This document shows, one piece after another, positions 1 through 64,000 of a DNA stretch of 64,000 nucleotides; within the stretch, counting starts at the first letter, position 1; every line of letters starts with the position of its first letter. The notes under the pieces were generated by a model, which was not told the origin of the DNA, did no database searches, and saw nothing but the letters and a program-made list of their open reading frames with translations. The translations under genes and the position numbers were made by a program. This DNA comes from Thermaerobacter sp. PB12/4term (lineage in GTDB: Bacteria > Bacillota > Sulfobacillia > Thermaerobacterales > Thermaerobacteraceae). The stretch spans positions 1,488,001 to 1,552,000 of the forward strand of contig NZ_CP048407.1 in the NCBI RefSeq assembly GCF_003403315.2. The letters are read 5' to 3'.

Positions 1-47
1 CCCAGGCGCTCCGTCAGCCGCTCCAGGCCGGCCACCAGGGGCGTCAC
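1..47 (-). CDS. Start of a downstream partner gene (partial, cut by window edge)
   Basis: A GTG codon at 47-45 overlaps the TGA of the preceding AAA+ ATPase gene by the GTGA arrangement seen repeatedly in this window, and the 15 codons visible stay open (VTPLVAGLERLTERL). In this kind of locus the AAA+ Mg-chelatase-like ATPase is commonly followed by a von Willebrand factor A protein, so that is the best guess. Too little is visible to test it. Confidence 0.4.
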   Translation of the reverse strand, partial: MTPLVAGLERLTERL

Positions 48-2272
48 GGGTGGCTCCAGGACCGGATGGCCCGGTCCCGCGTCAGTTCCAGCAGTGGCCG
101 GGCCCGGTGGGGCGGCGTGGTGCCCTCCCGGGCGCCGGGCCGGACGGGCCCGACGCCCGGCCCGCTGTAGGGGCGGCCGCTGCCGGCGGGGTGAGCCGGC
201 AGTAGGCCGGCGGAGGCGCCCGCGCCGGAGCCGGGGGCGGGGGCGCCCCCGGCTCCGGCAGCGCTGCCGCGGATTCCGCCGCCCCCGGCGGCGGAATCCG
301 CGGCGGGCCAGGCCCCGGCGGCGCCGTCCCGGCCGGAAAGGCCCGTCGCGCCCGCCGCCGCCGGCCCCCCCGGGCCGCCGGCACCGTGGCCGGCGGCCCG
401 GGAGAGCATCTCCCGCAGCCTGCTCCAGACGCCGCCGGGGCCGGTATCGCCTCCCGCCGCCCCTGGGGCGCCCGCCCTCCATGGGGTTCCTCCCTGCACG
501 GCCGGCGCCCCGGCTTCGTCGAGGTCTTCCGCCCGGGCCCACCCGGCCCCGTCCCCGGGCATCCTGGCCACCGCACCGCCGCCGGGCACCGCCTGCCAGG
601 GCAAGGCGCCGTAGCCCGGGCCTGCACCCGGGGCCGGACCGCCCTCGCCGCCCGGCGGCTCGCCGCGGTGCCGCCCGCCGGTGCCGTCGTTCCGGGTCCC
701 GCCGTCCTCCGCGGCGCGGGCCAGGTACTCGAGGATCTCGCTCAGAACCCCGGCTTCCACCCGGTGACGCAACACGGCGGGCGCGATCTCCAGGACATCG
801 GCCCGCAGCACCTGCCGGCGCCCGGCCCGGGCCGCGTAGAGGGCGGCCCCGTGGCGCCAGGCTTCCAGAGCCCTCAGGCTTTCCAGCCGGAACTGGACGT
901 AGATCTCCGCCAAAAGCTCCAGCAGGGGCTCGGGGAACTCCGGCCGATGGGCGGCGGCTTCCCGCCAGCGGCGGTCCCAGGGGTCGTCCACCGCCCCGGC
1001 GCCGGCAGGCCCCCGCTCCCCTCCCCCGCCTGCCATCAGGCCCCGGGCTGCCTGGGGCGCACCCTGCACGGCCGCGGCCGCCACCTCCCCGGCGTCAACC
1101 TCCCCGCCGGCCGGACCGCGCTGCACCTCGGCCTTGCCGGTTCCCAGCCCGTTCCACCGCGCCTCGCCTTCCGCGCCGGTCTCCCCGGCGCCCGCCGAGG
1201 CGGCCAGATGGCGCGGGGCGGCGGCCCTGGCGGCCCCGGAGGCCGTGTTCAGGTCCCGGCGCGGGCCGGCCCCCGCGACGGGCCGGGCTGCGGGCGTCCC
1301 CCCCTCGAGCCGAGCCCTGGACTCCGCCTCCTGCCGCCCGCCACCCGGCTGCCCGGTCTCCTGCTGCCCGGTCTCGTGCTGCTCGGCCTCCTGCTGCCCG
1401 GCAGCGGCGGCCCCTTCCCGCGGCGCGGGGGCGCCACCCGCCTCCTGCCAGGGTAGGGCGGTCGGCCGCGCCTCGCGCCCCGGAAGCCCAGCGGCCCGGT
1501 TCGGCCCGGTATCCGCCCAGGCGGCCCGGGCCGCTTCGGCCAGCGCCCGGGTGCGGGCTTCGCCCAGCAGCAGGATGCGCTTCACGAGCCACGGCTCTCC
1601 TGGCCGCCGCACGTCCAGCACCAGGTCGAACCGGTCGGACAGCTGGCGGCGGATCTCCTCCAGGGGCCCCGGTTCCTCGTCGGGGTTGGACGCGGCCCAG
1701 ACGGCCACCCGTACGGGGATCTCCACGGGCGGCAACCCCGTCTCCTCGATCTGCAGGCGGCCGGGCTTGGTACCCATCACGTCCAGCAGGCAGTCGGCCA
1801 GTTCGGGCGCCACATCGGCCAGGCGGTTGATCTCGTCCACCAGCACGATGCCGCGGTGGGCCTGGGCCAGGGTGCCGGGCAAGAGGGCCGCCTCGGGGCG
1901 GCCGGGATCGGTCAGCCGTCCCAGGTCCAGGCTGCCCGTGACCGTCCCCACCTTGGCGGAGGGCGAGATCTCCCGGAAGGGCATGGGAATCCATTCGGTG
2001 CCGTGGGCGGCGATCTGGTCCGGGGTCCAGTGGGCGTGCAGCGGGCAGTGGGGGGCCTGGGGATCGCAGTTGTAAGGACAGCCGCGGATGCGCTCGATGC
2101 GCGGCAGGATCCGCCGGGCCGCGCGCAGGATGGTGGTCTTGCCCGTCCCCCGCACGCCCTCGGCGTGCAGGTGGAGGGGTTCGCCCCACAGCTGGGCGAT
2201 GATGGACATCTCCACCGCTTCGAAGAGCTGGCGATTGCCCTCGTGCCGGATGAGGGACGCGTAATCCTGCAT
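44..2272 (-). CDS. Mg-chelatase subunit I-like AAA+ ATPase with large low-complexity regions
   Basis: Predicted 742 aa. Residues 1-240 form an AAA+ module: Walker A GVRGTGKT (39-46), a Cys-rich segment CPYNCDPQAPHCP typical of Bacillota ChlI/BchI-like proteins, Walker B with VLVDEIN near 145, and a sensor region AASNPDE. A second helical segment (about 440-530) looks like the AAA+ lid. Residues about 240-440 and 530-742 are Gly/Ala/Pro/Gln-rich, which is not normal for the family. These ATPases usually act with a VWA-domain partner as a MoxR/chelatase-type remodelling motor. No porphyrin-specific chelatase neighbours exist here, so a role in chlorophyll synthesis is unlikely and the client is unknown. 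The start ATG has a modest GGGGGTG ribosome site 8 bases upstream. The gene overlaps the next one by GTGA. Confidence 0.75.
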   Translation of the reverse strand: MQDYASLIRHEGNRQLFEAVEMSIIAQLWGEPLHLHAEGVRGTGKTTILRAARRILPRIERIRGCPYNCDPQAPHCPLHAHWTPDQIAAHGTEWIPMPFREISPSAKVGTVTGSLDLGRLTDPGRPEAALLPGTLAQAHRGIVLVDEINRLADVAPELADCLLDVMGTKPGRLQIEETGLPPVEIPVRVAVWAASNPDEEPGPLEEIRRQLSDRFDLVLDVRRPGEPWLVKRILLLGEARTRALAEAARAAWADTGPNRAAGLPGREARPTALPWQEAGGAPAPREGAAAAGQQEAEQHETGQQETGQPGGGRQEAESRARLEGGTPAARPVAGAGPRRDLNTASGAARAAAPRHLAASAGAGETGAEGEARWNGLGTGKAEVQRGPAGGEVDAGEVAAAAVQGAPQAARGLMAGGGGERGPAGAGAVDDPWDRRWREAAAHRPEFPEPLLELLAEIYVQFRLESLRALEAWRHGAALYAARAGRRQVLRADVLEIAPAVLRHRVEAGVLSEILEYLARAAEDGGTRNDGTGGRHRGEPPGGEGGPAPGAGPGYGALPWQAVPGGGAVARMPGDGAGWARAEDLDEAGAPAVQGGTPWRAGAPGAAGGDTGPGGVWSRLREMLSRAAGHGAGGPGGPAAAGATGLSGRDGAAGAWPAADSAAGGGGIRGSAAGAGGAPAPGSGAGASAGLLPAHPAGSGRPYSGPGVGPVRPGAREGTTPPHRARPLLELTRDRAIRSWSHP
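267..303. repeat. Perfect 17-bp inverted repeat, 3-nt loop
   Basis: Arms 267-283 and 287-303 are exact reverse complements separated by CCC. It lies inside the coding sequence of the AAA+ ATPase, in its Gly/Ala-rich tail (ADSAAGGGGIRGSAA region), so DNA or mRNA could fold into a very stable hairpin there. Confidence 0.9.
1350..1394. repeat. Three tandem 15-bp units inside the AAA+ ATPase gene
   Basis: Units begin at 1350, 1365 and 1380; the second differs from the first by one base and the third by two. On the coding strand they encode the Gln/Glu-rich repeat QQEAEQHETGQQETGQ of the low-complexity insert, so the insert has grown at least partly by tandem duplication. Confidence 0.75.
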
Positions 2273-2621
2273 GCAGCCACACCCCCGCCCGCCGTGATCG
2301 GCATCCCGGAGCGGCGGCTCGCCGGGCCCTCCGTGCCCGGACGAACCCGCCCGGTCCGCCCGCCTCGCCGCCGGGCTACCGGGCGCCGAACACCCGCCCG
2401 GAGCCGGACGTGCCGCCTGCCTCCCCGCCCGGCCACCGGGCGTTGACCACTCACCCAGGGCCGACCGGACCGCCCGCCCGCCGGCCCGTCCCAGGGAGGC
2501 CCCACCGTCCGGGGCCCCTTCGGCGGCAACGGCTGCGGGTTACTCCCGTACGCAACCTGCGGGGCCACCAGGCCGGAACGGCGGATGCCGGCGGCGCAGG
2601 TTAGTCTGGCCGCGCCCTCAA
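2273..2621. other. Non-coding stretch upstream of the AAA+ ATPase
   Basis: GC-rich spacer between the secF terminator and the AAA+ ATPase start. It should contain the ATPase promoter, but no -10/-35 pair or known riboswitch could be recognised on either strand. Frames open through it are read-through shadows without ribosome binding sites. Confidence 0.4.
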
Positions 2622-2666
2622 GAAAAAAACCACCGGACCGGAAGGCCCGGTGGTGGCCACGTTTTT
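2622..2666 (-). terminator. Intrinsic terminator after secF
   Basis: Stem ACCACCGG (2629-2636) pairs with CCGGTGGT (2647-2654). On the minus strand it is followed by a seven-T run (A-tract at 2623-2629). On the plus strand the hairpin is followed by GTTTTT, so it may work in both directions, but its position fits the end of the secDF transcript. Confidence 0.8.
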
Positions 2667-2798
2667 CCGTTGTCCGGACGCCGCACCGCGGCCCGGCGGC
2701 CGGTGGGTCCGTCCGCCGGGCCGCCCGGCCGGCCGGCAGAACCCCCCAGCCGGGGGCCGCACGCGGCCGGGAACGGCACTGCCGGCCCCGGCCGGTCC

Positions 2799-3686
2799 CT
2801 ACCCCGCCGCCCGGGCCTGGGCCTGCCGTCGGGCCGCGCGCTGGCGCAGGACGTACCAGAGGGGGCTCGCCACGAAGATCGACGAATACGTGCCGAACAG
2901 GATGCCGAAGAACATGGCGCCCGCGAAGGCCCGGATCGTCTCGCCGCCGAAGGCGAAGACGGCGGCCAGGGCCATCAGGGTGGTGGCGCCGGTCAAGAGC
3001 GACCGGCGCAGCACCTGCCGGATCGACCGGTCGACCAGTTCCTCCAGCGGCTCCTTCCGCCGCAGCCGCAGGTTCTCGCGAATGCGGTCGAAGACCACCA
3101 CGGTGTCGTTGATCGAGTAACCGAACACCGTCAGGATCGCGGCGATGAAGGAGGAGTCGACCTGCCACTGCAAGAGGGCAAAGAGGCCGACCACCATGAA
3201 CACGTCGTGCAGCATGGCCAGGATGGCCGCCACCGCGAACCAGAACTCGAAGCGCACCGTCATGTAGATGATCATCCCGACGGTGGCCAGCCCCAGAGCC
3301 AGCAGGCCCTTTTCCTTAATTTCGCGCCCGATCACCGGGCTGATGCTGTCGAACTGCTCCAACTGGACCGGTGCCACCTGCTTGCCCAGGGCCTCCAGCA
3401 CCTTCTGCTGGGTGGCCTGGTCCACGTGGGGGGTGCGCACCAGGACGACCCGGCCGCCCTCGGCCAGCTGGACGATGGGGTCTTCCAGGCCCTGTTCCTT
3501 CAGCACCGACCGCACCGGACCCGCTTCCACCGGCCGCTCGAAGCGCAGGGTCCAGGCCGCGCCGCCGGTGAACTCCACGTTGTAGTTCAGCCCGCGCACC
3601 GCCCAGGCGATCATGCCGGCGGCCAGCAAGAGCAGGCTTAGGGCAAAGGCCACGCCCCGGGTGCGCACGAAGGAGAAGCCCTTCAC
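2799..3686 (-). CDS. secF: Protein translocase subunit SecF
   Basis: 295 aa, membrane partner of SecD; the SecDF complex uses the proton gradient to pull secreted proteins outward after SecA-driven passage through SecYEG. The N-terminal membrane segment (about 10-30) is followed by the family motif NVEFTGGAAW and by five further hydrophobic segments in the C-terminal half, including the conserved region FGYSINDTVVVFDRIREN. Length is usual for a stand-alone SecF. The GTG start overlaps the secD TGA (GTGA), so the two are translationally coupled. A terminator lies about 140 bases downstream. Confidence 0.95.
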   Translation of the reverse strand: MKGFSFVRTRGVAFALSLLLLAAGMIAWAVRGLNYNVEFTGGAAWTLRFERPVEAGPVRSVLKEQGLEDPIVQLAEGGRVVLVRTPHVDQATQQKVLEALGKQVAPVQLEQFDSISPVIGREIKEKGLLALGLATVGMIIYMTVRFEFWFAVAAILAMLHDVFMVVGLFALLQWQVDSSFIAAILTVFGYSINDTVVVFDRIRENLRLRRKEPLEELVDRSIRQVLRRSLLTGATTLMALAAVFAFGGETIRAFAGAMFFGILFGTYSSIFVASPLWYVLRQRAARRQAQARAAG

Positions 3687-4930
3687 CGCGCCTCACCCCT
3701 CACGCCGAACAGCCGGCCGGGCTGCCGGAAGAGCTCCGCGTCCACCAGGTTCCGCAGGAAGAACCGGGTCAGGGTGATGGCGGTGAACATGCTGGCCACC
3801 ACGCCGACGGCCAGGGTGACGGCAAAGCCGCGCACCGGTCCGGTGCCCAGGCCGTAGAGGACGGCGGCGGCGATCAGGGTGGTCAGGTTGGAGTCCAGGA
3901 TCGCCGAGAAGGCGTTGCGGAAGCCGGCATCCAGGGCCGCCCGGATGGTCTTGCCCGCCCTGAGCTCGTCCTTGATGCGCTCGTAGATCAGCACGTTGGC
4001 GTCCACGGCCATGCCCACCGACATGACGAAGCCGGCGATGCCGGGCAGGGTCAGGGTGGCGTTGAGCCCGTAGAGGGCGCCGGCGGTGATCAGCATGTAG
4101 ACGGCCAGCGCCACCACCGCCCAGAAGCCGGGGATCCGGTAGATCACCAGCATGAAGGCTGCCACCGCAGCCGCGCCGACGATCATCGCCTCGACGCTGC
4201 GCTGGAGGGAGTCGCTGCCCAGGGTGGCCGACACGGTGCGGTTCTCCACCACCTGCAGGTCGACGGGCAGGGCGCCGTAGCGCAGGGCCACGGCCAAGCG
4301 CTGGGCCTCCTCGAAGGTGGGGATGCCGGTGATCTCCGCCCGGCCGTTGGTGATCACGGCACGAACCTCGGGCGCCGAGATCACCTGGTCGTCCAGCACG
4401 ATGAAGATGGGTCGCTCGAAGAACTTGCGGGTCGCCTCGGCGAACTTCTCCGTGCCCTCGGCGTTGAACTGCAGTTGCACCACGGGGCGGCCGGCCTGGT
4501 CGGCCCCCACCTGGATGCCCCCGGCCACCAGCTGGTCGCCGGTCACCACCACGCTGCCGTCGGGACCGCGGAATTCCAGGCGCGCCGTGCGCCCGATGGT
4601 CTCGATGGCCTTCTGGGGATCGTCGACGCCGGCCAGCTCGACCACGATGCGGTCCTCGCCCTGGCGCTGGATCACCGGTTCGGCCACGCCCAGGGCGTCC
4701 ACCCGGTTCCGGATGATCTCCACCGCGTCGTCGATCTTCTCCCGGGTCACGGGGTTGCCGGGCTTGTTCACGCCCTGGAGCACGACCCGCACCCCGCCGG
4801 CCAGATCCAGGCCGCGGTTGATGCGGTTCTGCAGCTTGAAGTCCAGCAGCGTCCACGCGGCGATACCGCCCAGGACCGCCAGGCTGGCGATCAGGGCCAG
4901 CACCGCCCGCCACCTGCGGCGCGCTCGCAT
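3683..4930 (-). CDS. secD: Protein translocase subunit SecD
   Basis: 415 aa. N-terminal membrane segment (about 9-28), family motif GLDLAGG at 40-46, then the periplasmic/extracellular domain with RNRVDALGVAEPVI, and a C-terminal membrane block with the conserved GMAVDANVLIYERIKDELR. The start chosen is the ATG at 4930 because GGGAGG precedes it and the family N-terminus begins there; longer open frames upstream are GC-driven read-through of the leader. Unlike many bacteria there is no yajC next to it. A strong extended -10 promoter lies 430 bases upstream, leaving a long leader that holds a terminator-like hairpin. Confidence 0.95.
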   Translation of the reverse strand: MRARRRWRAVLALIASLAVLGGIAAWTLLDFKLQNRINRGLDLAGGVRVVLQGVNKPGNPVTREKIDDAVEIIRNRVDALGVAEPVIQRQGEDRIVVELAGVDDPQKAIETIGRTARLEFRGPDGSVVVTGDQLVAGGIQVGADQAGRPVVQLQFNAEGTEKFAEATRKFFERPIFIVLDDQVISAPEVRAVITNGRAEITGIPTFEEAQRLAVALRYGALPVDLQVVENRTVSATLGSDSLQRSVEAMIVGAAAVAAFMLVIYRIPGFWAVVALAVYMLITAGALYGLNATLTLPGIAGFVMSVGMAVDANVLIYERIKDELRAGKTIRAALDAGFRNAFSAILDSNLTTLIAAAVLYGLGTGPVRGFAVTLAVGVVASMFTAITLTRFFLRNLVDAELFRQPGRLFGVRGEAR

Positions 4931-5358
4931 GCCGCCGCCCCCTCCCTGCAACGACTTGGGCCCGAAGCCGCCCCAAGGCGGCCCCGGCTCGCAGCCATAC
5001 CCGCCGGCACAAAAAAGCGGCCCCGGCCGGGGTCTCCGGTGGCCGCGTCCCCCATGCACCCCGCCCAGTCTCGCCGGAGCCCGGGTCCGGCTGGACGCCA
5101 CCCCCGGGCCGCCTGCGGCCGGACCGGTCCGCCTTCGGGCCGGGCCTGCGTTCGGGCCGGGGCCCCAGGCGGGGCACCAGCCCCGGGAACCCGGCGCGCC
5201 CAGGGCGGGACCCTCGCGGCGCTCCACCCGGCGGCCGCTGCGGAAGGCGGCGGCCGGTGCCGGCGGCCATCCCCCGCGAGCCGCCGCGAGCGGCGGCCGG
5301 CGCTACCGCGACCGGCGACGGCCGGCGGAAAAACCAGGGGCCGCAAAATCCGAAGCCG
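4931..5358 (-). other. Long 5' leader of secDF
   Basis: About 430 bases lie between the predicted transcription start and the secD ATG. They contain no credible gene but do contain a minus-strand terminator-like hairpin (5011-5046). This layout is typical of a transcription attenuator or riboswitch, yet no known riboswitch class is recognisable. Confidence 0.5.
5011..5046 (-). terminator. Terminator-like hairpin in the secDF leader
   Basis: On the minus strand GCGGCC (5046-5041) pairs with GGCCGC (5022-5017) and is followed directly by six T (A-tract 5011-5016). The internal CCCCGGCCGGGG offers competing pairings. It lies between promoter and secD start, so it should reduce or control read-through into secDF. 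Confidence 0.6.
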
Positions 5359-5387
5359 ATTATAACACCGCACCCCGGGCCCTTGAA
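5359..5387 (-). promoter_or_regulatory. secDF promoter
   Basis: On the minus strand TATAAT (5364-5359) is preceded by TG at the extended -10 position and, after 17 bases, by TTCAAG (5387-5382), a weak -35. AT-rich islands are rare in this sequence, which makes the match meaningful. Confidence 0.6.
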
Positions 5388-5565
5388 GCCGTGGTTTCCC
5401 AGGGGGGTCCGCAGGGGAACCTTGTGACCAGCGGAGGGCGGCCGGGGACCAGGCCCCCGGCAGCCCCTCGCCCCGCCGGCCGGCGTCCTCCCTCCGGGCG
5501 GTGCGCGCCGGCCCGGAGCCCGGCGGCGCCCCGGCGGAGAAGCTGCCACCAGGAGGAATGGAACC

Positions 5566-6003
5566 ATGACGCCACCCGATCGGTCCGGAAACCCCGCGCG
5601 GGAGGACCCGTCCGGAGGAGCCCCCGTCCCCCGGCCCGGCGCCCTGCGGCGGGAGCCCCACTTCCAGCAAGCGGCCGTCCTGGCGAGCTTCCGCGACCCG
5701 GATGGTGCGCAGCGCGCCGCCGAGGCGCTGAAGGCCGCCGGCTACCGGAACGTGCAGATCGACCGGCTGCAACCGGTCCGGGAAGAACGGGGGAACCAGT
5801 GGGACCAGCCCGTACCGGATACCCTGACGGGCGCCATGGACCGAGACCGGCGGGCCCTGGCCGCCATGTCCCCTACCGTCAGCGGCTGGTCGGACGATGA
5901 GCTGGTGGGGGACATGCCCTACCTGCTCACCGTACCTCTGGAGCCGGGGCAAAGCCGGGACGAGGCGGCCGCCATCGTGCGGCAGCACGGCGGCCGGGTC
6001 TAG
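5566..6003 (+). CDS. Small hypothetical protein, two-half stress-type fold
   Basis: 145 aa, not assigned to a named family with certainty. After a Pro-rich N-terminus (1-35) comes QQAAVLASFRDPDGAQRAAEALKAAGYRNVQIDR and, near the C-terminus, PYLLTVPLEPGQSRDEAAAIVRQHGGRV. These look like two beta-alpha-beta halves of the kind in YflT/general-stress-17M-like proteins (strand, helix with regularly spaced Ala, then AG[YF]xx-V-x-I). The middle segment MSPTVSGWSDDE may be a conserved loop. Start ATG has AGGAGGAA 6 bases upstream. It is monocistronic and converges on the MFS gene. No Cys, no membrane segment, so probably cytosolic. Confidence 0.7.
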   Translation: MTPPDRSGNPAREDPSGGAPVPRPGALRREPHFQQAAVLASFRDPDGAQRAAEALKAAGYRNVQIDRLQPVREERGNQWDQPVPDTLTGAMDRDRRALAAMSPTVSGWSDDELVGDMPYLLTVPLEPGQSRDEAAAIVRQHGGRV

Positions 6004-6033
6004 GGCAGGGCGCCTTGGGCCGGGCGCAGCCCC

Positions 6034-7338
6034 TCAAGCCCCGCTGGCCGCACGGGCCGGCGCCGGCGCGGGCGCCTGCCGCAGGGCGGGGTGCACAAAG
6101 GAGAGGACCGCCGGCACCAGAAACAGCACCGAAATCCCCCACATGGCGCCCGGCAGGGACCCCAGGGCCTGTTCCAGCCAACCCGCCAGCAGCGGGCTGG
6201 CCGTCATGCCCACGTAGATCAGGGCGTTGCGCGTGGCCTCGACCCGCCCCAGGTAGGCCGGATCGGTGGCCTCCTGCACCCAGGCCACCTGGGGGGCCAG
6301 GAAGGCGGCGTTGCTCACGCCCATCAGGACGTAGGCCGCCATGGCGACCTCGAAATCCCGGGTCCCCGCCAGGATCACCAGGGCCAGCCAGGCCCCCAGG
6401 TAGCCCGTGCCGATGATGACGCGGCGCGGCCAGATCTTGCCGCGCCGGGCCACCATGGCATTCCCGGCGATCATGCCGGCACCCATGGCGGCCAGCAGCA
6501 CCCCCCAGCGCTCGGGGGGCACCCGGAGCAGGGCCGGTACGGCCTTCTGCATCAGGGCGTTGGCACCGTTGGCGCCCCAGGCGAAGCTGCCCATCAGCAG
6601 CAGCAGGGCCCACACCGTCCGGTTCTGGCGGTGGTAGCGCAGTCCCGCCACCACGTCCTGCCAGACGCCGGCCGCCCCGCGGGCCGGAGCCCGCCCGGCT
6701 CGGGCCCTCTCATCCAGGGGCAGGCCGGCCAGCTGCCACGCCGAAATGAGATAGGACAGGCTGTCCAGCCAGAAGGCCGGCGCCATGTACAGCACGGGGT
6801 GAAGGGCGCGCCCCGCCGCAATCAGCGCCGTGGCGCCCACCGGCGCCAGGATGTCGATGAAGGACCGGGTCGCCGAATGGTAGGCGTTGGCCTCCAGAAG
6901 CGCATCCCGGCTGACCACCGCGGGCAACGTGCTCCGCCAGGCCGGGAAGAAGAAGGTGCTGGCCGTGCCCAGGGCCAGGGCGGCCAGATACACCTGCCAC
7001 AGCTCGTCTGCAAAGGGCACCAGGAGCACCACGGCGGCGCGCACCAGGTCGCTGGCCACCATGACCCGCCGGCGCGGCCAGCGGTCGGCCAGGGCGCCGG
7101 CCAGCAAGCCGAAGACCGCCTGGGGCAAGTGCTGCATCATCAGCACGATGCCGATGGCCATGGGCTGGTGCGGAAAGCGGTCCAACACCAGCGTGGCCAG
7201 GGCGACGGCGCTGAACCGGTCGCCCGCCCAGGACACGGCCATGGCCAGCCAGTAGCGGCGGTAGGCATGGAACCGCTGGAGCATCTCAAAGAACCCGTAC
7301 GACTTCACGCCACCTGGCGAATCCCCCGCTTGACCCAA
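6034..7338 (-). CDS. MFS transporter
   Basis: 434 aa with about twelve hydrophobic segments. The cytoplasmic loop after the second segment reads GALADRWPRRRVMVASDLVRA, the classic G-x-x-x-D-R-x-x-R-R motif of the major facilitator superfamily. The N-terminal YWLAMAVSWAGDRFSAVALATLVL resembles the NreB/enterobactin-exporter branch, so efflux of a small molecule is likely, but the substrate cannot be read from the sequence. The start chosen is TTG at 7338, which has GGGGAGG nine bases upstream; GTG at 7308 and ATG at 7284 are possible but lack well-placed ribosome sites. It lies just downstream of selB on the same strand. Confidence 0.85.
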   Translation of the reverse strand: MGQAGDSPGGVKSYGFFEMLQRFHAYRRYWLAMAVSWAGDRFSAVALATLVLDRFPHQPMAIGIVLMMQHLPQAVFGLLAGALADRWPRRRVMVASDLVRAAVVLLVPFADELWQVYLAALALGTASTFFFPAWRSTLPAVVSRDALLEANAYHSATRSFIDILAPVGATALIAAGRALHPVLYMAPAFWLDSLSYLISAWQLAGLPLDERARAGRAPARGAAGVWQDVVAGLRYHRQNRTVWALLLLMGSFAWGANGANALMQKAVPALLRVPPERWGVLLAAMGAGMIAGNAMVARRGKIWPRRVIIGTGYLGAWLALVILAGTRDFEVAMAAYVLMGVSNAAFLAPQVAWVQEATDPAYLGRVEATRNALIYVGMTASPLLAGWLEQALGSLPGAMWGISVLFLVPAVLSFVHPALRQAPAPAPARAASGA

Positions 7339-7406
7339 CGGATCCGTCCTCCCCACTGTCCCTTGGTGCTTCCCGCCATGGGATTCGGTGTCGCCAGTGA
7401 CACTTC

Positions 7407-9449
7407 CTACCTGTTCAGGTCCCGATTTGGGGAGGGATCCCACTGCCCTCCCGTCCCTGGCGGCCCCGCCGCCGGGACCGCGCCGCCTCCGGCCGGCTCT
7501 TCGGGCCCGACCAGCAGCTGGCGGCGGTCGCCCTCCCTCCGGGTCCAGCGCCGCCGGTCAAAGTACTCCAGCAGCGGCAGCGCCCACTTGCGGGTCACGC
7601 CCAGGGCATCCCGCGCCTCCGCCACGGTGAACGGGCCCACCCGCCGTTGCAGATCCGCCAGCCGGTTCCGGGCATCGGCAAGGGCCGCAGGGGTGAGCCA
7701 GAGTCCGGGTGCCACGCGCACCAGCCGGCCGCGGTGCTCCAAAAGGGCCAGCAGGGCCTCCACGTCTTCCTCCGGAAGCCCCGCTGCGGCCGCCGCGGCC
7801 TCCGGCCGGTCAGGCGGCGCCAGGTGCGCCTCGCGGTAGACGGCCTCCAGGCGCTCCAGCCGGGCTTGCACACCGGGGTCTCCACCGGGTCGCCAGCCGG
7901 GCCGGTGGAACCGGTCCTCGTCGAGGGCCAGGCGGCCCTCCGCCAGCCAGTGTTCCAGCAGCGCCTGGCCGGCGGCGGGATCGCCTCCGGCCTGCAGGGC
8001 GTGGAGCAGGGCATCCCGCCGCATTCCCCGGTCCAGGGGATGCTCCTGGTGATAGGCATCCAGCACCTCCGCCAGCCGGCGCGCCAGGCGGTCCAGGGCG
8101 CCCGGGTGGATCCAGACCCCCTGCCCCAGGGAGCGCGCGTCGCCGGCCCGCCGGGCGGCCTGCAGCCAGGCTTCCACCCGGGGTGCAGGCTGGCCGGTTT
8201 CGCGTGCCAGGCCGGCCACCGTCACGGGGCGCCCGGCCCAGGCCAGCCGGGCCGCCAGGGCGCGGGCCGGTTCGTCCGCAAGAAAGGCATCGAGCCAGCG
8301 GGCCGGGCGCTGGCGCCGGGTCCATTGCCGGCCGGTGTCGGCCACGATGCCGCCGCCCGCGGTGCGCGGGGGAGAGTAGGTGCGCAGGAGGAAGCGGTCG
8401 CCCGGGGCCACGACCAGGGGTGCCTCCAGCCGGATCGCCACCCAGCCTTCCTCGCCCGGCGCCCAGGGATGGGCGGGCTCCAGCAGGCGCACCCGGCCCA
8501 GCACCTCGGCCGCACCGGCGTGGACCCGTACCCGTTCCTGGTGGCGCAGGGGCCAGGGTGCCCGGGGCAGCCACCGGGCGCGTCCCGCCAGCCATGTGGT
8601 GGCGGCCAGCGTCCCGGGTTGCAGGACCACCTGGCCGCGCTGCAGCCTGTGGTGGTCGACCCCGGCCAGGTTGACGGCCACCCGCTGCCCGGCCACGGCC
8701 CGTTCCACCGCCCGGCCGTGCACCTGCAGCTGGCGGATGCGCGCCTCCTGGCCCCCTGGTTCGATGACCACCCGCTGGCCGGCCTCCAAGGTGCCGGAGA
8801 CCAGCGTGCCGGTGACCACCGTCCCGAAGCCGGCGACGGTGAAGACCCTGTCGATGGGAAGGCGCGGCAAGCCGCCGGCATCCCGGACGGGGACGCGGGC
8901 CGCGGCCTCCTCCAGCGCCGCCAGGAGCCGGTCCAGACCGGTGCCGGCCGGTGGTGCGACCCGCACCAGCGGCGCCCCCTCCAGGAACGTCCCCCGCAGG
9001 GCCGCGCGGATGTCCTCCTCCACCAGGTCGAGCCAGGCAGGGTCGTCCACGGTATCGATCTTGGTCAGGGCGATGAGCCCGTGGCGCACGCCCAGGAGCT
9101 CGAGGATGTCCAGGTGCTCGACGGTCTGGGGCATGACCCCCTCGTCGGCGGCCACCACCAGCAGCACCAGGTCCATGCCGTGCACGCCGGCCACCATGTT
9201 GTGGATGAAGCGCTCGTGGCCGGGCACGTCGACGATGGCCGCGGGCCGGCCGCCGGGCAGCCGGAAGGGCGCGAAGCCCAGATCGATGGAAATGCCGCGC
9301 CGCTTCTCCTCCTGGAGGCGGTCGGTGTCCACCCCGGTAAGGGCGCGGACCAGGGTGGTCTTGCCGTGGTCCACGTGGCCGGCCGTGCCGATGACGAAGG
9401 GCAACAGGCCGTCGGACGGTTCGGCGTGGGGTTCAGCGGTCGGGATCAT
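7407..9449 (-). CDS. selB: Selenocysteine-specific translation elongation factor SelB
   Basis: 680 aa. GTPase of the EF-Tu type that delivers Sec-tRNA(Sec) to UGA codons marked by a SECIS hairpin. Visible motifs: GHVDHGKT (24-31), RGISIDLGFA, DVPGHERFIHNM and ALTKID, followed by domain II (VFTVAGFGTVVTGTLVSG), domain III and a C-terminal row of winged-helix domains that bind SECIS RNA. Length is usual. Two ATGs lie close together; the second (9449) is preferred because AGGAAGG sits nine bases before it, while it abuts the first (9458). selA, selC and selD are not in the window. The divergent tRNA next door is tRNA-Pro, not selC. Its presence implies the organism makes selenoproteins. Confidence 0.95.
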   Translation of the reverse strand: MIPTAEPHAEPSDGLLPFVIGTAGHVDHGKTTLVRALTGVDTDRLQEEKRRGISIDLGFAPFRLPGGRPAAIVDVPGHERFIHNMVAGVHGMDLVLLVVAADEGVMPQTVEHLDILELLGVRHGLIALTKIDTVDDPAWLDLVEEDIRAALRGTFLEGAPLVRVAPPAGTGLDRLLAALEEAAARVPVRDAGGLPRLPIDRVFTVAGFGTVVTGTLVSGTLEAGQRVVIEPGGQEARIRQLQVHGRAVERAVAGQRVAVNLAGVDHHRLQRGQVVLQPGTLAATTWLAGRARWLPRAPWPLRHQERVRVHAGAAEVLGRVRLLEPAHPWAPGEEGWVAIRLEAPLVVAPGDRFLLRTYSPPRTAGGGIVADTGRQWTRRQRPARWLDAFLADEPARALAARLAWAGRPVTVAGLARETGQPAPRVEAWLQAARRAGDARSLGQGVWIHPGALDRLARRLAEVLDAYHQEHPLDRGMRRDALLHALQAGGDPAAGQALLEHWLAEGRLALDEDRFHRPGWRPGGDPGVQARLERLEAVYREAHLAPPDRPEAAAAAAGLPEEDVEALLALLEHRGRLVRVAPGLWLTPAALADARNRLADLQRRVGPFTVAEARDALGVTRKWALPLLEYFDRRRWTRREGDRRQLLVGPEEPAGGGAVPAAGPPGTGGQWDPSPNRDLNR

Positions 9450-9498
9450 GAATGCCATCCTTCCTCGCCAGGGCTGGTGTTCCTCGCACCGGTCTTCG

Positions 9499-9527
9499 TT
9501 GACACGGTGCGGCGCCGCCTCTATAAT
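9499..9527 (+). promoter_or_regulatory. Consensus vegetative promoter for tRNA-Pro
   Basis: TTGACA (9499-9504), 17-base spacer, TATAAT (9522-9527): an exact sigma-A consensus. The tRNA begins 43 bases after the -10. Confidence 0.92.
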
Positions 9528-9569
9528 GCCAGTTGCGGTTGCACGCCGCCTTGTGTTTTTTGGGAGCCG

Positions 9570-9644
9570 CGGGCCGTAGCGCAGCTTGGTTAGCGCGCCA
9601 CGTTCGGGACGTGGAGGTCGCCGGTTCAAATCCGGCCGGCCCGA
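9570..9644 (+). tRNA. tRNA-Pro (anticodon CGG)
   Basis: Folds as a full cloverleaf: acceptor CGGGCCG (9570-9576) with CGGCCCG (9637-9643), discriminator A9644, anticodon stem CCACG/CGTGG around loop TTCGGGA (anticodon CGG), T stem GCCGG/CCGGC around TTCAAAT. The genomic sequence after the discriminator is CC followed by G, so the full CCA is not encoded. The tRNA is transcribed alone from a consensus promoter. Confidence 0.96.
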
Positions 9645-9667
9645 CCGCTCAACACGGCCAGAAACGA

Positions 9668-9709
9668 GGCCAGGAGGCCGGACCCCGATGGGGTTCCGGC
9701 CTCCTGGCC
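9668..9709 (+). terminator. Long hairpin after tRNA-Pro
   Basis: Arms 9668-9682 and 9695-9709 are perfect 15-bp complements, with a further CCCC/GGGG pair inside. Only TTC follows, so there is no proper U-tract; it may still stop transcription or protect the 3' end. Confidence 0.6.
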
Positions 9710-9832
9710 TTCAGGCGTCCGGCCTGGTGAACCCGCCCGGTCCCCGGGCCGTTCCCCTGCGGCCGCCTTGCGCCAGCGCCCACAAAAGAACGGCCGGAAC
9801 GGGCCGCGCAGCGCCACCATGGAGCCCGCTGT

Positions 9833-10654
9833 CTATCCCTGGGGCCCGCTGCCCGGAAGGGCCGGACCGCCGGCACCCACCCGCTCGCCCTCTTCGCCGC
9901 CCCCGGCGGCCGGCCCGGTACCGGCCTGGGCCGCAGGCAAGCCTTCCGGTGCGGCAGGCCCTTCCGCGGAGCCTCCTCCGGCGCCCGCCCCCGCCGGCTC
10001 AGCGGCCGCCGCCGCGCCGGATCCTGCCTGGCGTTCCCCCTGGGTGCCTTCCTCGGGGGAGGGGGCCGCGGCCTCCGGTGGAGCCCCGGCTGGAGCCGGG
10101 CCTGCAGGGGCATCCGCCGGGCCGCGCGCCTTCACCCGGGCCGGTGCCTCCGGTTCCGCCGGGCGCGCGGCCAGCTCCCGGCGCGCCGCCTCCAGGGTGG
10201 GCACCAGGTTTTCGTAGGTGCAGCGGCGGATGGCCTCGTCCAGCGGCAGCCACTGGGCGTCCCGCAGTTCCTCCCGCTGCACCCGGATGCCGTGGTTCAG
10301 CGCCCTCACGAGAAAGTAGTGGACCGTCTTGTCCACTTCCTCATCGCCGTCCCGGAAGCGATAGCGCACCGGCGGCAGGCGCGTCTCCAGGGCCCCGACG
10401 ATTCCCGTTTCCTCCCGGATCTCCCGCAAGGCGGCCGCTTCCGGTGTCTCGCCCGCTTCGATGCCGCCCTTGGGCAAGGCCCAGTGACCGTAAGCGTCGA
10501 GGATCATGAGGACCTCTACGGCCGGCTCGGGCCGGCGGTCCCCTTCACCGGACGAACCCGGTCCGGTCGCATCCGGCCCCGGCGCTCCGCCGGCGCCTGC
10601 GGGGGCACCGGCACGCCGGTACACCACGCCGCCGGCGGCCTGCCGTTCGATCAT
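9833..10654 (-). CDS. Nudix hydrolase with low-complexity C-terminal tail
   Basis: 273 aa. The Nudix box GX5EX7REUXEEXGU is intact at 63-85 (GGIEAGETPEAAALREIREETGI), so the protein should hydrolyse a nucleoside-diphosphate-X compound with Mg2+. The surrounding LDAYGHWALPKGG and the later WLPLDEAIRRCTYEN resemble Bacillota Nudix proteins of the diadenosine polyphosphate/RppH type. A short Gly/Pro-rich insert (15-44) interrupts the first strand, and the last 100 residues are Pro/Ala/Glu-rich without predicted fold. Start ATG has GGGAGG eight bases upstream. It is divergent from the XRE regulator gene. Confidence 0.88.
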   Translation of the reverse strand: MIERQAAGGVVYRRAGAPAGAGGAPGPDATGPGSSGEGDRRPEPAVEVLMILDAYGHWALPKGGIEAGETPEAAALREIREETGIVGALETRLPPVRYRFRDGDEEVDKTVHYFLVRALNHGIRVQREELRDAQWLPLDEAIRRCTYENLVPTLEAARRELAARPAEPEAPARVKARGPADAPAGPAPAGAPPEAAAPSPEEGTQGERQAGSGAAAAAEPAGAGAGGGSAEGPAAPEGLPAAQAGTGPAAGGGEEGERVGAGGPALPGSGPQG

Positions 10655-10706
10655 CGCCCATCCCTCCCACCGGGCGGCTGGCCCGCCAAAGGATGGATAT
10701 GCCTCA

Positions 10707-10715
10707 TGCTATAAT
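10707..10715 (+). promoter_or_regulatory. Extended -10 promoter for the XRE regulator gene
   Basis: TGCTATAAT gives a TGn extended -10 with a perfect TATAAT (10710-10715), about 36 bases before the expected ribosome site. No good -35 is seen, as is common for extended -10 promoters. Confidence 0.65.
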
Positions 10716-10757
10716 GGTAAACGAACCCGCCGGCTGGCAACCGCCGAGGTGAGCCCC

Positions 10758-11408
10758 GTGGAGGTTGGCAAGCGGATCCGGGATCTGCGCCGGCAACGCG
10801 GGATCAGCCTGCGCGACCTGGCACGCCGCTCCGGGGTGTCCAAGGCCTACCTGTCCCAGCTGGAGAACGATCCTGCCCGCAAGCCTTCCGTCGACGTGGT
10901 ACTGCGCATCGCCGCCGCCCTTCAGGTGGATCTGGCGGAACTGGTAGGACCCGCCACCGGTGGCGGTGCCGCCGGTGAGCAGGCGCCCGGGGCTGGAGGC
11001 GCCCCTCCGGGCGAACCCGACTCCCCGCTGCGGTGGGAAGGGGCGGCCCGTGCAGAAGTGGCGGCGGCCGGGGACCGCGCCCTGGCACCGCTTTCCCCGG
11101 CTCCGGGTTCGGCCGGTGCGCCGCCCGCTACCGGACCCCGTGCATCGCGGCAAACCTCCGAGTTCGCGCCCGGCCCCCCGGAGGGCGGCCCCAGGATCCC
11201 GGAGGGAACCCCGATACCGGAGGGATCCCCGCCGGCCCTGGATCAGCTTCCCTGGGCGCTGCGGGTCTTCTGGCAGGAACACCCCGAGGTGCCTGAGGAA
11301 GAAATCCGGTCCCTGGCCACCATCACCTGGAAAGGCAGGCGCCCCTTCACGCCCACGGATTACTGGGTCCTTCACCAGGTCCTGACGGGAATGACACGGG
11401 GACTCTAG
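10758..11408 (+). CDS. XRE-family DNA-binding regulator with unusual C-terminal domain
   Basis: 216 aa. Residues 1-64 form a Cro/CI-type helix-turn-helix: RIRDLRRQRGISLRDLARRSGVSKAYLSQLEN, then the fourth and fifth helices. A Gly/Pro/Ala-rich linker (about 70-145) joins it to a compact C-terminal segment starting LPWALRVFWQEHPEVPEEE and ending near the stop; I do not recognise this segment. The GTG start is chosen because AGGTGA precedes it and the HTH begins immediately. The last 62 bases overlap the 3' end of the convergent TetR gene. The regulated genes are unknown; autoregulation from the adjacent promoter is likely. Confidence 0.82.
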   Translation: MEVGKRIRDLRRQRGISLRDLARRSGVSKAYLSQLENDPARKPSVDVVLRIAAALQVDLAELVGPATGGGAAGEQAPGAGGAPPGEPDSPLRWEGAARAEVAAAGDRALAPLSPAPGSAGAPPATGPRASRQTSEFAPGPPEGGPRIPEGTPIPEGSPPALDQLPWALRVFWQEHPEVPEEEIRSLATITWKGRRPFTPTDYWVLHQVLTGMTRGL

Positions 11409-12252
11409 GTCCGGCGGCCGCCGGCTCCCCCGCCGGAGGCCGTCCCAGCCCGTACCAGAGCCAGTCCAGGTCCCCGGCACAGCCCGCCTGCCAGAGCCCG
11501 ACCGCTGCAGCCACGACCGCTCGGGCCGTCGCCGTGGCGGCAGCCCCACCCTGGGCGACGGTGCCGCCCCCTGTACCCGGCCGGCCCGGCCGCAGGCTCC
11601 CGGCCCCCCGCAAAGGAGCGGCTGGGAGTCCGCCGCCGCCCGGGACGGGCGGTTCAGGCCTGCCGGGCTCTCCGGTCCCGGGTCCGCACGGTTCGGCTCC
11701 GGGACCGGGCGCCCCACCTTCCTGCAGCAGCCGCGCCTCACCGCGCCGGGCGCCCTCTTCCAGCAAGCGGGCCAGTCCCTGGACCAGAAGGGCCGTCACC
11801 GGCCAAAAAGCCGGCAGGTCCCCGGCGCCGGCCGTCCCCCGGCCCGCTGCGCGGCCGGCGGCCTGGGTTTCGACGGCAGCTTCCGCCTCGCAGGCCAGCC
11901 AGGGCAGGGCCTCAGCCAGCACCTGCCGGAAGGCCGCCCAGCGCTCTCCGGCGGGAAGGCCCGGGGTCAGGTGGACCCGTGCCAGCTGGCGCCCCAGGCG
12001 GGTGGCCTGTTCCTCCAGAACGGCCCGCAGCAGGGAAGGCTTGTCCGGAAAGTGGGCGTACACCGTGCCCACGGCCACCCCGGCGGCCGCCGCCACCTGG
12101 CGCAGGCCCGTGGCGTGGTAGCCCTGCTCCCGGAACAGGCCGGCCGCCGCCCGCCGGATGCGGCCGGCGGCACCGGCCCCCGGGGCGGCGTCCTGCTGCA
12201 CCTGTGAAGGGATCCCCCGGACCCGGGCGCCGCCGTCTCTGGCCGGGCTCAT
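11347..12252 (-). CDS. TetR-family transcriptional regulator
   Basis: 301 aa. N-terminal TetR HTH: AAGLFREQGYHATGLRQVAAAAGVAVGTVYAHFPDKPSLL (about residues 37-75). The ligand domain has a Gly/Pro-rich insertion (about 180-245) that lengthens it beyond the usual 190-220 aa. The ATG overlaps the acyl-CoA dehydrogenase TGA (ATGA), so it is the last gene of the acyl-CoA mutase operon. By analogy with FadR-type TetR proteins beside acyl-CoA genes it probably senses an acyl-CoA and represses this operon; that is inference. Its 3' end overlaps the convergent XRE gene. Confidence 0.85.
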   Translation of the reverse strand: MSPARDGGARVRGIPSQVQQDAAPGAGAAGRIRRAAAGLFREQGYHATGLRQVAAAAGVAVGTVYAHFPDKPSLLRAVLEEQATRLGRQLARVHLTPGLPAGERWAAFRQVLAEALPWLACEAEAAVETQAAGRAAGRGTAGAGDLPAFWPVTALLVQGLARLLEEGARRGEARLLQEGGAPGPGAEPCGPGTGEPGRPEPPVPGGGGLPAAPLRGAGSLRPGRPGTGGGTVAQGGAAATATARAVVAAAVGLWQAGCAGDLDWLWYGLGRPPAGEPAAAGPRVPVSFPSGPGEGPSNPWA

Positions 12253-13439
12253 GCCAGAGCTTCCACCGCCTGGCCCGCTTCCGCCAGGAGGGCCCGGGCG
12301 ATGACCATGCGCTGGACCTCGGAGGTTCCCTCGTAGATCTGGGTGATCTTGGCGTCCCGCATCAGGCGCTCGACCTCGAAATCCTGGAGGTAACCGTAAC
12401 CGCCGTGGATCTGGACCGCCTCGGTGGTCACCTTCATGGCCACCTCCGAGGCAAACAGCTTCGCCATGGCGATCTCCTTGCTGGCCCGCCGGCCCGTGCG
12501 CACGCTCTCGTCGTAGAGCACGGCTGCCCGGTAGACCAGCAGCCGGGCCGCCTCCACCTGGGTCGCCATGTCGGCCAGCTTGAACTGGATGCCCTGGAAG
12601 CTGCCGATGGGACGTCCGAACTGGCGCCGCTGGCCGGCGTAGGCCACCGCCCGGTCCAGGGCCGCCTGGGCGATGCCCACCGCCTGGGCGCCGATGCCCA
12701 CCCGGCCGTTGTCCAGGGTGGCCAGGGCGATCTTGTACCCCTGCCCCTCGCGGCCGATCAGGTTCTCGGCGGGCACCCGGACCTGCTCCAGGATCACGTC
12801 GGTGGTGGCCGAGGCGCGGATGCCCATCTTCTTGAAAGGCTTGCCGAAGGAGAGGCCGGGCGTGCCCTTCTCCACCAGGAAGGCGCTGATGCCCCGGGAG
12901 CCGGCCGCCGGGTCGGTGACGGCAAAGACCACGTAGAGGCCCGCCACGCCGCCGTTGGAGATGAAGGTCTTGCGCCCGTTCAGCACGTAGTGCTCCCCGT
13001 CCCGGACCGCCGTGGTCTTGAGGGCAGCCGCGTCCGAACCCGCGTCGGGCTCCGTCAGGCAGAAGGCGCCCAGCTGTTCGGCCCGGGCCAGGACGGGCAG
13101 CCAGCGGGCCTTCATCGCCTCGCCGGCCCAGCGGTTGATCAGCTCGCCCACCAGGCTGTTGTGGACGTCCATCACCACGGCCGTCGCCGCACAGGCCCGC
13201 GCCACCTCCTCCAGGCAGATGGCGTGGGCCAGGGTGTCCATGCCCCCGCCCCCGTAGGCCTCGGGGATCATCATGCCGAGATAACCATGCTCCGCCAGCC
13301 GGCGCACGTTTTCCCACGGAAACTCGCCGGACTCGTCGTAGGCCGCGGCCCTGGGCGCCAGCTCGCGCTGGGCGAACTCCCGCACCGCAGCGCGGATCTC
13401 CTCATAGGTCGGATCCAGCAGAAAAGGAGGGCTCCCCAT
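12249..13439 (-). CDS. Acyl-CoA dehydrogenase, short-chain type
   Basis: 396 aa, normal length. FAD-dependent alpha,beta-desaturation of an acyl-CoA, passing electrons to ETF. Signatures seen: CLTEPDAGSDAAALKT (substrate/flavin loop), RRQFGRPIGSFQGIQFKLADM, QIHGGYGYLQDFEVERLMRDAKI, and the catalytic base in IYEGTSEVQR, the position used by butyryl-CoA dehydrogenases. ATG with AGGAGG upstream. It lies between meaB and the TetR gene in an operon with an acyl-CoA mutase; if that mutase makes butyryl-CoA, this enzyme would give crotonyl-CoA. Confidence 0.93.
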   Translation of the reverse strand: MGSPPFLLDPTYEEIRAAVREFAQRELAPRAAAYDESGEFPWENVRRLAEHGYLGMMIPEAYGGGGMDTLAHAICLEEVARACAATAVVMDVHNSLVGELINRWAGEAMKARWLPVLARAEQLGAFCLTEPDAGSDAAALKTTAVRDGEHYVLNGRKTFISNGGVAGLYVVFAVTDPAAGSRGISAFLVEKGTPGLSFGKPFKKMGIRASATTDVILEQVRVPAENLIGREGQGYKIALATLDNGRVGIGAQAVGIAQAALDRAVAYAGQRRQFGRPIGSFQGIQFKLADMATQVEAARLLVYRAAVLYDESVRTGRRASKEIAMAKLFASEVAMKVTTEAVQIHGGYGYLQDFEVERLMRDAKITQIYEGTSEVQRMVIARALLAEAGQAVEALA

Positions 13440-13451
13440 CTCCCTGCCTCC

Positions 13452-14468
13452 TCAGGTGCCGTGGAACCGAATGGCGTCGGGTGTCGCTCCCGAGGATGCC
13501 GGCCCCGGGCGGGCCGGATCCTGGCGGAGGAATGCCAGCAGCCGTTCCGCGGCCTCCCCCGGGCTCAGCTGCCGCCCGGCCACGGCGCGGGCCAGCTCGT
13601 CCCAGCGGCCGCCGGCCTTGAGGCGCTCCCACAGCCGGGCCAGCACCTGCTGCCGCAGCGCTTCTTCCGCCTGCCAGCGATGGCGCAGGGCGCCGGCTGC
13701 CGTGCTTTCCAGGTGTTCCCGGTGCCGCCGCAGGGTCCGGACCAGCTCGTCCACGCCCGTCCCGGCGGCCGCCACCGCCTCCAGCACCGGCGGTCTCCAC
13801 CCGGGATCCCGGGGCGCTCCCAGGTCCAGCATCTGGCTCAACTCCTGCACCGTCCGGGCCGCGCCGGGCTGGTCCGCCTTGTTGACCACCAGGATGTCGC
13901 CCACCTCCAGGATGCCGGCCTTGGCGGCCTGGACATCGTCCCCCAGGCCAGGGGCCAGCACCACCACCACCGTGTGGGCGTAGCGCATGATCTCCACTTC
14001 CGACTGGCCGGCTCCCACCGTCTCCACCAGCACCGTGTCCATGCCGGCGGCATCCAGCAGGTGGATGACGTCTCCCGTGGCCCGGGAGAGGCCCCCCACC
14101 TGCCCCCGGGATGCCAGGCTGCGGAAGAACACGCCGTCATCCACGGGCCCGTGGCTGAAGCGGATGCGGTCGCCCAGCAGGGCGCCGCCGGTGAAAGGGC
14201 TGGAGGGATCGACCGCCACCAGCCCCACCCGCTGGCCGGTGTCCCGCAGCTGCCGCGCCAGGGCGGCGGCCAGGGTGCTCTTCCCCACCCCTGGCGCGCC
14301 CGTCAGGCCCACCACATGGGCCCGGCCCGTACGGGGATAGACCCGCCGCAGCAACTCGTCGGCGCCGGGGTGGCGGTTCTCGACCCAGGTGATGGCCCGG
14401 GCCAGGGCGCGCCGGTCCCCCGCCAGCACTCCCTCGGCCAGCTGATCGGGCCGGGCCGCCCGGCTCAC
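13452..14468 (-). CDS. meaB: MeaB/ArgK-type G-protein chaperone of the acyl-CoA mutase
   Basis: 338 aa. GTPase that loads and repairs adenosylcobalamin in methylmalonyl/isobutyryl-CoA mutases. Walker A GAPGVGKS (57-64), a Mg-binding segment [20 protein letters not shown], the switch segment [16 protein letters not shown] and the guanine motif NKAD are all present. The GTG start overlaps the TGA of the B12-binding subunit gene (GTGA), as expected for a gene coupled to its mutase. Confidence 0.95.
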
Positions 14469-14917
14469 ACGGTCTCCCCCCGTCGGCGGGCCACGGCGTC
14501 CCGGGTGAAGGCCACGATCTCCTCGGTGCTGGAACCCGGACCGAAAACCCGCTCCACGCCGGCCTCCAGCAGCCGGGGCACGTCCTCGGCGGGGATCACC
14601 CCGCCCACCAGCACCACCACGTCATCCCGCCCCACGTCCCGCAGGGCCTGGCAGACCCGGGGGATCAGGGTGTTGTGGGCGCCGGAAAGGATGCTCAGCG
14701 CCACCACATCCACGTCTTCTTCCAGCGCCGCCCGGGCGATCTGCGCCGGCGACTGGTGGAGGCCGGTATAGATGACCTCCATCCCCGCGTCCCGGTACGC
14801 CCGGGCGATCACCTTGGCACCCCGGTCGTGGCGGTCCATGCCGGGCTTGGCCACCAGCACGCGGATGGGGCCGTGGGCGCCCGGCGCCTCGTTCACCGTC
14901 ACCGGTGTGGTTTCCAT
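14465..14917 (-). CDS. Acyl-CoA mutase small (cobalamin-binding) subunit
   Basis: 150 aa. B12-binding domain with the base-off/His-on signature DRHDRG (DXHXXG; Asp28, His30, Gly33), SILSG and [10 protein letters not shown]. It supplies the adenosylcobalamin to the large subunit encoded just upstream. Start ATG at 14917 has GGGAGAGG before it and matches the family N-terminus; the open frame to 15022 overlaps the large-subunit gene and is not needed. Small and large subunits as separate genes are the arrangement of isobutyryl-CoA mutases and of archaeal and some Bacillota mutases. Confidence 0.93.
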
Positions 14918-14934
14918 GGCCTCTCCCGCCTCGC

Positions 14935-16578
14935 TCAAAAGATCGCCCGGTCGCGATACTCGCCGAAGACCTCTCGCAAGGTGTCGCACATCTCGCCCAG
15001 GGTGGCGTAGGCCCGGGCGCACTCCAGCAGGCGCGGCATCAGGTTCTCGCCGCTCCGCGCCGCCGCCTTGAGATCGCGCAGGGCCTGGCTGACCCGCCGG
15101 TTGTCCCGGGTGCGGCGGATGTCCCGCAGCCGCTGGATCTGCCGCTGCTGGACCTCGTCGGGCACCCGCAAGATCTCGGGCTGCTCTTCATCTTCCAGGA
15201 CGTACTTGTTGACCCCCACCACGGTGATCTCCCCGGACTCCACCTGCTGCTGGTAGCGGTAGGAAGCGTCCGCGATCTCCTTCTGGAAGAACCCGGCCTC
15301 GATGGCGGGGATCACGCCGCCCAGCTCGTCGATGCGGCGGAAGTAGTCCCGGGCCCGCCGCTCCATCTCGTCGGTCAGCCACTCCACGAAGTACGAGCCG
15401 CCCAGGGGATCGACGGTGCTGGTCACGCCGCTCTCCTCGGCGATGATCTGCTGGGTCCGCAGGGCGATGCGCACCGCCTTCTCCGTCGGTAGGGCCAGGG
15501 CCTCGTCGAAGGAGTTGGTGTGGAGCGACTGGGCGCCCCCCAGCACCGCGGCCAGCGCCTGCAGGGTGACCCGGACGATGTTGATCTCGGGCTGCTGGGC
15601 TGTCAACGTGCACCCCGCCGTCTGGCAGTGGAACCGCATCTTCCAGGAGCGGGGGTCCTTGGCCCCGAAGCGCTCCCGCATCTCGACGGCCCAGATGCGC
15701 CGCGCCGCCCGCAGCTTGGCGATCTCCTCGAAGAAGTCGTTGTGCACGTTGAAGAAGAAGGAGAGCCGGGGCGCGAAGCGGTCCACGTCCAGCCCCGCCT
15801 CGATGCCCGCCCGCACGTACTCGAAGCCGTTGGCCAGGGTGAAGGCCAGCTCCTGCACCGCCGTCGACCCGGCCTCGCGGATGTGGTAGCCCGAGATGCT
15901 GACCGTGTTCCACTGGGGAACGTGGTCGGCGCAGAAGGCGAAGATGTCGGTGATGATGCGCATGGAGGGGCGCGGCGGGAAGATGTAGGTGTTCTGGGCG
16001 ATGTATTCCTTGAGGATGTCGTTCTGGATGGTCCCCCGCAGCCGGTCGAAGGGCACCCCCTGCTTCTCGGCCGCCGCCAGGTACATGGCGAAGATCATCG
16101 CCGCCGGCCCGTTGATGGTCATCGACGTGGACACCTGGTCCAGGGGGATGCCGTCGAACAGGATCTCCATGTCCGCCAGGGTGTCCACGGCCACCCCCAG
16201 CTTGCCGACCTCGCCCTCGGACATGGGGTGGTCGGAATCATAGCCCAGCAGGGTGGGGAAGTCGAAGGCCACGCTCAGCCCCGTCTGGCCTTCCCTGAGC
16301 AGGTACTTGAACCGCCGGTTGGTCTGCTCGGCAGTGCCGAAGCCGGCAAACTGGCGCATGGTCCACAGCCGGCCCCGGTACATGGTGTCGTGGATGCCGC
16401 GGGTGTACGGCCACTGGCCCGGCACGCCCAGCCGCTGGGCGGCCGCCGCGTCGGGCACGTCTTCGGGCCCGTAACAGCGCTTGACCTCGATTCCCGACAG
16501 AGTCTCAAAACGCGGCCGCCGCTCCCGCCCCGGGGCCGCGGCCTCCGCCGGGGCGCCCGCTGCCGGTTCCTTCGCCAT
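14935..16578 (-). CDS. icmA: Acyl-CoA mutase large subunit, probably isobutyryl-CoA mutase
   Basis: 547 aa, TIM-barrel subunit without a B12 domain. It would be named methylmalonyl-CoA mutase by similarity. The residues that set substrate choice differ: in Propionibacterium MCM Tyr89 and Arg207 bind the free carboxylate, in Streptomyces ICM these are Phe80 and Gln198. Here the aligned residues are Phe77 (WTMRQFAGF) and Gln195 ([15 protein letters not shown]), the ICM pair. The active-site His is kept ([11 protein letters not shown], His232). So the reaction is probably isobutyryl-CoA to n-butyryl-CoA or a related unbranched/branched pair. The assignment rests on my alignment by eye. Start ATG follows GAGAGGGG. 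First gene of the five-gene operon. Methylmalonyl-CoA cannot be excluded without assay. Confidence 0.85.
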
Positions 16579-16837
16579 CCCGGTTCACCCCTCTCCCAGC
16601 CTCCGGGCTCCGGGACCGGGTGGATCCCCGATCCCGTCGCCTCTGCCGCCGCAACCCGGGCCGGATCGGGACGGTCCGCGCCCGGACCCCGCGCCGTGCA
16701 GGCTGGCCAGGCGGTCGTCGCCCGCACCGCCCCGCAGCCTTCCCGGCCATTTGCGGCCCAGGTCGTGCCGCCCCGCCCCCGCATGGCCCCCTTCGCTGCG
16801 GCCGGCGGAGCCAGCCGCCATCACCCTCCGCCAGAAG
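16579..16837. other. Spacer between hemB and the acyl-CoA mutase operon
   Basis: 259 GC-rich bases without a gene. It should hold the mutase operon promoter, perhaps with the TetR operator, but no AT-rich -10 or clear palindrome was seen. Confidence 0.4.
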
Positions 16838-17812
16838 CTAAGCCAGCCAGCGGGCCACCTCGGGCGCATGATACGTGATGATGGCATCCGCTCCCGCCCG
16901 GCGCATGGCCGTCAGGGTCTCCAGCACCACGGCCCGCTCGTCGACCCAGCCCTGGGCCGCCGCCGCCTTGATCAGGCTGTACTCGCCACTGACATTGTAC
17001 GCCACCACCGGGACCGGGAACTGCTGGCGCACGGCGCGGATCACGTCCAGGTAGGCCAGAGCGGGCTTCACCATCACCAGGTCGGCCCCCTCCTCCAGGT
17101 CCAGAGCCACCTCCCGCAGGGCCTCCCGGACGTTGGCCGGGTCCATCTGGTGGGTCCGCCGGTCGCCGAAGGCCGGTGCCGAGTGGGCCGCCTCGCGGAA
17201 AGGCCCGTAGAAGGCGGACGCATACTTGACGGCGTACGAAAGGATGGCCGTGTCCTGGAAGCCGTGCTCGTCCAGCACCCTGCGCACGGCACCCACGCGA
17301 CCGTCCATCATGTCCGACGGGGCGACCCAGTCGGCACCCGCCCGGGCGTGGGACAGGGCGACCCGCGCCAGCTGCTCCAGGGTGGCGTCGTTGTCGATGC
17401 GGCCGTCGGGGGTCAGGATGCCGCAGTGGCCGTGGCTGGTGTACGCGCAGAGGCACACATCGGTGATGACCAGCAGGTCCGGCAAGGCCTCCTTGAGGGC
17501 GGCAACGGCCTGCTGGACGGCGCCGTCCGGGTCGGCGGCCTCGCTGCCGCGGTCATCCTTCTGCCGGGGGAGTCCGAACAGCAGCACCGCCCGGATCCCC
17601 AGCCCATAGACCTCCCGGGCCCGCTCCACCGCCCGGTCCACGGAACGGTGCTCCACCCCCGGCATGGAAAGCACGGGTTCCACCACGTCCCTGCCGGGAA
17701 CCACAAACATGGGGTAGATCAGCCGGTCGGCGGTGAGGTCCGTCTCGCGCACCAGGCTGCGGACCACGGGGGTGGCGCGCAGCCGGCGCGGCCGGTGTAC
17801 GGGGAACGCCAT
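16838..17812 (-). CDS. hemB: Porphobilinogen synthase (5-aminolevulinate dehydratase)
   Basis: 324 aa. Joins two 5-aminolevulinates to porphobilinogen. The zinc-binding triad [12 protein letters not shown] (Cys120, Cys122, Cys130) marks it as a Zn enzyme, and the Schiff-base regions [16 protein letters not shown] and [10 protein letters not shown] are present. Start ATG at 17812 is chosen because GAGGTGA lies five bases upstream; the GTG three codons earlier falls inside that site. It ends the hemA-hemX-hemC-hemD-hemB run. Confidence 0.95.
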
Positions 17813-17944
17813 GGAAGTCACCTCGGATGCGCGTCCGGCGCCCGGCCGGGCTGGTCCGTGTCCAGCCCCCGCCGCAGCGGCCAGGGCCGGGCATCCCGCC
17901 GGGAGCCGGGATCTGGCCGGCCGGAACTCCGCCCATTGGGCGTT

Positions 17945-19549
17945 TTAAGCCTTTCCGCCAGCCGTTTTCATTTCGAGGAGAGCTGCCACGAGTCCTGCCG
18001 CCGTGTAGCGGAGCGGCACGCCGTCCACCGGCAGCCCCAGGGCGGCCGCCCGTTGGGCCGTGCGGGGGCCGATGCACACCACCCGGGGCCGGCCCGCCCC
18101 ATCCCCCTGCCCATCACCGCGGAAGAACCGGCCCGGCCCCCCGGGGCCCGCTGCCTCGGCCAGCGCCTCGGCGGCGGAGGGGCTGGCCAGGGTCACCACG
18201 TCCACCTGCCGGTTCGCCAGCAGCTCGATCAGCACCGCCGCCTGATCATGCCGCAGCACCGTCCGGTAGACCACCGGAGCCCGCAGGTCCCCGCCGGCCG
18301 CCTCCACCGGCCGGGCGGCAGCCAGGCCGGCCCGGTCGCCCCGGGGCCAGACCACCCGCTGTCCCGGGGTGATGCGGCGGGCCAGTTCGTCCCACAACCG
18401 GGCGCCGGTGAACTCCGCCGGCATCAGATCCGGCCGGAGCCCCAAAGCCTCCCGCACGAAGCGGCGGGTTGCCTCCCCCACCACCGCCACCCGGGCGCCT
18501 GCCAGGGCGCGCGCATCCCGGCCCAGGGCGTCCAGCCGGCGGGCCAGGGCGGCGGCGCCGTTGCGGCTGGTCAGGACCCACCAGCTGCCGCAGGCAGACT
18601 CCAGCTCCCGGTCCAGCTCCCTCTCGCCGGCGGCGGGCTCCACGCCGATCAGGGGGACTTCCACCACCGTGGCCCCCAGCTGCCGCAAGAGCTCGGCCAG
18701 GCCCGCGGCCTGTTCGGGAGCCCGGGTGACCGCCACCCGCCATCCGGCCAGGGGCGGGGCCACCCAGCCGGCCACCGCGGCCGGCGCCCCGGTGCCGGAA
18801 GGCACCTCCCCGCTGCCGGCACCGGCGACCGCGTCCGCCGCCTCGGACCCGGCGGCCCCGCGCGCCGCCTGAGCCCCGGCGGCCGCCAGCCCACCCGGGC
18901 CACCCGGTGCCGGGGCCTCCCCGGGGGCAGGGCCGCCGCCGGGCGCGGGCAGTCGACCGGGCCAGGGCACGGGAATGAGCCCCACTCCCGCGGCAACCAG
19001 AGCTTCCATCTCCCCGCCCGGTAGACCGCCCCGCACCAGCCGGACGACCCGCAGCCCGGCCCGTGCCCACCGGGCCAGGCGCTGGGGAAGGTGCTGGGGC
19101 GGCAGCCGGCCCGCCGCCTGCAGGCGTGAAGGAAGGGGCACGGAGCCGGAAGCGGCGGCCGCTGCCGCTGGCACCACCCACAGGGCGGCCGTGGGGGACC
19201 GCCACGCCTCGACCACCGCCTCCAGGCCGGGATCGGCCACCACCACCTCCGCCGCCTGCAGGATCCGGCTGGCCCGCACCGTCACCAGCCCGGGATCGCC
19301 CGGTCCCCCATCCACGATGTAGATCCAGCCCGGGGGCGCCCACAGGTCGGGGGCGCCGTCGTCCCCACCCCCTACCATGGAGGAGGGCAGGACGGCCTCC
19401 CTTCCCTGCGCCGGGCCCTGGTCCGGTGCAGGGACCTGCGCCCGCGGCCAGGCCGCCTCCGGGGGCACCCAGGCCCCGGCCGGCTCCTGGGACCCGGCGG
19501 GGCCGGCCGGATCCTTCCTGCGGTGCCCCTCATCCCCCGTCGCCGTCAC
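17945..19549 (-). CDS. hemD: Uroporphyrinogen-III synthase fused to a truncated CobA-like domain
   Basis: 534 aa. C-terminal part (about 268-534) is HemD: WRVAVTRAPEQAAGLAELLRQLGA, LTSRNGAAAL, VVCIGPRTAQRAAALGLPV; it cyclises hydroxymethylbilane with ring-D inversion. The N-terminal part (about 74-199) resembles the SAM-binding start of CobA/SUMT (GWIYIVDGGPGDPGLVTVRASRILQAAEVVVAD) but is only about half length: the family VRLKGGDP motif is changed to VRLVRGGLPGG and the C-terminal half is absent, replaced by a Gly/Ala/Pro linker (200-265). Methyltransferase activity is therefore doubtful. The GTG start overlaps hemC by 20 bases and has GGGGGAG nine bases upstream; an upstream GTG at 19555 is also possible. 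Confidence 0.85.
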   Translation of the reverse strand: MTATGDEGHRRKDPAGPAGSQEPAGAWVPPEAAWPRAQVPAPDQGPAQGREAVLPSSMVGGGDDGAPDLWAPPGWIYIVDGGPGDPGLVTVRASRILQAAEVVVADPGLEAVVEAWRSPTAALWVVPAAAAAASGSVPLPSRLQAAGRLPPQHLPQRLARWARAGLRVVRLVRGGLPGGEMEALVAAGVGLIPVPWPGRLPAPGGGPAPGEAPAPGGPGGLAAAGAQAARGAAGSEAADAVAGAGSGEVPSGTGAPAAVAGWVAPPLAGWRVAVTRAPEQAAGLAELLRQLGATVVEVPLIGVEPAAGERELDRELESACGSWWVLTSRNGAAALARRLDALGRDARALAGARVAVVGEATRRFVREALGLRPDLMPAEFTGARLWDELARRITPGQRVVWPRGDRAGLAAARPVEAAGGDLRAPVVYRTVLRHDQAAVLIELLANRQVDVVTLASPSAAEALAEAAGPGGPGRFFRGDGQGDGAGRPRVVCIGPRTAQRAAALGLPVDGVPLRYTAAGLVAALLEMKTAGGKA

Positions 19550-20618
19550 CGCCACCCGCTCCCCCTTCCCGGGAGGCCGGCCCCCCGGGGCCGCCCGCTC
19601 CGGCCGCCGGCCGCGACGCGGCCTCCACCATGACCCCCGCCTGGGCCAGGACGCCGGCAGCTCCCTTGGCCAGCAGCTGTTCCGCCAGGCGGCGCCCCGT
19701 GCCCTCCGGATCGGACAGGGACCCTTCGCCACGACCGGTGAGCCAAGGGCTTCCCGCGGGGCCGGCTACCATGCCGTCGATGACGAGCCGGCCGCCCTCC
19801 ACCCGCGCCCAGGCCCCCAGGGGCACTCGGCACGTGCCCCCCAGTTCGGCCAGGAAGGCCCGTTCCGCCCGCACCGCCCGGCTGACCTCGGGCCGGTCGA
19901 GCACCTGCACCCGGCGGCGCACCGCCTCATCCCCGGCCCGGATCTCCACGGCCAGGGCCCCCTGGCCGGGGGCCGGCAGCAGTTCCAGGGGCGGCACCAG
20001 CGCGGAGATGCGCCCGGCGAACCCCAGGCGGCGGAGACCGGCGGCGGCCAGCAGCAGGGCATCCCAGTGGCCTTCGTCGAGACGGCGCAGGCGGGTGTCC
20101 AGGTTGCCGCGGGCCGGCTCGACCGCCAGGTCCGGGCGGCGGGCCCGCAGCCAGGCTTGGCGGCGCAGGCTGCTGGTGCCCACGCGAGCGCCCGGCGGCA
20201 GGGCCGCCAGCAGGTCACGGGCCTCGCTGTCCGGCGGCTCCTCTCCGCCGTGGCCCATCACCGAGAGCCGGCCGGTCGCCGCCCGGGGGAGGACCAGGGC
20301 GTCGGCCGGGTCTTCCCGCTGGGGAAAGGCCGCCAGCTCCAGGCCCTCGGGCAGTCGGGTGGGGACGTCCTTGGCGCTGTGCACGGCCAGGTCGATGCGC
20401 CCCTCCAGCAGCGCCTCCTCCAGTTCCTTGACGAAAGCGCCGGGGCTGCTGAGGGCGTACAGGGGCCGCGACCGGTTGCGGTCTCCCAGCGTCGTCACGG
20501 GCACCAGCTCGACCTGGAGGCCGGGATGGTGGGTTTCAAGTTGCCGGGCCACCCACTGTGCCTGGATGCGTGCCAGGGCGCTGGCGCGGGTGCCGATGCG
20601 CAGGACCGCTGCTGTCAA
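19530..20618 (-). CDS. hemC: Hydroxymethylbilane synthase (porphobilinogen deaminase)
   Basis: 362 aa. Polymerises four porphobilinogens on a dipyrromethane cofactor. The catalytic Asp84 (HSAKDVPT) and cofactor Cys263 (LAELGGTCRVPLG) are present, as are RIGTRASALA and GTSSLRRQAWL. About 25 extra residues (112-140) and a Gly-rich tail of some 30 residues explain the length above the usual 310. The start is TTG, preceded by GGGGGAGGG. It overlaps hemD and follows hemX closely. Confidence 0.95.
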   Translation of the reverse strand: MTAAVLRIGTRASALARIQAQWVARQLETHHPGLQVELVPVTTLGDRNRSRPLYALSSPGAFVKELEEALLEGRIDLAVHSAKDVPTRLPEGLELAAFPQREDPADALVLPRAATGRLSVMGHGGEEPPDSEARDLLAALPPGARVGTSSLRRQAWLRARRPDLAVEPARGNLDTRLRRLDEGHWDALLLAAAGLRRLGFAGRISALVPPLELLPAPGQGALAVEIRAGDEAVRRRVQVLDRPEVSRAVRAERAFLAELGGTCRVPLGAWARVEGGRLVIDGMVAGPAGSPWLTGRGEGSLSDPEGTGRRLAEQLLAKGAAGVLAQAGVMVEAASRPAAGAGGPGGPASREGGAGGGDGDGG

Positions 20619-20657
20619 CCTCGTCCCTCCCCCACGGCTCCGGGCCGCCGGGCCGGT

Positions 20658-21581
20658 TCAGAACACGTGGCGTGCCGACCAGTGCGGCCCCACCACCAGG
20701 TAGTTCACCAGGATGACGGCAAAGCCCAGCAGGGACAGGTAAGCCAGCCGGCGGCCCCGCCAGCCGGCCCATGCCCGCAGGGCCAGGCAGGCAGCGTAGA
20801 ACAGCCAGACGCCGGCGCTGGCAAGGACCTTCCCGTCACGGGCCCAGGGCCCCTCCCAGAGGCGGCCGGCCTGCAGGGTGCCACTGGCCAGGGCCAGGGT
20901 GAGCAGGGCGAAGCCGCTGCCCACCAGCCACCAGCAGGCCCGGTCCATCTCCTCCAGGGCGGGCAGGTGGCGGTAGAGCCGACTAAAGGCCTTGACCCGC
21001 AGCTGCCGCTCCTGGAGCAGGTACATGGCGGCCAGGGCCGAGGCCAGGCCGAAGGCTCCGTAGCTCAGAAGGGCGATGGTGGCGTGGAGCCAGACCCATG
21101 GACCGGCGCCAAGCAGCGGGGACTCGGCGGTGCCCGGGGCAGGTGCCGCCGGCACCTGCCCCGGGGCAGGCGCAGGTCCCAGCACCCCGGCGCCGGCTGC
21201 GGTACCGGCCGGCAGGCCGGCGGCGAGGGCGCCGCCGGGGGCCGGCGGGGCGCCCGCCGCCATCAGCACCAGCAACACCACCACGGGGGGCAGCATGAAG
21301 GCTCCCAGGGGTCGCAAGGGCAGCAGCGCCTCCAGCAAGATGCCGTTGAGGATCCATGCCCAGCTCAGGAAGAACACCGATCCCTGGGGACTGACGAAGG
21401 GGATGTGCCCGGTAGCCAGCGCCCCGCCCAGCAACGCAGTGTGGGCGCACCACGTCACCCAGACAAGCCACCGGGCCGGGCCGTCCCGGGCAAAACCCGC
21501 CAGGGCCCAGGCGTGCCAGGCCGCGGCCGCCACGTAGCCCAAGGTGATGCCCACGTACCCCCACGCGAGCCAGCCCTGCAC
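20658..21581 (-). CDS. hemX: HemX/CcsA-like membrane protein
   Basis: 307 aa with about eight hydrophobic segments. The conserved core of the cytochrome c assembly (CcsA/HemX) family is recognisable: HATIALLSYGAFGLASALAAMYLLQERQLR and the histidine-bearing WLVWVTWCAHTALLG. A Gly/Ala/Pro insert (about 110-150) splits the middle. In Bacillus the equivalent HemX sits between hemA and hemC, as here, and controls HemA abundance; a haem-handling role is also possible. The GTG start has AGGTGA six bases upstream. Confidence 0.85.
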   Translation of the reverse strand: MQGWLAWGYVGITLGYVAAAAWHAWALAGFARDGPARWLVWVTWCAHTALLGGALATGHIPFVSPQGSVFFLSWAWILNGILLEALLPLRPLGAFMLPPVVVLLVLMAAGAPPAPGGALAAGLPAGTAAGAGVLGPAPAPGQVPAAPAPGTAESPLLGAGPWVWLHATIALLSYGAFGLASALAAMYLLQERQLRVKAFSRLYRHLPALEEMDRACWWLVGSGFALLTLALASGTLQAGRLWEGPWARDGKVLASAGVWLFYAACLALRAWAGWRGRRLAYLSLLGFAVILVNYLVVGPHWSARHVF

Positions 21582-21598
21582 CCGGCCTCACCTGCCGC

Positions 21599-23125
21599 TC
21601 ATGCCCGGGCGCTGCCGCTTTCCCCGAACCGACGGCGGGGCAGGGCCAGCACCGGATCACCGGACGCGGAACCGGCCGGGCCCGCGGTACCGGTGCCCCC
21701 TCCCGGCGCGGGCTCCGCGCCGTCTCCGGCGGCGGCCTGTCCCCGCCGGGCCTGGCGACCCGCCGTGCCCTCCGGCCCGCCGGCGGCCGGCTCCGCCCCG
21801 GCCGACTCCGCACCGGCCGGCCCCGCCTGTGGCGCCGGGCGGCGTCCGGCGGGGCCGGGTTCGTCCAGGGCGAAGAGCTCGGTGAAAGCCTCATCCAGGT
21901 AGACGGGGCCGCGCCCTCCGGCCACCGCCTCCTTCAGGCGCACCATGGGATCGTTCAGCAGCTTGTTGACGATCAGCCGGGTCAGGCCGTCGATGACCTG
22001 CCGGTCCCGCTCCGACAGATGGGGCAGCTTGCGCAGGGCGCGGGCCAGCTCTTCCTGCCGCATGGCCTCGGCCTTGGCCCGCAGGGAGCGGATCAGAGGC
22101 ACCACGTCCAGGCTGTGCAGCCACCCCTCAAAGCCCCGGACCTCGTCGTCGATCATGGCCTCGACCCGGGCCGCCTCCTCCCGCCGCAGCCGGAGGTTGG
22201 CTTCCACCACCGCCTGCAGGTCGTCGATGTCGTACAGGAACACCCCGTCCAGCCGGCCCGCCGCCGGCTCGATGTCGCGGGGCACGGCGATATCCACCAG
22301 CAGCAGCGGCCGGCCCCGCCGGCGGCGCATGGCGTCCCGCACCATGGCGGCGGTGATCAGGGGCCGCCCGGCGCCGGTGGAACTGATCACCACGTCGCAG
22401 CGGTCCAGGGCCGCCGGCAGCTCGCCCAGCGACACCGCCTCGCCGCCGTAAGCGGCGGCCAGTTGCCGGCCCCGCTCCAGGGTCCGGTTGGCCACCACCA
22501 GCCGGCAGCCGCCCTCCTCGGCCAGACTGCGGGCGGCCAGTTCCGCCGTCTCGCCGGCGCCCACCAGCAGCACCCGCCGCCCGTCCAGGTGGCCGAAGAC
22601 CTTGCGGGCCAGTTCCACCGCCACATAACTGACGGACACCGCATGCTGGCTGATGGCCGTCTCCGTCCGGGCCCGCTTCCCTACCGCCAGGGCCTGCTGG
22701 AAGAGACCGTGCAGCACCTTGCCACAGGTTCCCGCGGCGGCAGCCCCGTGGTAGGCTTCCCGTACCTGGCCCAGGATCTGGCTCTCCCCCAGGACCATGG
22801 AGTCCAGGCCCGCCGCCACGCGGAACAGGTGCCGCGCCGCCGCGGCATCTTCCCGGACATAGAGATAGGTCTCCAGCCGGTCCGGGTCCATGCCGGCCCA
22901 GCGAGCCAGCACGTCCCGCACCTGGCGCCGGCCCTGGCCATGGTGGGAGGCCGCCGCGTACACCTCCACCCGGTTGCAGGTGGAGAGCAGCACCACCTCA
23001 TCGAGGGCCGGGCAGGCTGCCAGCTCCGCCAGGGCCGCCGGCAGCCCCTCACCGGCCACCGCCAGGCGCTCCCGCACCGCGACCGGAGCCGTGCGGTGGT
23101 TCATGCCGAGCACGATCACGCCCAT
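21599..23125 (-). CDS. hemA: Glutamyl-tRNA reductase
   Basis: 508 aa. First step of C5-pathway haem synthesis: reduces Glu-tRNA to glutamate-1-semialdehyde. GMNHRTAPVAVRE at the N-terminus, nucleophile Cys50 (LLSTCNRVEVY), FRVAAGLDSMVLGESQILGQVR, NADPH site LLVGAGETAELAA, and the helical dimerisation domain are intact. The final 90 residues are a Pro/Ala/Gly-rich tail beyond the normal end. The ATG overlaps menG by 10 bases. The hemL partner is not in the window. Confidence 0.95.
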   Translation of the reverse strand: MGVIVLGMNHRTAPVAVRERLAVAGEGLPAALAELAACPALDEVVLLSTCNRVEVYAAASHHGQGRRQVRDVLARWAGMDPDRLETYLYVREDAAAARHLFRVAAGLDSMVLGESQILGQVREAYHGAAAAGTCGKVLHGLFQQALAVGKRARTETAISQHAVSVSYVAVELARKVFGHLDGRRVLLVGAGETAELAARSLAEEGGCRLVVANRTLERGRQLAAAYGGEAVSLGELPAALDRCDVVISSTGAGRPLITAAMVRDAMRRRRGRPLLLVDIAVPRDIEPAAGRLDGVFLYDIDDLQAVVEANLRLRREEAARVEAMIDDEVRGFEGWLHSLDVVPLIRSLRAKAEAMRQEELARALRKLPHLSERDRQVIDGLTRLIVNKLLNDPMVRLKEAVAGGRGPVYLDEAFTELFALDEPGPAGRRPAPQAGPAGAESAGAEPAAGGPEGTAGRQARRGQAAAGDGAEPAPGGGTGTAGPAGSASGDPVLALPRRRFGESGSARA

Positions 23126-23880
23126 CGGGGTCGCCGCCCCTCATGCAAGCAGACGATGCCCGCCGACATGCGCCAGAAGCGGACGCCTTCCAGGCCGGCC
23201 GCCGCCATGCGGCGGGCCAGTTCCTCCGCCCCGGGAAACCCCCGCACCGACAGGGGCAGCCAGGCGTAGGGATCGGGACCCGGCCCCCGCCAGCGGCGGG
23301 CGGCCCACCGCCCCATGGCGGGGACCACCCGCTCGAAGTACCAGCGGAAGGGCACCCTGACCCAGGGCCAGGGACTGTGGGAAAGCTCCAGGATCAGCAC
23401 CCGGCCGCCGGGACGGGTGACCCTGGCCATCTCGGCCAGGGCGCGGTCGAGGCTGGCCACGTTGCGCAAGGCGAAGCCCATGGTCACCAGGTCGAACTGG
23501 CCCGCCGCAAAGGGCATGTCCAGGGCGTCGCCCTGCACCAGGTCGACCCGGCCGGAGAGGCTCAGCGCCTCGAGCCGGTGCCGGGCAACGGCCAGCATGC
23601 CCGGGGAGAAATCCAGGCCGGTGACCCGGCCGGCAGGTCCCACCCGCCGGGCCAGCATGGCCGTGATCTCGCCGGTGCCGCAGGCCACGTCCAGGACCCG
23701 CGCCCCGTCCAGGGGCAGCTCCTCCAGCCGCCGGCGCAGCCGCCACTGCCAGTAGCGCCACTGCCCCAGGGTCATCAGCAGGTTCATCCGGTCGTAGCCG
23801 GGCGCAATGGTGTCGAAGAGCTCCCGGATGTAGGCGGCCTTGTCGGCGCCCCGGCCCGGGGCCGGGCTCTGAGCCCCCAT
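23116..23880 (-). CDS. menG: Demethylmenaquinone methyltransferase
   Basis: 254 aa, SAM-dependent class I methyltransferase of the UbiE/MenG family; methylates demethylmenaquinone in the last step of menaquinone synthesis. Family signatures: AYIRELFDTIAPGYDRMNLLMTLGQWRYW, VLDVACGTGEITAMLA (SAM motif I), GLDFSPGMLAVAR and TMGFALRNVASLDRAL. ATG with GAGGAAGGGA upstream. Placed between sucD and hemA, it links quinone synthesis with haem synthesis in the same transcript. Menaquinone rather than ubiquinone is assumed from the Gram-positive context. Confidence 0.93.
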   Translation of the reverse strand: MGAQSPAPGRGADKAAYIRELFDTIAPGYDRMNLLMTLGQWRYWQWRLRRRLEELPLDGARVLDVACGTGEITAMLARRVGPAGRVTGLDFSPGMLAVARHRLEALSLSGRVDLVQGDALDMPFAAGQFDLVTMGFALRNVASLDRALAEMARVTRPGGRVLILELSHSPWPWVRVPFRWYFERVVPAMGRWAARRWRGPGPDPYAWLPLSVRGFPGAEELARRMAAAGLEGVRFWRMSAGIVCLHEGRRPRWA

Positions 23881-23894
23881 GCACGTCCCTTCCT

Positions 23895-24761
23895 CTATCG
23901 CAGTGCCTCCCGCACCAGGTCGGCCACCTGCCAGGGCAGGGCGGCCACCCGGGCTCCCCCCGCCTCCAGGGCTTCCACCTTGCTCTGGTACGTGCCGCGG
24001 CCGCGCTCGATGATGGCCCCCGCGTGGCCCATGCGCTTGCCGGGCGGGGCATGCTTGCCCGCCAGGTAGGCCACCACGGGCTTGCTCATCCCCTTGATGT
24101 ACTCCGCCGCTTCCTCTTCCGCGGTACCGCCGATCTCCCCCACCAGGACCACGGCCTCGGTCTCCCGGTCCTGCTCGAACATCTTGAGCACGTCGATGAA
24201 GGAAAGGCCCACCACCCGGTCGCCGCCCATGCCCACCACGGTGGACTGGCCGAAGCCGGCCTGGCTCAGCGACGCGGCGATCTCATAGGAAAGGGTACCA
24301 CTGCGGGCCACGATGCCTACCCGGCCGGGGGTGTAGATCTGATTGGGCATGATCCCGATCTTGCTCTTCCCCGGCGAGATCACCCCGAAGGTGTTGGGGC
24401 CGATGATGGTCGCACCCTTCAGCCGGGCCCGGGCCATGATCTCCATGGCGTCGTGGAGGGGCACGTGCTCGGTGATGACCACCACCAGCTTGATCCCCGC
24501 CTCCAGGGCCTCCAGCACGGCGTCCTTGGCGAAGGGAGCGGGGACGAAGATGACGGAGGCCGTGGCCCCGTGCTTCTCCACCGCCGCTTCCACGGTGTCG
24601 TAGACGGGCACGCCCTTGACCTCCTGGCCCTCCTTGCCCGGCGAGACGCCCGCCACCACGCGGGTGCCGTACTCAATCATCTGGCCGGTGTGGAAACTGC
24701 CCTGGTGGCCCGTGATGCCCTGGACCACCACCCGGGTACGCTCATCGATCAGGATGGCCAT
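23895..24761 (-). CDS. sucD: Succinyl-CoA ligase, alpha subunit
   Basis: 288 aa. CoA-binding and phosphohistidine subunit of succinyl-CoA synthetase. Catalytic His246 lies in [40 protein letters not shown] and SGTLSYEIA are family landmarks. ATG begins immediately after the sucC stop, with GGAGGGGAG inside the sucC end, so the subunits are coupled. Confidence 0.96.
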
Positions 24762-25883
24762 TCACCGCTCCCCTCCCTGCCGGGCCAGCTCGACCGCCTT
24801 GCGGGCGGCCTCGCCCATGTCCCGGAAGGCCTCGATGCCGTGCTCGCGCAGGATCGCCACGCCCTTGTCCTCGTTGGTACCCACCAGGCGCACCACCAGG
24901 GGCACGGGGATCCCCTGCTGCCGCTTGACGGTGACGATGGCGTTGGCCACGTCGTCGCAGCGCGTGATGCCGCCGAAGATGTTGACGAAGATGGCCTTGG
25001 GGTTGGTCGAAACCAGCACCGCCATGGCCTTCGCCATGGGCTCGACGGCCGCTCCGCCGCCCGCGTCCAGGAAGTTCATGGCCCGGCCGCCGTACTCGGT
25101 CAGCACGTCGATGGTGGCCATGGTGATGCCTGCGCCGTTGGCCATCACGGCGATGTCGCCGTCCAGCTCCACGTAGGACAGCCCGATCTCCCGCACCCGC
25201 CGCTCCAGTTCGGTGGCCTCGCTGACCTCGGGCAGGTCCTCATGGCGGAAGCGGCTGTCGTCGTCGATGTTCAGGCGCCCGTCGGCGGCAATCAGGCGGT
25301 CGCCGGAGATCACCAGGGGGTTGATCTCCACCAGCTCGGCGTCGTAGTCCCGGAAGATGCGGTAGAGGCGGGTGAGCAGGTCGGCAAACTGGCGGGCGAC
25401 GGCACCCTCCAGGCCCAGCCGCCGGGCGATCCCCCGGGCGAAGTACGGGTAGAGGCCCAGGGTGATGTCCACCGGGCGCTTGACGATGTCCTTCTCGGGG
25501 ACCTCCTCGATGTTCACGCCGCCGTGGACCGAGGCGATGACCAGCGGCAGCTTGCGGCCGGTGTCGACGGCGATGCCCAGGTAGAGCTCCCGGTCGATGC
25601 GCAGCTTCTCCTCCACCAGCACCCGCTCGACCCGGTAGCCCCGCACCTCCTGCCCCAGCAGGTCCGCCGCCACCTGCCGGGCCTGGTCGGGCGTGTCGGC
25701 GAAGCGGATGCCGCCGGCCTTGCCCCGGCCCCCGGCCAGGACCTGGGACTTCACCGCCACCGGCCCGCCGACCTCTTCGGCCACCCGGGCGGCCTCATCG
25801 GGCGTAGCCGCCACCCGGCCCCGGGGCGTGGGAATGCCCCGCTCCCGGAAGACCTCCTTGGCCATGTACTCGAAGAACTTCAA
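24762..25883 (-). CDS. sucC: Succinyl-CoA ligase, beta subunit
   Basis: 373 aa. ATP-grasp subunit that makes succinyl-CoA or, in reverse, ATP/GTP. KSQVLAGGRGKAGGIRFA, EINPLVI, GAGITMATIDVLTEYGG, NFLDAGGGA and FVNIFGGITRCDDVA are intact. The start is TTG (LKFFEYMAKEVFRERG, the family N-terminus), with GAGGTGA six bases before it. Six bases after the malic enzyme stop. Confidence 0.96.
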   Translation of the reverse strand: MKFFEYMAKEVFRERGIPTPRGRVAATPDEAARVAEEVGGPVAVKSQVLAGGRGKAGGIRFADTPDQARQVAADLLGQEVRGYRVERVLVEEKLRIDRELYLGIAVDTGRKLPLVIASVHGGVNIEEVPEKDIVKRPVDITLGLYPYFARGIARRLGLEGAVARQFADLLTRLYRIFRDYDAELVEINPLVISGDRLIAADGRLNIDDDSRFRHEDLPEVSEATELERRVREIGLSYVELDGDIAVMANGAGITMATIDVLTEYGGRAMNFLDAGGGAAVEPMAKAMAVLVSTNPKAIFVNIFGGITRCDDVANAIVTVKRQQGIPVPLVVRLVGTNEDKGVAILREHGIEAFRDMGEAARKAVELARQGGER

Positions 25884-25889
25884 CCGATC

Positions 25890-27194
25890 TCACCTCGCAG
25901 GGAGGTTGTTGGACGAACCGGCCGCCAGGCGCGCCCGGACGGCTTCCACCCGGGCGGCCGTCTCCCGGCCCACCTCGCCCGGATCCCGGGGGATCCGGGC
26001 CACCCCCGTGGCCACCGCGGCTTCCGCCACCGCGGCCGCCACCGCCGGTGCCACCCGCGGGTCCCCGGCTTCCGGGATGATGTAGCCCGCCGACAGGCGG
26101 TCCGGCTCCACCAGGGCGGCGATGGCCCGCGCCGCCGCCAGCTTCATCGCCTCGTTGATCTCCCGGGCCCGAACGTCCAGGGCACCCCGGAACACCCCGG
26201 GGAACGCCAGCACGTTGTTGATCTGGTTGGGGAAGTCCGAGCGGCCCGTGCAGACCACCTGGGCCCCCGCAGACGCCGCCTCGTCCGGGAAGATCTCCGG
26301 CGTGGGGTTTGCCATGGCCATGACGATCGCCCCCGGCGCCATGCTGCGCACCATCTCCGGAGTGACGGCCCCCGCCCGGGAGAGGCCGATGAACACGTCG
26401 GCCCCCGCCAGCACGCTGGCCAGGTCGCCCCGCAGGCCTGCGGGGTTGCTGCGCTCGGCCACCCGCTGCTTGTACGGGTTCATCCCGTAGGGCCGGCCGG
26501 GATAGATGGCCCCCCGGCTGTCACACAGCACCAGGTCCCGGGCACCCATGTCCAGCAAGAGCTGGCTGGTGGCGATCCCCGCCGCCCCGGCCCCGTTCAC
26601 CACGATGCGGACCCGGTCGAGTTCCTTCCCCACCACCCGCAGGGCATTCAAGAGCGCGGCGGCGGTGACGATGGCCGTGCCGTGCTGGTCGTCGTGGAAC
26701 ACGGGAATGTCCAGCTCCGCCCGCAGCCGGGCCTCGACCTCGAAGCAGCGGGGGGCTGCGATGTCTTCCAGGTTGATCCCGCCGAAGCTGGGAGCCAGGG
26801 CCGCCACCAGTTCCACCAGGCGGCCCACTTCCCGCGCCTGGACGCAGAGGGGCACCGCGTCGACGGCGGCGTAGAGCTTGAACAGGATCGCCTTGCCCTC
26901 CATCACGGGCAAGGCGGCCGCGGGACCGATGTCCCCCAGCCCCAGTACGGCCGATCCGTCGGACACCACCGCCACCAGGTTGCCCCGTGCCGTCAGCTCG
27001 AAGGCCTCGTCGGGGTTAGCGGCGATGAGGCGGCAAGGCTCCGCCACCCCGGGCGTGTAGGCCAGGCTGAGATCCCGGCCATCCCGCAGGGGCACCTTGC
27101 TGGCGATCTCGATCTTCCCCCGGGCCTGGCGGTGCAGCGCCACCGCCTGGGCCCGCAGTCGCTCGTCATGATCGTGGGAAACCGGTCCGGCCAA
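25890..27194 (-). CDS. Malic enzyme (NAD(P)-dependent, bacterial short type)
   Basis: 434 aa with the TTG start at 27194, which has GAGGGG ten bases upstream; a longer frame to 27239 lacks a ribosome site. Oxidative decarboxylation of malate to pyruvate. Visible: [51 protein letters not shown], nucleotide site [11 protein letters not shown], and [24 protein letters not shown]. Cofactor preference is not clear by eye. It sits between mdh and sucC, so the three carbon enzymes share a transcript. Confidence 0.93.
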
Positions 27195-27297
27195 TGCCGT
27201 GCATCCCCTCTTGGCCGCGTGGGCCGTCCAGCCCGCCAAGCCGCCAGGCTGCCAGGCCGCTAGCCCGCCACGCTGCCAGGCCGCCCGGTCGGCGGGC

Positions 27298-28227
27298 CTA
27301 GAGTTCCAGCCTGGACAGGGTCTCCCGCACGTCGGCCGCCGAGCGGGCGAAGGCCTGGCGTTCTTCCTCGGTCAACTCGATCTCCAGGATCCTCTCGATG
27401 CCGCCGCCCCCCAGCACCACGGGCACGCCCATGAAGATACCCGACTCGCCGTATTCTCCCTCGAGATAGGCCGAAACCGGCAGGACGCGCTTGCGGTCGC
27501 GCAGGATGGCCTCCACCATCTCGGCCATGGCGGCGCCGGGGGCGAAGAAGGCCGAACCCGTCTTCAGCAGGCGCACGATCTCGGCACCGCCGTCCCGCGT
27601 CCGCTGCACCAGCTCGTCGATCTTCTCCTTGGGGAGCAACTGGGTCACGGGGATGCCGCCCACGTGGGTATAGCGCGGCAGGGGCACCATGGAGTCGCCG
27701 TGGCCGCCCAGCACCAGGGCGTGGACGTCTTCGAAGGAGACGTTGAGCTCCCGGGCGATGAAGGTGCGGAAGCGGGCGGAATCCAGGATGCCCGACTGGC
27801 CCATCACCCGGTGCTTGGGGAAGCCGCTGACCTTGTAGGCCACGCAGCACATGACGTCCAGCGGGTTCGTCAGCACGATCAGGTAGGCGTCGGGTGAGTA
27901 CCTGGCCACCTGCGCGGTGATGTCGCGGACGATGCCGGTGTTGATGTTCACCAGGTCGTCCCGGCTCATGCCCGGCTTGCGAGCCGCACCGGCGGTGATC
28001 ACCACCACGTCGGAGCCCGCCGTATCGGCATAGTCGTTGGACCCGGTGAGAATGGTGTCAAAGGCCTCCACGGGGGCCGCCTGCATCAAGTCGAGGGCCT
28101 TCCCCTGCGGCATGCCCTCGACCACGTCCACCAGGACGATGTCGGCCACCTGCTTGATGGCCAGCCAGTGGGCCAGAGCGGCGCCCGTGTTCCCGGCGCC
28201 GACGATGCTGACCTTGGGTCGCTTCAA
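27298..28227 (-). CDS. mdh: Malate dehydrogenase (LDH-like type)
   Basis: 309 aa. [18 protein letters not shown] is the NAD site, VLVDVVEG has the NAD-specific acidic end, and the catalytic His176 lies in LGGHGDSM. The substrate loop [11 protein letters not shown] has the second Arg typical of malate rather than lactate dehydrogenases. The start is TTG, preceded by GGGGGAGG. It is the first metabolic gene after the ccm genes. Confidence 0.95.
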
Positions 28228-28342
28228 CCTAGCCTCCCCCTCTGCGACGGAACTGTGGGTGGAACCGGCCGGACCCGCCGCGGCTCAGCCGCCCCCGGCA
28301 CGGGCCGCCGGCCGGGCAGCGGGCCGTTGCATCCGCCGGGCG

Positions 28343-28543
28343 CTAGGCGCCGGCACCGGTACCGGGTGCCCGCGGGGCCGGTCGTGAACCCGGGGCCTGC
28401 AGGCGGCCCAGTTCCCGCTCCAGCTCGCCCAGCCGGCGCACCAGGCGCCAGACGTAGGCGAAGAGCAGGCCGAACGCCACCGTGTAGGCCCAAAACAAAT
28501 AAACCAGAAGTTGTTGATCCAGTTCCGGGGTGATGGGCGGCAC
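28343..28543 (-). CDS. ccmD: CcmD-like haem exporter small subunit
   Basis: 66 aa. One membrane segment (LLVYLFWAYTVAFGLLFAYVW, about 12-32) followed by an amphipathic basic helix RLVRRLGELERELGRLQ and a Pro/Ala tail. Sequence conservation in CcmD is low; the call rests on size, topology and position directly after ccmC. The GTG start lies two bases after the ccmC stop and GGAGGGG precedes it. CcmD holds CcmC, CcmE and CcmAB together for release of holo-CcmE. Confidence 0.75.
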   Translation of the reverse strand: MPPITPELDQQLLVYLFWAYTVAFGLLFAYVWRLVRRLGELERELGRLQAPGSRPAPRAPGTGAGA

Positions 28544-28544
28544 C

Positions 28545-29219
28545 TTACCCCTCCTCCGTCCCGGCCCGGGCTTGCCGCACGCCATCGGCCAGGCGGGCAA
28601 GCCGCAGCCTCTGGTTGAGCAGCAGGAAGAACAGCAGGGTGAAGGCGGCCACGGCCGCCTGCAGGGCCAGGCGCATGGCCGGGTCCAGGTTCATGTCGCC
28701 GCCGCCCCGCAGGACGGGATGGATGGACGTCCACCACACCGACGACATGTAGACGATGGGCACGTTGAGGAACCCGGCGATGCCCAGGACCGCCGAATAC
28801 CGGCCCCGGGCGGCCGAATCGTCCACCGCCGCCCGGATGAGCAGGTAACCGGCGTAGAGGAACCAGAGGATCAGCGTGGTGGTCAGCTTGGGATCCCAGG
28901 TCCACCAGACGCCCCAGACGGCGCGCGCCCAGAGGGAGCCCATGATCAGGGTGATGGTGGTGAAGAGGACCCCCAGCTCGGCGGCCGACTCTGCCAGCCG
29001 GTCCCAGCGCCGCTGCGAGCCCCGCAGGTACGCGATGGAGGCTGCGAAGACGATGGCGAAGGCCAGGAAACCGACCCAGGCCGCCGCCACGTGGAAATAG
29101 AAGATGCGCTGGACGTTGCCCATCACCCGTTCGGGCGGTGCGTAGCGAAAGGCCATGTAGAGGGCCCCGACCAGCGCGCCGTAGGTTGTCACCGTCCATG
29201 CTGCCGCCAGGCGTGACAT
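28545..29219 (-). CDS. ccmC: Haem-handling protein CcmC
   Basis: 224 aa, six hydrophobic segments. The tryptophan-rich motif VWGVWWTWDPKLTTTLILW and the two flanking histidines (IFYFHVAAAW and SSVWWTSIHP) are those that bind haem for transfer to CcmE. Length is usual. ATG with AGGAGG upstream, ten bases after the ccmAB stop. Confidence 0.95.
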   Translation of the reverse strand: MSRLAAAWTVTTYGALVGALYMAFRYAPPERVMGNVQRIFYFHVAAAWVGFLAFAIVFAASIAYLRGSQRRWDRLAESAAELGVLFTTITLIMGSLWARAVWGVWWTWDPKLTTTLILWFLYAGYLLIRAAVDDSAARGRYSAVLGIAGFLNVPIVYMSSVWWTSIHPVLRGGGDMNLDPAMRLALQAAVAAFTLLFFLLLNQRLRLARLADGVRQARAGTEEG

Positions 29220-29229
29220 GGCTCGCCTC

Positions 29230-30909
29230 CTAGCGGGCTACCACATAGTCGAACAGCAGGGCGCCGGCGACCAGGAACATGGTATCATACACCGCCAGCA
29301 CCCGAAACCAAAGGGCCGCCTGTTCGGGGGCCCCGGACAGGGCGGCACCGGCGGCCTGCACCGACGCCAGCAGCACCGGCGCCGTCAGGGGGAAGAACAG
29401 CACGGGCAAGAGGGCCTCCCGCCCCCGCACCGCAGCCGTCAAGGCGCCCAGCAGGGTGCCCACCACCGCCAGCCCCGCCGTCCCCAACCCCAGGACCAGG
29501 AGGAAGCCGTCCCAGCGCGCCGGTCCCTGGAACCCCAGCCAGGACATGACCACCGGTGCCAGCACGAGCTCCAGGGCCAGCAGTTGAAGTCCCTGGGAGA
29601 CCACCCGGGCCAGGTAGATGGCGCTGCGGTCGGCCGGGGCCAGCAACAGGCCGTCCAGGGTGCCCCGGTCCGCGTCCCGGGCAAACCCCCGGCCGAAGAG
29701 GAGGACGGCGGCGAAATAGAATGCCACCCACACCAAGCCCCCCATGAGGGGCGACAGGTCGTGGCGGCCGGGATCCAGGGCGAAGGCCAGGGCCAGCCCC
29801 ACCAGCAGGACGAAGGTGGCCAGGTTGGCCAGGCCCTCCCGCCGACGCCATTCCTGGCGGAGATCAAGCTCCACCAGGGCCCTCAGGACGGCTCCCGCCG
29901 GCGGTTGGGGCGGCTCGGGCAGCCGCGCCGGAACCGCCAGGTCCGCCGCCGGAGCCGGGCCCGCCTGCGGCAGCGGGCGCGCGTCCGACGCCGGCGCCGG
30001 CGACCCCGCCGGCATGGACCGCCGGGAGCCGGCCTCGGGTCCGCCGCCGGAGCCGGAGCTGCCCGCCGCGGGTGCGCCCCGGCGGCCCGGCCAGCCGGCC
30101 GGCGGAACCAGGCCGTCACCGGCCCACCCCGGCTCCTGGGCTGCCCGGGCAAGCCAGGCCTCCAGGTCCGCCATTCCGACGCCCGCCGCCGGGAGGTCGT
30201 GGCCGGACCCGCCCGCCAGCAGGAGCAGCCGGCCGGCCAGGCGCAGCGCCCGGGCCGGCTCGTGCAGGACGACCACGGCCGTCCCGCCGGCCGCCGCGTG
30301 TTCCTCCACCAGGTTTTCCAGAAGCCGGGCAGCACCGGCGTCCAGGCCGGTAAAGGGCTCGTCCCACAGCCAGAGGAGCGGCCGGTGCATCATGGCCCGG
30401 GCCACTTCCAGCCGCTGGGCCAGCCCACGGGAGAGGTGCGCCGCCGGCCGGCCGGCGACGGCGACCAGGTTGAGCCGGTCCAGAAGCTCCCGGGCCCGCT
30501 CCTCGGCCTCCTGGCGGGGCATGCCGTAAAGGCGGCCGAAGAAGATCAGGTTCTCCCAGACCGACAGCTCGGGAAAGGCCAGGGGACGATGGCCCACGTA
30601 GCCCACCCACCGCCGCCAGGCGGGCTCCGCCGGCCGGGCGGGGGCACCGGCCACCCGCACCGTGCCCGCGCTGGGCCAGAGCAGGCCGGCCACCACCTGC
30701 AGCAGGGTGGTCTTGCCGGCACCGTTGGGTCCCATGACGGCGCCCACTTCGCCCGGGCCGAGCCTCCAGTGAAGGGACCGGAAGATGACCTGGTCGCCGT
30801 GGGCCCGTTCCAGGCCGGCCAGCTCCAGCACCGGGGCGCCGGGACCGGGCCGGGAGCCGGGCGCCGGGTCACCGGCCGGCAAGGCCGGCCGGGGCGCCAC
30901 CTGCTTCAC
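29230..30909 (-). CDS. ccmAB: CcmA-CcmB fusion: haem exporter ATPase plus permease
   Basis: 559 aa. Residues about 25-250 are the ABC ATPase CcmA: Walker A GPNGAGKTT (60-68), signature LSRGLAQR (159-166), Walker B LLWLWDEPFTGLD (about 178-190) and H-loop VLHEP. A Gly/Ala/Pro/Ser linker (about 263-338) leads into a complete CcmB permease (about 340-559, six membrane segments, starting VELDLRQEWRRREGLANLATF). The two are normally separate genes; here one frame is open through both. The GTG start overlaps the upstream TGA (GTGA). ATP hydrolysis by CcmA drives release of haem-loaded CcmE from CcmC. Confidence 0.92.
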   Translation of the reverse strand: MKQVAPRPALPAGDPAPGSRPGPGAPVLELAGLERAHGDQVIFRSLHWRLGPGEVGAVMGPNGAGKTTLLQVVAGLLWPSAGTVRVAGAPARPAEPAWRRWVGYVGHRPLAFPELSVWENLIFFGRLYGMPRQEAEERARELLDRLNLVAVAGRPAAHLSRGLAQRLEVARAMMHRPLLWLWDEPFTGLDAGAARLLENLVEEHAAAGGTAVVVLHEPARALRLAGRLLLLAGGSGHDLPAAGVGMADLEAWLARAAQEPGWAGDGLVPPAGWPGRRGAPAAGSSGSGGGPEAGSRRSMPAGSPAPASDARPLPQAGPAPAADLAVPARLPEPPQPPAGAVLRALVELDLRQEWRRREGLANLATFVLLVGLALAFALDPGRHDLSPLMGGLVWVAFYFAAVLLFGRGFARDADRGTLDGLLLAPADRSAIYLARVVSQGLQLLALELVLAPVVMSWLGFQGPARWDGFLLVLGLGTAGLAVVGTLLGALTAAVRGREALLPVLFFPLTAPVLLASVQAAGAALSGAPEQAALWFRVLAVYDTMFLVAGALLFDYVVAR

Positions 30910-32270
30910 CGGGCCGTCGCCTCCCCTCGGGGGGCTTCCGCAGCGACCGCCTCGCCGGCTCCCGGAAGGCGGGGGCCACCGGCTGCCCACGCCCGCCGGG
31001 TGGCCGCAACCGCCGCCTCCACCAGGCGCCGGCGCTCCTCCCGGTAGAGGGCCTCCGGCACCTCACCGGCGGCATAGGCCCGGTCCAGGTCCACAATGGC
31101 CTCGATCAGGAGCCGGCGGCGCAGCCACCAGCGGCGCGGGCTCCGCCGCCAGCGGGCAGCGCCCACCAGCGCCAGGGCTGCCACCGCCCCGGCCGCCACC
31201 AGGGCGGCGGCCCCCACCCAGCCCCCGGTGCCAGCCCCGCCTGGGCCGGCGCTCCCTCTTGCCGCCGGGCCGCCCTGGCCCGGGATGCGCCCGCTCCCTG
31301 GCGCGCTCCCCTGGCTGCCCGTCCCCGGTGCCATCCCGCCACCCTCACCGGTCCCGGACCGGTCCGGGCCGCCCGCCGCTTCCGCGGCCATTCCCGCCGG
31401 CATGAGGAGGATGGTATAGGTGCCCGGCTCCAGGGGACCTGCTCGCCACACCGCCAGGTCGGTGCCCGGCATGCCCAGTTCCGTTCCGGACACGGTGCCG
31501 GCGGGCTGCAGCCCGCTGCCGCTGGCCTCCAGCGTTCCGGCCACCGTCATCACCAGGAGCTGCTCCACGGCCGCGGGCAGGTCCACCGCCAGCCGCCCCT
31601 GGCTGGCCCGGGTATCGGCGATGAACGCATACACGTAGTCGCGGCTTTCTCCCGGCGGGGGCGGCGACGCATCCTCCAGGGCCTCCCCCGTCCAGCGGAG
31701 GCCTTCGGGCAGCGGCCGGGAAGGCTGGGCCAGCCGCAGCGACGGCAAGGCCAGGGCCCCGGCGGTACCGGCGCCCGGCCCTGGCTGGCCGGGCCAGCGG
31801 GCCAGCACCAGCACGGCCATGCCCTGGCCGGAGGGATCGGGGTGGACCACCAGGGTGACCCGTTCCCAGGTCCCCGGCGTCCCCGCTGCCGCCCTTGCCT
31901 CTTCCCCCCGCGGGGTGCCGGCCTCGGGGCCAGCCGGCACCTGGCCGGCACGCGGTGCAGCCCCTTCCGCCGCCGCGGCGGGGCGAGCTCCTCCTCCGGC
32001 CAAGGCCAAGGCAAGCCCCAGCACGAAGACCGCCACCAGCACGGTGGCGGTCCAGGCCTGCGTCCGGCGATCCGCCAGCTTCTTCGCCGCCACCCCGGCG
32101 GAGGGGCGGTCTGGACGCCCCGGGCTGGGGTGCCGGCTGCCCCTGGCGACGGCTGTCTCCCTACCCGTTCCTCGCATTCTTCCGTTCCAGCCCCTACCGT
32201 TCACGCCCTCGCCTGGCCATCCGGCCGGGACCGGTCCCGCCATGGAGACGGTCCCGGGCCGCTTGATCAC
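30906..32270 (-). CDS. Unknown membrane protein encoded between ccmE and ccmAB
   Basis: 454 aa if started at the GTG that overlaps the ccmE TGA (GTGA); ATG codons at 32243 and 32177 are alternatives. A membrane segment (TATVLVAVFVLGLALALAGG) is followed by an extracytoplasmic domain (WERVTLVVHPDPSGQGMAVLVLARWPG ... YAFIADTRASQGRLAVDLP ... GTYTILLMPAG), a second membrane segment (AALVAAGAVAALALVGAA) and a cytoplasmic tail with the helix EAIVDLDRAYAAGEVPEALYREERRRLVEAAVA. That tail pattern (LD-x-x-Y-x-x-G-x-[IV]-x-E-x-x-Y-x-x-x-R-x-x-L) recurs in proteins next to cytochrome c biogenesis genes in other bacteria, as I recall. It may replace a missing Ccm component such as CcmH/I, but has no CXXC. 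Function unknown. Confidence 0.7.
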   Translation of the reverse strand: MIKRPGTVSMAGPVPAGWPGEGVNGRGWNGRMRGTGRETAVARGSRHPSPGRPDRPSAGVAAKKLADRRTQAWTATVLVAVFVLGLALALAGGGARPAAAAEGAAPRAGQVPAGPEAGTPRGEEARAAAGTPGTWERVTLVVHPDPSGQGMAVLVLARWPGQPGPGAGTAGALALPSLRLAQPSRPLPEGLRWTGEALEDASPPPPGESRDYVYAFIADTRASQGRLAVDLPAAVEQLLVMTVAGTLEASGSGLQPAGTVSGTELGMPGTDLAVWRAGPLEPGTYTILLMPAGMAAEAAGGPDRSGTGEGGGMAPGTGSQGSAPGSGRIPGQGGPAARGSAGPGGAGTGGWVGAAALVAAGAVAALALVGAARWRRSPRRWWLRRRLLIEAIVDLDRAYAAGEVPEALYREERRRLVEAAVAATRRAWAAGGPRLPGAGEAVAAEAPRGEATAR

Positions 32271-32680
32271 CGGGCCGCCTGGGTCCCCGCCGCCTCGTAC
32301 TTGGACGGGCACTTCACCATCACCCGGTCGGCCACCAGGGTCGCGCCCTGCAGGCGCCCTTCCACCACCACGTCCACGCCGTCCTGAAGCAGATCGGGCT
32401 TCACGCCCTTGTAGACCACGGGCATGGCCCGCCCCGACTCCCCGGTCATGGCAAACCGGAGGGTCACCTGTTGCACGGCCCAGTCCACCGTTCCCGGTTC
32501 CACCTTGCCATGGACCCGGACGAACCGGTCGCCCAGACCGGCGGCCTGGTCCAGGGCCTGATCCACGGAGAGGTAGTAGGTCTTGGCGCTCTGAAAACCC
32601 ATCAAGGAGAGGTAGGCGATACCCGCCACCACCACCAGCACGGCTGCGGCCACCTTCACGCGGATGGACAACGCCGTCAC
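32267..32680 (-). CDS. ccmE: CcmE haem chaperone, CXXXY variant
   Basis: 137 aa. Membrane anchor 7-27, then the OB-fold domain (VRVHGKVEPGTV ... VVYKGVKPDLLQDGVDVVVEGRL) with the family's G-x-x-P-D-x-F/L-pattern. In the classical protein haem is bound covalently by His in HXXXY; here the equivalent site reads KCPSKY, Cys124 and Tyr128, i.e. CXXXY. This is the variant described in archaea and Desulfovibrio (system I*). The GTG start lies about 30 bases after a TATAAT promoter and heads the ccm operon. ccmF and ccmH are not in the window. Confidence 0.9.
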   Translation of the reverse strand: MTALSIRVKVAAAVLVVVAGIAYLSLMGFQSAKTYYLSVDQALDQAAGLGDRFVRVHGKVEPGTVDWAVQQVTLRFAMTGESGRAMPVVYKGVKPDLLQDGVDVVVEGRLQGATLVADRVMVKCPSKYEAAGTQAAR

Positions 32681-32711
32681 CGCCCTGTGCAGGTCTAGCC
32701 ACGGTCACCCG

Positions 32712-32741
32712 ATTATAGGCGCAGCCCGGGTGGCGGTACAA
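32712..32741 (-). promoter_or_regulatory. Promoter of the ccm-respiratory operon
   Basis: On the minus strand TATAAT (32717-32712) with TTGTAC (32741-32736) 18 bases upstream. Transcription would start about 25 bases before the ccmE GTG and could run to hemB, since no strong terminator is seen in between. Confidence 0.6.
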
Positions 32742-32840
32742 CCGGGCGCCGGCCCGAGGCCGGCGCCTGCGCCCCGCCCCGGGCACGCCCGGCACCGGCC
32801 GGCCGGCCACCGGGCAGGGTGCCCCGTGTCGCGGCTCGTC

Positions 32841-34289
32841 CTACTCCTCCAGGTGGAGGGCATGCACCTCCACCTGCCGGCGGGTGCGGTAGACGTGGCT
32901 CAGGGCCAGAGCCTGGCCGTAGATGCGGTAGTAGACCCGCACCCGTACCGCACCGTCTACGGTATAGATCCCCGGGCGCCGCCAGCGCACCGAGAACACT
33001 GGGGCCGGGTCGTAATCCACCTGCACCCGCTCCGTGAAAGGCGGGTTCTGGATGTCCGCCTGCAGGCGAAACACGGCGGGCCGGCCGGTTACCCAGTCCT
33101 GGGGCCCCTCCAGGCGGAGGGTCACCCGGGGTGCCTGGGGTGCGGCGGCATTGAAGATTCGCCACAAGGCCATTTCCTGGGCCGCCGCCAGCACGGCGTC
33201 GTCCACCATCCCCGGCACCGCCGCTCCCACGGCCCGGGCCACCGCCTCCGCCGGGGGGATCACCACCCGCCACCGGTGACGGATCAGCGCCCGGCCCGTG
33301 ACGTCGTAGGATGTGGCCTCCACCTGATACGTGCCCGCCCTGGGAAACCGGTGGGGCTGGCGGACGGTAGCATGGGAGGGCAGGGGATCAACCCAGGACG
33401 AACCGTCGCCGAAGGACCAGCGCCACAGGACATGGCCCCGCTCGAGGGGCTTCCAGTGGGTGGTCTGGAAGGTAGGCAGGGTGACCTCGAAGGCGGGAAT
33501 GCCGGGCGGCAGGTCCAGCACCCCCTGGCCGGGGAGCGGCGGGATCCCCGGGGGCCGGTTCGGGCCCTGCCCCGTGCGCCCATCCACCTGCGGCGCCCGC
33601 CGGGGAGCCCGCTGTAGGGGCGCGGCCGGAGGCGACCACCGCGGCCGTTCCACCGCCTCCGGGTCCAGGCCGGGGCCGGCCAGCCAGGGATCGGCCGCAC
33701 CGCCGGCTGCCCCGGGCTCCGCCCCGGTGCCTCCCGGCCCCACCCAGTCCGGCGCCGGCGGAAGGACGCGGCCCGCGGGGCTCCCCGGTCCCGCGACGCC
33801 TTCGTCTTGCCAGCTGACCCGCCACGCCAGGGCGGGGGGTGCTTCCCCTGCGTCGGGCTCGCCGTGCTCCGCCGCCGGACCGCCCGGACCGGGAGCGCCG
33901 GGACCGGTCCCGGCGCCGAAGCGCACCTGGGTGTAACCTGCGTCACCGGGAACCCGGAAGACCCAAGCGTCCCCTTCCCGCTGCCCCTCCAGGAACAGCC
34001 ACCGGCCGGAGGTGTCCCGGCCCGCCGCCCAGGCCACCTCCAGGCTACCGCCGCCGGCGGCCCGCAGCTCCAGGCGCCAGTGGCCGCGCAGCAGGGGCAG
34101 GCCGGCCGCCGCCCCCGTCGCCGCCGGGCCCCCTCCCGGCGCGGCCTGCGGCACCGGTACCGCCAGCCCCGCGCCACCTGGAGGCGCACCGTCCCAGACC
34201 ACCGGCGCGGCCTGGGCCACCCCCGCCACCACGAGGGCGGCGGCCGCCGCCCAGGCGAGCCGGAGGGTCGCACCGCGCCGCCCCCCCAT
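32841..34289 (-). CDS. Secreted PKD-domain protein
   Basis: 482 aa. A signal peptide (MGGRRGATLRLAWAAAAALVVAGVAQA) is followed by a domain around WRLELRAAGGGSLEVAWAAG, a Pro/Gly-rich middle, and a PKD domain centred on WRWSFGDGSSW ... HRFPRAGTYQVEATSYDVTG. The C-terminal 150 residues (VRWRRPGIYTVDGAVRVRVYYRIYGQALALSHVYRTR) are an unassigned beta-rich part. PKD domains mediate cell-surface protein contacts. No sortase motif or lipobox. Two adjacent ATGs are possible starts; the second (34289) is better spaced from GGGGAGG. The gene has its own promoter at 34519-34548 and ends 100 bases before the ccm promoter. Confidence 0.82.
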   Translation of the reverse strand: MGGRRGATLRLAWAAAAALVVAGVAQAAPVVWDGAPPGGAGLAVPVPQAAPGGGPAATGAAAGLPLLRGHWRLELRAAGGGSLEVAWAAGRDTSGRWLFLEGQREGDAWVFRVPGDAGYTQVRFGAGTGPGAPGPGGPAAEHGEPDAGEAPPALAWRVSWQDEGVAGPGSPAGRVLPPAPDWVGPGGTGAEPGAAGGAADPWLAGPGLDPEAVERPRWSPPAAPLQRAPRRAPQVDGRTGQGPNRPPGIPPLPGQGVLDLPPGIPAFEVTLPTFQTTHWKPLERGHVLWRWSFGDGSSWVDPLPSHATVRQPHRFPRAGTYQVEATSYDVTGRALIRHRWRVVIPPAEAVARAVGAAVPGMVDDAVLAAAQEMALWRIFNAAAPQAPRVTLRLEGPQDWVTGRPAVFRLQADIQNPPFTERVQVDYDPAPVFSVRWRRPGIYTVDGAVRVRVYYRIYGQALALSHVYRTRRQVEVHALHLEE

Positions 34290-34518
34290 CATGCCTCCCC
34301 CCTCACCGGTTCCGCCCCGGGTCCGCCGGGCCGGAGAGGCCACGCCCCGGACCGGCCGGCCGGTGGCATCGGGCCCGGCAGCGCGCCGGTCCCGCTGCTG
34401 GACGGGCCGCTCCCGCGCGCCGACCTTGCCCACGACGGGCAGTCCCCGCCGCGCCACCGCCACCCCTCCCCCTCCCCGGTGGATCCGGCCGGCGGGCAGC
34501 ACCACCCGCGACAACCAG

Positions 34519-34548
34519 ATTATGGCACAATCACCTATGGGGTGGCAA
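34519..34548 (-). promoter_or_regulatory. Promoter for the PKD protein gene
   Basis: On the minus strand CATAAT (34524-34519) and TTGCCA (34548-34543) with an 18-base spacer; both boxes are 5/6 matches to consensus. The leader before the gene is about 220 bases with no recognised structure. Confidence 0.6.
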
Positions 34549-34725
34549 TATCTGACATTCGGTAGGCGCGCCTGCGCAGCCGGGATAGGCCGTACGGGAG
34601 CGGGCCCTGGCGGCGGGAGCCGGTTGTCGCAGCGCGAGACGGGTGCGGGCGGGCCTTCATGTCCAACCGGTCGGGCCGCATCTTTTCCGGGGAGATCCGG
34701 GAAAGGGGCCGGCGCAGCGCCGGGC

Positions 34726-34763
34726 GCCTTTGGGTCAACGTGCCGGCCGCCTTTGGGTCAACG
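34726..34763. repeat. Pair of 15-bp direct repeats
   Basis: GCCTTTGGGTCAACG occurs exactly at 34726-34740 and 34749-34763 (period 23). It lies between the spoVT hairpin terminator and the PKD gene promoter. On the minus strand each copy contains TTGACC. Could be a regulator site; no regulator is known. Confidence 0.8.
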
Positions 34764-34773
34764 GAACGACGAA

Positions 34774-34799
34774 GCCCCCGCGTGGCAGGCCGCGGGGGC
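34774..34799 (-). terminator. Probable terminator of spoVT
   Basis: GCCCCCGCG (34774-34782) pairs with CGCGGGGGC (34791-34799). On the minus strand it is followed by TTCGTCG, a poor U-tract. Position 120 bases after the spoVT stop fits termination. Confidence 0.5.
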
Positions 34800-34918
34800 G
34801 AAGGATCCCAGGAGCGTTCCTTGGCCACCAGGTCCGGGCGGGCGGCGGGCCAACCTGTGTGGAGCGACTTGGGGCGCGAGGCACCCGCCCGGCAGGGCGG
34901 CCGGGCCGTGGCAGCGGC

Positions 34919-35479
34919 CTACTCCTCCAGGTGGCGGGCGATGAAGCCGGCGGCCGTCTCCGCCAGCTTGAGCTCCAGCGTCCCCGTGTCCCGCCCCTGT
35001 TCTCGGGAGGCGATGATCACCGCGCCCACGGGGTCGCCGCCGACCACGATGGGGGCGATCACCTCGCTGGCAAAGGGGCACGGCTTGTCCTCGTCGGCCC
35101 CAATGAGCGGCCCGGGGTGGCGGTGCCGGTCGGATGTGAAGTGCAGCACCTGGCGCTGTTCCATGGCCTGGTAGACCACGGAGCCGATGGGCTTGCCGGC
35201 GAACTCCCGCGGTGCGGCGCCGGCCACGGTCACCACCTGGTCCCGGTCCGTCACCATGGCGATGAGGCCCGAGGCGTCGGCCAGGGACTGGGCGATGCCA
35301 CTGACCATCTCCTCCAGGTCGGCGATGGCCGAGTACTTCTTCAGGATGACCTCGCCGCCCTTATCAACAAAGATCTCCAGGGGATCACCGTCGCGGATGT
35401 TCATGCTCCGGCGGATCTCGATGGGGATCACGATCCGCCCCAGGTCGTCGATGCGCCGAACCACCCCAGTGGCCTTCAT
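34919..35479 (-). CDS. spoVT: Stage V sporulation protein T (AbrB-like regulator)
   Basis: 186 aa. N-terminal AbrB swapped-hairpin DNA-binding domain MKATGVVRRIDDLGRIVIPIEIRR, then DGDPLEIFVDKGGEVILKKY and a C-terminal GAF domain. In Bacillus it tunes sigma-G genes in the forespore. Start ATG at 35479 has GAGGTGA upstream and matches the family N-terminus exactly; the longer open frame to 35650 is read-through. A sigma-G-like promoter lies 230 bases upstream. In many Bacillota spoVT is near mfd and a polysaccharide flippase; here it stands alone. Confidence 0.96.
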   Translation of the reverse strand: MKATGVVRRIDDLGRIVIPIEIRRSMNIRDGDPLEIFVDKGGEVILKKYSAIADLEEMVSGIAQSLADASGLIAMVTDRDQVVTVAGAAPREFAGKPIGSVVYQAMEQRQVLHFTSDRHRHPGPLIGADEDKPCPFASEVIAPIVVGGDPVGAVIIASREQGRDTGTLELKLAETAAGFIARHLEE

Positions 35480-35706
35480 GGCGTCACCTCTTCTGCCGTG
35501 GTGTGGAAGAACCGGCCCGGCGCCCAGGCCGCGGTGGTTCCGTGGCAGCCCCATGGGCCGGGGCCAGCGGCCTGGGGCCCGCGCCACCTGGCGGCAGCCG
35601 CCACGGAGCCCGGCACCGGAACGCCGGCCCGGCGCCACCGGGGCCGGCAACGAGGCGTAACCGGCCCGCCAGTTTGCGGCCTTCGGGCCATGGGCACTGG
35701 TGGGGT

Positions 35707-35737
35707 TAGTATGCAGTTCCGCCCTGGCCGCTTATTC
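35707..35737 (-). promoter_or_regulatory. Sigma-G-like promoter for spoVT
   Basis: On the minus strand GAATA (35737-35733) and CATACTA (35713-35707) match the sigma-G -35 and -10 (GHATR, CATnnTA). The spacer is 19 bases, one more than usual. In Bacillus subtilis spoVT is a sigma-G gene, which supports the call. Confidence 0.5.
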
Positions 35738-35776
35738 GACGGGCCAGCCAGAGATGGGAGAAGCTGTAAGCAGGAC

Positions 35777-35808
35777 AAAAACAGGGGAGGCGGCTTGACC
35801 GCCTCCCC
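35777..35808 (-). terminator. Intrinsic terminator after ireB/yrzL
   Basis: Perfect 10-bp stem GGGGAGGCGG (35784-35793) with CCGCCTCCCC (35799-35808), loop of five. On the minus strand it is followed by TGTTTTTG. Confidence 0.8.
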
Positions 35809-35955
35809 CGGCGGGGTCACAAGCGCCTCGGCACCCGATCCGGATAGGGAACTTGTGACCCGCGCAGCCATACCTTGTCCCGCCGGGCAGCGCCCCACAC
35901 AGCCACATCCTGCCATGGCCGGCGGTGGCCGGGGGTGCTGGCTGCCCGGCGGCTT

Positions 35956-36441
35956 CTACCGGCCGGGCGGCCCGAACCCGCCGTCGAGATAGGCTCGCAC
36001 CAGGGCTTCGACCACCCGCACGCGATCCAGCTTCTGAATCAGCACCCGCGCGCCGCGGTGGGCGGTGATGTACGCCGGCTCGCCGGTCACCAGGAAGTGG
36101 GCCAGCTGCCGCGCGGGGTCGTATCCCCGTTCCCGGAGGGCTGCCAGCACCTGGGCCAGCAGCTGCCGCTCCTCCTCTTCCAGGGCGGCCCCGCCGCCCG
36201 GGGAAAGGAGCGGCAAGCGCCGGGTTCCCTCGCTGCCCACCGCGGGGATCCAGGCCGCCCCGTGCGCAGGCACCGGCGGCACCGCCGGCTCGCGGGCCGC
36301 CGCCTGCTCGTCCCCGGCAGCGGCCGCCCCACCGCCGCGCGGGTCATGGCCCCCGCCGGGGCCGGCGGAACCCGCCGGCCCCGGCGTCCGGGCCGGGTGC
36401 TGGTTCACCGGTTCGTCCCCGGTGTCCCGCTTGTGTTCCAT
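35956..36441 (-). CDS. IreB/YrzL-family (UPF0297) phosphoprotein with N-terminal extension
   Basis: 161 aa. The last 75 residues match the UPF0297 family: LAQVLAALRERGYDPARQLAHFLVTGEPAYITAHRGARVLIQKLDRVRVVEALVRAYL. Family members are normally about 85-90 aa; in Enterococcus the homologue IreB is a substrate of the PASTA kinase IreK. Here 70 Gly/Ala/Pro/Asp residues precede the domain. The ATG at 36441 has GGGAGG nine bases upstream; a shorter start at the GTG before SEGTRRLPLL lacks a ribosome site. The usual partners alaS and ruvX are not adjacent. Confidence 0.85.
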   Translation of the reverse strand: MEHKRDTGDEPVNQHPARTPGPAGSAGPGGGHDPRGGGAAAAGDEQAAAREPAVPPVPAHGAAWIPAVGSEGTRRLPLLSPGGGAALEEEERQLLAQVLAALRERGYDPARQLAHFLVTGEPAYITAHRGARVLIQKLDRVRVVEALVRAYLDGGFGPPGR

Positions 36442-36482
36442 GACGGTACGCCTCCCGCCGGTGGCCGCGCCCGCGCCCGGCG

Positions 36483-37073
36483 CTAGAGCAGCATCTCGCC
36501 GGACTTGGGAAAGTAACCCGAGCCGATCAACGCCTCCATGATGCGGTGGACCTCCGCGAACATCGGCTCCACGTCGGGTTCCTCGCTGCAGTCCACCTGC
36601 CAGACGTACACGGCGTACGCTTCGTGCACCGCCACCCGGCCGTCGGGAAGCACCGAGATGACGAACTTCACCTCGGGGATGTTGTCGTGCTCGATGTGCT
36701 CGAACAGGATCTGCTTGATGGAGTTGGCCAGCGGCGGCACCTGCTCGGCCGACGGCACGTCGAACACGTAGCGGATCTCCACGTCGACGGTGAGGTCGGG
36801 CTGCCCCTCCTTGTGGGTGCAGTCGTCCTCTTCTGCATGATACAGGCCGCAACTGCCCCCGTAGACCGTCTCCGCCGTCAGCACCGAATCCCAGGTGAAG
36901 CTGATTTCCGCCCGGACCCGGTGGGGCGGCTCGTCCCCTTCCGGGACGCAGACGAACAGGCAGTGGCGGTCCATGGTCTGGGTTTCCACGTGGTGCTCGA
37001 CGCGCCGGATCTCCAGGCCGGCAGCTTCCGCCGCGTCGAAGAGCACGTCGCACAGGTCTTCGTAACGCAACAT
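36483..37073 (-). CDS. Hypothetical protein, upstream of ireB
   Basis: 196 aa, not recognised. Acidic, without membrane segments or signal peptide, so cytosolic. It alternates strands and helices and has a central Cys/His cluster (YGGSCGLYHAEEDDCTHKEG, about 72-91) that could bind metal, plus Cys residues near the N-terminus (DLCDVLFD, HCLFVCVPEG). The C-terminal part reads VYVWQVDCSEEPDVEPMFAEVHRIMEALIGSGYFPKSGE. Start ATG has GGAAGG ten bases upstream. Low-complexity tails common in this window are absent, suggesting a conserved compact fold. It is probably co-transcribed with ireB and divergent from iscS across a shared palindromic promoter. Confidence 0.75.
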   Translation of the reverse strand: MLRYEDLCDVLFDAAEAAGLEIRRVEHHVETQTMDRHCLFVCVPEGDEPPHRVRAEISFTWDSVLTAETVYGGSCGLYHAEEDDCTHKEGQPDLTVDVEIRYVFDVPSAEQVPPLANSIKQILFEHIEHDNIPEVKFVISVLPDGRVAVHEAYAVYVWQVDCSEEPDVEPMFAEVHRIMEALIGSGYFPKSGEMLL

Positions 37074-37152
37074 CAGGCGGTGCCCCTTCCGGAGTGAACC
37101 ACTCCCTAAGGCATGGAGCGCCGGGGCCTTTCGCCCCGGGCTCCGTCAGAGG

Positions 37153-37169
37153 AAAAGTATAATACTTTT
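37153..37169. promoter_or_regulatory. Palindromic divergent promoter/operator at iscS
   Basis: AAAAGTAT-A-ATACTTTT is a perfect 8-1-8 inverted repeat. It contains TATAAT on the plus strand (37158-37163) toward iscS and TATTAT on the minus strand (37164-37159) toward the unknown gene. No clear -35 on either side. The symmetry suggests a dimeric regulator binds over the -10 element. Confidence 0.6.
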
Positions 37170-37218
37170 GCCGGAAGGGGGGGCCGGTTTTGCCGCCCTT
37201 CCGCCGAGGAGGGTTGCT

Positions 37219-38418
37219 ATGGCCACCCAGCCTGCACCGGGGGCGAGCCCCGGCGTCTACCTGGACAACGCCGCCACCACCCGGGCGCGCCCGGAGGTGG
37301 TCGAGGCCGTGGTCGACGTCCTGCAGAACCGCTTTGGCAACCCCGCCTCCCTGCACACGGCGGGGCTGGAGGCGGAGCGGCTGGTCAAGGAGACCCGGGC
37401 GGTGCTGGCCCGTGCCCTGGATGTTCCGGCCGACGACCTCTACTTCACCTCCGGCGGCACCGAGGCCAACAACTGGGCCCTGCGGGGGGTGCTGGCCGCC
37501 TACCCGCGCCTGGGGCGCCACCTGGTCACCACCGCCATCGAGCACTCGTCCATCCTGACCACGGCGCGCCGGCTGGAGCAGGAAGGCTACCGGCTCACCG
37601 TGGTGCCCGCCGACGGCCGGGGCCGGGTCGACCCCGAGCGGGTGGCCGCGGCCGTCGCGCCCGACACCGTGCTGGTCAGCGTCATGCTGGTCAACAACGA
37701 GATCGGGTCGATCCAGCCCATCGCCGACATCGTCCAGGCGGTGCGCCGGCGGCGGCCGGAGGTGCTGGTCCACGTGGACGCCGTGCAGGCCTTCGGCAAG
37801 ATGCCGGTGCGCCCCCGGGCCTGGGGCGTCGACCTGCTGACACTGAGCGCCCACAAGATCCACGGGCCCAAGGGCACCGGCGCCCTGTACGTACGCCGCG
37901 GCGTGCGCATCCAGCCCCTGCTGACGGGCGGCGAGCAGGAGGGCGGCCTGCGGCCCGGTACCCACAACGTGCCGGGCATCGCCGGCTTCGGCGTGGCGGC
38001 CCGGCTGATCCTGGCCGAGCAGCCCGAGCTGGGCCGCCGGCTGCAGGCGCTCAAGCAACGGCTGGTGGAGCGGGTTCAGGCGGAGATCCCTGAGGTGTAT
38101 GTCAACGGGCCCGACCCGGCGGAGGGTGCGCCCCACATCGTCAACCTCTCGGTGGTGGGGGCCCGGGGCGAGGTCCTGGTCCACGCCCTGGCCCAGCGGG
38201 GCGTGTACGTGTCCACGGGATCGGCCTGTACCTCGCGGCGCACGGCCCCCAGCCACGTTCTGCAGGCCCTGGGGCTTCCGCCGGCCCGGCTGGATTCGGC
38301 CCTGCGCGTGAGCCTGAGCCGGGAGACTACCGAGGACGATGTGGAGCGCTTCGTCGCGGCCCTGCGGGAGGCAGCCGCCGAGGTGCGGGCGGTGGCGTCG
38401 GTGCGCGCCCGCCACTAA
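37219..38418 (+). CDS. iscS: Cysteine desulfurase
   Basis: 399 aa. PLP enzyme that takes sulfur from cysteine as a persulfide. YLDNAATT at the N-terminus, TSGGTEANN, AIEHSSIL, HVDAVQ, PLP lysine Lys213 (LSAHKIHGPKG) and active Cys337 in STGSACTSRRTAPSHVL. The long active loop places it with IscS/NifS group I. ATG at 37219 has GAGGAGG upstream. Followed after 39 bases by thiI, so its main role is probably sulfur for 4-thiouridine in tRNA; Fe-S assembly is possible too. Confidence 0.95.
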   Translation: MATQPAPGASPGVYLDNAATTRARPEVVEAVVDVLQNRFGNPASLHTAGLEAERLVKETRAVLARALDVPADDLYFTSGGTEANNWALRGVLAAYPRLGRHLVTTAIEHSSILTTARRLEQEGYRLTVVPADGRGRVDPERVAAAVAPDTVLVSVMLVNNEIGSIQPIADIVQAVRRRRPEVLVHVDAVQAFGKMPVRPRAWGVDLLTLSAHKIHGPKGTGALYVRRGVRIQPLLTGGEQEGGLRPGTHNVPGIAGFGVAARLILAEQPELGRRLQALKQRLVERVQAEIPEVYVNGPDPAEGAPHIVNLSVVGARGEVLVHALAQRGVYVSTGSACTSRRTAPSHVLQALGLPPARLDSALRVSLSRETTEDDVERFVAALREAAAEVRAVASVRARH

Positions 38419-38457
38419 CCGGCCGATTCGTCCCGGCCGGTCCGGAGGAGGCACACC

Positions 38458-39672
38458 TTGGATTCCGTCCTGCTTGTCCGCTATGGCGAGATCGGTCTGA
38501 AGGGGAAGAACCGGCCCCAGTTCGAGCAGGCCCTGGTTCGCCAGATCCGGCGGGCCCTGGCCGCCTGGCCCGGGGTCGCCGTCTACCGCACGCCGGGCCG
38601 GGTCTGGGTGGAGCCGCCGCCCGGCACCGATCCGGAACCCCTGCTGGAGAGCCTGCAACGGGTCTTCGGCATCGTGGCCGTGGCGCCGGCCGAGCGGGTG
38701 GACCTCCACCTGGAGGCCATCGCCGCGGCGGCCGCCCGGGTTCTGGAGGCCGCCCTGGCCGCTGGAGCCGGGGCCGCCGGGGTTGGGACCGGCGGGACGC
38801 CGACCTTCAAGGTGGAAGCCCGGCGCTCCAACAAGCGGTTCCCCCTGACGTCCCTGGACCTGAACCGCGAGCTGGGCAGCCGGCTGCTGGCGGCCCGTCC
38901 GGAGCTGAAGGTTGACGTCCAGCGTCCCCAGATCACGGTGCACGTGGAGGTGCGCCACGACGGGGCTTATGTGTATGCGCGGTCCGTGCCGGGACCCGGC
39001 GGCCTGCCCGTCGGGGTGACGGGTCGGGCCTGCGCCCTGCTCTCGGGCGGGATCGACAGCCCGGTGGCCGTGTGGATGGCCATGAAGCGGGGCCTTGTCC
39101 CCATCTGCGTCCACTTCCACAGCCCGCCCTTCACCAGCGAGCGGGCCCGGGAAAAGGTGGTCGACCTCGCCCGGGTGCTGGCGCGCTGGGGTGGACCGCT
39201 GCCCCTCTGGGTGGTGCACTTCACCGAGGTCCAGCGGGCGATCCAGCTGGACTGCCCGCCGGAGCTCACCATCACCCTGATGCGGCGGATGATGTTCCGC
39301 CTGGCCGAGCGCATCGCGGCTCGGGAGCGGGCCCTGGCCCTGGTTACGGGCGAGAGCCTGGGGCAGGTGGCCAGCCAGACCCTGGAAAGCATCCGCACCA
39401 TTTCGGCGGTGACGACCCTGCCCGTGCTGCGGCCGCTCATCGGCATGGACAAGGCGGAGATCGTCGAGCGGGCCCGGGCCATCGGCACCTACGACATCTC
39501 CGTGCTGCCGTATGAAGACTGCTGCACCCTCTTCGTTCCGGCCCACCCCGCCACCCGGCCCCGGCCCGAGCAGGCGGAGCAGGCCGAGGCGGTGCGGGAT
39601 TGGGAGCCGCTGCTGGCAGAGGCTCTGGAGCGCAGCGAGCGCTTGGTGGTCGAACCGGCCCAGGGGCTGTAA
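38458..39672 (+). CDS. thiI: tRNA 4-thiouridine synthase ThiI (no rhodanese domain)
   Basis: 404 aa. NFLD and THUMP domains (1-170) bind tRNA; the PP-loop SGGIDSP (196-202) adenylates U8. It receives persulfide from the upstream IscS. It ends at normal length for the short form that lacks the C-terminal rhodanese domain. The start is TTG, with GGAGGAGG six bases upstream. A Gly/Ala insert (about 98-113) sits in THUMP. A terminator follows. Confidence 0.95.
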   Translation: MDSVLLVRYGEIGLKGKNRPQFEQALVRQIRRALAAWPGVAVYRTPGRVWVEPPPGTDPEPLLESLQRVFGIVAVAPAERVDLHLEAIAAAAARVLEAALAAGAGAAGVGTGGTPTFKVEARRSNKRFPLTSLDLNRELGSRLLAARPELKVDVQRPQITVHVEVRHDGAYVYARSVPGPGGLPVGVTGRACALLSGGIDSPVAVWMAMKRGLVPICVHFHSPPFTSERAREKVVDLARVLARWGGPLPLWVVHFTEVQRAIQLDCPPELTITLMRRMMFRLAERIAARERALALVTGESLGQVASQTLESIRTISAVTTLPVLRPLIGMDKAEIVERARAIGTYDISVLPYEDCCTLFVPAHPATRPRPEQAEQAEAVRDWEPLLAEALERSERLVVEPAQGL

Positions 39673-39693
39673 AGGCGCTGCCCTCAAAGAGCG

Positions 39694-39736
39694 GCGGGCC
39701 AGGGTCCATCCAAGGGTCCCCGGCCCGCCCCTTCCT
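39694..39736 (+). terminator. Terminator of iscS-thiI
   Basis: GCGGGCC (39694-39700) pairs with GGCCCGC (39722-39728), with an inner GGG/CCC; followed by CCCTTCCTTCTC, a pyrimidine-rich but weak U-tract. Confidence 0.55.
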
Positions 39737-39756
39737 TCTCAGGCCTGTACCGGCCG

Positions 39757-40278
39757 TCAGCCCGCACCGTTGGCGCTGGCCTGTCCCCCCGGGGCGCTCC
39801 CCTGGCGGCCCGCCCCAGGATGGGCGCGGTGACGCCCCCGCCGGTTTCCCCGCCGCCGGCCGCGCCGCCGCCGGCGCCCCTCCCCCCGCTGGGGATGGGT
39901 CACGCCGTTGGCCCCGGCCGCCTCCATGCCCATGGCCGGGGTGCCGGCCGGCCGCCCGCCCGCCGGCTGGCCCGCCGCCAGGCTGCTGGCGGCGGGCCGC
40001 ACCGTGCCGTTGGTCCCGTGGGGTGCACCGGTGGCCGCCACCTCCCCGGCGGCGGGCCGCGCCGGTCCCGGCCGGAAGCCGCCCGGCCCTTCCACCGTCA
40101 GGCGCAACCCCTCTTCCAGGACACCCCCCAGGCCCAGGCGGTTGCCGTGGCGGTCGGTCACCACCAGCTTCCCCGCCACCGTGTCCTGGTAGACGGTCTC
40201 AGAATAACGGAGCAGTGCATGGCGCACGCTGGCGCCCGGATAGACGTCCACCGGATGGTTGTTGACAAATACCCGCAC
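39757..40278 (-). CDS. Beta-grasp-like protein with Arg-rich tail
   Basis: 173 aa, not recognised as a named family. Residues 1-63 (MRVFVNNHPVDVYPGASVRHALLRY ... GKLVVTDRHGNRLGLGGVLEEGLRLTV) have the strand-turn-strand, helix, strand order of ubiquitin/ThiS/ferredoxin-like beta-grasp folds, without Cys and without a terminal GG. After a Gly/Ala/Pro linker comes a highly basic stretch EGRRRRRGRRRGNRRGRHRA, which should bind nucleic acid or an acidic partner. The GTG at 40278 is chosen because AAGGTGGTGA lies eight bases upstream; longer frames lack this. It converges on thiI. Function unknown. Confidence 0.65.
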   Translation of the reverse strand: MRVFVNNHPVDVYPGASVRHALLRYSETVYQDTVAGKLVVTDRHGNRLGLGGVLEEGLRLTVEGPGGFRPGPARPAAGEVAATGAPHGTNGTVRPAASSLAAGQPAGGRPAGTPAMGMEAAGANGVTHPQRGEGRRRRRGRRRGNRRGRHRAHPGAGRQGSAPGGQASANGAG

Positions 40279-40351
40279 GGCCGACTTCACCACCTTCCCG
40301 CGGGCCTCGCGGCCCGTGCCGTGCCCTGTCGAAATTAACCTGAACCGGTTC

Positions 40352-40385
40352 CCCGCCGGTATATCCACCGGCGGGCCCCTTTTTG
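40352..40385 (+). terminator. Plus-strand terminator with no plus-strand gene
   Basis: CCCGCCGGT (40352-40360) pairs with ACCGGCGGG (40367-40375), loop ATATCC, followed by CCCCTTTTTG. Structure is convincing, but the nearest plus-strand gene (thiI) ends 680 bases earlier. It may stop antisense read-through before queG. Confidence 0.65.
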
Positions 40386-40657
40386 CCAGCCCCGTGCCCG
40401 TGCTGCGGGCCCCGCATGGCCACCCCCGGGCTCGCGTCCCCGGGTCGCGCCGGCATCCGGCCCACCGCCGGCGGCGCCGCCGGCGCGGCGGCTGCGGGTC
40501 CGCTGGCCCGAGGAGCCGGTAACCTAATTGGTTCGTCAAGAAGGCCGCCGCGTCCTGCGCGTCTGGGCCCGCGCCCGGCGGGGGCGTGGCCCTCCTCGGG
40601 GCGGTCTTCGTGCCGGGCGACGGAGGGCCCTGAACCCGCTGCCCTGAACCTGCTCCC

Positions 40658-41899
40658 TCAATCCGGCCCCTTCACGGCCCGAGCCCCTTCCGCCAGGGCC
40701 CTGGCCGCTGCCTGGCGGACGGCCGCATCCCGGTCTTTCGCCCGGGCTCGCTCCAGGGCTTCCCGGGCGGCATGGCCGCCGATCCGGCCCAGGGCCCACG
40801 CAGCCAGGGCGCGCAGGTCGGGCCGCGGGTCCCCCAGGAGCACACGGGCCAGGGCCGGAACCGCAGGCCGGGCCGCGGGACCCCGGTTGCCCAGGGCGAC
40901 GATGGCGTTGCGCTGCCAGGCCTTGCGGCCCCGCCATGCCCCCGTCAGGGGCCGGTATCTCGACTGAAACGCTGCGCGGCCCATGGCCAGAAGGTCCGGC
41001 AGAAGGGGAGCCGCCGGGTCCTCGGGGTCACCGGGCCGCGGTCGCAGGGCAGGATGGCCCGGTACGGCCCGGCGATTGAACGGGCACACCGCCTGGCATG
41101 CATCGCAACCGTACAGGCTCTGGCCGAGGGCAGCCCGTTCCTCCTCATCCAGCATGCCCGGCTTCTGGCTCAAGAAGGAGATGCAGCGCCGGGGATCCAG
41201 CTGCCGCGGCGCAATGAAGGCGCCCGTGGGGCAAGCCCGCAGGCAGAGGTCGCAGCCGGCGCAGGCATCGGCCAGGGGCTGATCGGGGGGAAATTCCACG
41301 TCGGTGACCAGCTCGCCCAGGAAGACCCAGGACCCGGTGCCGGGCACGATCAGGCACGCGTTCTTGCCAATCCAGCCGATCCCCGCCTGCTGGGCCCAGG
41401 CCCGGTCCACCAGCGGCCCGGTGTCCACCTGCACGGCCCACCGGCAGCCACCCGGCACCGTGGCTTCCAGCCAGCGGCCCAGCGCTTGGAGCCGCCGGGT
41501 CATGACGTGCTGGTACGAGCGGGTCCGGCCCGCCGCCGCCACATAGCCCCGCAAGGCGGCGCCCCGCAGGGCGGCCGGATCGCGGCTCTCACCGCGGTGG
41601 CCGGCGCCCTCCCGGGGGCTCCGCCCCTCCGGCGCCCGGCGCCGGGTGCGGGGCGGGTCGTAGGCCATGGCCACGGCCACCACCGAGCGGGCACCCGGCA
41701 ACAGGCTGGAAGGGTCCGTTCGCCGGCCCGGGTCCGGATCTTCCCAGGGGGTGGCCATCCCCTGCGCCTGGCGCCGCCGCAGGAGCCACTCCAGGTCCAC
41801 CTGGGGGGCGGCGGCCGCCACGCCGGCCGCCACGAAACCCAGCCGGCGCGCCTGGGCCAGGAGAGCCCGCTTGAGGCCGGCCGGATCGGGACAAGCCAT
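40658..41899 (-). CDS. queG: Epoxyqueuosine reductase
   Basis: 413 aa. Last step of queuosine synthesis in tRNA: cobalamin-dependent reduction of epoxyqueuosine. Two [4Fe-4S] motifs CAGCDLCLRACP and CDACQAVCP, the substrate loop WIGKNACLIVPGTGSWVFLGEL, and a C-terminal HEAT-like repeat region (NAIVALGNRGPAARPAVPALARVL ... LRALAAWALGRIG). A short Arg/Gly-rich insert lies near 90-110. Two ATGs are close; 41899 is preferred because GGGGAGGG sits six bases before it. Confidence 0.95.
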   Translation of the reverse strand: MACPDPAGLKRALLAQARRLGFVAAGVAAAAPQVDLEWLLRRRQAQGMATPWEDPDPGRRTDPSSLLPGARSVVAVAMAYDPPRTRRRAPEGRSPREGAGHRGESRDPAALRGAALRGYVAAAGRTRSYQHVMTRRLQALGRWLEATVPGGCRWAVQVDTGPLVDRAWAQQAGIGWIGKNACLIVPGTGSWVFLGELVTDVEFPPDQPLADACAGCDLCLRACPTGAFIAPRQLDPRRCISFLSQKPGMLDEEERAALGQSLYGCDACQAVCPFNRRAVPGHPALRPRPGDPEDPAAPLLPDLLAMGRAAFQSRYRPLTGAWRGRKAWQRNAIVALGNRGPAARPAVPALARVLLGDPRPDLRALAAWALGRIGGHAAREALERARAKDRDAAVRQAAARALAEGARAVKGPD

Positions 41900-41949
41900 G
41901 GGCATCCCTCCCCTCGGGGCCCGGTCCCGGCGCGCCAGGGAGAGCGCGC

Positions 41950-41984
41950 AAAAAGGCGGCCACCCGGTTGTCCGGGTCGCCGCC
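41950..41984 (-). terminator. Terminator after the SASP gene
   Basis: GGCGGC and CCCGG (41955-41967) pair with CCGGG and GCCGCC (41972-41984), one mismatch; on the minus strand followed by TTTTTG. Confidence 0.8.
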
Positions 41985-42032
41985 CGACCCCGTCTTTCCT
42001 TCATTGTACCGTCTACCGACCGGGGTGCCGAC

Positions 42033-42386
42033 TCACCAGCTTGGACCGGTCGTGGGCGGGCTTCCCGTCCCTGCCAGCTGTTGCTCGGCCAGGGCGATCA
42101 TCCGCCGGACCATCTGGCCGCCCAAGCGGCCGCCCAGGCGCCCGCCGATGGCGCCGCAATCCCGGGTCGTCATCTCACCCCAGCCCACCTGGCGGATCCG
42201 GTCGGCCAGGCCGAGTTCCTCGGCCACCTCCCACTTCTGCCGGTCCAGGGCCGCGTCGTAGGCATGGGGCGAGGCCGCGCCGGGCGGCACCAGGCCGATT
42301 TCCTGGGCGACTTCCATCTTCAAGCGGTCCAGCCCCGGCTGCGCGCCGGGAACCAGCAGGTCGCCGGCGCCGCGTCGTCTGGCCAT
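42033..42386 (-). CDS. Alpha/beta-type small acid-soluble spore protein
   Basis: 117 aa. The C-terminal RDCGAIGGRLGGRLGGQMVRRMIALAEQQLAG is the DNA-binding helix of alpha/beta SASPs (consensus GGxMxxRxIxxAExxL), preceded by the first conserved helix LDRQKWEVAEELGL. An additional copy of that helix (LDRLKMEVAQEIGL, 19-32) lies upstream, making the protein longer than the usual 60-90 aa. Such proteins coat spore DNA and guard it against UV and heat. ATG with GAGGTGG upstream; a sigma-G-like promoter at 42437-42465 supports forespore expression. Confidence 0.9.
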   Translation of the reverse strand: MARRRGAGDLLVPGAQPGLDRLKMEVAQEIGLVPPGAASPHAYDAALDRQKWEVAEELGLADRIRQVGWGEMTTRDCGAIGGRLGGRLGGQMVRRMIALAEQQLAGTGSPPTTGPSW

Positions 42387-42436
42387 GCAGGCACCACCTC
42401 GGGTTCGGTGTTCGGCCGCGAAAGACGGGCCATTTG

Positions 42437-42465
42437 TAGTGTGAGAAGGCCCGCCGGGCCGATAC
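42437..42465 (-). promoter_or_regulatory. Sigma-G-like promoter of the SASP gene
   Basis: On the minus strand GTATC (42465-42461), 17-base spacer, CACACTA (42443-42437), against consensus GHATR and CATnnTA. One mismatch in each box, ideal spacing, and a classic sigma-G target gene. Confidence 0.55.
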
Positions 42466-42542
42466 CCCCGATGCCTGGCGCCGGTGGGGCAGGCTGCCGT
42501 CCGGCACGCGGCCGGCCCGCCGGGCGCCTGCCCGCTGACGCT

Positions 42543-43967
42543 TCAGTCAGCTCCCGGATCCCGCGCGCGAAAGGCGTACCACAGCGGGTCGAACGCCGCC
42601 ACCCGGCGCCGCCAGCGACGCCGCGCCAGCATGGCTCGCCGCCGGCGCAGGACCGCCCAGGCCGCGGCCAGCAAGGCCAAGCCCCAGGCGTAGGGCCAGG
42701 GCTGCCGCGCCCTGACCGCCCGGGCCGCCGCCTCCCAGGCCGTGAGAGGCTCGACCGCCGCGGCGCTGAGCAAGGGAATCCGGTCGACGACCTGGTCGCC
42801 CACGCGCACCACCAGGGTGCCGACCCGCGCGCCCTCGCCCACCGGCGCCTGCAAGGCCTGCTCCAGCTCCACCTGGCGCCGGACCGGCGGCGCCGGTTCG
42901 TCCCGAGGAACCAGCCACCGGGCGCCGTAGGCGGCGACGGCCGCCACGCTGTCCTGCCGGCCGCCCCGTACCGGCACCTGCCCCACCCGCTCGCCGGCCT
43001 GCACCAGCGGCAGGGGCTCAAAGCGGGCGAAACCCCAGTCCATCAGGGCCGCCATGTCCCGGTACATGCCCGTGGGATGGGCTCCCAGCAGGACCCCGAC
43101 CAGCTCGATGCCGTCGCGCTGCGCCGACGCCACCAGGGCTCCACGGGCGGCGCTGGTGTAGCCGTTCTTCACACCCGTGGCGCCGTCGTGCCAGAGGAAC
43201 CGGTTGTGGTTGTAAAGCACCCGCTCCGAGTTCTTTTCGGGCCAGGGCATCCGGTACTCCCTGGTTCCCACGACGCGCCGGAAGGTGGGATTGGCCAGGG
43301 CTACCCGGGCCAGGGTGGCCAGGTCCCGCGCCGAGGTGTAGTGGTCCCGGCTGGCGAGCCCGTGGGGATCGGCGAAGCGGGTGTGTTCCAGGCCCAGTTC
43401 CCGGGCGCGCTGGTTCATCCACTGGACGAAGGTCTCCACGGACCCGGCCAGGCCTTCGGCGATGGCCACCGCCGCGTCGTTGCCCGACTGGAGCATGAGC
43501 CCGTAGAGAAGCTCTTCCAGGGTCCGCTGCTCGCCTAGGGCCAGGTAGAGGCTGGACCCCTCGACGCCGAAGGCCCGCTGGCTGGTGGTGATGACCTGCT
43601 GCAGGTCCCCTCGCTCGATGGCCAGCAGGGCCGTCATGATCTTGGTCGTGCTGGCCATGGGCATGGTGGCGTCGGCGTTGCGCGCGTAGAGCACCTGCCC
43701 GGTGGCCGCGTCCACCAGGATGGCCGCCCGGGCGTCTTGGGATGGCGGCTGCTGGGGTGCGGACCCTTCCGCCCGGACCCGGGCCGCCGGGACCCAGGGG
43801 ACCGCGCCCGCCAGGACCGCCAGCCCCAGGGCGACGGCAAGCAGCACGAACCCGCCGCGCCGCACCGCTTGTTGCCACGGCGCGCATCCCCCCGCCTGCC
43901 GGCGCCCTCCATGACCGCCCCTCCCCCACCGGCCTGCGGAGGGCCGCCGGTTGGTTGCAGCCGGCAA
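42543..43967 (-). CDS. dacF: D-alanyl-D-alanine carboxypeptidase (DacF/penicillin-binding protein 5 type)
   Basis: 474 aa from TTG 43967, chosen because AAGGAGGTG sits nine bases upstream. GTG 43865 would give a shorter, more usual signal peptide but has no ribosome site. Signal segment FVLLAVALGLAVLAGAVPWVP, then the serine peptidase domain: STTK (106-109), SGN (161-163) and, where KTG is expected, KNG (267-269). The C-terminal beta domain ends in a membrane segment (WPYAWGLALLAAAWAVL) and a basic tail. It trims peptidoglycan stem peptides; in a spore former the likely role is cortex or wall maturation. Confidence 0.9.
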   Translation of the reverse strand: MPAATNRRPSAGRWGRGGHGGRRQAGGCAPWQQAVRRGGFVLLAVALGLAVLAGAVPWVPAARVRAEGSAPQQPPSQDARAAILVDAATGQVLYARNADATMPMASTTKIMTALLAIERGDLQQVITTSQRAFGVEGSSLYLALGEQRTLEELLYGLMLQSGNDAAVAIAEGLAGSVETFVQWMNQRARELGLEHTRFADPHGLASRDHYTSARDLATLARVALANPTFRRVVGTREYRMPWPEKNSERVLYNHNRFLWHDGATGVKNGYTSAARGALVASAQRDGIELVGVLLGAHPTGMYRDMAALMDWGFARFEPLPLVQAGERVGQVPVRGGRQDSVAAVAAYGARWLVPRDEPAPPVRRQVELEQALQAPVGEGARVGTLVVRVGDQVVDRIPLLSAAAVEPLTAWEAAARAVRARQPWPYAWGLALLAAAWAVLRRRRAMLARRRWRRRVAAFDPLWYAFRARDPGAD

Positions 43968-44600
43968 CCTGCATGGCACCTCCTTGCTGCCGTACGCCGA
44001 AGACCGGTCTCCAGCCTTCGGGCGCCTGGTCCGGCGCCAGGCCACCAGCGGGCCTGGGCCGCAGCCCATCCGCTGCCCGGGCCGCGGCAAGTCCAGCGGC
44101 CCTGCCTTCCAGTCCGGCGGCGTCGCCGGCCTCTTGACGCGCCCGGCCGCCGCCCTGGCAGGGACGCCCGGGCCGCCGGCCCGCCGCCCGCCCGGACCCC
44201 ACAGGGGCCCGGGCGACACGGTATATCCTTCAGGCTTTTGGCCAAGGACCGGGGGGGTTCCTCCCGCCGGCTCAAGACCCAGGGATGGTGAATCGTTCCG
44301 CCGCCCCTGGCTTCGCAGGACCGCGCCCGGGTGTGGACGGCCCCTGGGGCCGGAGGCGGCGGGGCCCTGGGCTCGACGGAGGGGTGCGCGCCCGTCCGGT
44401 ACGGGTGTCAGCCACGCCGGGCGGCGGCTGACGGAATGGAAGCGGGCGTCGCACCACCGGCAGGAACGGGGTGGGGAGTCCGCATAGACTAAGGGATAAC
44501 CAGGGCCACCCCGGTGGCGGCGCCCCGCGGGCCGGCCACCCCGCCAGGGCCGCCCGCTGGAGCCGCCGGCGGTGGCCGGGAACAGCGGGAGGTTGGCCTG
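43968..44600. other. Non-coding region between dacF and the ytxC-like gene
   Basis: 633 GC-rich bases between divergent genes. The only AT-rich spots are a TATATCC around 44220 and GCATAGACT around 44480. No tRNA, riboswitch or gene with a ribosome site was recognised; open frames here are shadows. Confidence 0.4.
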
Positions 44601-45353
44601 ATGGGCGCGCAGGGACAGCTGGCCATCTCCGTGGAGACCCACCCCTCGGAGTTCCAGCGGGTGCTGGAGCGGGAGCGGCTGGTCTATACCGTGTTCCGGT
44701 CGCGCCAGCGGTGGGTCTTTTTGACCGAATACGTGCCCCAGCCGGCGGCCCAGGCCGCGTCCCACTTCGTGCACCAGGTCCTCTTGCCGGAGATGCTGCT
44801 GGAGCACCTGGATTCCCGCTACGCGGCAGTCGACCCCGATGCCCGGCTGCAGGTCTGGAAGCAGAGCCTCCCCCTGCTGGCCCAGCCGCCCCTGGCCCGC
44901 GGAACGGCGGCTCTGCTGCTGCCCGAACTGGTCCAGCACGGTCGCCTGAGCATTCTGGGCTGGCTGCGCTTTCGCGGCGAGCGGTTCTTGCGCAGCCTGG
45001 TGGGCGAGCTGGCCCGGACAGGCTTGCAGCAGCTCTGGTTGGAGCGGGCCCTGGAGCAGTTCCTCGGCACCCTGCGCCCGGCGGAGCAGGGGCCCGAGGA
45101 GCTCTGGGTGGAAGGGCAGGGACGGGACCTGGTCATCCGGGAGCCCGGCGGGCCGCCCCTCTACCGCGAGTTTCTGGAGGGGCACCTGGACCCGCGGGTA
45201 CCGCTGGAGCGGGAGGACCTGGCCGCCGGCCTGCTCAAGGCGCTAGGCCCCCGCCGCATCCGGCTCAGGGGGACCCGGCCCGAGCTGGCGGCCCGGCTGC
45301 GGGAGGCAGGCCTGGCCGTGGAACCCGGCGACGGTCCGGAGGAGGGCGCTTGA
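44601..45353 (+). CDS. YtxC-like sporulation protein
   Basis: 250 aa. Best match by eye is the YtxC family (putative sporulation protein, unknown biochemistry): the middle part LSILGWLRFRGERFLRSLVGELARTGLQQLWLERALEQFLGTLR has the spacing of the family's conserved L-x-x-x-G-[FW]-x-R-F-R-x-x-x-[YF]-L segment followed by an FLG/RLLR helix. The N-terminal half is helical and resembles the variable region. The last 60 residues (DPRVPLEREDLAAGLLKALGPRRIRLRGTRPELAARLREAG) are an extra piece. ATG at 44601 has GGGAGG nine bases upstream. Monocistronic, converging on the zinc-ribbon gene. Confidence 0.6.
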   Translation: MGAQGQLAISVETHPSEFQRVLERERLVYTVFRSRQRWVFLTEYVPQPAAQAASHFVHQVLLPEMLLEHLDSRYAAVDPDARLQVWKQSLPLLAQPPLARGTAALLLPELVQHGRLSILGWLRFRGERFLRSLVGELARTGLQQLWLERALEQFLGTLRPAEQGPEELWVEGQGRDLVIREPGGPPLYREFLEGHLDPRVPLEREDLAAGLLKALGPRRIRLRGTRPELAARLREAGLAVEPGDGPEEGA

Positions 45354-45499
45354 GGGCGCGGCCGGGCGGGAACCTCCGCTTGAGGCTCCCCATGCCCCTG
45401 GGGTTCGCCATGGCGCCGGGGCCCCAGGCGGCGCCGGGCCCGCAAGCGCACTCGAGCGCACCGGAGGGAAGCGGCCGGAAAGGACGCGGGACGAAGCAA

Positions 45500-45524
45500 C
45501 CGGCGGCGGGATACCCGCCGCCGG
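45500..45524. terminator. Hairpin between convergent genes
   Basis: Perfect 11-bp stem CCGGCGGCGGG (45500-45510) with its complement (45514-45524), three-base loop. No U-tract on either strand, so its terminator role is uncertain; position between two convergent genes fits. Confidence 0.45.
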
Positions 45525-45572
45525 ACCATGTGTACCCCGGTGTCGGTACCCAGGCCGCTTGGGTGTCGCGAC

Positions 45573-46007
45573 CTAGGCCGCTTGATCCCGCCGGTTCCAA
45601 ATCCAGGCCGCTCCTGCCAGGTATACCAGCCACTCGACCGGCCAGGAACCGGCGTCCACCTGTTCCCAGGCCACCTGCGCCGCCGCGGCCGCGGCCACCA
45701 CGGCCACCAGGCGCAGGAGCTGGTGCCACCGCCGCCAGGTCCAGCGGCTCCGCCAGGACACCGGCCCGCCCCGCCGCGCTTGCCGCCAGCCCAGCCGCCA
45801 GCGCCCGCTTCGCGGGCCCGGCCGCGCAGCCCGCGGCCGGGCCGCGGGCGCCACCCCCCAGCCGTAGCGGGGATCCTTCCCCCCCGGCAACACCCGGAAC
45901 CGGCGCCGCTGTTCCCGCTCGCACTCCGGGCAGTAGCGGGCCCCCCGGCGGTCGGCCTCGAAGGTGCGCCGGCAACGATAGCACTGGGCGAGATGCCTGG
46001 GGCCCAT
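45573..46007 (-). CDS. Zinc-ribbon membrane protein, unknown
   Basis: 144 aa. An N-terminal zinc ribbon with two CX2C knuckles (CYRCRRTFEADRRGARYCPEC, residues about 9-29) is followed by a basic Pro/Arg-rich linker and two hydrophobic segments (LLRLVAVVAAAAAAQVAW and WPVEWLVYLAGAAWIW). Not assigned to a named family. Start ATG at 46007 has GGGGGGAG upstream; the frame open to 46067 lacks a site. It stands downstream of hom on the same strand with 55 bases between. Confidence 0.65.
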   Translation of the reverse strand: MGPRHLAQCYRCRRTFEADRRGARYCPECEREQRRRFRVLPGGKDPRYGWGVAPAARPRAARPGPRSGRWRLGWRQARRGGPVSWRSRWTWRRWHQLLRLVAVVAAAAAAQVAWEQVDAGSWPVEWLVYLAGAAWIWNRRDQAA

Positions 46008-46063
46008 GCCGCTCCCCCCTGCCGCGGCCGCCCGGCCGCGGAGCCCGGCGGCCGGCGAGCCGT

Positions 46064-47191
46064 TCAACCTTCCGTCAACCTCAGTTTAACCGCCGCAGCC
46101 GCCGGATCCTGCCACTCGGTGTCGAACCCGGCGCGGGGCACGGCCGGCGAGGGCTCCACGGCCACGGACCGGCCGGCCTCCAGGTCCGGCAACGGCAGGC
46201 GGTCGCCCCGCCAGATGGCGATCAGGTCGGCCAGGACGGCGCTGGCGGTGGCATCGCCGCCGGCCCCGGGCCCGGCAAACCGCACCGTGCCCACCGGATC
46301 CGCCTCGATCAGGATCATATTCTCCACCCCCGCCGCCTGCAGCAGGGGGTCGTGGGGCGGCAACATCTGCGGCTCCACGGCCAGCCGGGGGGCGGGCCCC
46401 GTCCACTCGGCGGTGGCCACCAGGCGCCAGCGGGCCGGGCCGCCGCCCTGGCGAGCCGCCTCACCCCCGCCCCCTCCCTCCTGCAGGGCACGGCGAAAGG
46501 CCGGGTCGTCCAGCCCGCGACAGGCCACGGCGGTCCAGGCCACGGGCTCGCCCGTCACCAGGGTCGCCAGGATGGCCAGTTTGCGGGCCGCGTCGCGCCC
46601 CGACAGGTCGTCGCTGGGATCGGCTTCCGCATAGCCGGCGGCCTGGGCGGCACGAACCGCGTCCTCCAGGGTGGCACCCTGCTCCACCTGGGTGAGGACG
46701 AAATTGCAGGTGCCATTCAGGACCGCCCGCAGGCGGCGCACCCGGTTGGCCGCCAGGCACCTTAGCAGCGGGCGAATGATGGGCACCCCGCCGGCCACCG
46801 CCCCTTCGAAGGCCAGCTCCACCCCGTGCCGGCGGGCCACCGCCGACAGGGTCGCCAGGGATTCGGCCAGAAGGGCCTTGTTGGCGGTGATCACGTGGCG
46901 GCCGGCTTCCAGGGCCCGCAGGACGTACTGGCGGGCCGGTTCGACACCGCCGATGAGCTCGATCACCACGTCGACCTCAGGATCGCCCAGCAGCTGGTCG
47001 GCATCGGTGGTGAGCAGGCTGCGGTCGACGGCCGCCGGCCGCGGCTTGCCGGGGTGGCGTACCAGGATCCCCTTCAGCCGCGGCACGCCACCCAGCCGCG
47101 CCACCAGCCAGGGTGGCGGGTTGACCAACCGGCGCGCCACCGCACTGCCCACGGTGCCCAGACCCAGCAGCGCCACCACGGGACCCTTCAC
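46064..47191 (-). CDS. hom: Homoserine dehydrogenase without ACT domain
   Basis: 375 aa. Converts aspartate semialdehyde to homoserine. NAD(P) site VALLGLGTVGSAVARRL, VVIELIGGVEPARQYVLRALEAGRHVITANKALLA, the catalytic region NGTCNFVLTQVEQGATLEDAVRAAQAAGYAEADPSDDLSGRDAARKLAILA. The protein ends soon after the catalytic domain; the C-terminal ACT domain that gives threonine inhibition in the 430-aa form is missing. The GTG start overlaps the metX TGA (GTGA). With metX it is under the SAM riboswitch, so it serves methionine synthesis. Confidence 0.94.
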   Translation of the reverse strand: MKGPVVALLGLGTVGSAVARRLVNPPPWLVARLGGVPRLKGILVRHPGKPRPAAVDRSLLTTDADQLLGDPEVDVVIELIGGVEPARQYVLRALEAGRHVITANKALLAESLATLSAVARRHGVELAFEGAVAGGVPIIRPLLRCLAANRVRRLRAVLNGTCNFVLTQVEQGATLEDAVRAAQAAGYAEADPSDDLSGRDAARKLAILATLVTGEPVAWTAVACRGLDDPAFRRALQEGGGGGEAARQGGGPARWRLVATAEWTGPAPRLAVEPQMLPPHDPLLQAAGVENMILIEADPVGTVRFAGPGAGGDATASAVLADLIAIWRGDRLPLPDLEAGRSVAVEPSPAVPRAGFDTEWQDPAAAAVKLRLTEG

Positions 47192-48378
47192 GGGCGCCCC
47201 TCCCCCACCGCCGCCACTGCCCCGGCCTGCGCGGGCGCGGTGGCAGCACCGGGTTCTTCCAGCCAGTCCATCACCCGGCGGGCCACCCCCGCGGAGTCCA
47301 CGAGGAAGCTGTCGTGGCCCCAGGGAGCCTTCCAGACCTGCCACGTGACATTCTTGCCCGCCCGGCGCAGGGCCTGGACCAGCCGCCGCTGCTCGTCCAC
47401 GGGGTAGAGCAGGTCCGAGGTGATGCTGAGCACATACATGCGGCCCTGGACCCGGGCCGCGGCGCCCTCCAGCCCGCCCCGGCCCCGGCCTACGTCGTGG
47501 AGATCCATGGCCCGGGTCAGGGTCACGTACGTGGCGGGGTCAAACCGGCGCACCAGCTTTTCCCCCTGGTAGTGCAGGTAGCTTTCGATCTGGAACCGGA
47601 AGGCCTCGGCCGGGCCCGCCGGCGCGGTGGCGTACGAGCCCAGCCGCTGGGCGACCGGGTCGGCGCCCGCCGGGACCTCTTCCCGGCCAAAGCGCGCCTC
47701 CCACTCCTCGCGACCCCGGTAGGTGGTCATGGCCAGCATCCGGGCCAGGGCCAGCCCGCGGCGGGGTGGGCGGGCGGCGGGATAGTCGCCGCCCTGCCAG
47801 GCGGGGTCTGCGAAGATCGCCTGGCGCTGCACCTCGTTCCAGGCGATGGCATGGGGCGAGGCGGCCGGCGGCGCCGCCAGGACGGCCGCCGCTCCCACCC
47901 GCTCGGGGTAGGTGACGGCCCACTCCAGCGCCTGCATGCCGCCCAGGGAACCGCCCACCACCAGGGCGAGCCGCCCGATGCCCAGCGCATCCAGAAGCCG
48001 GCGCTGGGCATGGACCATGTCCCGCACGGTGATCACGGGAAACCGCCCGCCCCAGGGCCCGTGGCCGGCCTCCGCAGGACTGGCCGGGCCTGTGGACCCG
48101 TAACAGCCTCCCAGCACGTTGCTGCAAATGACAAACCAGCGGCGGGTGTCGATGGGCCGGCCCGGGCCCACCGCCGCCTCCCACCAGCCCGGGCGGTCGC
48201 CGGGATGGTGGGAGGCCACGTGGGCGTCGCCCGTCAGGGCGTGGCAGATCAGGATGGCGTTCTGGCGCTGGGGGTCCCAGCGACCCCAGGTCTCGTAGGC
48301 CAGTTCGGCCCGGGGCAGGTGGCCGCCCTGCTCCAGGGGCAGGGGGCCCACCTCGACATGGCCGCGACAGGGGATCAC
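47188..48378 (-). CDS. metX: Homoserine O-acetyltransferase
   Basis: 396 aa, alpha/beta-hydrolase fold. Acylates homoserine for methionine synthesis. Nucleophile Ser144 in VGGSLGGMQ, the family motif NVLGGCYGSTGPAS, and catalytic His in PWGHDSFLVD; a catalytic Asp is expected in ITSDLLYPV. The GTG start at 48378 has GGAGGGGG upstream; an ATG at 48480 in the same frame lies inside the SAM riboswitch and is rejected. Acetyl versus succinyl specificity cannot be read securely. Directly controlled by the SAM-I riboswitch. Confidence 0.94.
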   Translation of the reverse strand: MIPCRGHVEVGPLPLEQGGHLPRAELAYETWGRWDPQRQNAILICHALTGDAHVASHHPGDRPGWWEAAVGPGRPIDTRRWFVICSNVLGGCYGSTGPASPAEAGHGPWGGRFPVITVRDMVHAQRRLLDALGIGRLALVVGGSLGGMQALEWAVTYPERVGAAAVLAAPPAASPHAIAWNEVQRQAIFADPAWQGGDYPAARPPRRGLALARMLAMTTYRGREEWEARFGREEVPAGADPVAQRLGSYATAPAGPAEAFRFQIESYLHYQGEKLVRRFDPATYVTLTRAMDLHDVGRGRGGLEGAAARVQGRMYVLSITSDLLYPVDEQRRLVQALRRAGKNVTWQVWKAPWGHDSFLVDSAGVARRVMDWLEEPGAATAPAQAGAVAAVGEGRP

Positions 48379-48423
48379 CGCGTCCCCCTCCCTCCCGCGC
48401 CCGCTCCCCGAAGGGGTCCCGGA

Positions 48424-48453
48424 TAAGAAACTACCCCTCCCGAGAGGGAAGGG
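48424..48453 (-). terminator. Expression-platform terminator of the SAM riboswitch
   Basis: On the minus strand CCCTTCCC (48453-48446) pairs with GGGAGGGG (48441-48434), loop TCTC, followed by TAGTTTCTTA. High SAM should favour this hairpin and stop transcription before metX. Confidence 0.7.
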
Positions 48454-48473
48454 CCGAAAGGATTTCCGGCGCC

Positions 48474-48594
48474 CTCTCATCTCTCAGGATCCGCACGGAT
48501 CCTGCAGGAGTTGGCACCTTACCGGCCGTCCAGGCACGGCCGGCGGTTGCCGGGCTTCATCGGGCCAGTCCCTCCGCCACTCTGGATAAGAGAG
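48474..48594 (-). ncRNA. SAM-I riboswitch (S box) upstream of metX-hom
   Basis: On the minus strand CTCTTATC (48592-48585) begins the aptamer and GATGAGAG (48481-48474) closes helix P1. In between are the conserved S-box elements: AGAGTGGCGGAGGGACTGGC, CCGATGAAGCCCGGCAACC, and GGTAAGGTGCCAACTCC followed by the P4 hairpin GCAGGATCCGTGCGGATCC and GAGAGATGAG. This is a textbook class I SAM aptamer. Confidence 0.96.
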
Positions 48595-48694
48595 CAGACG
48601 CGCTCTGTGATTGTTGAAAGTGATGCTATCATGCCGGCTCCGGCAGGTCAACGATCCCGGCCCCCGGCCAGGACGGCCTTGCGCGCCGGTGCCC

Positions 48695-49645
48695 TCACAA
48701 GCCGGCATCGGCCGGGGAAGGGCCGATGGAGCGCGCCGGCCGCAGCCAGGCCGGCACATAACTCCAGGCCGCCCGGAGCTGGCGCCGGTGTTCCGCCGCC
48801 CGGGGATCATGCCGTTCCACCAGGGCCCAGAAGGCGGGGCCGTGGTTGAGGTGGACGGTGTGACAGAGCTCGTGGATCAGCACGTGCTCCACCAGCTCGG
48901 GCGGCAGGAAGAGCAGCTTCAGGCTCAGGCGCACGTGGTGCCTGGCGGAACAGCTGCCCCAGCGGGTCTTGGGGCAGCCGATGGACGAACCCGCCAGGCG
49001 AAAGCCCCGCTCCCGCGCCAGCCGTTCCAGCCAGGGCAGCAGGGTCGCCCGTGCCCTGGCGGCCAGCCAGCCCCTGAGGGGAGGCCCCCAGGCGGCGGGC
49101 TCCTGCTCCCCGGCTCGGGCCGGTAGACGGATCTGCCCGGCCAGGCGTGCGCCCGCAGGCGGCGGTTCCCCCTGTTCATCCGTGGCCCAGCCTGTGAAGA
49201 GGGTCCGCTGCGGGGACGGGCCGGCGGCAGCATTGCGCCCCCCGCTGGCGGCGTCGTTCAGGGTGGGCCGGCCCGCCGGCACCACGGCCCACACCTCCCC
49301 TAGCGCCCGCAGCCAGAGCCAGGCCGGAGGAGCCAGGCCGGCGCCATCCCGCCGGAGCAAAGGATCACCCGCCCCGCCGCCGGCAGCCCGGGCCTGCTGT
49401 TCCAGCCGCTGCCGGGCCCGCTGGATCCAGGCCGCATGCTGGGCCACCACCTGGGGCACCCGGTGCAGCCGGTATCCGGGCGGAACGACGACCACCAGGC
49501 CGTCGGCCGGCGACAACACCAGCCGCACCCGGCGCGCCCGGGCGCTGACCCGGACGGTATAGGGGGGCAGGCCCTCCGGTCCGGCTCCGCCCGGCCTCAT
49601 GCCCCCCGGTGGCCGCTGCCTCCGGCCCCTGAACCCCTCCCCCAT
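48695..49645 (-). CDS. YgjP-like metallopeptidase (DUF45)
   Basis: 316 aa. The zinc site HELCH (258-262) with His268 (LNHGPAFWALVERHDP) and the preceding RWGSCSARHHVRLSLKLLFLPPELVEHVLIHE define the SprT/YgjP-like family. The N-terminal part YTVRVSARARRVRLVLSPADGLVVVVPPGY is the usual beta hairpin. A Gly/Ala/Pro insert (about 85-185) lengthens it from the typical 230 aa. Substrate unknown. ATG at 49645 has GGGAGGG six bases upstream. Confidence 0.9.
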   Translation of the reverse strand: MGEGFRGRRQRPPGGMRPGGAGPEGLPPYTVRVSARARRVRLVLSPADGLVVVVPPGYRLHRVPQVVAQHAAWIQRARQRLEQQARAAGGGAGDPLLRRDGAGLAPPAWLWLRALGEVWAVVPAGRPTLNDAASGGRNAAAGPSPQRTLFTGWATDEQGEPPPAGARLAGQIRLPARAGEQEPAAWGPPLRGWLAARARATLLPWLERLARERGFRLAGSSIGCPKTRWGSCSARHHVRLSLKLLFLPPELVEHVLIHELCHTVHLNHGPAFWALVERHDPRAAEHRRQLRAAWSYVPAWLRPARSIGPSPADAGL

Positions 49646-49943
49646 GCATCGCCCTCCCTTTCCTTGCCGACGGCTGCCTCCGCCTGCCCAGGTTCCCGCC
49701 CGGCCGCGCCGCGTGCCCGGGCGGGCAGGCGGACCCGCCCCCGGCCGCCCTGGAAGTCCGCATCGCGGTCGCTCTGTCCTGGTTCGCCCGGCCGTTGCCC
49801 GCCCCCTTGTGGACAACCGCTGCCCGGCCCCGGCGGCCGCTGCGCATGGAGAGTCACCAGGTCGGCATACATTGGTTCCGTAAGGGCGCCCGGCCGCCGC
49901 CCCCAACCGGCCGGGAAACGGCCCCTTGCGGGGAGGTGCCATC

Positions 49944-50381
49944 GTGTCCGACGGGGCTGCACCGGGGCCCGCTGCCCGCTCGGTGATCGCCCTGCTTGTG
50001 TCCGCCGCCCTGCTGGCCGGCGCCCTGGGCCTGCACCTGCGGTCGACCCGCCCCGGCGTGGCCAGCGTCACCGCACCGGGGCGGCCCGTGGCCGACCGGG
50101 TGATCCGGCTGTCGGAGTACGCCTACCAACCGGCGGTCATCGAGGTCCGGCAGGGGGCCCGGGTGCGCCTGACCCTGATCAATACGGGGCGGGAAGAACA
50201 CGAGCTGGAGATTGACGGCTATGGCATCGAGGTGGCCGGCCTGCGGCCGGGAACCAGCGTCCGGCTGATCTTCAATGCCGATCTTCCAGGCCGTTTCGAG
50301 CTGGCCTGCCACATGCCCGGCCACTACGAGAAGGGGATGCGCGGGATCCTGGTGGTCCACCCGGCCGATACCCAGCGCTAG
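49944..50381 (+). CDS. Membrane-anchored cupredoxin
   Basis: 145 aa. A signal anchor (SVIALLVSAALLAGALGLHL, 13-32) precedes a cupredoxin fold. The type 1 copper ligands are all visible: His86 (REEHELEI), Cys122, His127 and Met132 in CHMPGHYEKGM. It should sit on the outer face of the membrane and carry electrons or bind copper. The GTG start has GGAGG seven bases upstream. It stands alone, followed by birA after 58 bases. Confidence 0.88.
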   Translation: MSDGAAPGPAARSVIALLVSAALLAGALGLHLRSTRPGVASVTAPGRPVADRVIRLSEYAYQPAVIEVRQGARVRLTLINTGREEHELEIDGYGIEVAGLRPGTSVRLIFNADLPGRFELACHMPGHYEKGMRGILVVHPADTQR

Positions 50382-50439
50382 GCGCCGCGGCACCCTGTGC
50401 CGGGCCCGGCGTGGTATGGTGTTGCCGGGAGGAAACGCC

Positions 50440-51498
50440 ATGCCCGCAAAGGATGCCGTGAAATGGGATGGGCCCCGCCCGCGCAGCCGGGTGCTGGCGG
50501 CCCTGCTGGCCGCCGGAGGGAAGCCGGTCTCGGGCGCCGCCCTGGCGGAGGACCTGGGCATCAGCCGCACCGCCCTCTGGAAGCACATCGAAGCCCTGCG
50601 CCGGGACGGCTGGCCTGTGGGCGGCCGCCCCCACCAGGGCTACACCCTGGACCCCGGGGCCGCCCGCCAGCTGGCAGCCCGCCGGTTCGTCCCCGACCTG
50701 CTGGAGGCCCGCCGCGCGGGAGCGCGCCTGGGCCACACCGTCCACTGGCTCGCCGAGGTGGGGTCGACCAACGACGTGGCCCGCCGGCTGGCGGAGGCGG
50801 GCGCACCCGAGGGCACCATGGTGGTGGCGGATCGCCAGGTGGCCGGGCGGGGGCGCCTGCGCCGGGCCTGGTGGAGCCCGCCCGGTGGCCTGTGGATGTC
50901 CCTGATCCTGCGGCCCGCCCTGCCCCCGGAACACCTGCCCCTTTTGACGCTGGCCGCCGCGGCGGCAGTGGCCGAGGCGGTGGAGGGCCTGGCCGGCCGG
51001 CCGGTCCAGGTGAAGTGGCCCAACGACGTGCTGGTCGACGACCGGAAGGTGGCCGGCATCCTGCTGGAGACGGTCAGCCACCCCCACGGTGCCGAGTACG
51101 TGGTGGCAGGCATCGGGGTCAACCTGGACGTGGAGGGCGAGCCGGTGCCGGCCGAGCTGGCCGGCCGCCTGACCTGGCTGGCCCGGGAGGCCGGCCGCCG
51201 GGTGACGCGGAACGAGCTGGCGGAGGCGATCCTCCAGCGGCTGGAGGAACGTTACGCCCAGCTGCACCAGGAAGGTCCCGGCCCGGTGCTGGCCGCCTGG
51301 CGCAGCCGTGCCGCCTGGCTGGGGGAGCCGGTGCGGGTGGCCTTGCCCGCCGGTGAGGTGGCCGGCATCGCCCTGGACGTGGCACCCGACGGTTCCCTGG
51401 TGGTCGAACAGGCCGGCGGCCGGCGCCAGCGCATCCTGGCCGGCGACGTGCAGCGCCTGCGGCCCGCCGGGACTCCTCCCGGGGCGGGATCGGGGTGA
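50440..51498 (+). CDS. birA: Biotin-protein ligase / biotin operon repressor BirA
   Basis: 352 aa. N-terminal winged helix (LAALLAAGGKPVSGAALAEDLGISRTALWKHIEALR) for operator binding and a catalytic domain with GSTNDVARRL, VADRQVAGRGRLRRAW (biotinyl-AMP loop), VKWPNDVLVDDRKVAGILLE, and the C-terminal SH3-like part. It attaches biotin to carboxylase carriers. ATG with GGGAGGAAA upstream. Its TGA overlaps the sfsA GTG. Confidence 0.95.
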   Translation: MPAKDAVKWDGPRPRSRVLAALLAAGGKPVSGAALAEDLGISRTALWKHIEALRRDGWPVGGRPHQGYTLDPGAARQLAARRFVPDLLEARRAGARLGHTVHWLAEVGSTNDVARRLAEAGAPEGTMVVADRQVAGRGRLRRAWWSPPGGLWMSLILRPALPPEHLPLLTLAAAAAVAEAVEGLAGRPVQVKWPNDVLVDDRKVAGILLETVSHPHGAEYVVAGIGVNLDVEGEPVPAELAGRLTWLAREAGRRVTRNELAEAILQRLEERYAQLHQEGPGPVLAAWRSRAAWLGEPVRVALPAGEVAGIALDVAPDGSLVVEQAGGRRQRILAGDVQRLRPAGTPPGAGSG

Positions 51499-52517
51499 GC
51501 GGCCCGGTGAACGTCGCCCTGCCCTGGCCTTCCCCCCTGGTGCCCGTGACCATCCTGCGGCGCCTCAACCGCTTTGCGGTGGAGGCGGTTCCGGCCAGCC
51601 CCGGCGCCGGCGACCCGGCGAGCGGCCGCGCCGGAACGGACCAGCCCCGGGACAGGCCCTGCGGGCCGGGCCATGCCGCCGGCAGGACCGCTGCCGCAGC
51701 GGTTGGCGGGGCCGGCGACGGGGCCGCAGGCAAGGTCCTGCGGCTGCACCTGCCCAACTCCGGCCGCATGGCCGAGCTGCTGGTCCCCGGCACCCCCGGC
51801 CTGGCATGGATTCCCTCCGCGACCCCGCAGCCGGAGCAGCAGGCGGGCGGCACCCCCGCCGCCTCCCGCCGGCAGGCCCGTGCCCCCCTGGGCCCGCCGC
51901 AGCCTCTGCCTGGCCCGGCCAGTCCGGCGGTACTGCAGCTCCCACCCCCCTCCGGAACCGCGGGACGGGCGGGATCCGCTGCGGCGGGCGGCCGGCGGAC
52001 GGCGGGCGATCTGCTGCTGGTGTCCTTCAACGGGCGGTGGGTGTCCGTCGACGCCCGGATGCCCAACCGGCTCTTCGCCGCCGCCCTCGACCGGCGGGCC
52101 CTGCTGCCCTTCGCCGCCTACCGCCGCTGGCAGACCGAGGTTCCCTGGGGCGCCGGCCGGTTGGACTTTCGCCTGGACGGGGCCGGAGCACCGGTCCGGC
52201 CCTGCCTGGTGGAGACCAAGTCGTGCAACCTGGTGGAGGACGGCACGGCCCTTTTCCCCGACGCCCCCACCGCCCGCGGCGCCCGCCACCTGGAGGAGCT
52301 GGCCCAGGCGGTCCGCCAGGGCTGGCGGGCCGCCGTGGTCTGGTTCGTCCAGCGGGACGACGCCGCCCGCCTGGCACCCCACCGCCGGGCGGACCCCCAC
52401 TTTGCCGCCGCCCTGGCCCGGGCCCGGGCGGCCGGGGTCGAGGCGTACGCCTACCGCTGCCAGGTGAGCCCCGCCGGGATTTGCCTTCTGGGACCCATTC
52501 CGGTGGTGCCGGAATAG
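51495..52517 (+). CDS. sfsA: SfsA-family protein with long insertions
   Basis: 340 aa against the usual 230-240. SfsA landmarks: LRRLNRFAVEA, LHLPNSGRMAELL, VSVDARMPNRLF, and the nuclease-like site Asp224 with Glu240-x-Lys242 (LDFRL ... CLVETKSCNLVEDGTALFPDAPTARGARHLEEL). The extra length is two Gly/Ala/Pro-rich inserts (about 35-80 and 105-170). In E. coli SfsA was linked to sugar fermentation and binds DNA; its biochemical role is unclear. The GTG start overlaps the birA stop (GTGA). Confidence 0.93.
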   Translation: MSGPVNVALPWPSPLVPVTILRRLNRFAVEAVPASPGAGDPASGRAGTDQPRDRPCGPGHAAGRTAAAAVGGAGDGAAGKVLRLHLPNSGRMAELLVPGTPGLAWIPSATPQPEQQAGGTPAASRRQARAPLGPPQPLPGPASPAVLQLPPPSGTAGRAGSAAAGGRRTAGDLLLVSFNGRWVSVDARMPNRLFAAALDRRALLPFAAYRRWQTEVPWGAGRLDFRLDGAGAPVRPCLVETKSCNLVEDGTALFPDAPTARGARHLEELAQAVRQGWRAAVVWFVQRDDAARLAPHRRADPHFAAALARARAAGVEAYAYRCQVSPAGICLLGPIPVVPE

Positions 52518-52612
52518 GGGGCGAGGAGGCGCCGGGGCCGGCTGGCTCCCGCAACCCGCCCCCCAGCGTCCCGGCCGGCGCCCCTGGCCGGCGGGCACGG
52601 CGGGCGGGCACG

Positions 52613-53521
52613 TCAGGGCCCGGCGTCGCCGCCTGCCTCGCCAGGCCCGACGATCCGGTCGGAGCGGCGTTCTTCCTTCAGGTAGGTGCCCTGGCGGTCC
52701 CAGAGGTCTTCCAGTTCCCGCAGGGCGGCCCGCACCTTCTCGGGCTGGGTCAGGGCGACGGCGGTGATGAGGGCGTTGATGACGCTGAGCGGCGCCACCA
52801 GCGAGTCGGCGAAGGAGGGGGACTCGGAGCGGGCAGGAAGCACGATGGCGGCGTCTTCCACCAGCGGCGAGACTACGCTGTCGGTGATGAGGACGGTGCG
52901 CGCTCCCCGCCGGGCGGCCAGGCGAAAAGCCTCGGCGGTGGCCCGGGCGTAGCGGGGAAAGGTGACGGCCACCACCACGTCGGCCGGGCCGGCCGCCATC
53001 AGCTCCTCCAGGGCGGTCCCCGCGTGGGTAAGGGTGCGGGCATTGCGCAGCATCAGCTGGAGGTAGTACCCCAGGTAGTGGGCCAGCGCCGCGGCGCTGC
53101 GGTGCCCCACCACGTAGATGGCCCGGGCGCGCTGCAGGGCGCTGACGGCCTCGGCAAAGCGGTCCCGCGGCAGCGAGGCCAGGGTGGCGCGGATGTTGTC
53201 CATGTCGGTGCGGAGGACGGTGTCCAGGATGGTCTCCGCCCGCTCGCCCCGCTCCTCCGCCAGCACCAGGCGGTCGGCGGCGGACAGGCGGGCCCGAAGC
53301 TGGTCCTGCAGGTCCCGCTGCAGCTCGGGGTAGCCGCTGTAGCCCAGGGCGATGGCGAACCGCACCACCGTCGATTCGCTGACCCCTACCGCCGCCCCCA
53401 GGCGGGCGGCGGTCATGAAAGCCGCCCGGGGCTCGTTCTGCAGGATGAACTCGGCCAGCTGGCGCTGGGCCCGGCTTAGCCGCCCCGCCCGCTTGCGCAG
53501 GCGCTCCGCGAAGCTTGCCAT
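52613..53521 (-). CDS. MurR/RpiR-family transcriptional regulator
   Basis: 302 aa. N-terminal HTH_6 domain (RLSRAQRQLAEFILQNEPRAAFMTAARLGAAVGVSESTVVRFAIALGYSGYPELQ) and a C-terminal SIS sugar-phosphate domain (AIYVVGHRSAAALAHYLGYYLQLM ... VVVAVTFPRYARATAEA ... VLITDSVVSPL). Such regulators respond to phosphosugars. No sugar operon is next to it; the nearest gene on the same strand upstream is glutamate dehydrogenase, 75 bases away, so co-transcription is possible. ATG at 53521 has GGGAGG upstream. Confidence 0.93.
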   Translation of the reverse strand: MASFAERLRKRAGRLSRAQRQLAEFILQNEPRAAFMTAARLGAAVGVSESTVVRFAIALGYSGYPELQRDLQDQLRARLSAADRLVLAEERGERAETILDTVLRTDMDNIRATLASLPRDRFAEAVSALQRARAIYVVGHRSAAALAHYLGYYLQLMLRNARTLTHAGTALEELMAAGPADVVVAVTFPRYARATAEAFRLAARRGARTVLITDSVVSPLVEDAAIVLPARSESPSFADSLVAPLSVINALITAVALTQPEKVRAALRELEDLWDRQGTYLKEERRSDRIVGPGEAGGDAGP

Positions 53522-53596
53522 GACCGCCTCCCTGCGCGGCAAGGGCCGGCCGCGGCGGGCCGGCCCCACCCGACTCCCGCACGTTCTGCTTCAACG

Positions 53597-54931
53597 TTAC
53601 ACCGGCGTGGCGGGCTCGCGAAAGACGTCGACGGCCGCTTCCGCCGGCTCCGGCTGGGGCACGTGGTGGTAGTCGGTGGCGGGCACCCAGCCCCGGGCGA
53701 TCAGCGCCTCGGCCAGGCGGTCGATGGCCACCATGTAGGCCGCCAGGCGCATGGGGACGGACTCTTCCACATGACAGCGGTAGACCGCCTTGAAGGCGCC
53801 GACCATGAGGCGCTCCAGCTGCCGCACCACCTGTTCTTCCGACCAGTAGTACTGCATCAGGTTCTGGACCCACTCGAAGTAGGAGACCGTGACGCCGCCG
53901 GCGTTGGCCAGGATGTCCGGCAGCACGAAGATGCCCCGCCGGTAGAGGATCTCGTCGGCCTCCGGGGTGGTGGGGCCGTTGGCCCCTTCGGCGATGATGC
54001 GCGCCTGGATGTGGGGCGCGTTCTCCTCGGTGATCACGTTCTCCAGGGCGGCGGGAACCAGCACGTCCACCGGCAGCCGGAACAGGGCCTCGTTGTCGAT
54101 GGGCTGGCCGCCCGGGAAGTCGCGCACCGTCCCGTTCTGGCGGCCGTAGGCAAAGAGCGCCTCGACGTCGAGCCCCGCCGGGTTGTAGACGCCGCCGTAG
54201 GCGTCCACCACCGCCACCACCCGGGTGCCCGCGCGGTGCAGGTAGCGGGCCACCCAGCTGCCGACCTTGCCGAAGCCCTGGATGGCCGCGGTCATCTGCT
54301 GCATGTCCATGCCCAGGACCCGGGCGGCCTCCCGGATGGTGACCACCACGCCCCGCCCTGTGGCCTCGCCCCGGCCGCGGGAACCGCCCAGGACCAGCGG
54401 CTTGCCCGTGATCACCGCCGGGTTGGGGTGGCCGGTGATCCGGGAGAACTCGTCCAGCATCCAGCCCATCACCTGGTCCGACGTGTTGACGTCGGGTGCC
54501 GGGATGTCCCGGTCGGGACCGATGAACCCGGCCAGCGCGCGGATGTAGCCGCGGCTGAGTTCCTCCAGCTCCCGCCGGGAAAGCTCCCGCGGATCGCAGA
54601 TCACGCCGCCCTTGGCCCCGCCGTAGGGGAGCCCCAGCAGGGCGCACTTGAAGGTCATCCAGATGGCCAGGGCCTTGACCTCGTCCAGGTCGACCCGGGG
54701 GTGGAAGCGGATGCCTCCCTTGGTGGGTCCCAGCACGTCGCAGTGCTGGGCACGATAGCCCTTGAAAAGCTTGAGCCGGCCGTTGTCCATCCGGACGGGA
54801 ATGGACACCTCGATGACACGGGCCGGCTCTTTCAGCAACTCATATACGTCGGGCCCCAGCCCCAGCCGCTCGACCACGGCGGCCAGCTGCTTCTGGGCAG
54901 CCCTCAGAGGCGAGTGCTGTGCCTCCGGCAT
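53597..54931 (-). CDS. gdhA: Glutamate dehydrogenase
   Basis: 444 aa, hexameric type. KGYRAQHCDVLGPTKGGIRFHP, catalytic Lys in LPYGGAKGGVICDP, DIPAPDVNTSDQVMGWMLDEFS, nucleotide site IQGFGKVGSWVARYL, and IAEGANGPTTPEAD are intact. The dinucleotide strand ends VAVVDAYGGVYN, with an acidic residue favouring NAD. It interconverts glutamate and 2-oxoglutarate. ATG at 54931 is preceded by GAGGGGG at a longish distance (about 12 bases). Its own promoter lies 100 bases upstream. Confidence 0.95.
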   Translation of the reverse strand: MPEAQHSPLRAAQKQLAAVVERLGLGPDVYELLKEPARVIEVSIPVRMDNGRLKLFKGYRAQHCDVLGPTKGGIRFHPRVDLDEVKALAIWMTFKCALLGLPYGGAKGGVICDPRELSRRELEELSRGYIRALAGFIGPDRDIPAPDVNTSDQVMGWMLDEFSRITGHPNPAVITGKPLVLGGSRGRGEATGRGVVVTIREAARVLGMDMQQMTAAIQGFGKVGSWVARYLHRAGTRVVAVVDAYGGVYNPAGLDVEALFAYGRQNGTVRDFPGGQPIDNEALFRLPVDVLVPAALENVITEENAPHIQARIIAEGANGPTTPEADEILYRRGIFVLPDILANAGGVTVSYFEWVQNLMQYYWSEEQVVRQLERLMVGAFKAVYRCHVEESVPMRLAAYMVAIDRLAEALIARGWVPATDYHHVPQPEPAEAAVDVFREPATPV

Positions 54932-55029
54932 GGTGCGCTGTTCCCCCTCGCGGGCTCGTGCTGGCCACTCCGACCCGCTGCATACCGGTGAATGCGCGGT
55001 GAAGCGCACGGAGCAAGTCTTCCGTCAGC

Positions 55030-55058
55030 ATTATACGCCGCTGCAGGATCACCGTCAT
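55030..55058 (-). promoter_or_regulatory. Promoter for glutamate dehydrogenase
   Basis: On the minus strand TATAAT (55035-55030) and ATGACG (55058-55053, 4/6 to TTGACA) with a 17-base spacer. Confidence 0.65.
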
Positions 55059-55121
55059 CGATGGCCGGCAGCCCGGAAGGGGCGTCCCGGGCCATAGACC
55101 GCGCCTGTCACGGGCCTGGCG

Positions 55122-57224
55122 TCACTGCAGGGCGGCGGCGCCGCCGCCCTCGCGCCCCCGCCCCGGCACGGCGGCTTGTTCCAGCAGCTGGCTCAGGCCC
55201 TCCCATTCCGCCAGGCGCGCCTCAAGCTCCCGGGCCAGGCTTTCCGCCCGGCGGGCCGCGGACGCCACCGCCGCGCCACCCCGGGCCAGGAAGGCGGGGT
55301 CCGAAAGCTTTTGCACCAGGCCGGCCTGCTCCTGCTCCAGCTGGGCAATCACCTCTTCCAGCGACCGGACCTGCTGGACCAGCCGGCGCAGCCGGTCGCG
55401 GGAGAGGTTACCCGCCGGCGCTGGCCGGGACGGCCCGCCCTCGGCGGCTCCGCCCTTCGCTTGTCCGGCGACGCCGGCGGCCGGCCCCCGGGGCGGCGGC
55501 TGGATCAGGGTGGTACCGGCCTCCGGCCCGGCGGGTTCCGCCCGCTGGCTCAGGCGGGCCGCCAGCCAGCGGCTGAGAGGTCCCGGCGCCTGCTCGACCC
55601 GGCCATCTTCCACCCACCAGATGGTCTCTACCAGAGGCTCCAGAAAGGCGCGATCGTGGCTTGTCACCACCAGCGTCCCGGGGTAGCGGGCCAGGGCCTC
55701 TTCCAGGACCTCCCGGGTCTCCAGGTCCAGGTGGTTGGTCGGCTCGTCCAGGATCAGCACGTTGGCCCGCAGGGCGGCCAGCCGGGCCAGGATGAGCCGG
55801 CTGCGCTCGCCACCGCTCAAGGATCCCACCGGCTGGTGGACGGCCTCCCCGCGGAAGAGGAAGCGCGCCAGGGCGTGACGGGCCTCGGCCACGGTCATGC
55901 CCGTGGCCGCCACGTACTCTTCCAGGACCGTGCGCCGGGGATCGGTCAGGCCCAGAAGCTGGTCCAGGTAACCCAGCCGGACGCCGTCGCCGCGCACCAC
56001 CTGGCCCGCCACGGGTTGCAGGTCGCCGGCCAGCAGCCGCAACAGGGTCGACTTCCCGGCCCCGTTGGGCCCCAGCACGCCGATGCGCTGTCCCCGCCGC
56101 ACCACGGCGCGGAGGTTGCGGAAGAGCCACGGGCCCTCACCGTAGCGGTGGCCCACCGCCTCCAGGCGGAACACCACCTCGTGGGATGGGCTGCCCGCGT
56201 CCAGGCGGATGCGGGGCAGCGGCGGCGGTGGCGGCGGCGGTGGGGGCGCCTCCCGCTCCAGGCGCTCCAGCTTCTTTTCCCGGTCCTTCGCCTGGGTGGC
56301 CCGGTTACCGGCCCGGTACCGGGCCACGAAGCCCTCCAGCCGGCGGCGTTCTTCCTGGTAGGCGCGGTAGTCGGCAGCCGCCTGCTCGCGGCGCAGGCTG
56401 CGCTCCCGGCGGTAGGCGTCGTAGTTTCCCGCGTACAGCTCCAGCCGCCCGTCCACCAGCTCGGCCATGCGGTTGCAGGCCCGGGCCAGAAGGCCCCTGT
56501 CATGGGACACCAGCACCACGGCCCCGGGGTACGCGGCCAGGTGGTCCTCCAGCCAGGCCGCCGCCGCCACGTCCAGGTGGTTGGTCGGCTCGTCCAGGAG
56601 CAGCAGCTGCGGGCGGGCCACCAGGACCCGGGCCAGGCCCAGGCGCACCCGCTGGCCGCCGCTGAGGGACGCCGGCGGGCGGTCGAACTCGGCCGGGCGG
56701 AAGCCGAGCCCCAGCAGGACCTGGCGCGCCCGGGCCTCCATGGCGTAGCCGTCCTGCTGCTGGAACCGCTCCTGGAGCCGCCCGTACCGGTCCAGCAGCC
56801 CCTGGAGGGGTTCTCCCTCCGGGCCGGGCGCCCGCGGGCCCCGCGCCGCCGGGGACGGCCGGGAGGCGGTGCGGGCGATGCGGTCTTCCAGTTCCGCCAG
56901 CTGGCGGCGCAGGGCCAGCAACTCGCCGAAACCGTCCAGGACCGCTTCCAGGACGGTGCCCCCCTGGGTCGCCGCAGGATCCTGGGGCAGGTAGCCCACG
57001 GCCAGGCCCTGGACCCGGTGGACCCGGCCGCCGTCCGGCTCCAGCACCCCGGCCAGGATGCGCAGCAGCGTGGACTTGCCGGCGCCGTTGGGACCCACCA
57101 GTCCCAGGCGGTCGCCGGCCCGCACCCGCAAATCGACTCCCCGGAGGATCTCCCGCCCGCCCAGGCTGCGGGTCACGCCCTGGACGTCCAGCAGCACGGC
57201 CCCCGGATCCCACCCGCCCGCCAC
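55122..57224 (-). CDS. ABC-F family ATPase (ribosome-associated)
   Basis: 700 aa with two ABC ATPase domains and no membrane segments. First Walker A GPNGAGKST at 44-52, signature LSGGQRVRLGLAR and LLLDEPTNHLDVA; second Walker A GVLGPNGAGKST, signature LSGGERSRLILAR and ILDEPTNHLDLE. Between them lies the charged linker (RREQAAADYRAYQEERRRLEGFVARYRAGNRATQAKDREKKLERLE), followed by an odd Pro-only run (PPPPPPPPPL). A C-terminal coiled coil (LRRLVQQVRSLEEVIAQLEQEQAGLVQKL) is of the Uup/YdiF type. Such proteins act on stalled ribosomes; antibiotic protection cannot be inferred. The GTG start at 57224 has GGAGGTGA upstream; the open frame continues far upstream only as a shadow. Confidence 0.92.
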   Translation of the reverse strand: MAGGWDPGAVLLDVQGVTRSLGGREILRGVDLRVRAGDRLGLVGPNGAGKSTLLRILAGVLEPDGGRVHRVQGLAVGYLPQDPAATQGGTVLEAVLDGFGELLALRRQLAELEDRIARTASRPSPAARGPRAPGPEGEPLQGLLDRYGRLQERFQQQDGYAMEARARQVLLGLGFRPAEFDRPPASLSGGQRVRLGLARVLVARPQLLLLDEPTNHLDVAAAAWLEDHLAAYPGAVVLVSHDRGLLARACNRMAELVDGRLELYAGNYDAYRRERSLRREQAAADYRAYQEERRRLEGFVARYRAGNRATQAKDREKKLERLEREAPPPPPPPPPLPRIRLDAGSPSHEVVFRLEAVGHRYGEGPWLFRNLRAVVRRGQRIGVLGPNGAGKSTLLRLLAGDLQPVAGQVVRGDGVRLGYLDQLLGLTDPRRTVLEEYVAATGMTVAEARHALARFLFRGEAVHQPVGSLSGGERSRLILARLAALRANVLILDEPTNHLDLETREVLEEALARYPGTLVVTSHDRAFLEPLVETIWWVEDGRVEQAPGPLSRWLAARLSQRAEPAGPEAGTTLIQPPPRGPAAGVAGQAKGGAAEGGPSRPAPAGNLSRDRLRRLVQQVRSLEEVIAQLEQEQAGLVQKLSDPAFLARGGAAVASAARRAESLARELEARLAEWEGLSQLLEQAAVPGRGREGGGAAALQ

Positions 57225-57359
57225 GGCCCTCACCTCCTCCCTTCTTGTACAGGCTGGCCGGCAGCCTGTCGAGGGCGGGGCGGGTTCTTCCATCGCCAGG
57301 AAATCCTGCCGCCGCCGGCGAACCACGGTGGCGGATACCACGTCCGAGGGGGATGCGCC

Positions 57360-59048
57360 ATGGGGACCTTTCGCATCGAGGTGCCCGAGCGGTACAACTT
57401 CGCCCGCGATACCGTCGACCGCTGGGCGGAAGACCCCGAACGGCTGGCGATGCTGTGGGTGGACGACGAGGGCGGCGGCCATCCCTATACCTTCCGCCAT
57501 TTCGCCGAGCGCTCCCGCCGGGTGGCGGGACTGTTGCGCTCGCTCGGCATCGGCCGGGGCGACCGGGTGCTGGTGGTGCTGGGCCGGGAGGTCGCCTGGT
57601 GGGAGGTCATGCTGGGCCTGATCCGGCTGGGTGCCATTCCCGCCCCGGGGACCACCCTGCTCACCGCCCGGGATCTGGCCTACCGGATCCGGCGTACGGA
57701 GGCGGCGGCCATCGTGGCCGATCCGGAGGTGGCGGAGCGGGTCGACACCATCGCCGGCCAGAGCCCTTCCCTGCGGGTCCGCATCGTAACCGGCGGGACG
57801 CGGCCCGGCTGGATTCCCTACGAGGAGTCCGTGGCCGCGGCCGGCCCCGACGAGGGGGAGGACACCGCCGCCACCGACCCCATGCTGATCTACTTCACGT
57901 CGGGCACCACCGGCTATCCCAAGATGGTCCTGCACGAACACGGCTATCCCCTGGGCCACCGGGTGACGGGCGAGCTCTGGTGCGGCCTGCGTCCCGGCGA
58001 CCTGCACTGGAACGTCTCCGATACGGGCTGGGCCAAGGCCGCCTGGTCCAGCTTCTGCGGGCCGTGGGTGGCCGGGGCCCAGGTGCTGGTCGACCACAAG
58101 CCGGGCAAGTTCGATCCCCAGCGGACCCTGCGGCTCATCGAGCGCCACCGGCCGCAAAGCCTCTGCGCGCCGCCCACGGTGTACCGCCTGCTGGTGCTGG
58201 AACCCCTGGACCGCTATGACCTCTCCAGCCTGCGCTCCTGCGTCTCGGCGGGCGAACCCCTGAACCCCGAGGTGATCCACATCTGGCAGAGGGCCACGGG
58301 CGTCACCATCCGGGACGGCTACGGCCAGACGGAAACGGTGTGCGTGGTGGCCAACTGGCCCGATCTGCCGGTCAAGCCGGGCTCCATGGGCAAGCCCTCG
58401 CCCCATGCCGAGGTGGCCATCATCGACCAGGAGGGACGGGTGCTGCCGCCGGGCCAGGAGGGCGACATCGCCATCCGGGTCGAGCCCCGGCGCCCGGTGG
58501 GCATCTTCCGCGAGTACTGGAAGGACCCGGAGGGTACGGCCTCCCGCCGGATCGGCCCGTGGTACATCACCGGGGACCGCGGCATCATGGACGAGGACGG
58601 CTACTTCTGGTTCGTCGGCCGGGCCGACGACGTGATCATCAGCGCCGGCTACCGCATCGGCCCCTTCGAGGTGGAAAGCGCCCTGGTGGAGCACCCTGCC
58701 GTGGCCGAGGCCGCCGTGGTGGCTAGCCCCGACCCCGTCCGCGGCAGCATCGTCAAGGCCTTCGTGGTGCTGGCGCCGGGCTACGAGCCCAGCACCGCCC
58801 TGGCCGCCGAGCTGCAGGAGCACGTGAAGAACACCACCGCACCCTACAAGTACCCGCGGGAGATCGAGTTCGTGCCCGACCTGCCCAAGACCATCTCCGG
58901 GAAGATCCGGCGGGTGGAGCTGCGGGAACGGGAAATGCAGCGCAAGGCGGGCCAGGCGCCCGGCGCCGCTGGCGGCACGGGCGGGGCGCCGGGCGCAGCA
59001 GGTCCGGCGGGTGGAACGGGTGCCACGGGCAGGACGGCCCAAGGCTAG
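57360..59048 (+). CDS. AMP-forming acyl-CoA synthetase (medium-chain/acetyl-CoA synthetase-like)
   Basis: 562 aa. Adenylate-forming family: P-loop YFTSGTTGYPKMV, SAGEPLNPEVI, DGYGQTETV, WYITGDRGIMDEDGYFWFVGRADDVIISAGYRIGPFEVE and the catalytic Lys near the end in PKTISGKIRRVELRERE. The GYPLGHRVTGELWCGLRPGDLHWNVSDTGWAKAAWSS segment is characteristic of the medium-chain acyl-CoA synthetase (ACSM/benzoate-CoA-like) group. It activates a carboxylic acid to the CoA thioester, maybe short branched acids feeding the mutase pathway, which is inference. ATG has GAGGGGG upstream. Gly/Ala tail at the C-terminus. Confidence 0.92.
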   Translation: MGTFRIEVPERYNFARDTVDRWAEDPERLAMLWVDDEGGGHPYTFRHFAERSRRVAGLLRSLGIGRGDRVLVVLGREVAWWEVMLGLIRLGAIPAPGTTLLTARDLAYRIRRTEAAAIVADPEVAERVDTIAGQSPSLRVRIVTGGTRPGWIPYEESVAAAGPDEGEDTAATDPMLIYFTSGTTGYPKMVLHEHGYPLGHRVTGELWCGLRPGDLHWNVSDTGWAKAAWSSFCGPWVAGAQVLVDHKPGKFDPQRTLRLIERHRPQSLCAPPTVYRLLVLEPLDRYDLSSLRSCVSAGEPLNPEVIHIWQRATGVTIRDGYGQTETVCVVANWPDLPVKPGSMGKPSPHAEVAIIDQEGRVLPPGQEGDIAIRVEPRRPVGIFREYWKDPEGTASRRIGPWYITGDRGIMDEDGYFWFVGRADDVIISAGYRIGPFEVESALVEHPAVAEAAVVASPDPVRGSIVKAFVVLAPGYEPSTALAAELQEHVKNTTAPYKYPREIEFVPDLPKTISGKIRRVELREREMQRKAGQAPGAAGGTGGAPGAAGPAGGTGATGRTAQG

Positions 59049-59184
59049 GCCGGCAGGACGCCAGCGGTGCAGGGCGGTCCGCCACCGCCGTGTCTTCGCG
59101 ACGAACCGGCCGCAGGCGCGGCCGGCGGGCGGCACGCCGTGCTCAGGCAGGCCAGGCCACCGGCGGGGCCGAGGGCGGTGCCGC

Positions 59185-60153
59185 CTACACCGCCAGCGGC
59201 CCCGCCTGGCCGCGAAAGGCCTGCTTGTAACGGCCGAAGTCCCACTGGCGGAAGAACCGGGCCGCCGCCTCCCGGCCCGCCTGGTACAGGCGGCGCCGCA
59301 TGGCCGGGTCCAGGTCGAAGTCGGTGGTCCGCACGCCCAGGGTGGGCACGGCCACGGTGCGGGCCGCGGTGTGGGCGTTGGCCAGCTCCTCCCGTGCCTC
59401 CAGGGCCGTGCTGACCAGGGCGATCAGGTAACCCACGGGGCCGTCGAAGGGGACGGCCTGGTCCACCGGGTCGGCCAGCCGGAAGCCGAAGGTGGGCCAG
59501 GGCGGCACGCCTTCCACGTCGAAGAGCCAGACCGGGAAGTTGGCCACCAGGCCCCCGTCCACCACCAGGCTGGTCTCCGGGCCGTTCGGCCCCGGGTAGA
59601 CCAGGGGGACAGGCTCGTAGAAATAGGGCAGAGCTGCGCTCATGCGCACCGCCCGGGCCACGGAAAACCCGGCGGGGTCCAGGCCGTAATCCGGCAGGTC
59701 GCGGGGCAGCACCAGCAGGCGCCGCCGGGTGACATCGGCCGCCACCACCTGCAGCCGGTAGCGGAAGCGGGGATCGTCGCCGGCCAGGGCGGCGGGCAGC
59801 TCCAGATCGCCGAAGGTGCGGACGCCCTTGCGGGCCAGGAGGTCTTCCAGCCACGCCTCCAGGGCCCGGCCCTCGTAGAGCCCGTTCTCCAGCAGCAGGC
59901 TGAGCAGGGTGCCCGCCAGGGGCACCCGGTCCAGGGCATCCCGGTCCCGGAACCGGCTGAAGTCGGTGGACTCCATCAGCTGGCGCATCTCGGCCGGCGT
60001 GTAGCCGGCAGCGCGCAGGGCGGCCACGATGGCGCCCCCCGAGGTGCCGCCCAGGTTGACCCAGCAGTAGCCCCGTTCTTCCGCCACTTCCAGGGCGCCG
60101 ACGAGGGCGATGACCCGGACACCGCCCCCTGACAGAACCGCATCGGCGTTCAT
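59185..60153 (-). CDS. Patatin-like phospholipase
   Basis: 322 aa. Lipid acyl hydrolase with a Ser-Asp dyad: oxyanion loop SGGGVR (8-13), nucleophile Ser38 in GGTSGG, and the Asp in VVDGGLVANFP. No signal peptide, so cytosolic or membrane-peripheral. Similar to the RssA/YlbK-type bacterial patatins (AVLSGGGVRVIALVGALEVAEERGY). ATG at 60153 has GGGAGG about seven bases upstream. It stands alone and is divergent from the gerA operon. Confidence 0.92.
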   Translation of the reverse strand: MNADAVLSGGGVRVIALVGALEVAEERGYCWVNLGGTSGGAIVAALRAAGYTPAEMRQLMESTDFSRFRDRDALDRVPLAGTLLSLLLENGLYEGRALEAWLEDLLARKGVRTFGDLELPAALAGDDPRFRYRLQVVAADVTRRRLLVLPRDLPDYGLDPAGFSVARAVRMSAALPYFYEPVPLVYPGPNGPETSLVVDGGLVANFPVWLFDVEGVPPWPTFGFRLADPVDQAVPFDGPVGYLIALVSTALEAREELANAHTAARTVAVPTLGVRTTDFDLDPAMRRRLYQAGREAAARFFRQWDFGRYKQAFRGQAGPLAV

Positions 60154-60406
60154 GACCTGCCTCCCTCTCCCTTGCCGGATTCCCTGGCCGGAGTCGCCGG
60201 CCTCGGTCCCTGATCGGAGCCCCTGGCGGGGTCCTGGACCGGGCGCCCGCCCCGCCCGGCCCGCGACCGATCCGGCACCGGAAGACCGCGACCCCGCCGT
60301 GCCAGGATATGCAGGGCATCGCCCCGCCGGTCCCCTGCCCCCCACCGCCCCTGCCCCCTGACCCCGCCACCGCCCGGGTGAAGAGGCAGCCGGCCGGAAA
60401 AGCTAT

Positions 60407-60434
60407 CCCACGGTCAGGAGGTGGGGACCGTGGG
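60407..60434 (+). promoter_or_regulatory. Hairpin enclosing the gerAA ribosome binding site
   Basis: CCCACGGTC (60407-60415) pairs perfectly with GACCGTGGG (60426-60434). The ten-base loop AGGAGGTGGG holds the ribosome site and the right arm holds the likely GTG start (60430). Folding would limit translation initiation. Confidence 0.5.
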
Positions 60435-62466
60435 CCGCAGGCTACCGTGGATCCACCGGTGGTGGCCGGGAAGGGACAGCACCCCGGATGCCGGTGCCCG
60501 GCCACCGCGTCCCCGGGCCCAAGCCGCCCGTCAAGCGGCGGGTACCACGGAGATCCGGTATGACGGCCCGGCCGGTTGGTGGGCCGTGGCCAATATGCTC
60601 GCACCGGCCCCTTCCGATGGGGGCAAGCGGCGGGACACGCCGCCGACCCGCGTCGACCCGGCCTCCCGGAGGGCGCTCAAGCTCTTGCGGCGCCATACCC
60701 GCCGGACCCTGGCGGCCATCGACACCCTCCTGGGTCACGCCCGGGAGGCTCCCGGCGGCTACCGGCGCCTCGACGGCCCCGCCCGGCGGGACCTTGAGCG
60801 GGCGCGGCGCCAGCTTGCCTATTACATCGGTCCCAGCGACGACATCGTTTACAGGCCCTTCCATTTCGGGCTGTTGCGGGGGCTGGTGGTCTACGCCGAG
60901 GGCGTGGTGGATCCCCAGTTTGTCAGCGAGGCAGTGCTGGAGCCCCTGCAGCGCCTGACCGCCGCCCGCTGGGCCGCGGGTGCGGCCGCGGCCGCCGGCG
61001 CCGGCAGCGCCGGCGAACACCCCGGCGCCGCTCCCACCACCCCGGGCGGCGCGGAGGTCCGCGGGCCCGCGGTCCCGCCCGCCGGCCTTCGGGAAGCCCA
61101 CCGGCCCGCCAGCGGGGGTGGCCAGCCGGAGCCGGAGCCTGCGCCCGAATGGGGACGAGGTCCGGCATCCCGCCCTCCGCAAGCCCCGACCCTCCAGCAG
61201 GCGGGGCGGTCTGCCCGCCAGCGCGTCCTGCCGGCCGAGCAGGCCGGCCGCCTCGGCCGGCAGCTCCAGCAGGCCCTCACCATCGCCACCGAGGTCCGGC
61301 GCACCCGGTCCTACCGCCAGGCGGCTCAGGCCGTGGTCGAGGGCAAGGCCGTCCTGGTGGTGGCGGGGGTGCCCGACATGCTGACCTTCGGCGCCGAGGG
61401 CTGGCCCAAGCGCCAGCCCGACGAGCCCGAATCGGAGCGCACCATCCGAGGGCCGCGGGAGGGGCTGGTGGAGACCCTTTCGGACAACCTGGCCCTGATC
61501 CGGCGGTTCATCCGGGACCCGTCCTTGCGGGTGCGGAAGATCAAGCTGGGCAAGCTCACCCGCACCCCGGTGGCCATGGTCTACATCGAGAACCTGGCGC
61601 CCCAGGCCACCGTAGACGAGGTGTGGGAGCGCCTGCAGAGCATCGACGCCGACGCCATCATCGAAAGCGGCACGGTGGAGGAGTACCTGACGGGCCGGAA
61701 GGCGTCCATCTTCCCGCTGGTGCACGCCACCGAACGCACCGACAAGGTGGCGGCCGCCCTGCTGGAGGGACGGGTGGTGGTCCTGGTGGACCGCAGCCCC
61801 TTTGCCCTCTTCGTGCCCACGTCCCTGGCCGAGCTCTACCAGAGCCCGGACGACTATTACGTCAACTTCTGGCAGGGCACCGCCGTGCGGCTGCTGCGCA
61901 TCGTGGGCCTGTTCATCTCCCTGGCCCTGCCCGGGCTGTACATCACCCTGGTGGGGTTTCACCCCGAGCTGATCCCCACCAAGCTGGCCCTGGCCAGCGC
62001 CGGCATCCGCCAGGGCACGCCCATGCCGGCAGCCGTAGAGCTCCTGGCCATGGAGTTGCTCTTCGAGCTCTTCCGGGAGGGCGGCCTGCGCCTGCCGGCG
62101 GCCGTCGGCCAGACGGTGGGCATCGCCGGCGGCGTGGTGCTGGGGACCGCCGCCGCCCAGGCCGGGTTCGTCTCGGGCATCGTGATCGTGGTGACGGCGG
62201 GGACCGCCATCGCCTCCTTTGCGATCCCCAACTACTTCCTTGGCCTGACCTGGCGCATTCTGAAGTTCGCCCTGATCGCCCTGAGTGCCACCTTCGGCCT
62301 GACGGGCCTGGTGGCCGGCATGCTGCTGGTGGCGGCCCACCTGGCCGCGGCGGAGTCGGCCGGCGCCCCCTACATGACGCCCTTCGGGCCCATGCGGCCC
62401 AAGCGGCTGCTGCGCATGGCGGTGCGGCCGCCCCACTGGGAAAAGGGCGTGGCGGCCCGGCCCTGA
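60430..62466 (+). CDS. gerAA: Spore germination protein, GerAA-type receptor subunit
   Basis: 678 aa if started at GTG 60430, which has AGGAGG nine bases upstream; ATG 60595 (623 aa) is possible but lacks a ribosome site. N-terminal soluble domain with a Gly/Ala/Pro-rich insert (about 180-270), then the family core EGLVETLSDNLALIRRFIRDPSLRVRKIKLGKLTRTPVAMVYIENLA, ESGTVEEYLTGRKASIFPLVHATERTDKVAAALLEGRVVVLVDRSPFALFVP and the membrane block of about five segments. It forms the germinant receptor with GerAB and GerAC in the inner spore membrane. The ligand is unknown. First gene of a gerA operon. Confidence 0.93.
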   Translation: MGRRLPWIHRWWPGRDSTPDAGARPPRPRAQAARQAAGTTEIRYDGPAGWWAVANMLAPAPSDGGKRRDTPPTRVDPASRRALKLLRRHTRRTLAAIDTLLGHAREAPGGYRRLDGPARRDLERARRQLAYYIGPSDDIVYRPFHFGLLRGLVVYAEGVVDPQFVSEAVLEPLQRLTAARWAAGAAAAAGAGSAGEHPGAAPTTPGGAEVRGPAVPPAGLREAHRPASGGGQPEPEPAPEWGRGPASRPPQAPTLQQAGRSARQRVLPAEQAGRLGRQLQQALTIATEVRRTRSYRQAAQAVVEGKAVLVVAGVPDMLTFGAEGWPKRQPDEPESERTIRGPREGLVETLSDNLALIRRFIRDPSLRVRKIKLGKLTRTPVAMVYIENLAPQATVDEVWERLQSIDADAIIESGTVEEYLTGRKASIFPLVHATERTDKVAAALLEGRVVVLVDRSPFALFVPTSLAELYQSPDDYYVNFWQGTAVRLLRIVGLFISLALPGLYITLVGFHPELIPTKLALASAGIRQGTPMPAAVELLAMELLFELFREGGLRLPAAVGQTVGIAGGVVLGTAAAQAGFVSGIVIVVTAGTAIASFAIPNYFLGLTWRILKFALIALSATFGLTGLVAGMLLVAAHLAAAESAGAPYMTPFGPMRPKRLLRMAVRPPHWEKGVAARP

Positions 62467-62523
62467 GATGCCGGCAGCGATCTGCGCAGGACCCGGCCGG
62501 CGGCCCGCACGGGAGGAGGCGAA

Positions 62524-63720
62524 TTGGAACGCATGGCCCAGCAGGCAGGGAGCCGGGTTTCAGCTGCCCCTTCGCCGGCAAGGGCGGCGGCCGGGCCGGC
62601 CGCCGTGGCGGGCGCCAGCCGGGCGGGCGTACGGATTTCCGGCCGCGGCCTGGTGGCGCTGTTCTTCTTCACCCTGTTCCAGTTCCAGCTGCTGGACGGG
62701 CCCATGTGGCTGGCGCGGGCGGCCGGGCGCTTCGGCTGGCTGGTGGAGCTGCTGGGCGCGCTGATGGGCCTGCCCCTGGTCCTCATGATGGTCGACCTGG
62801 CCTCCCGCTTTCCCGGCCAGACCGTGTACCAGTACGCCCGCGTCCTGCTGGGACGCCCGGTGGCCTTCATCCTCAACGGCTTGAGCCTTCTCTACGGCAT
62901 CATCTTCCTCGGCTACTTCCTGCGCCAGTTCGTCATCGTGGTCCAGACCTACCTGCTGCCCCGCACCCCCATCTGGGCCATCACCGGCCTGGTGGTGGCC
63001 GGCATCGTGGTCGTGGTGAGCCTGGGGCCGCTGGCCCTGAACCGGCTGGCCCAGATGCTGCTCATTCCGGTGGTGGTGGCCTCCGGGGTCGTGCTGGGCC
63101 TCGCCATGCGCAACGTGGACCTTCTGCTGCTCCAGCCCCTCTGGCCCGTCCCCGCTGCCGTGCTGGCGGCCGCGCCCACGGCCGGATTCCTCCCCTTCGT
63201 GCCGATCAAGCACCTGCCGGTCCAGCTGGCGGTGCTGCGGCAGCCCCGGCGGCACGGGCGCTCCCTGGTGGCGACCTACCTGGCCGTGGCCCTGTTCAAG
63301 GTCATCGCCACGGGGACCACCCTGGCCATCTTCAGCCACCACGGGGTCGCGCTGATGGCCTGGCCCACCCTGGAGATCCTGCGGGTGGTCCAGGTCCCCC
63401 TGGCCCTGCTGGAGGAACTGGGACTGCCCGGCCTGGTGGTGTACCAGGCGGTGCTGTTCGTCTCCAGCGCGGTGTTCTTCGTCACCGATTATGTCGGCCT
63501 GCCGGTCTGGCTCGGGCTCGGCCCGCGGGCCATGCCCTGGCTGCTGCCGGTGCTGGCCGCGGCCGTCACCGCACTCTGCCTGGCCCCCCAGGACGAAACC
63601 CAGCTCGATCTCATGCGGCAGGTCGTGATGTACGGGGGGCTGTACAGCGCCGCCTTCTATCCCGCGCTGCTCTGGCTGGTGGCCCGCTGGCGGCGGCCGG
63701 GGGTGGGGGCGGCCTCATGA
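62524..63720 (+). CDS. gerAB: Spore germination protein, GerAB-type permease subunit
   Basis: 398 aa, about ten hydrophobic segments of the APC-like GerAB family, which contains the germinant-binding site. Starts with the family pattern ISGRGLVALFFFTLFQFQLLDGPMWLARAAGRFGWLVELLGALMGLPLVLMMVDLASRFPGQTVYQYARVLLG. The start is TTG at 62524 (GGAGG four bases upstream); ATG 62533 is an alternative. A Gly/Ala stretch precedes the first segment. Its TGA overlaps the gerAC ATG (ATGA). Confidence 0.93.
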   Translation: MERMAQQAGSRVSAAPSPARAAAGPAAVAGASRAGVRISGRGLVALFFFTLFQFQLLDGPMWLARAAGRFGWLVELLGALMGLPLVLMMVDLASRFPGQTVYQYARVLLGRPVAFILNGLSLLYGIIFLGYFLRQFVIVVQTYLLPRTPIWAITGLVVAGIVVVVSLGPLALNRLAQMLLIPVVVASGVVLGLAMRNVDLLLLQPLWPVPAAVLAAAPTAGFLPFVPIKHLPVQLAVLRQPRRHGRSLVATYLAVALFKVIATGTTLAIFSHHGVALMAWPTLEILRVVQVPLALLEELGLPGLVVYQAVLFVSSAVFFVTDYVGLPVWLGLGPRAMPWLLPVLAAAVTALCLAPQDETQLDLMRQVVMYGGLYSAAFYPALLWLVARWRRPGVGAAS

Positions 63721-64000
63721 GGGGCGCCAAGACCCGCCTGCTGGTCCTCCTGCTGCTGGTGGCGGGTATGCTGACGGGCTGCTGGGACCTGGAGGAGATC
63801 GACCGGCGGACGGTGGTGCTGGGGCTCGCCTTCGACACGGACCCGCGCGGGGGCCTCCGCATGGTGGCCTCGCTGCCCGACCCCCGCGCCCTGGTGCCCT
63901 CGGGGGGTACGGTGATCGGCCCCCAACCCCAGGAGCCCGCCTTCGTGGTGCTCGAGACCCGGGGCCGCACGGCATCGGACAACCTGGCGGCCCTCCGCGA
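63717..64000 (+). CDS. gerAC: Spore germination lipoprotein, GerAC type (partial, runs off the window)
   Basis: First 94 residues visible. Lipoprotein signal LLVLLLLVAGMLTGCWD with lipobox Cys22, followed by the family start WDLEEIDRRTVVLGLAFDTD and ETRGRTASDNLAALR. Third subunit of the germinant receptor, anchored on the outer face of the inner spore membrane. The ATG overlaps the gerAB stop. Confidence 0.93.
   Translation, partial: MRGAKTRLLVLLLLVAGMLTGCWDLEEIDRRTVVLGLAFDTDPRGGLRMVASLPDPRALVPSGGTVIGPQPQEPAFVVLETRGRTASDNLAALR

Follow-up and report, generated by a model that had tools for sequence, protein, structure and literature searches.

System I* of Desulfovibrio and archaea is said to have been set out by Allen et al. 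2006 and Goddard et al. 2010. In Methanosarcina acetivorans the homologous cysteine of the haem chaperone CcmE is needed for haem attachment (PMC9084895), and the cysteine requirement in Desulfovibrio desulfuricans CcmE has also been discussed (PMC3601427). The Desulfovibrio ccm operon, with its cysteine-type CcmE, functions in E. coli (PMC3601427). One report describes ferric haem bound non-covalently by D. vulgaris CcmE via its cysteine (PMC3884852), and one cannot therefore assume that all cysteine-type CcmE proteins attach haem covalently.

Cysteine-type CcmE proteins were reported by Stevens et al. 2011 in delta-proteobacteria, Chloroflexi and Firmicutes, 25 of the 36 carrying the sequence CPSKY. 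About one third of the bacteria with a cysteine-type CcmE were found to have CcmH, and lack of CcmH was judged not to be characteristic of the cysteine variant (PMC3601427). An earlier note on the DNA analysed here linked the CXXXY site to absence of CcmH; that link goes back to how system I* was defined in 2006 and was withdrawn in print by Stevens et al. 2011 (PMC3601427).

The ccm gene cluster

The window, by which we mean the whole stretch of 64,000 nucleotides that was analysed, contains a cluster of ccm genes on the minus strand, in the following order.

32267..32680, minus strand: ccmE, haem chaperone with a CXXXY (KCPSKY) site, Cys124 and Tyr128 (PF03100)
30906..32231, minus strand: operon protein, start uncertain, without Pfam or NCBIfam match
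29230..30990, minus strand: ccmA-ccmB in one open reading frame, 586 amino acids, haem ABC exporter ATPase and permease (TIGR01189, PF00005, PF03379)
28545..29219, minus strand: ccmC, haem handling protein with a WGVWWTWD motif (PF01578, 123.6 bits)
28343..28600, minus strand: ccmD, small membrane protein (TIGR04391 CcmD family, 35.9 bits, cut-off 24)

The joint ccmA-ccmB frame matches the ccmA model TIGR01189 over its cut-off with 147.5 bits, and it also matches PF00005 and the CcmB family PF03379. The best NCBIfam model for ccmC is ccmC itself, at 130.9 bits and under its cut-off of 186, and the Pfam match is well over cut-off. CcmA and CcmB share a single frame also in two genomes of the same genus (G008 and G158) and in one of the same order (G094); they occupy different frames in G055 and L106. 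In the window the joint frame may yield one fused protein or, by way of an internal start, two proteins. A group of haem and menaquinone genes lies nearby on the same strand (16838-23880), comprising hemA, hemC, a methylase-hemD fusion, hemB and ubiE/menG, together with a HemX-like Cytochrom_C_asm protein at 20658-21581.

The protein at 30906-32231 matched no family when Pfam and NCBIfam were searched. From a reading of its sequence it has an apparent signal sequence, an extracellular region, a membrane span and a short helical tail, and a CcmI-like role is possible. Full-length orthologues were seen in the genus only. By eye the tail, DLDRAYAAGEVPEALYREERRRLVEA, looks like the extra tail of the same organism's CcmF, and it gives a weak match at the CcmH/CcmF locus of G094. 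We regard the one-frame arrangement of ccmA and ccmB and this genus-restricted protein as minor side observations.

The haem site of CcmE

The ccmE reading frame has a GTG start and encodes 137 amino acids. It matches the CcmE family (PF03100) with 90.5 bits against a cut-off of 24.6, over profile positions 2-98 of 99, and its predicted fold follows from homology to solved CcmE structures. The site reads VKCPSKYE, with Cys124-Pro-Ser-Lys-Tyr128, so that the protein has the histidine or cysteine four residues ahead of a tyrosine by which CcmE is recognised. In phmmer alignments Cys124 and Tyr128 pair with His130 and Tyr134 (KHDENY) of E. coli CcmE (8ce8 and 1sr3), and the same cysteine pairs with that of D. 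vulgaris CcmE (2kct). Both residues (C120 and Y124 in the trimmed copy) are unvarying across 25 diverse CcmE homologues, and the motif is therefore neither chance nor a sequencing error. The family match and the alignment thus agree with the earlier note, which had recognised here a CcmE with a CXXXY haem motif in a probable Gram-positive bacterium; the phylum of the host is Bacillota.

A profile search of the genome (2.82 Mb, one contig, 99.99% complete) found no second CcmE of any type, which excludes an additional HXXXY protein.

Distribution of cysteine-type CcmE and of CcmH

By profile search, CcmE is present in 66 of 299 sampled Bacillota genomes; the phylum was recognised from CcmE sequences identical to those of named records, Thermincola ferriacetica among them. 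From these genomes 70 CcmE-like regions were read, of which 69 have a CXXXY/F site (two with phenylalanine in place of tyrosine) and none has HXXXY; the remaining region is divergent and shows neither motif. Copy L076 (in G125) has neither cysteine nor histidine at the site.

A scan of named genomes with the pattern KCPSKYE, built from 12 closer CcmE sequences, found at least 525 relatives; this pattern contains the cysteine and so gives no frequency for HXXXY, which the profile search provides for the Bacillota only. Desulfosporosinus and Bacillus-like genera are among the 80 relatives that were kept, along with Chloroflexota, Nitrospirota, KSB1, Calditrichota, Myxococcota, Acidobacteriota, Planctomycetota and Halodesulfovibrio. 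The view in the earlier note that this locus broadens the known distribution does not hold, CPSKY-containing CcmE having been in print for Firmicutes and Chloroflexi since 2011 (PMC3601427). One Chloroflexota contig (L160) carries two CcmE copies, the second with KCPHAY.

CcmH was found in 33 of the 66 Bacillota genomes with CcmE and in 31 of 50 genomes tested from the 80 kept relatives, and the corresponding absences are upper limits, as many of the genomes are incomplete drafts and a divergent CcmH may escape the search. Since all typed CcmE sites are of the cysteine type and one in two CcmE-bearing genomes has CcmH as well, the Bacillota are a handy group in which to ask how a cysteine-type CcmE operates when CcmH is present and when it is absent.

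CcmE phylogeny and horizontal transfer

A tree of CcmE was built from 119 rows and 132 alignment columns, leaving out archaeal and proteobacterial HXXXY CcmE. The four members of the genus form one supported group. The nearest row to it by path is a Bacillota metagenome-assembled genome, followed by Chloroflexota, and most of the deep forks are weakly supported. CcmH presence changes 12 times on this tree, with at least four changes forced by well supported branches, from which we conclude that CcmH and the cysteine site of CcmE vary independently. Bacillota CcmE proteins of the TPYVTFxEA type form a group separate from the window CcmE, and 21 of its 23 rows are without CcmH. The divergent Bacillota forms were noted at L073/L074 and L062-L075, with the TPYVTFxEA-type clade in genomes without CcmH.

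The earlier note had suggested horizontal transfer. All sites typed in the Bacillota are cysteine-type and the window CcmE groups with Bacillota in this tree, whose deep forks are weak and which holds no archaea; a transfer of the window CcmE is not indicated by these sequences. A more limited proposal is that the genus acquired the ccm cluster recently. The absence of CcmE from most of the sampled Bacillota genomes and from five listed genomes of the class favours this, but all four members of the genus have CcmE, as does the other genome from the order, and the neighbours of the genus group, insofar as the poorly supported deep forks allow, also speak against it. We consider a recent acquisition unlikely; older transfers are compatible with the weak deep forks.

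The Ccm pathway in the genome

The genes of the Ccm pathway are present in this genome and their identities are clear. CcmABC(D)EF, by which System I is recognised, are all encoded. A ccmH gene (about C1:2482.4-2483.0 kb; C1:2482618-2482965) matches PF03918 with 100 bits, retains an intact LRCxxC motif (LRCPVCEGQ) and lies directly upstream of the genome's only ccmF, the pair being about 1 Mb from the ccmE cluster. CcmF matches CcmF_C (PF16327) and Cytochrom_C_asm (PF01578) over their cut-offs, contains a WGGVWAWD motif and reaches 451 bits with the CcmF/NrfE model, which is under that model's cut-off. The genome also encodes a CcdA-type protein and three TlpA/CcmG-like WCxxC proteins. There are CXXCH substrates, among them a diheme protein with a Rieske protein next to it and a monohaem protein that also has a membrane domain. 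The genome has no match to ResB (PF05140), which excludes System II.

The search of the genome for ccmF, ccmG and ccmH proposed in the earlier note thus recovered the first and the last, and for ccmG yielded the three TlpA-like candidates, none of which was singled out. The presence of ccmH contradicts the absence that the note had claimed. The note had named ccmH together with a second HXXXY CcmE as evidence against its reading, and only ccmH was found.

Almost certainly, the window CcmE is the haem chaperone of an otherwise complete System I. CcmAB, CcmC and CcmD would load haem onto Cys124 of CcmE, a membrane-anchored protein, on the outer side of the cytoplasmic membrane, and Tyr128 would probably ligate the iron. 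CcmF and CcmH would then pass the haem to the CXXCH sites of apocytochromes, which CcdA and a thioredoxin of the TlpA/CcmG type may hold in the reduced state. The covalent bond of haem to Cys124 and the sequence of these transfers are inferred from studies of cysteine-type CcmE in D. desulfuricans and M. acetivorans.

A variant of this scheme is that, in genomes like this one, CcmH serves cysteine-type CcmE specifically, for instance in releasing haem from the CcmE-cysteine thioether. We think this very unlikely; if it were true, CXXXY together with CcmH would represent a mechanism that differs from classical System I as well as from system I* without CcmH.

It is less likely still that the window CcmE belongs to a true system I*, that is a horizontally acquired machine of the archaeal and Desulfovibrio type in which CcmF ligates haem without CcmH. 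The CXXXY site, one of the two marks of system I*, is present in CcmE, but lack of CcmH, the other mark in the original 2006 definition, is ruled out by the ccmH gene. In addition, CcmD is encoded here, whereas archaea lack it (PMC9084895), and the CcmE proteins of CcmH-less Bacillota fall mainly in a separate clade. The locus matters little as a discovery and serves as a correction: CXXXY in CcmE is no sign of a missing CcmH.

That CcmF and CcmH form a dedicated Nrf-type haem lyase, with the general pathway running without CcmH, is scarcely credible, for although NrfF is the best NCBIfam match of CcmH and NrfE models match CcmF, all below cut-off, this CcmF is the only one and the genome has no match to NrfA (PF02335), so the pair is not a nitrite-reductase-specific lyase.

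Comparison with known systems

The System I reading places this locus close to classical System I of E. coli, with which it has the functions CcmA to CcmF and CcmH in common. It differs in having CXXXY for HXXXY, in the division of its genes between two clusters, in the single frame of ccmA and ccmB and in the extra tail of CcmF. As in system I* of Desulfovibrio and archaea (PMC9084895), cysteine replaces the haem-binding histidine of CcmE; unlike that system, CcmH and TlpA/CcmG-like proteins are encoded. The closest counterparts are the systems of Firmicutes and Chloroflexi that pair a cysteine-type CcmE with CcmH (Stevens et al. 2011, PMC3601427); shared features are the CPSKY sequence, a Firmicutes host and CcmH. 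We see no difference from them that matters, and the window system is a further instance of an ordinary, already described cysteine-variant Ccm pathway.
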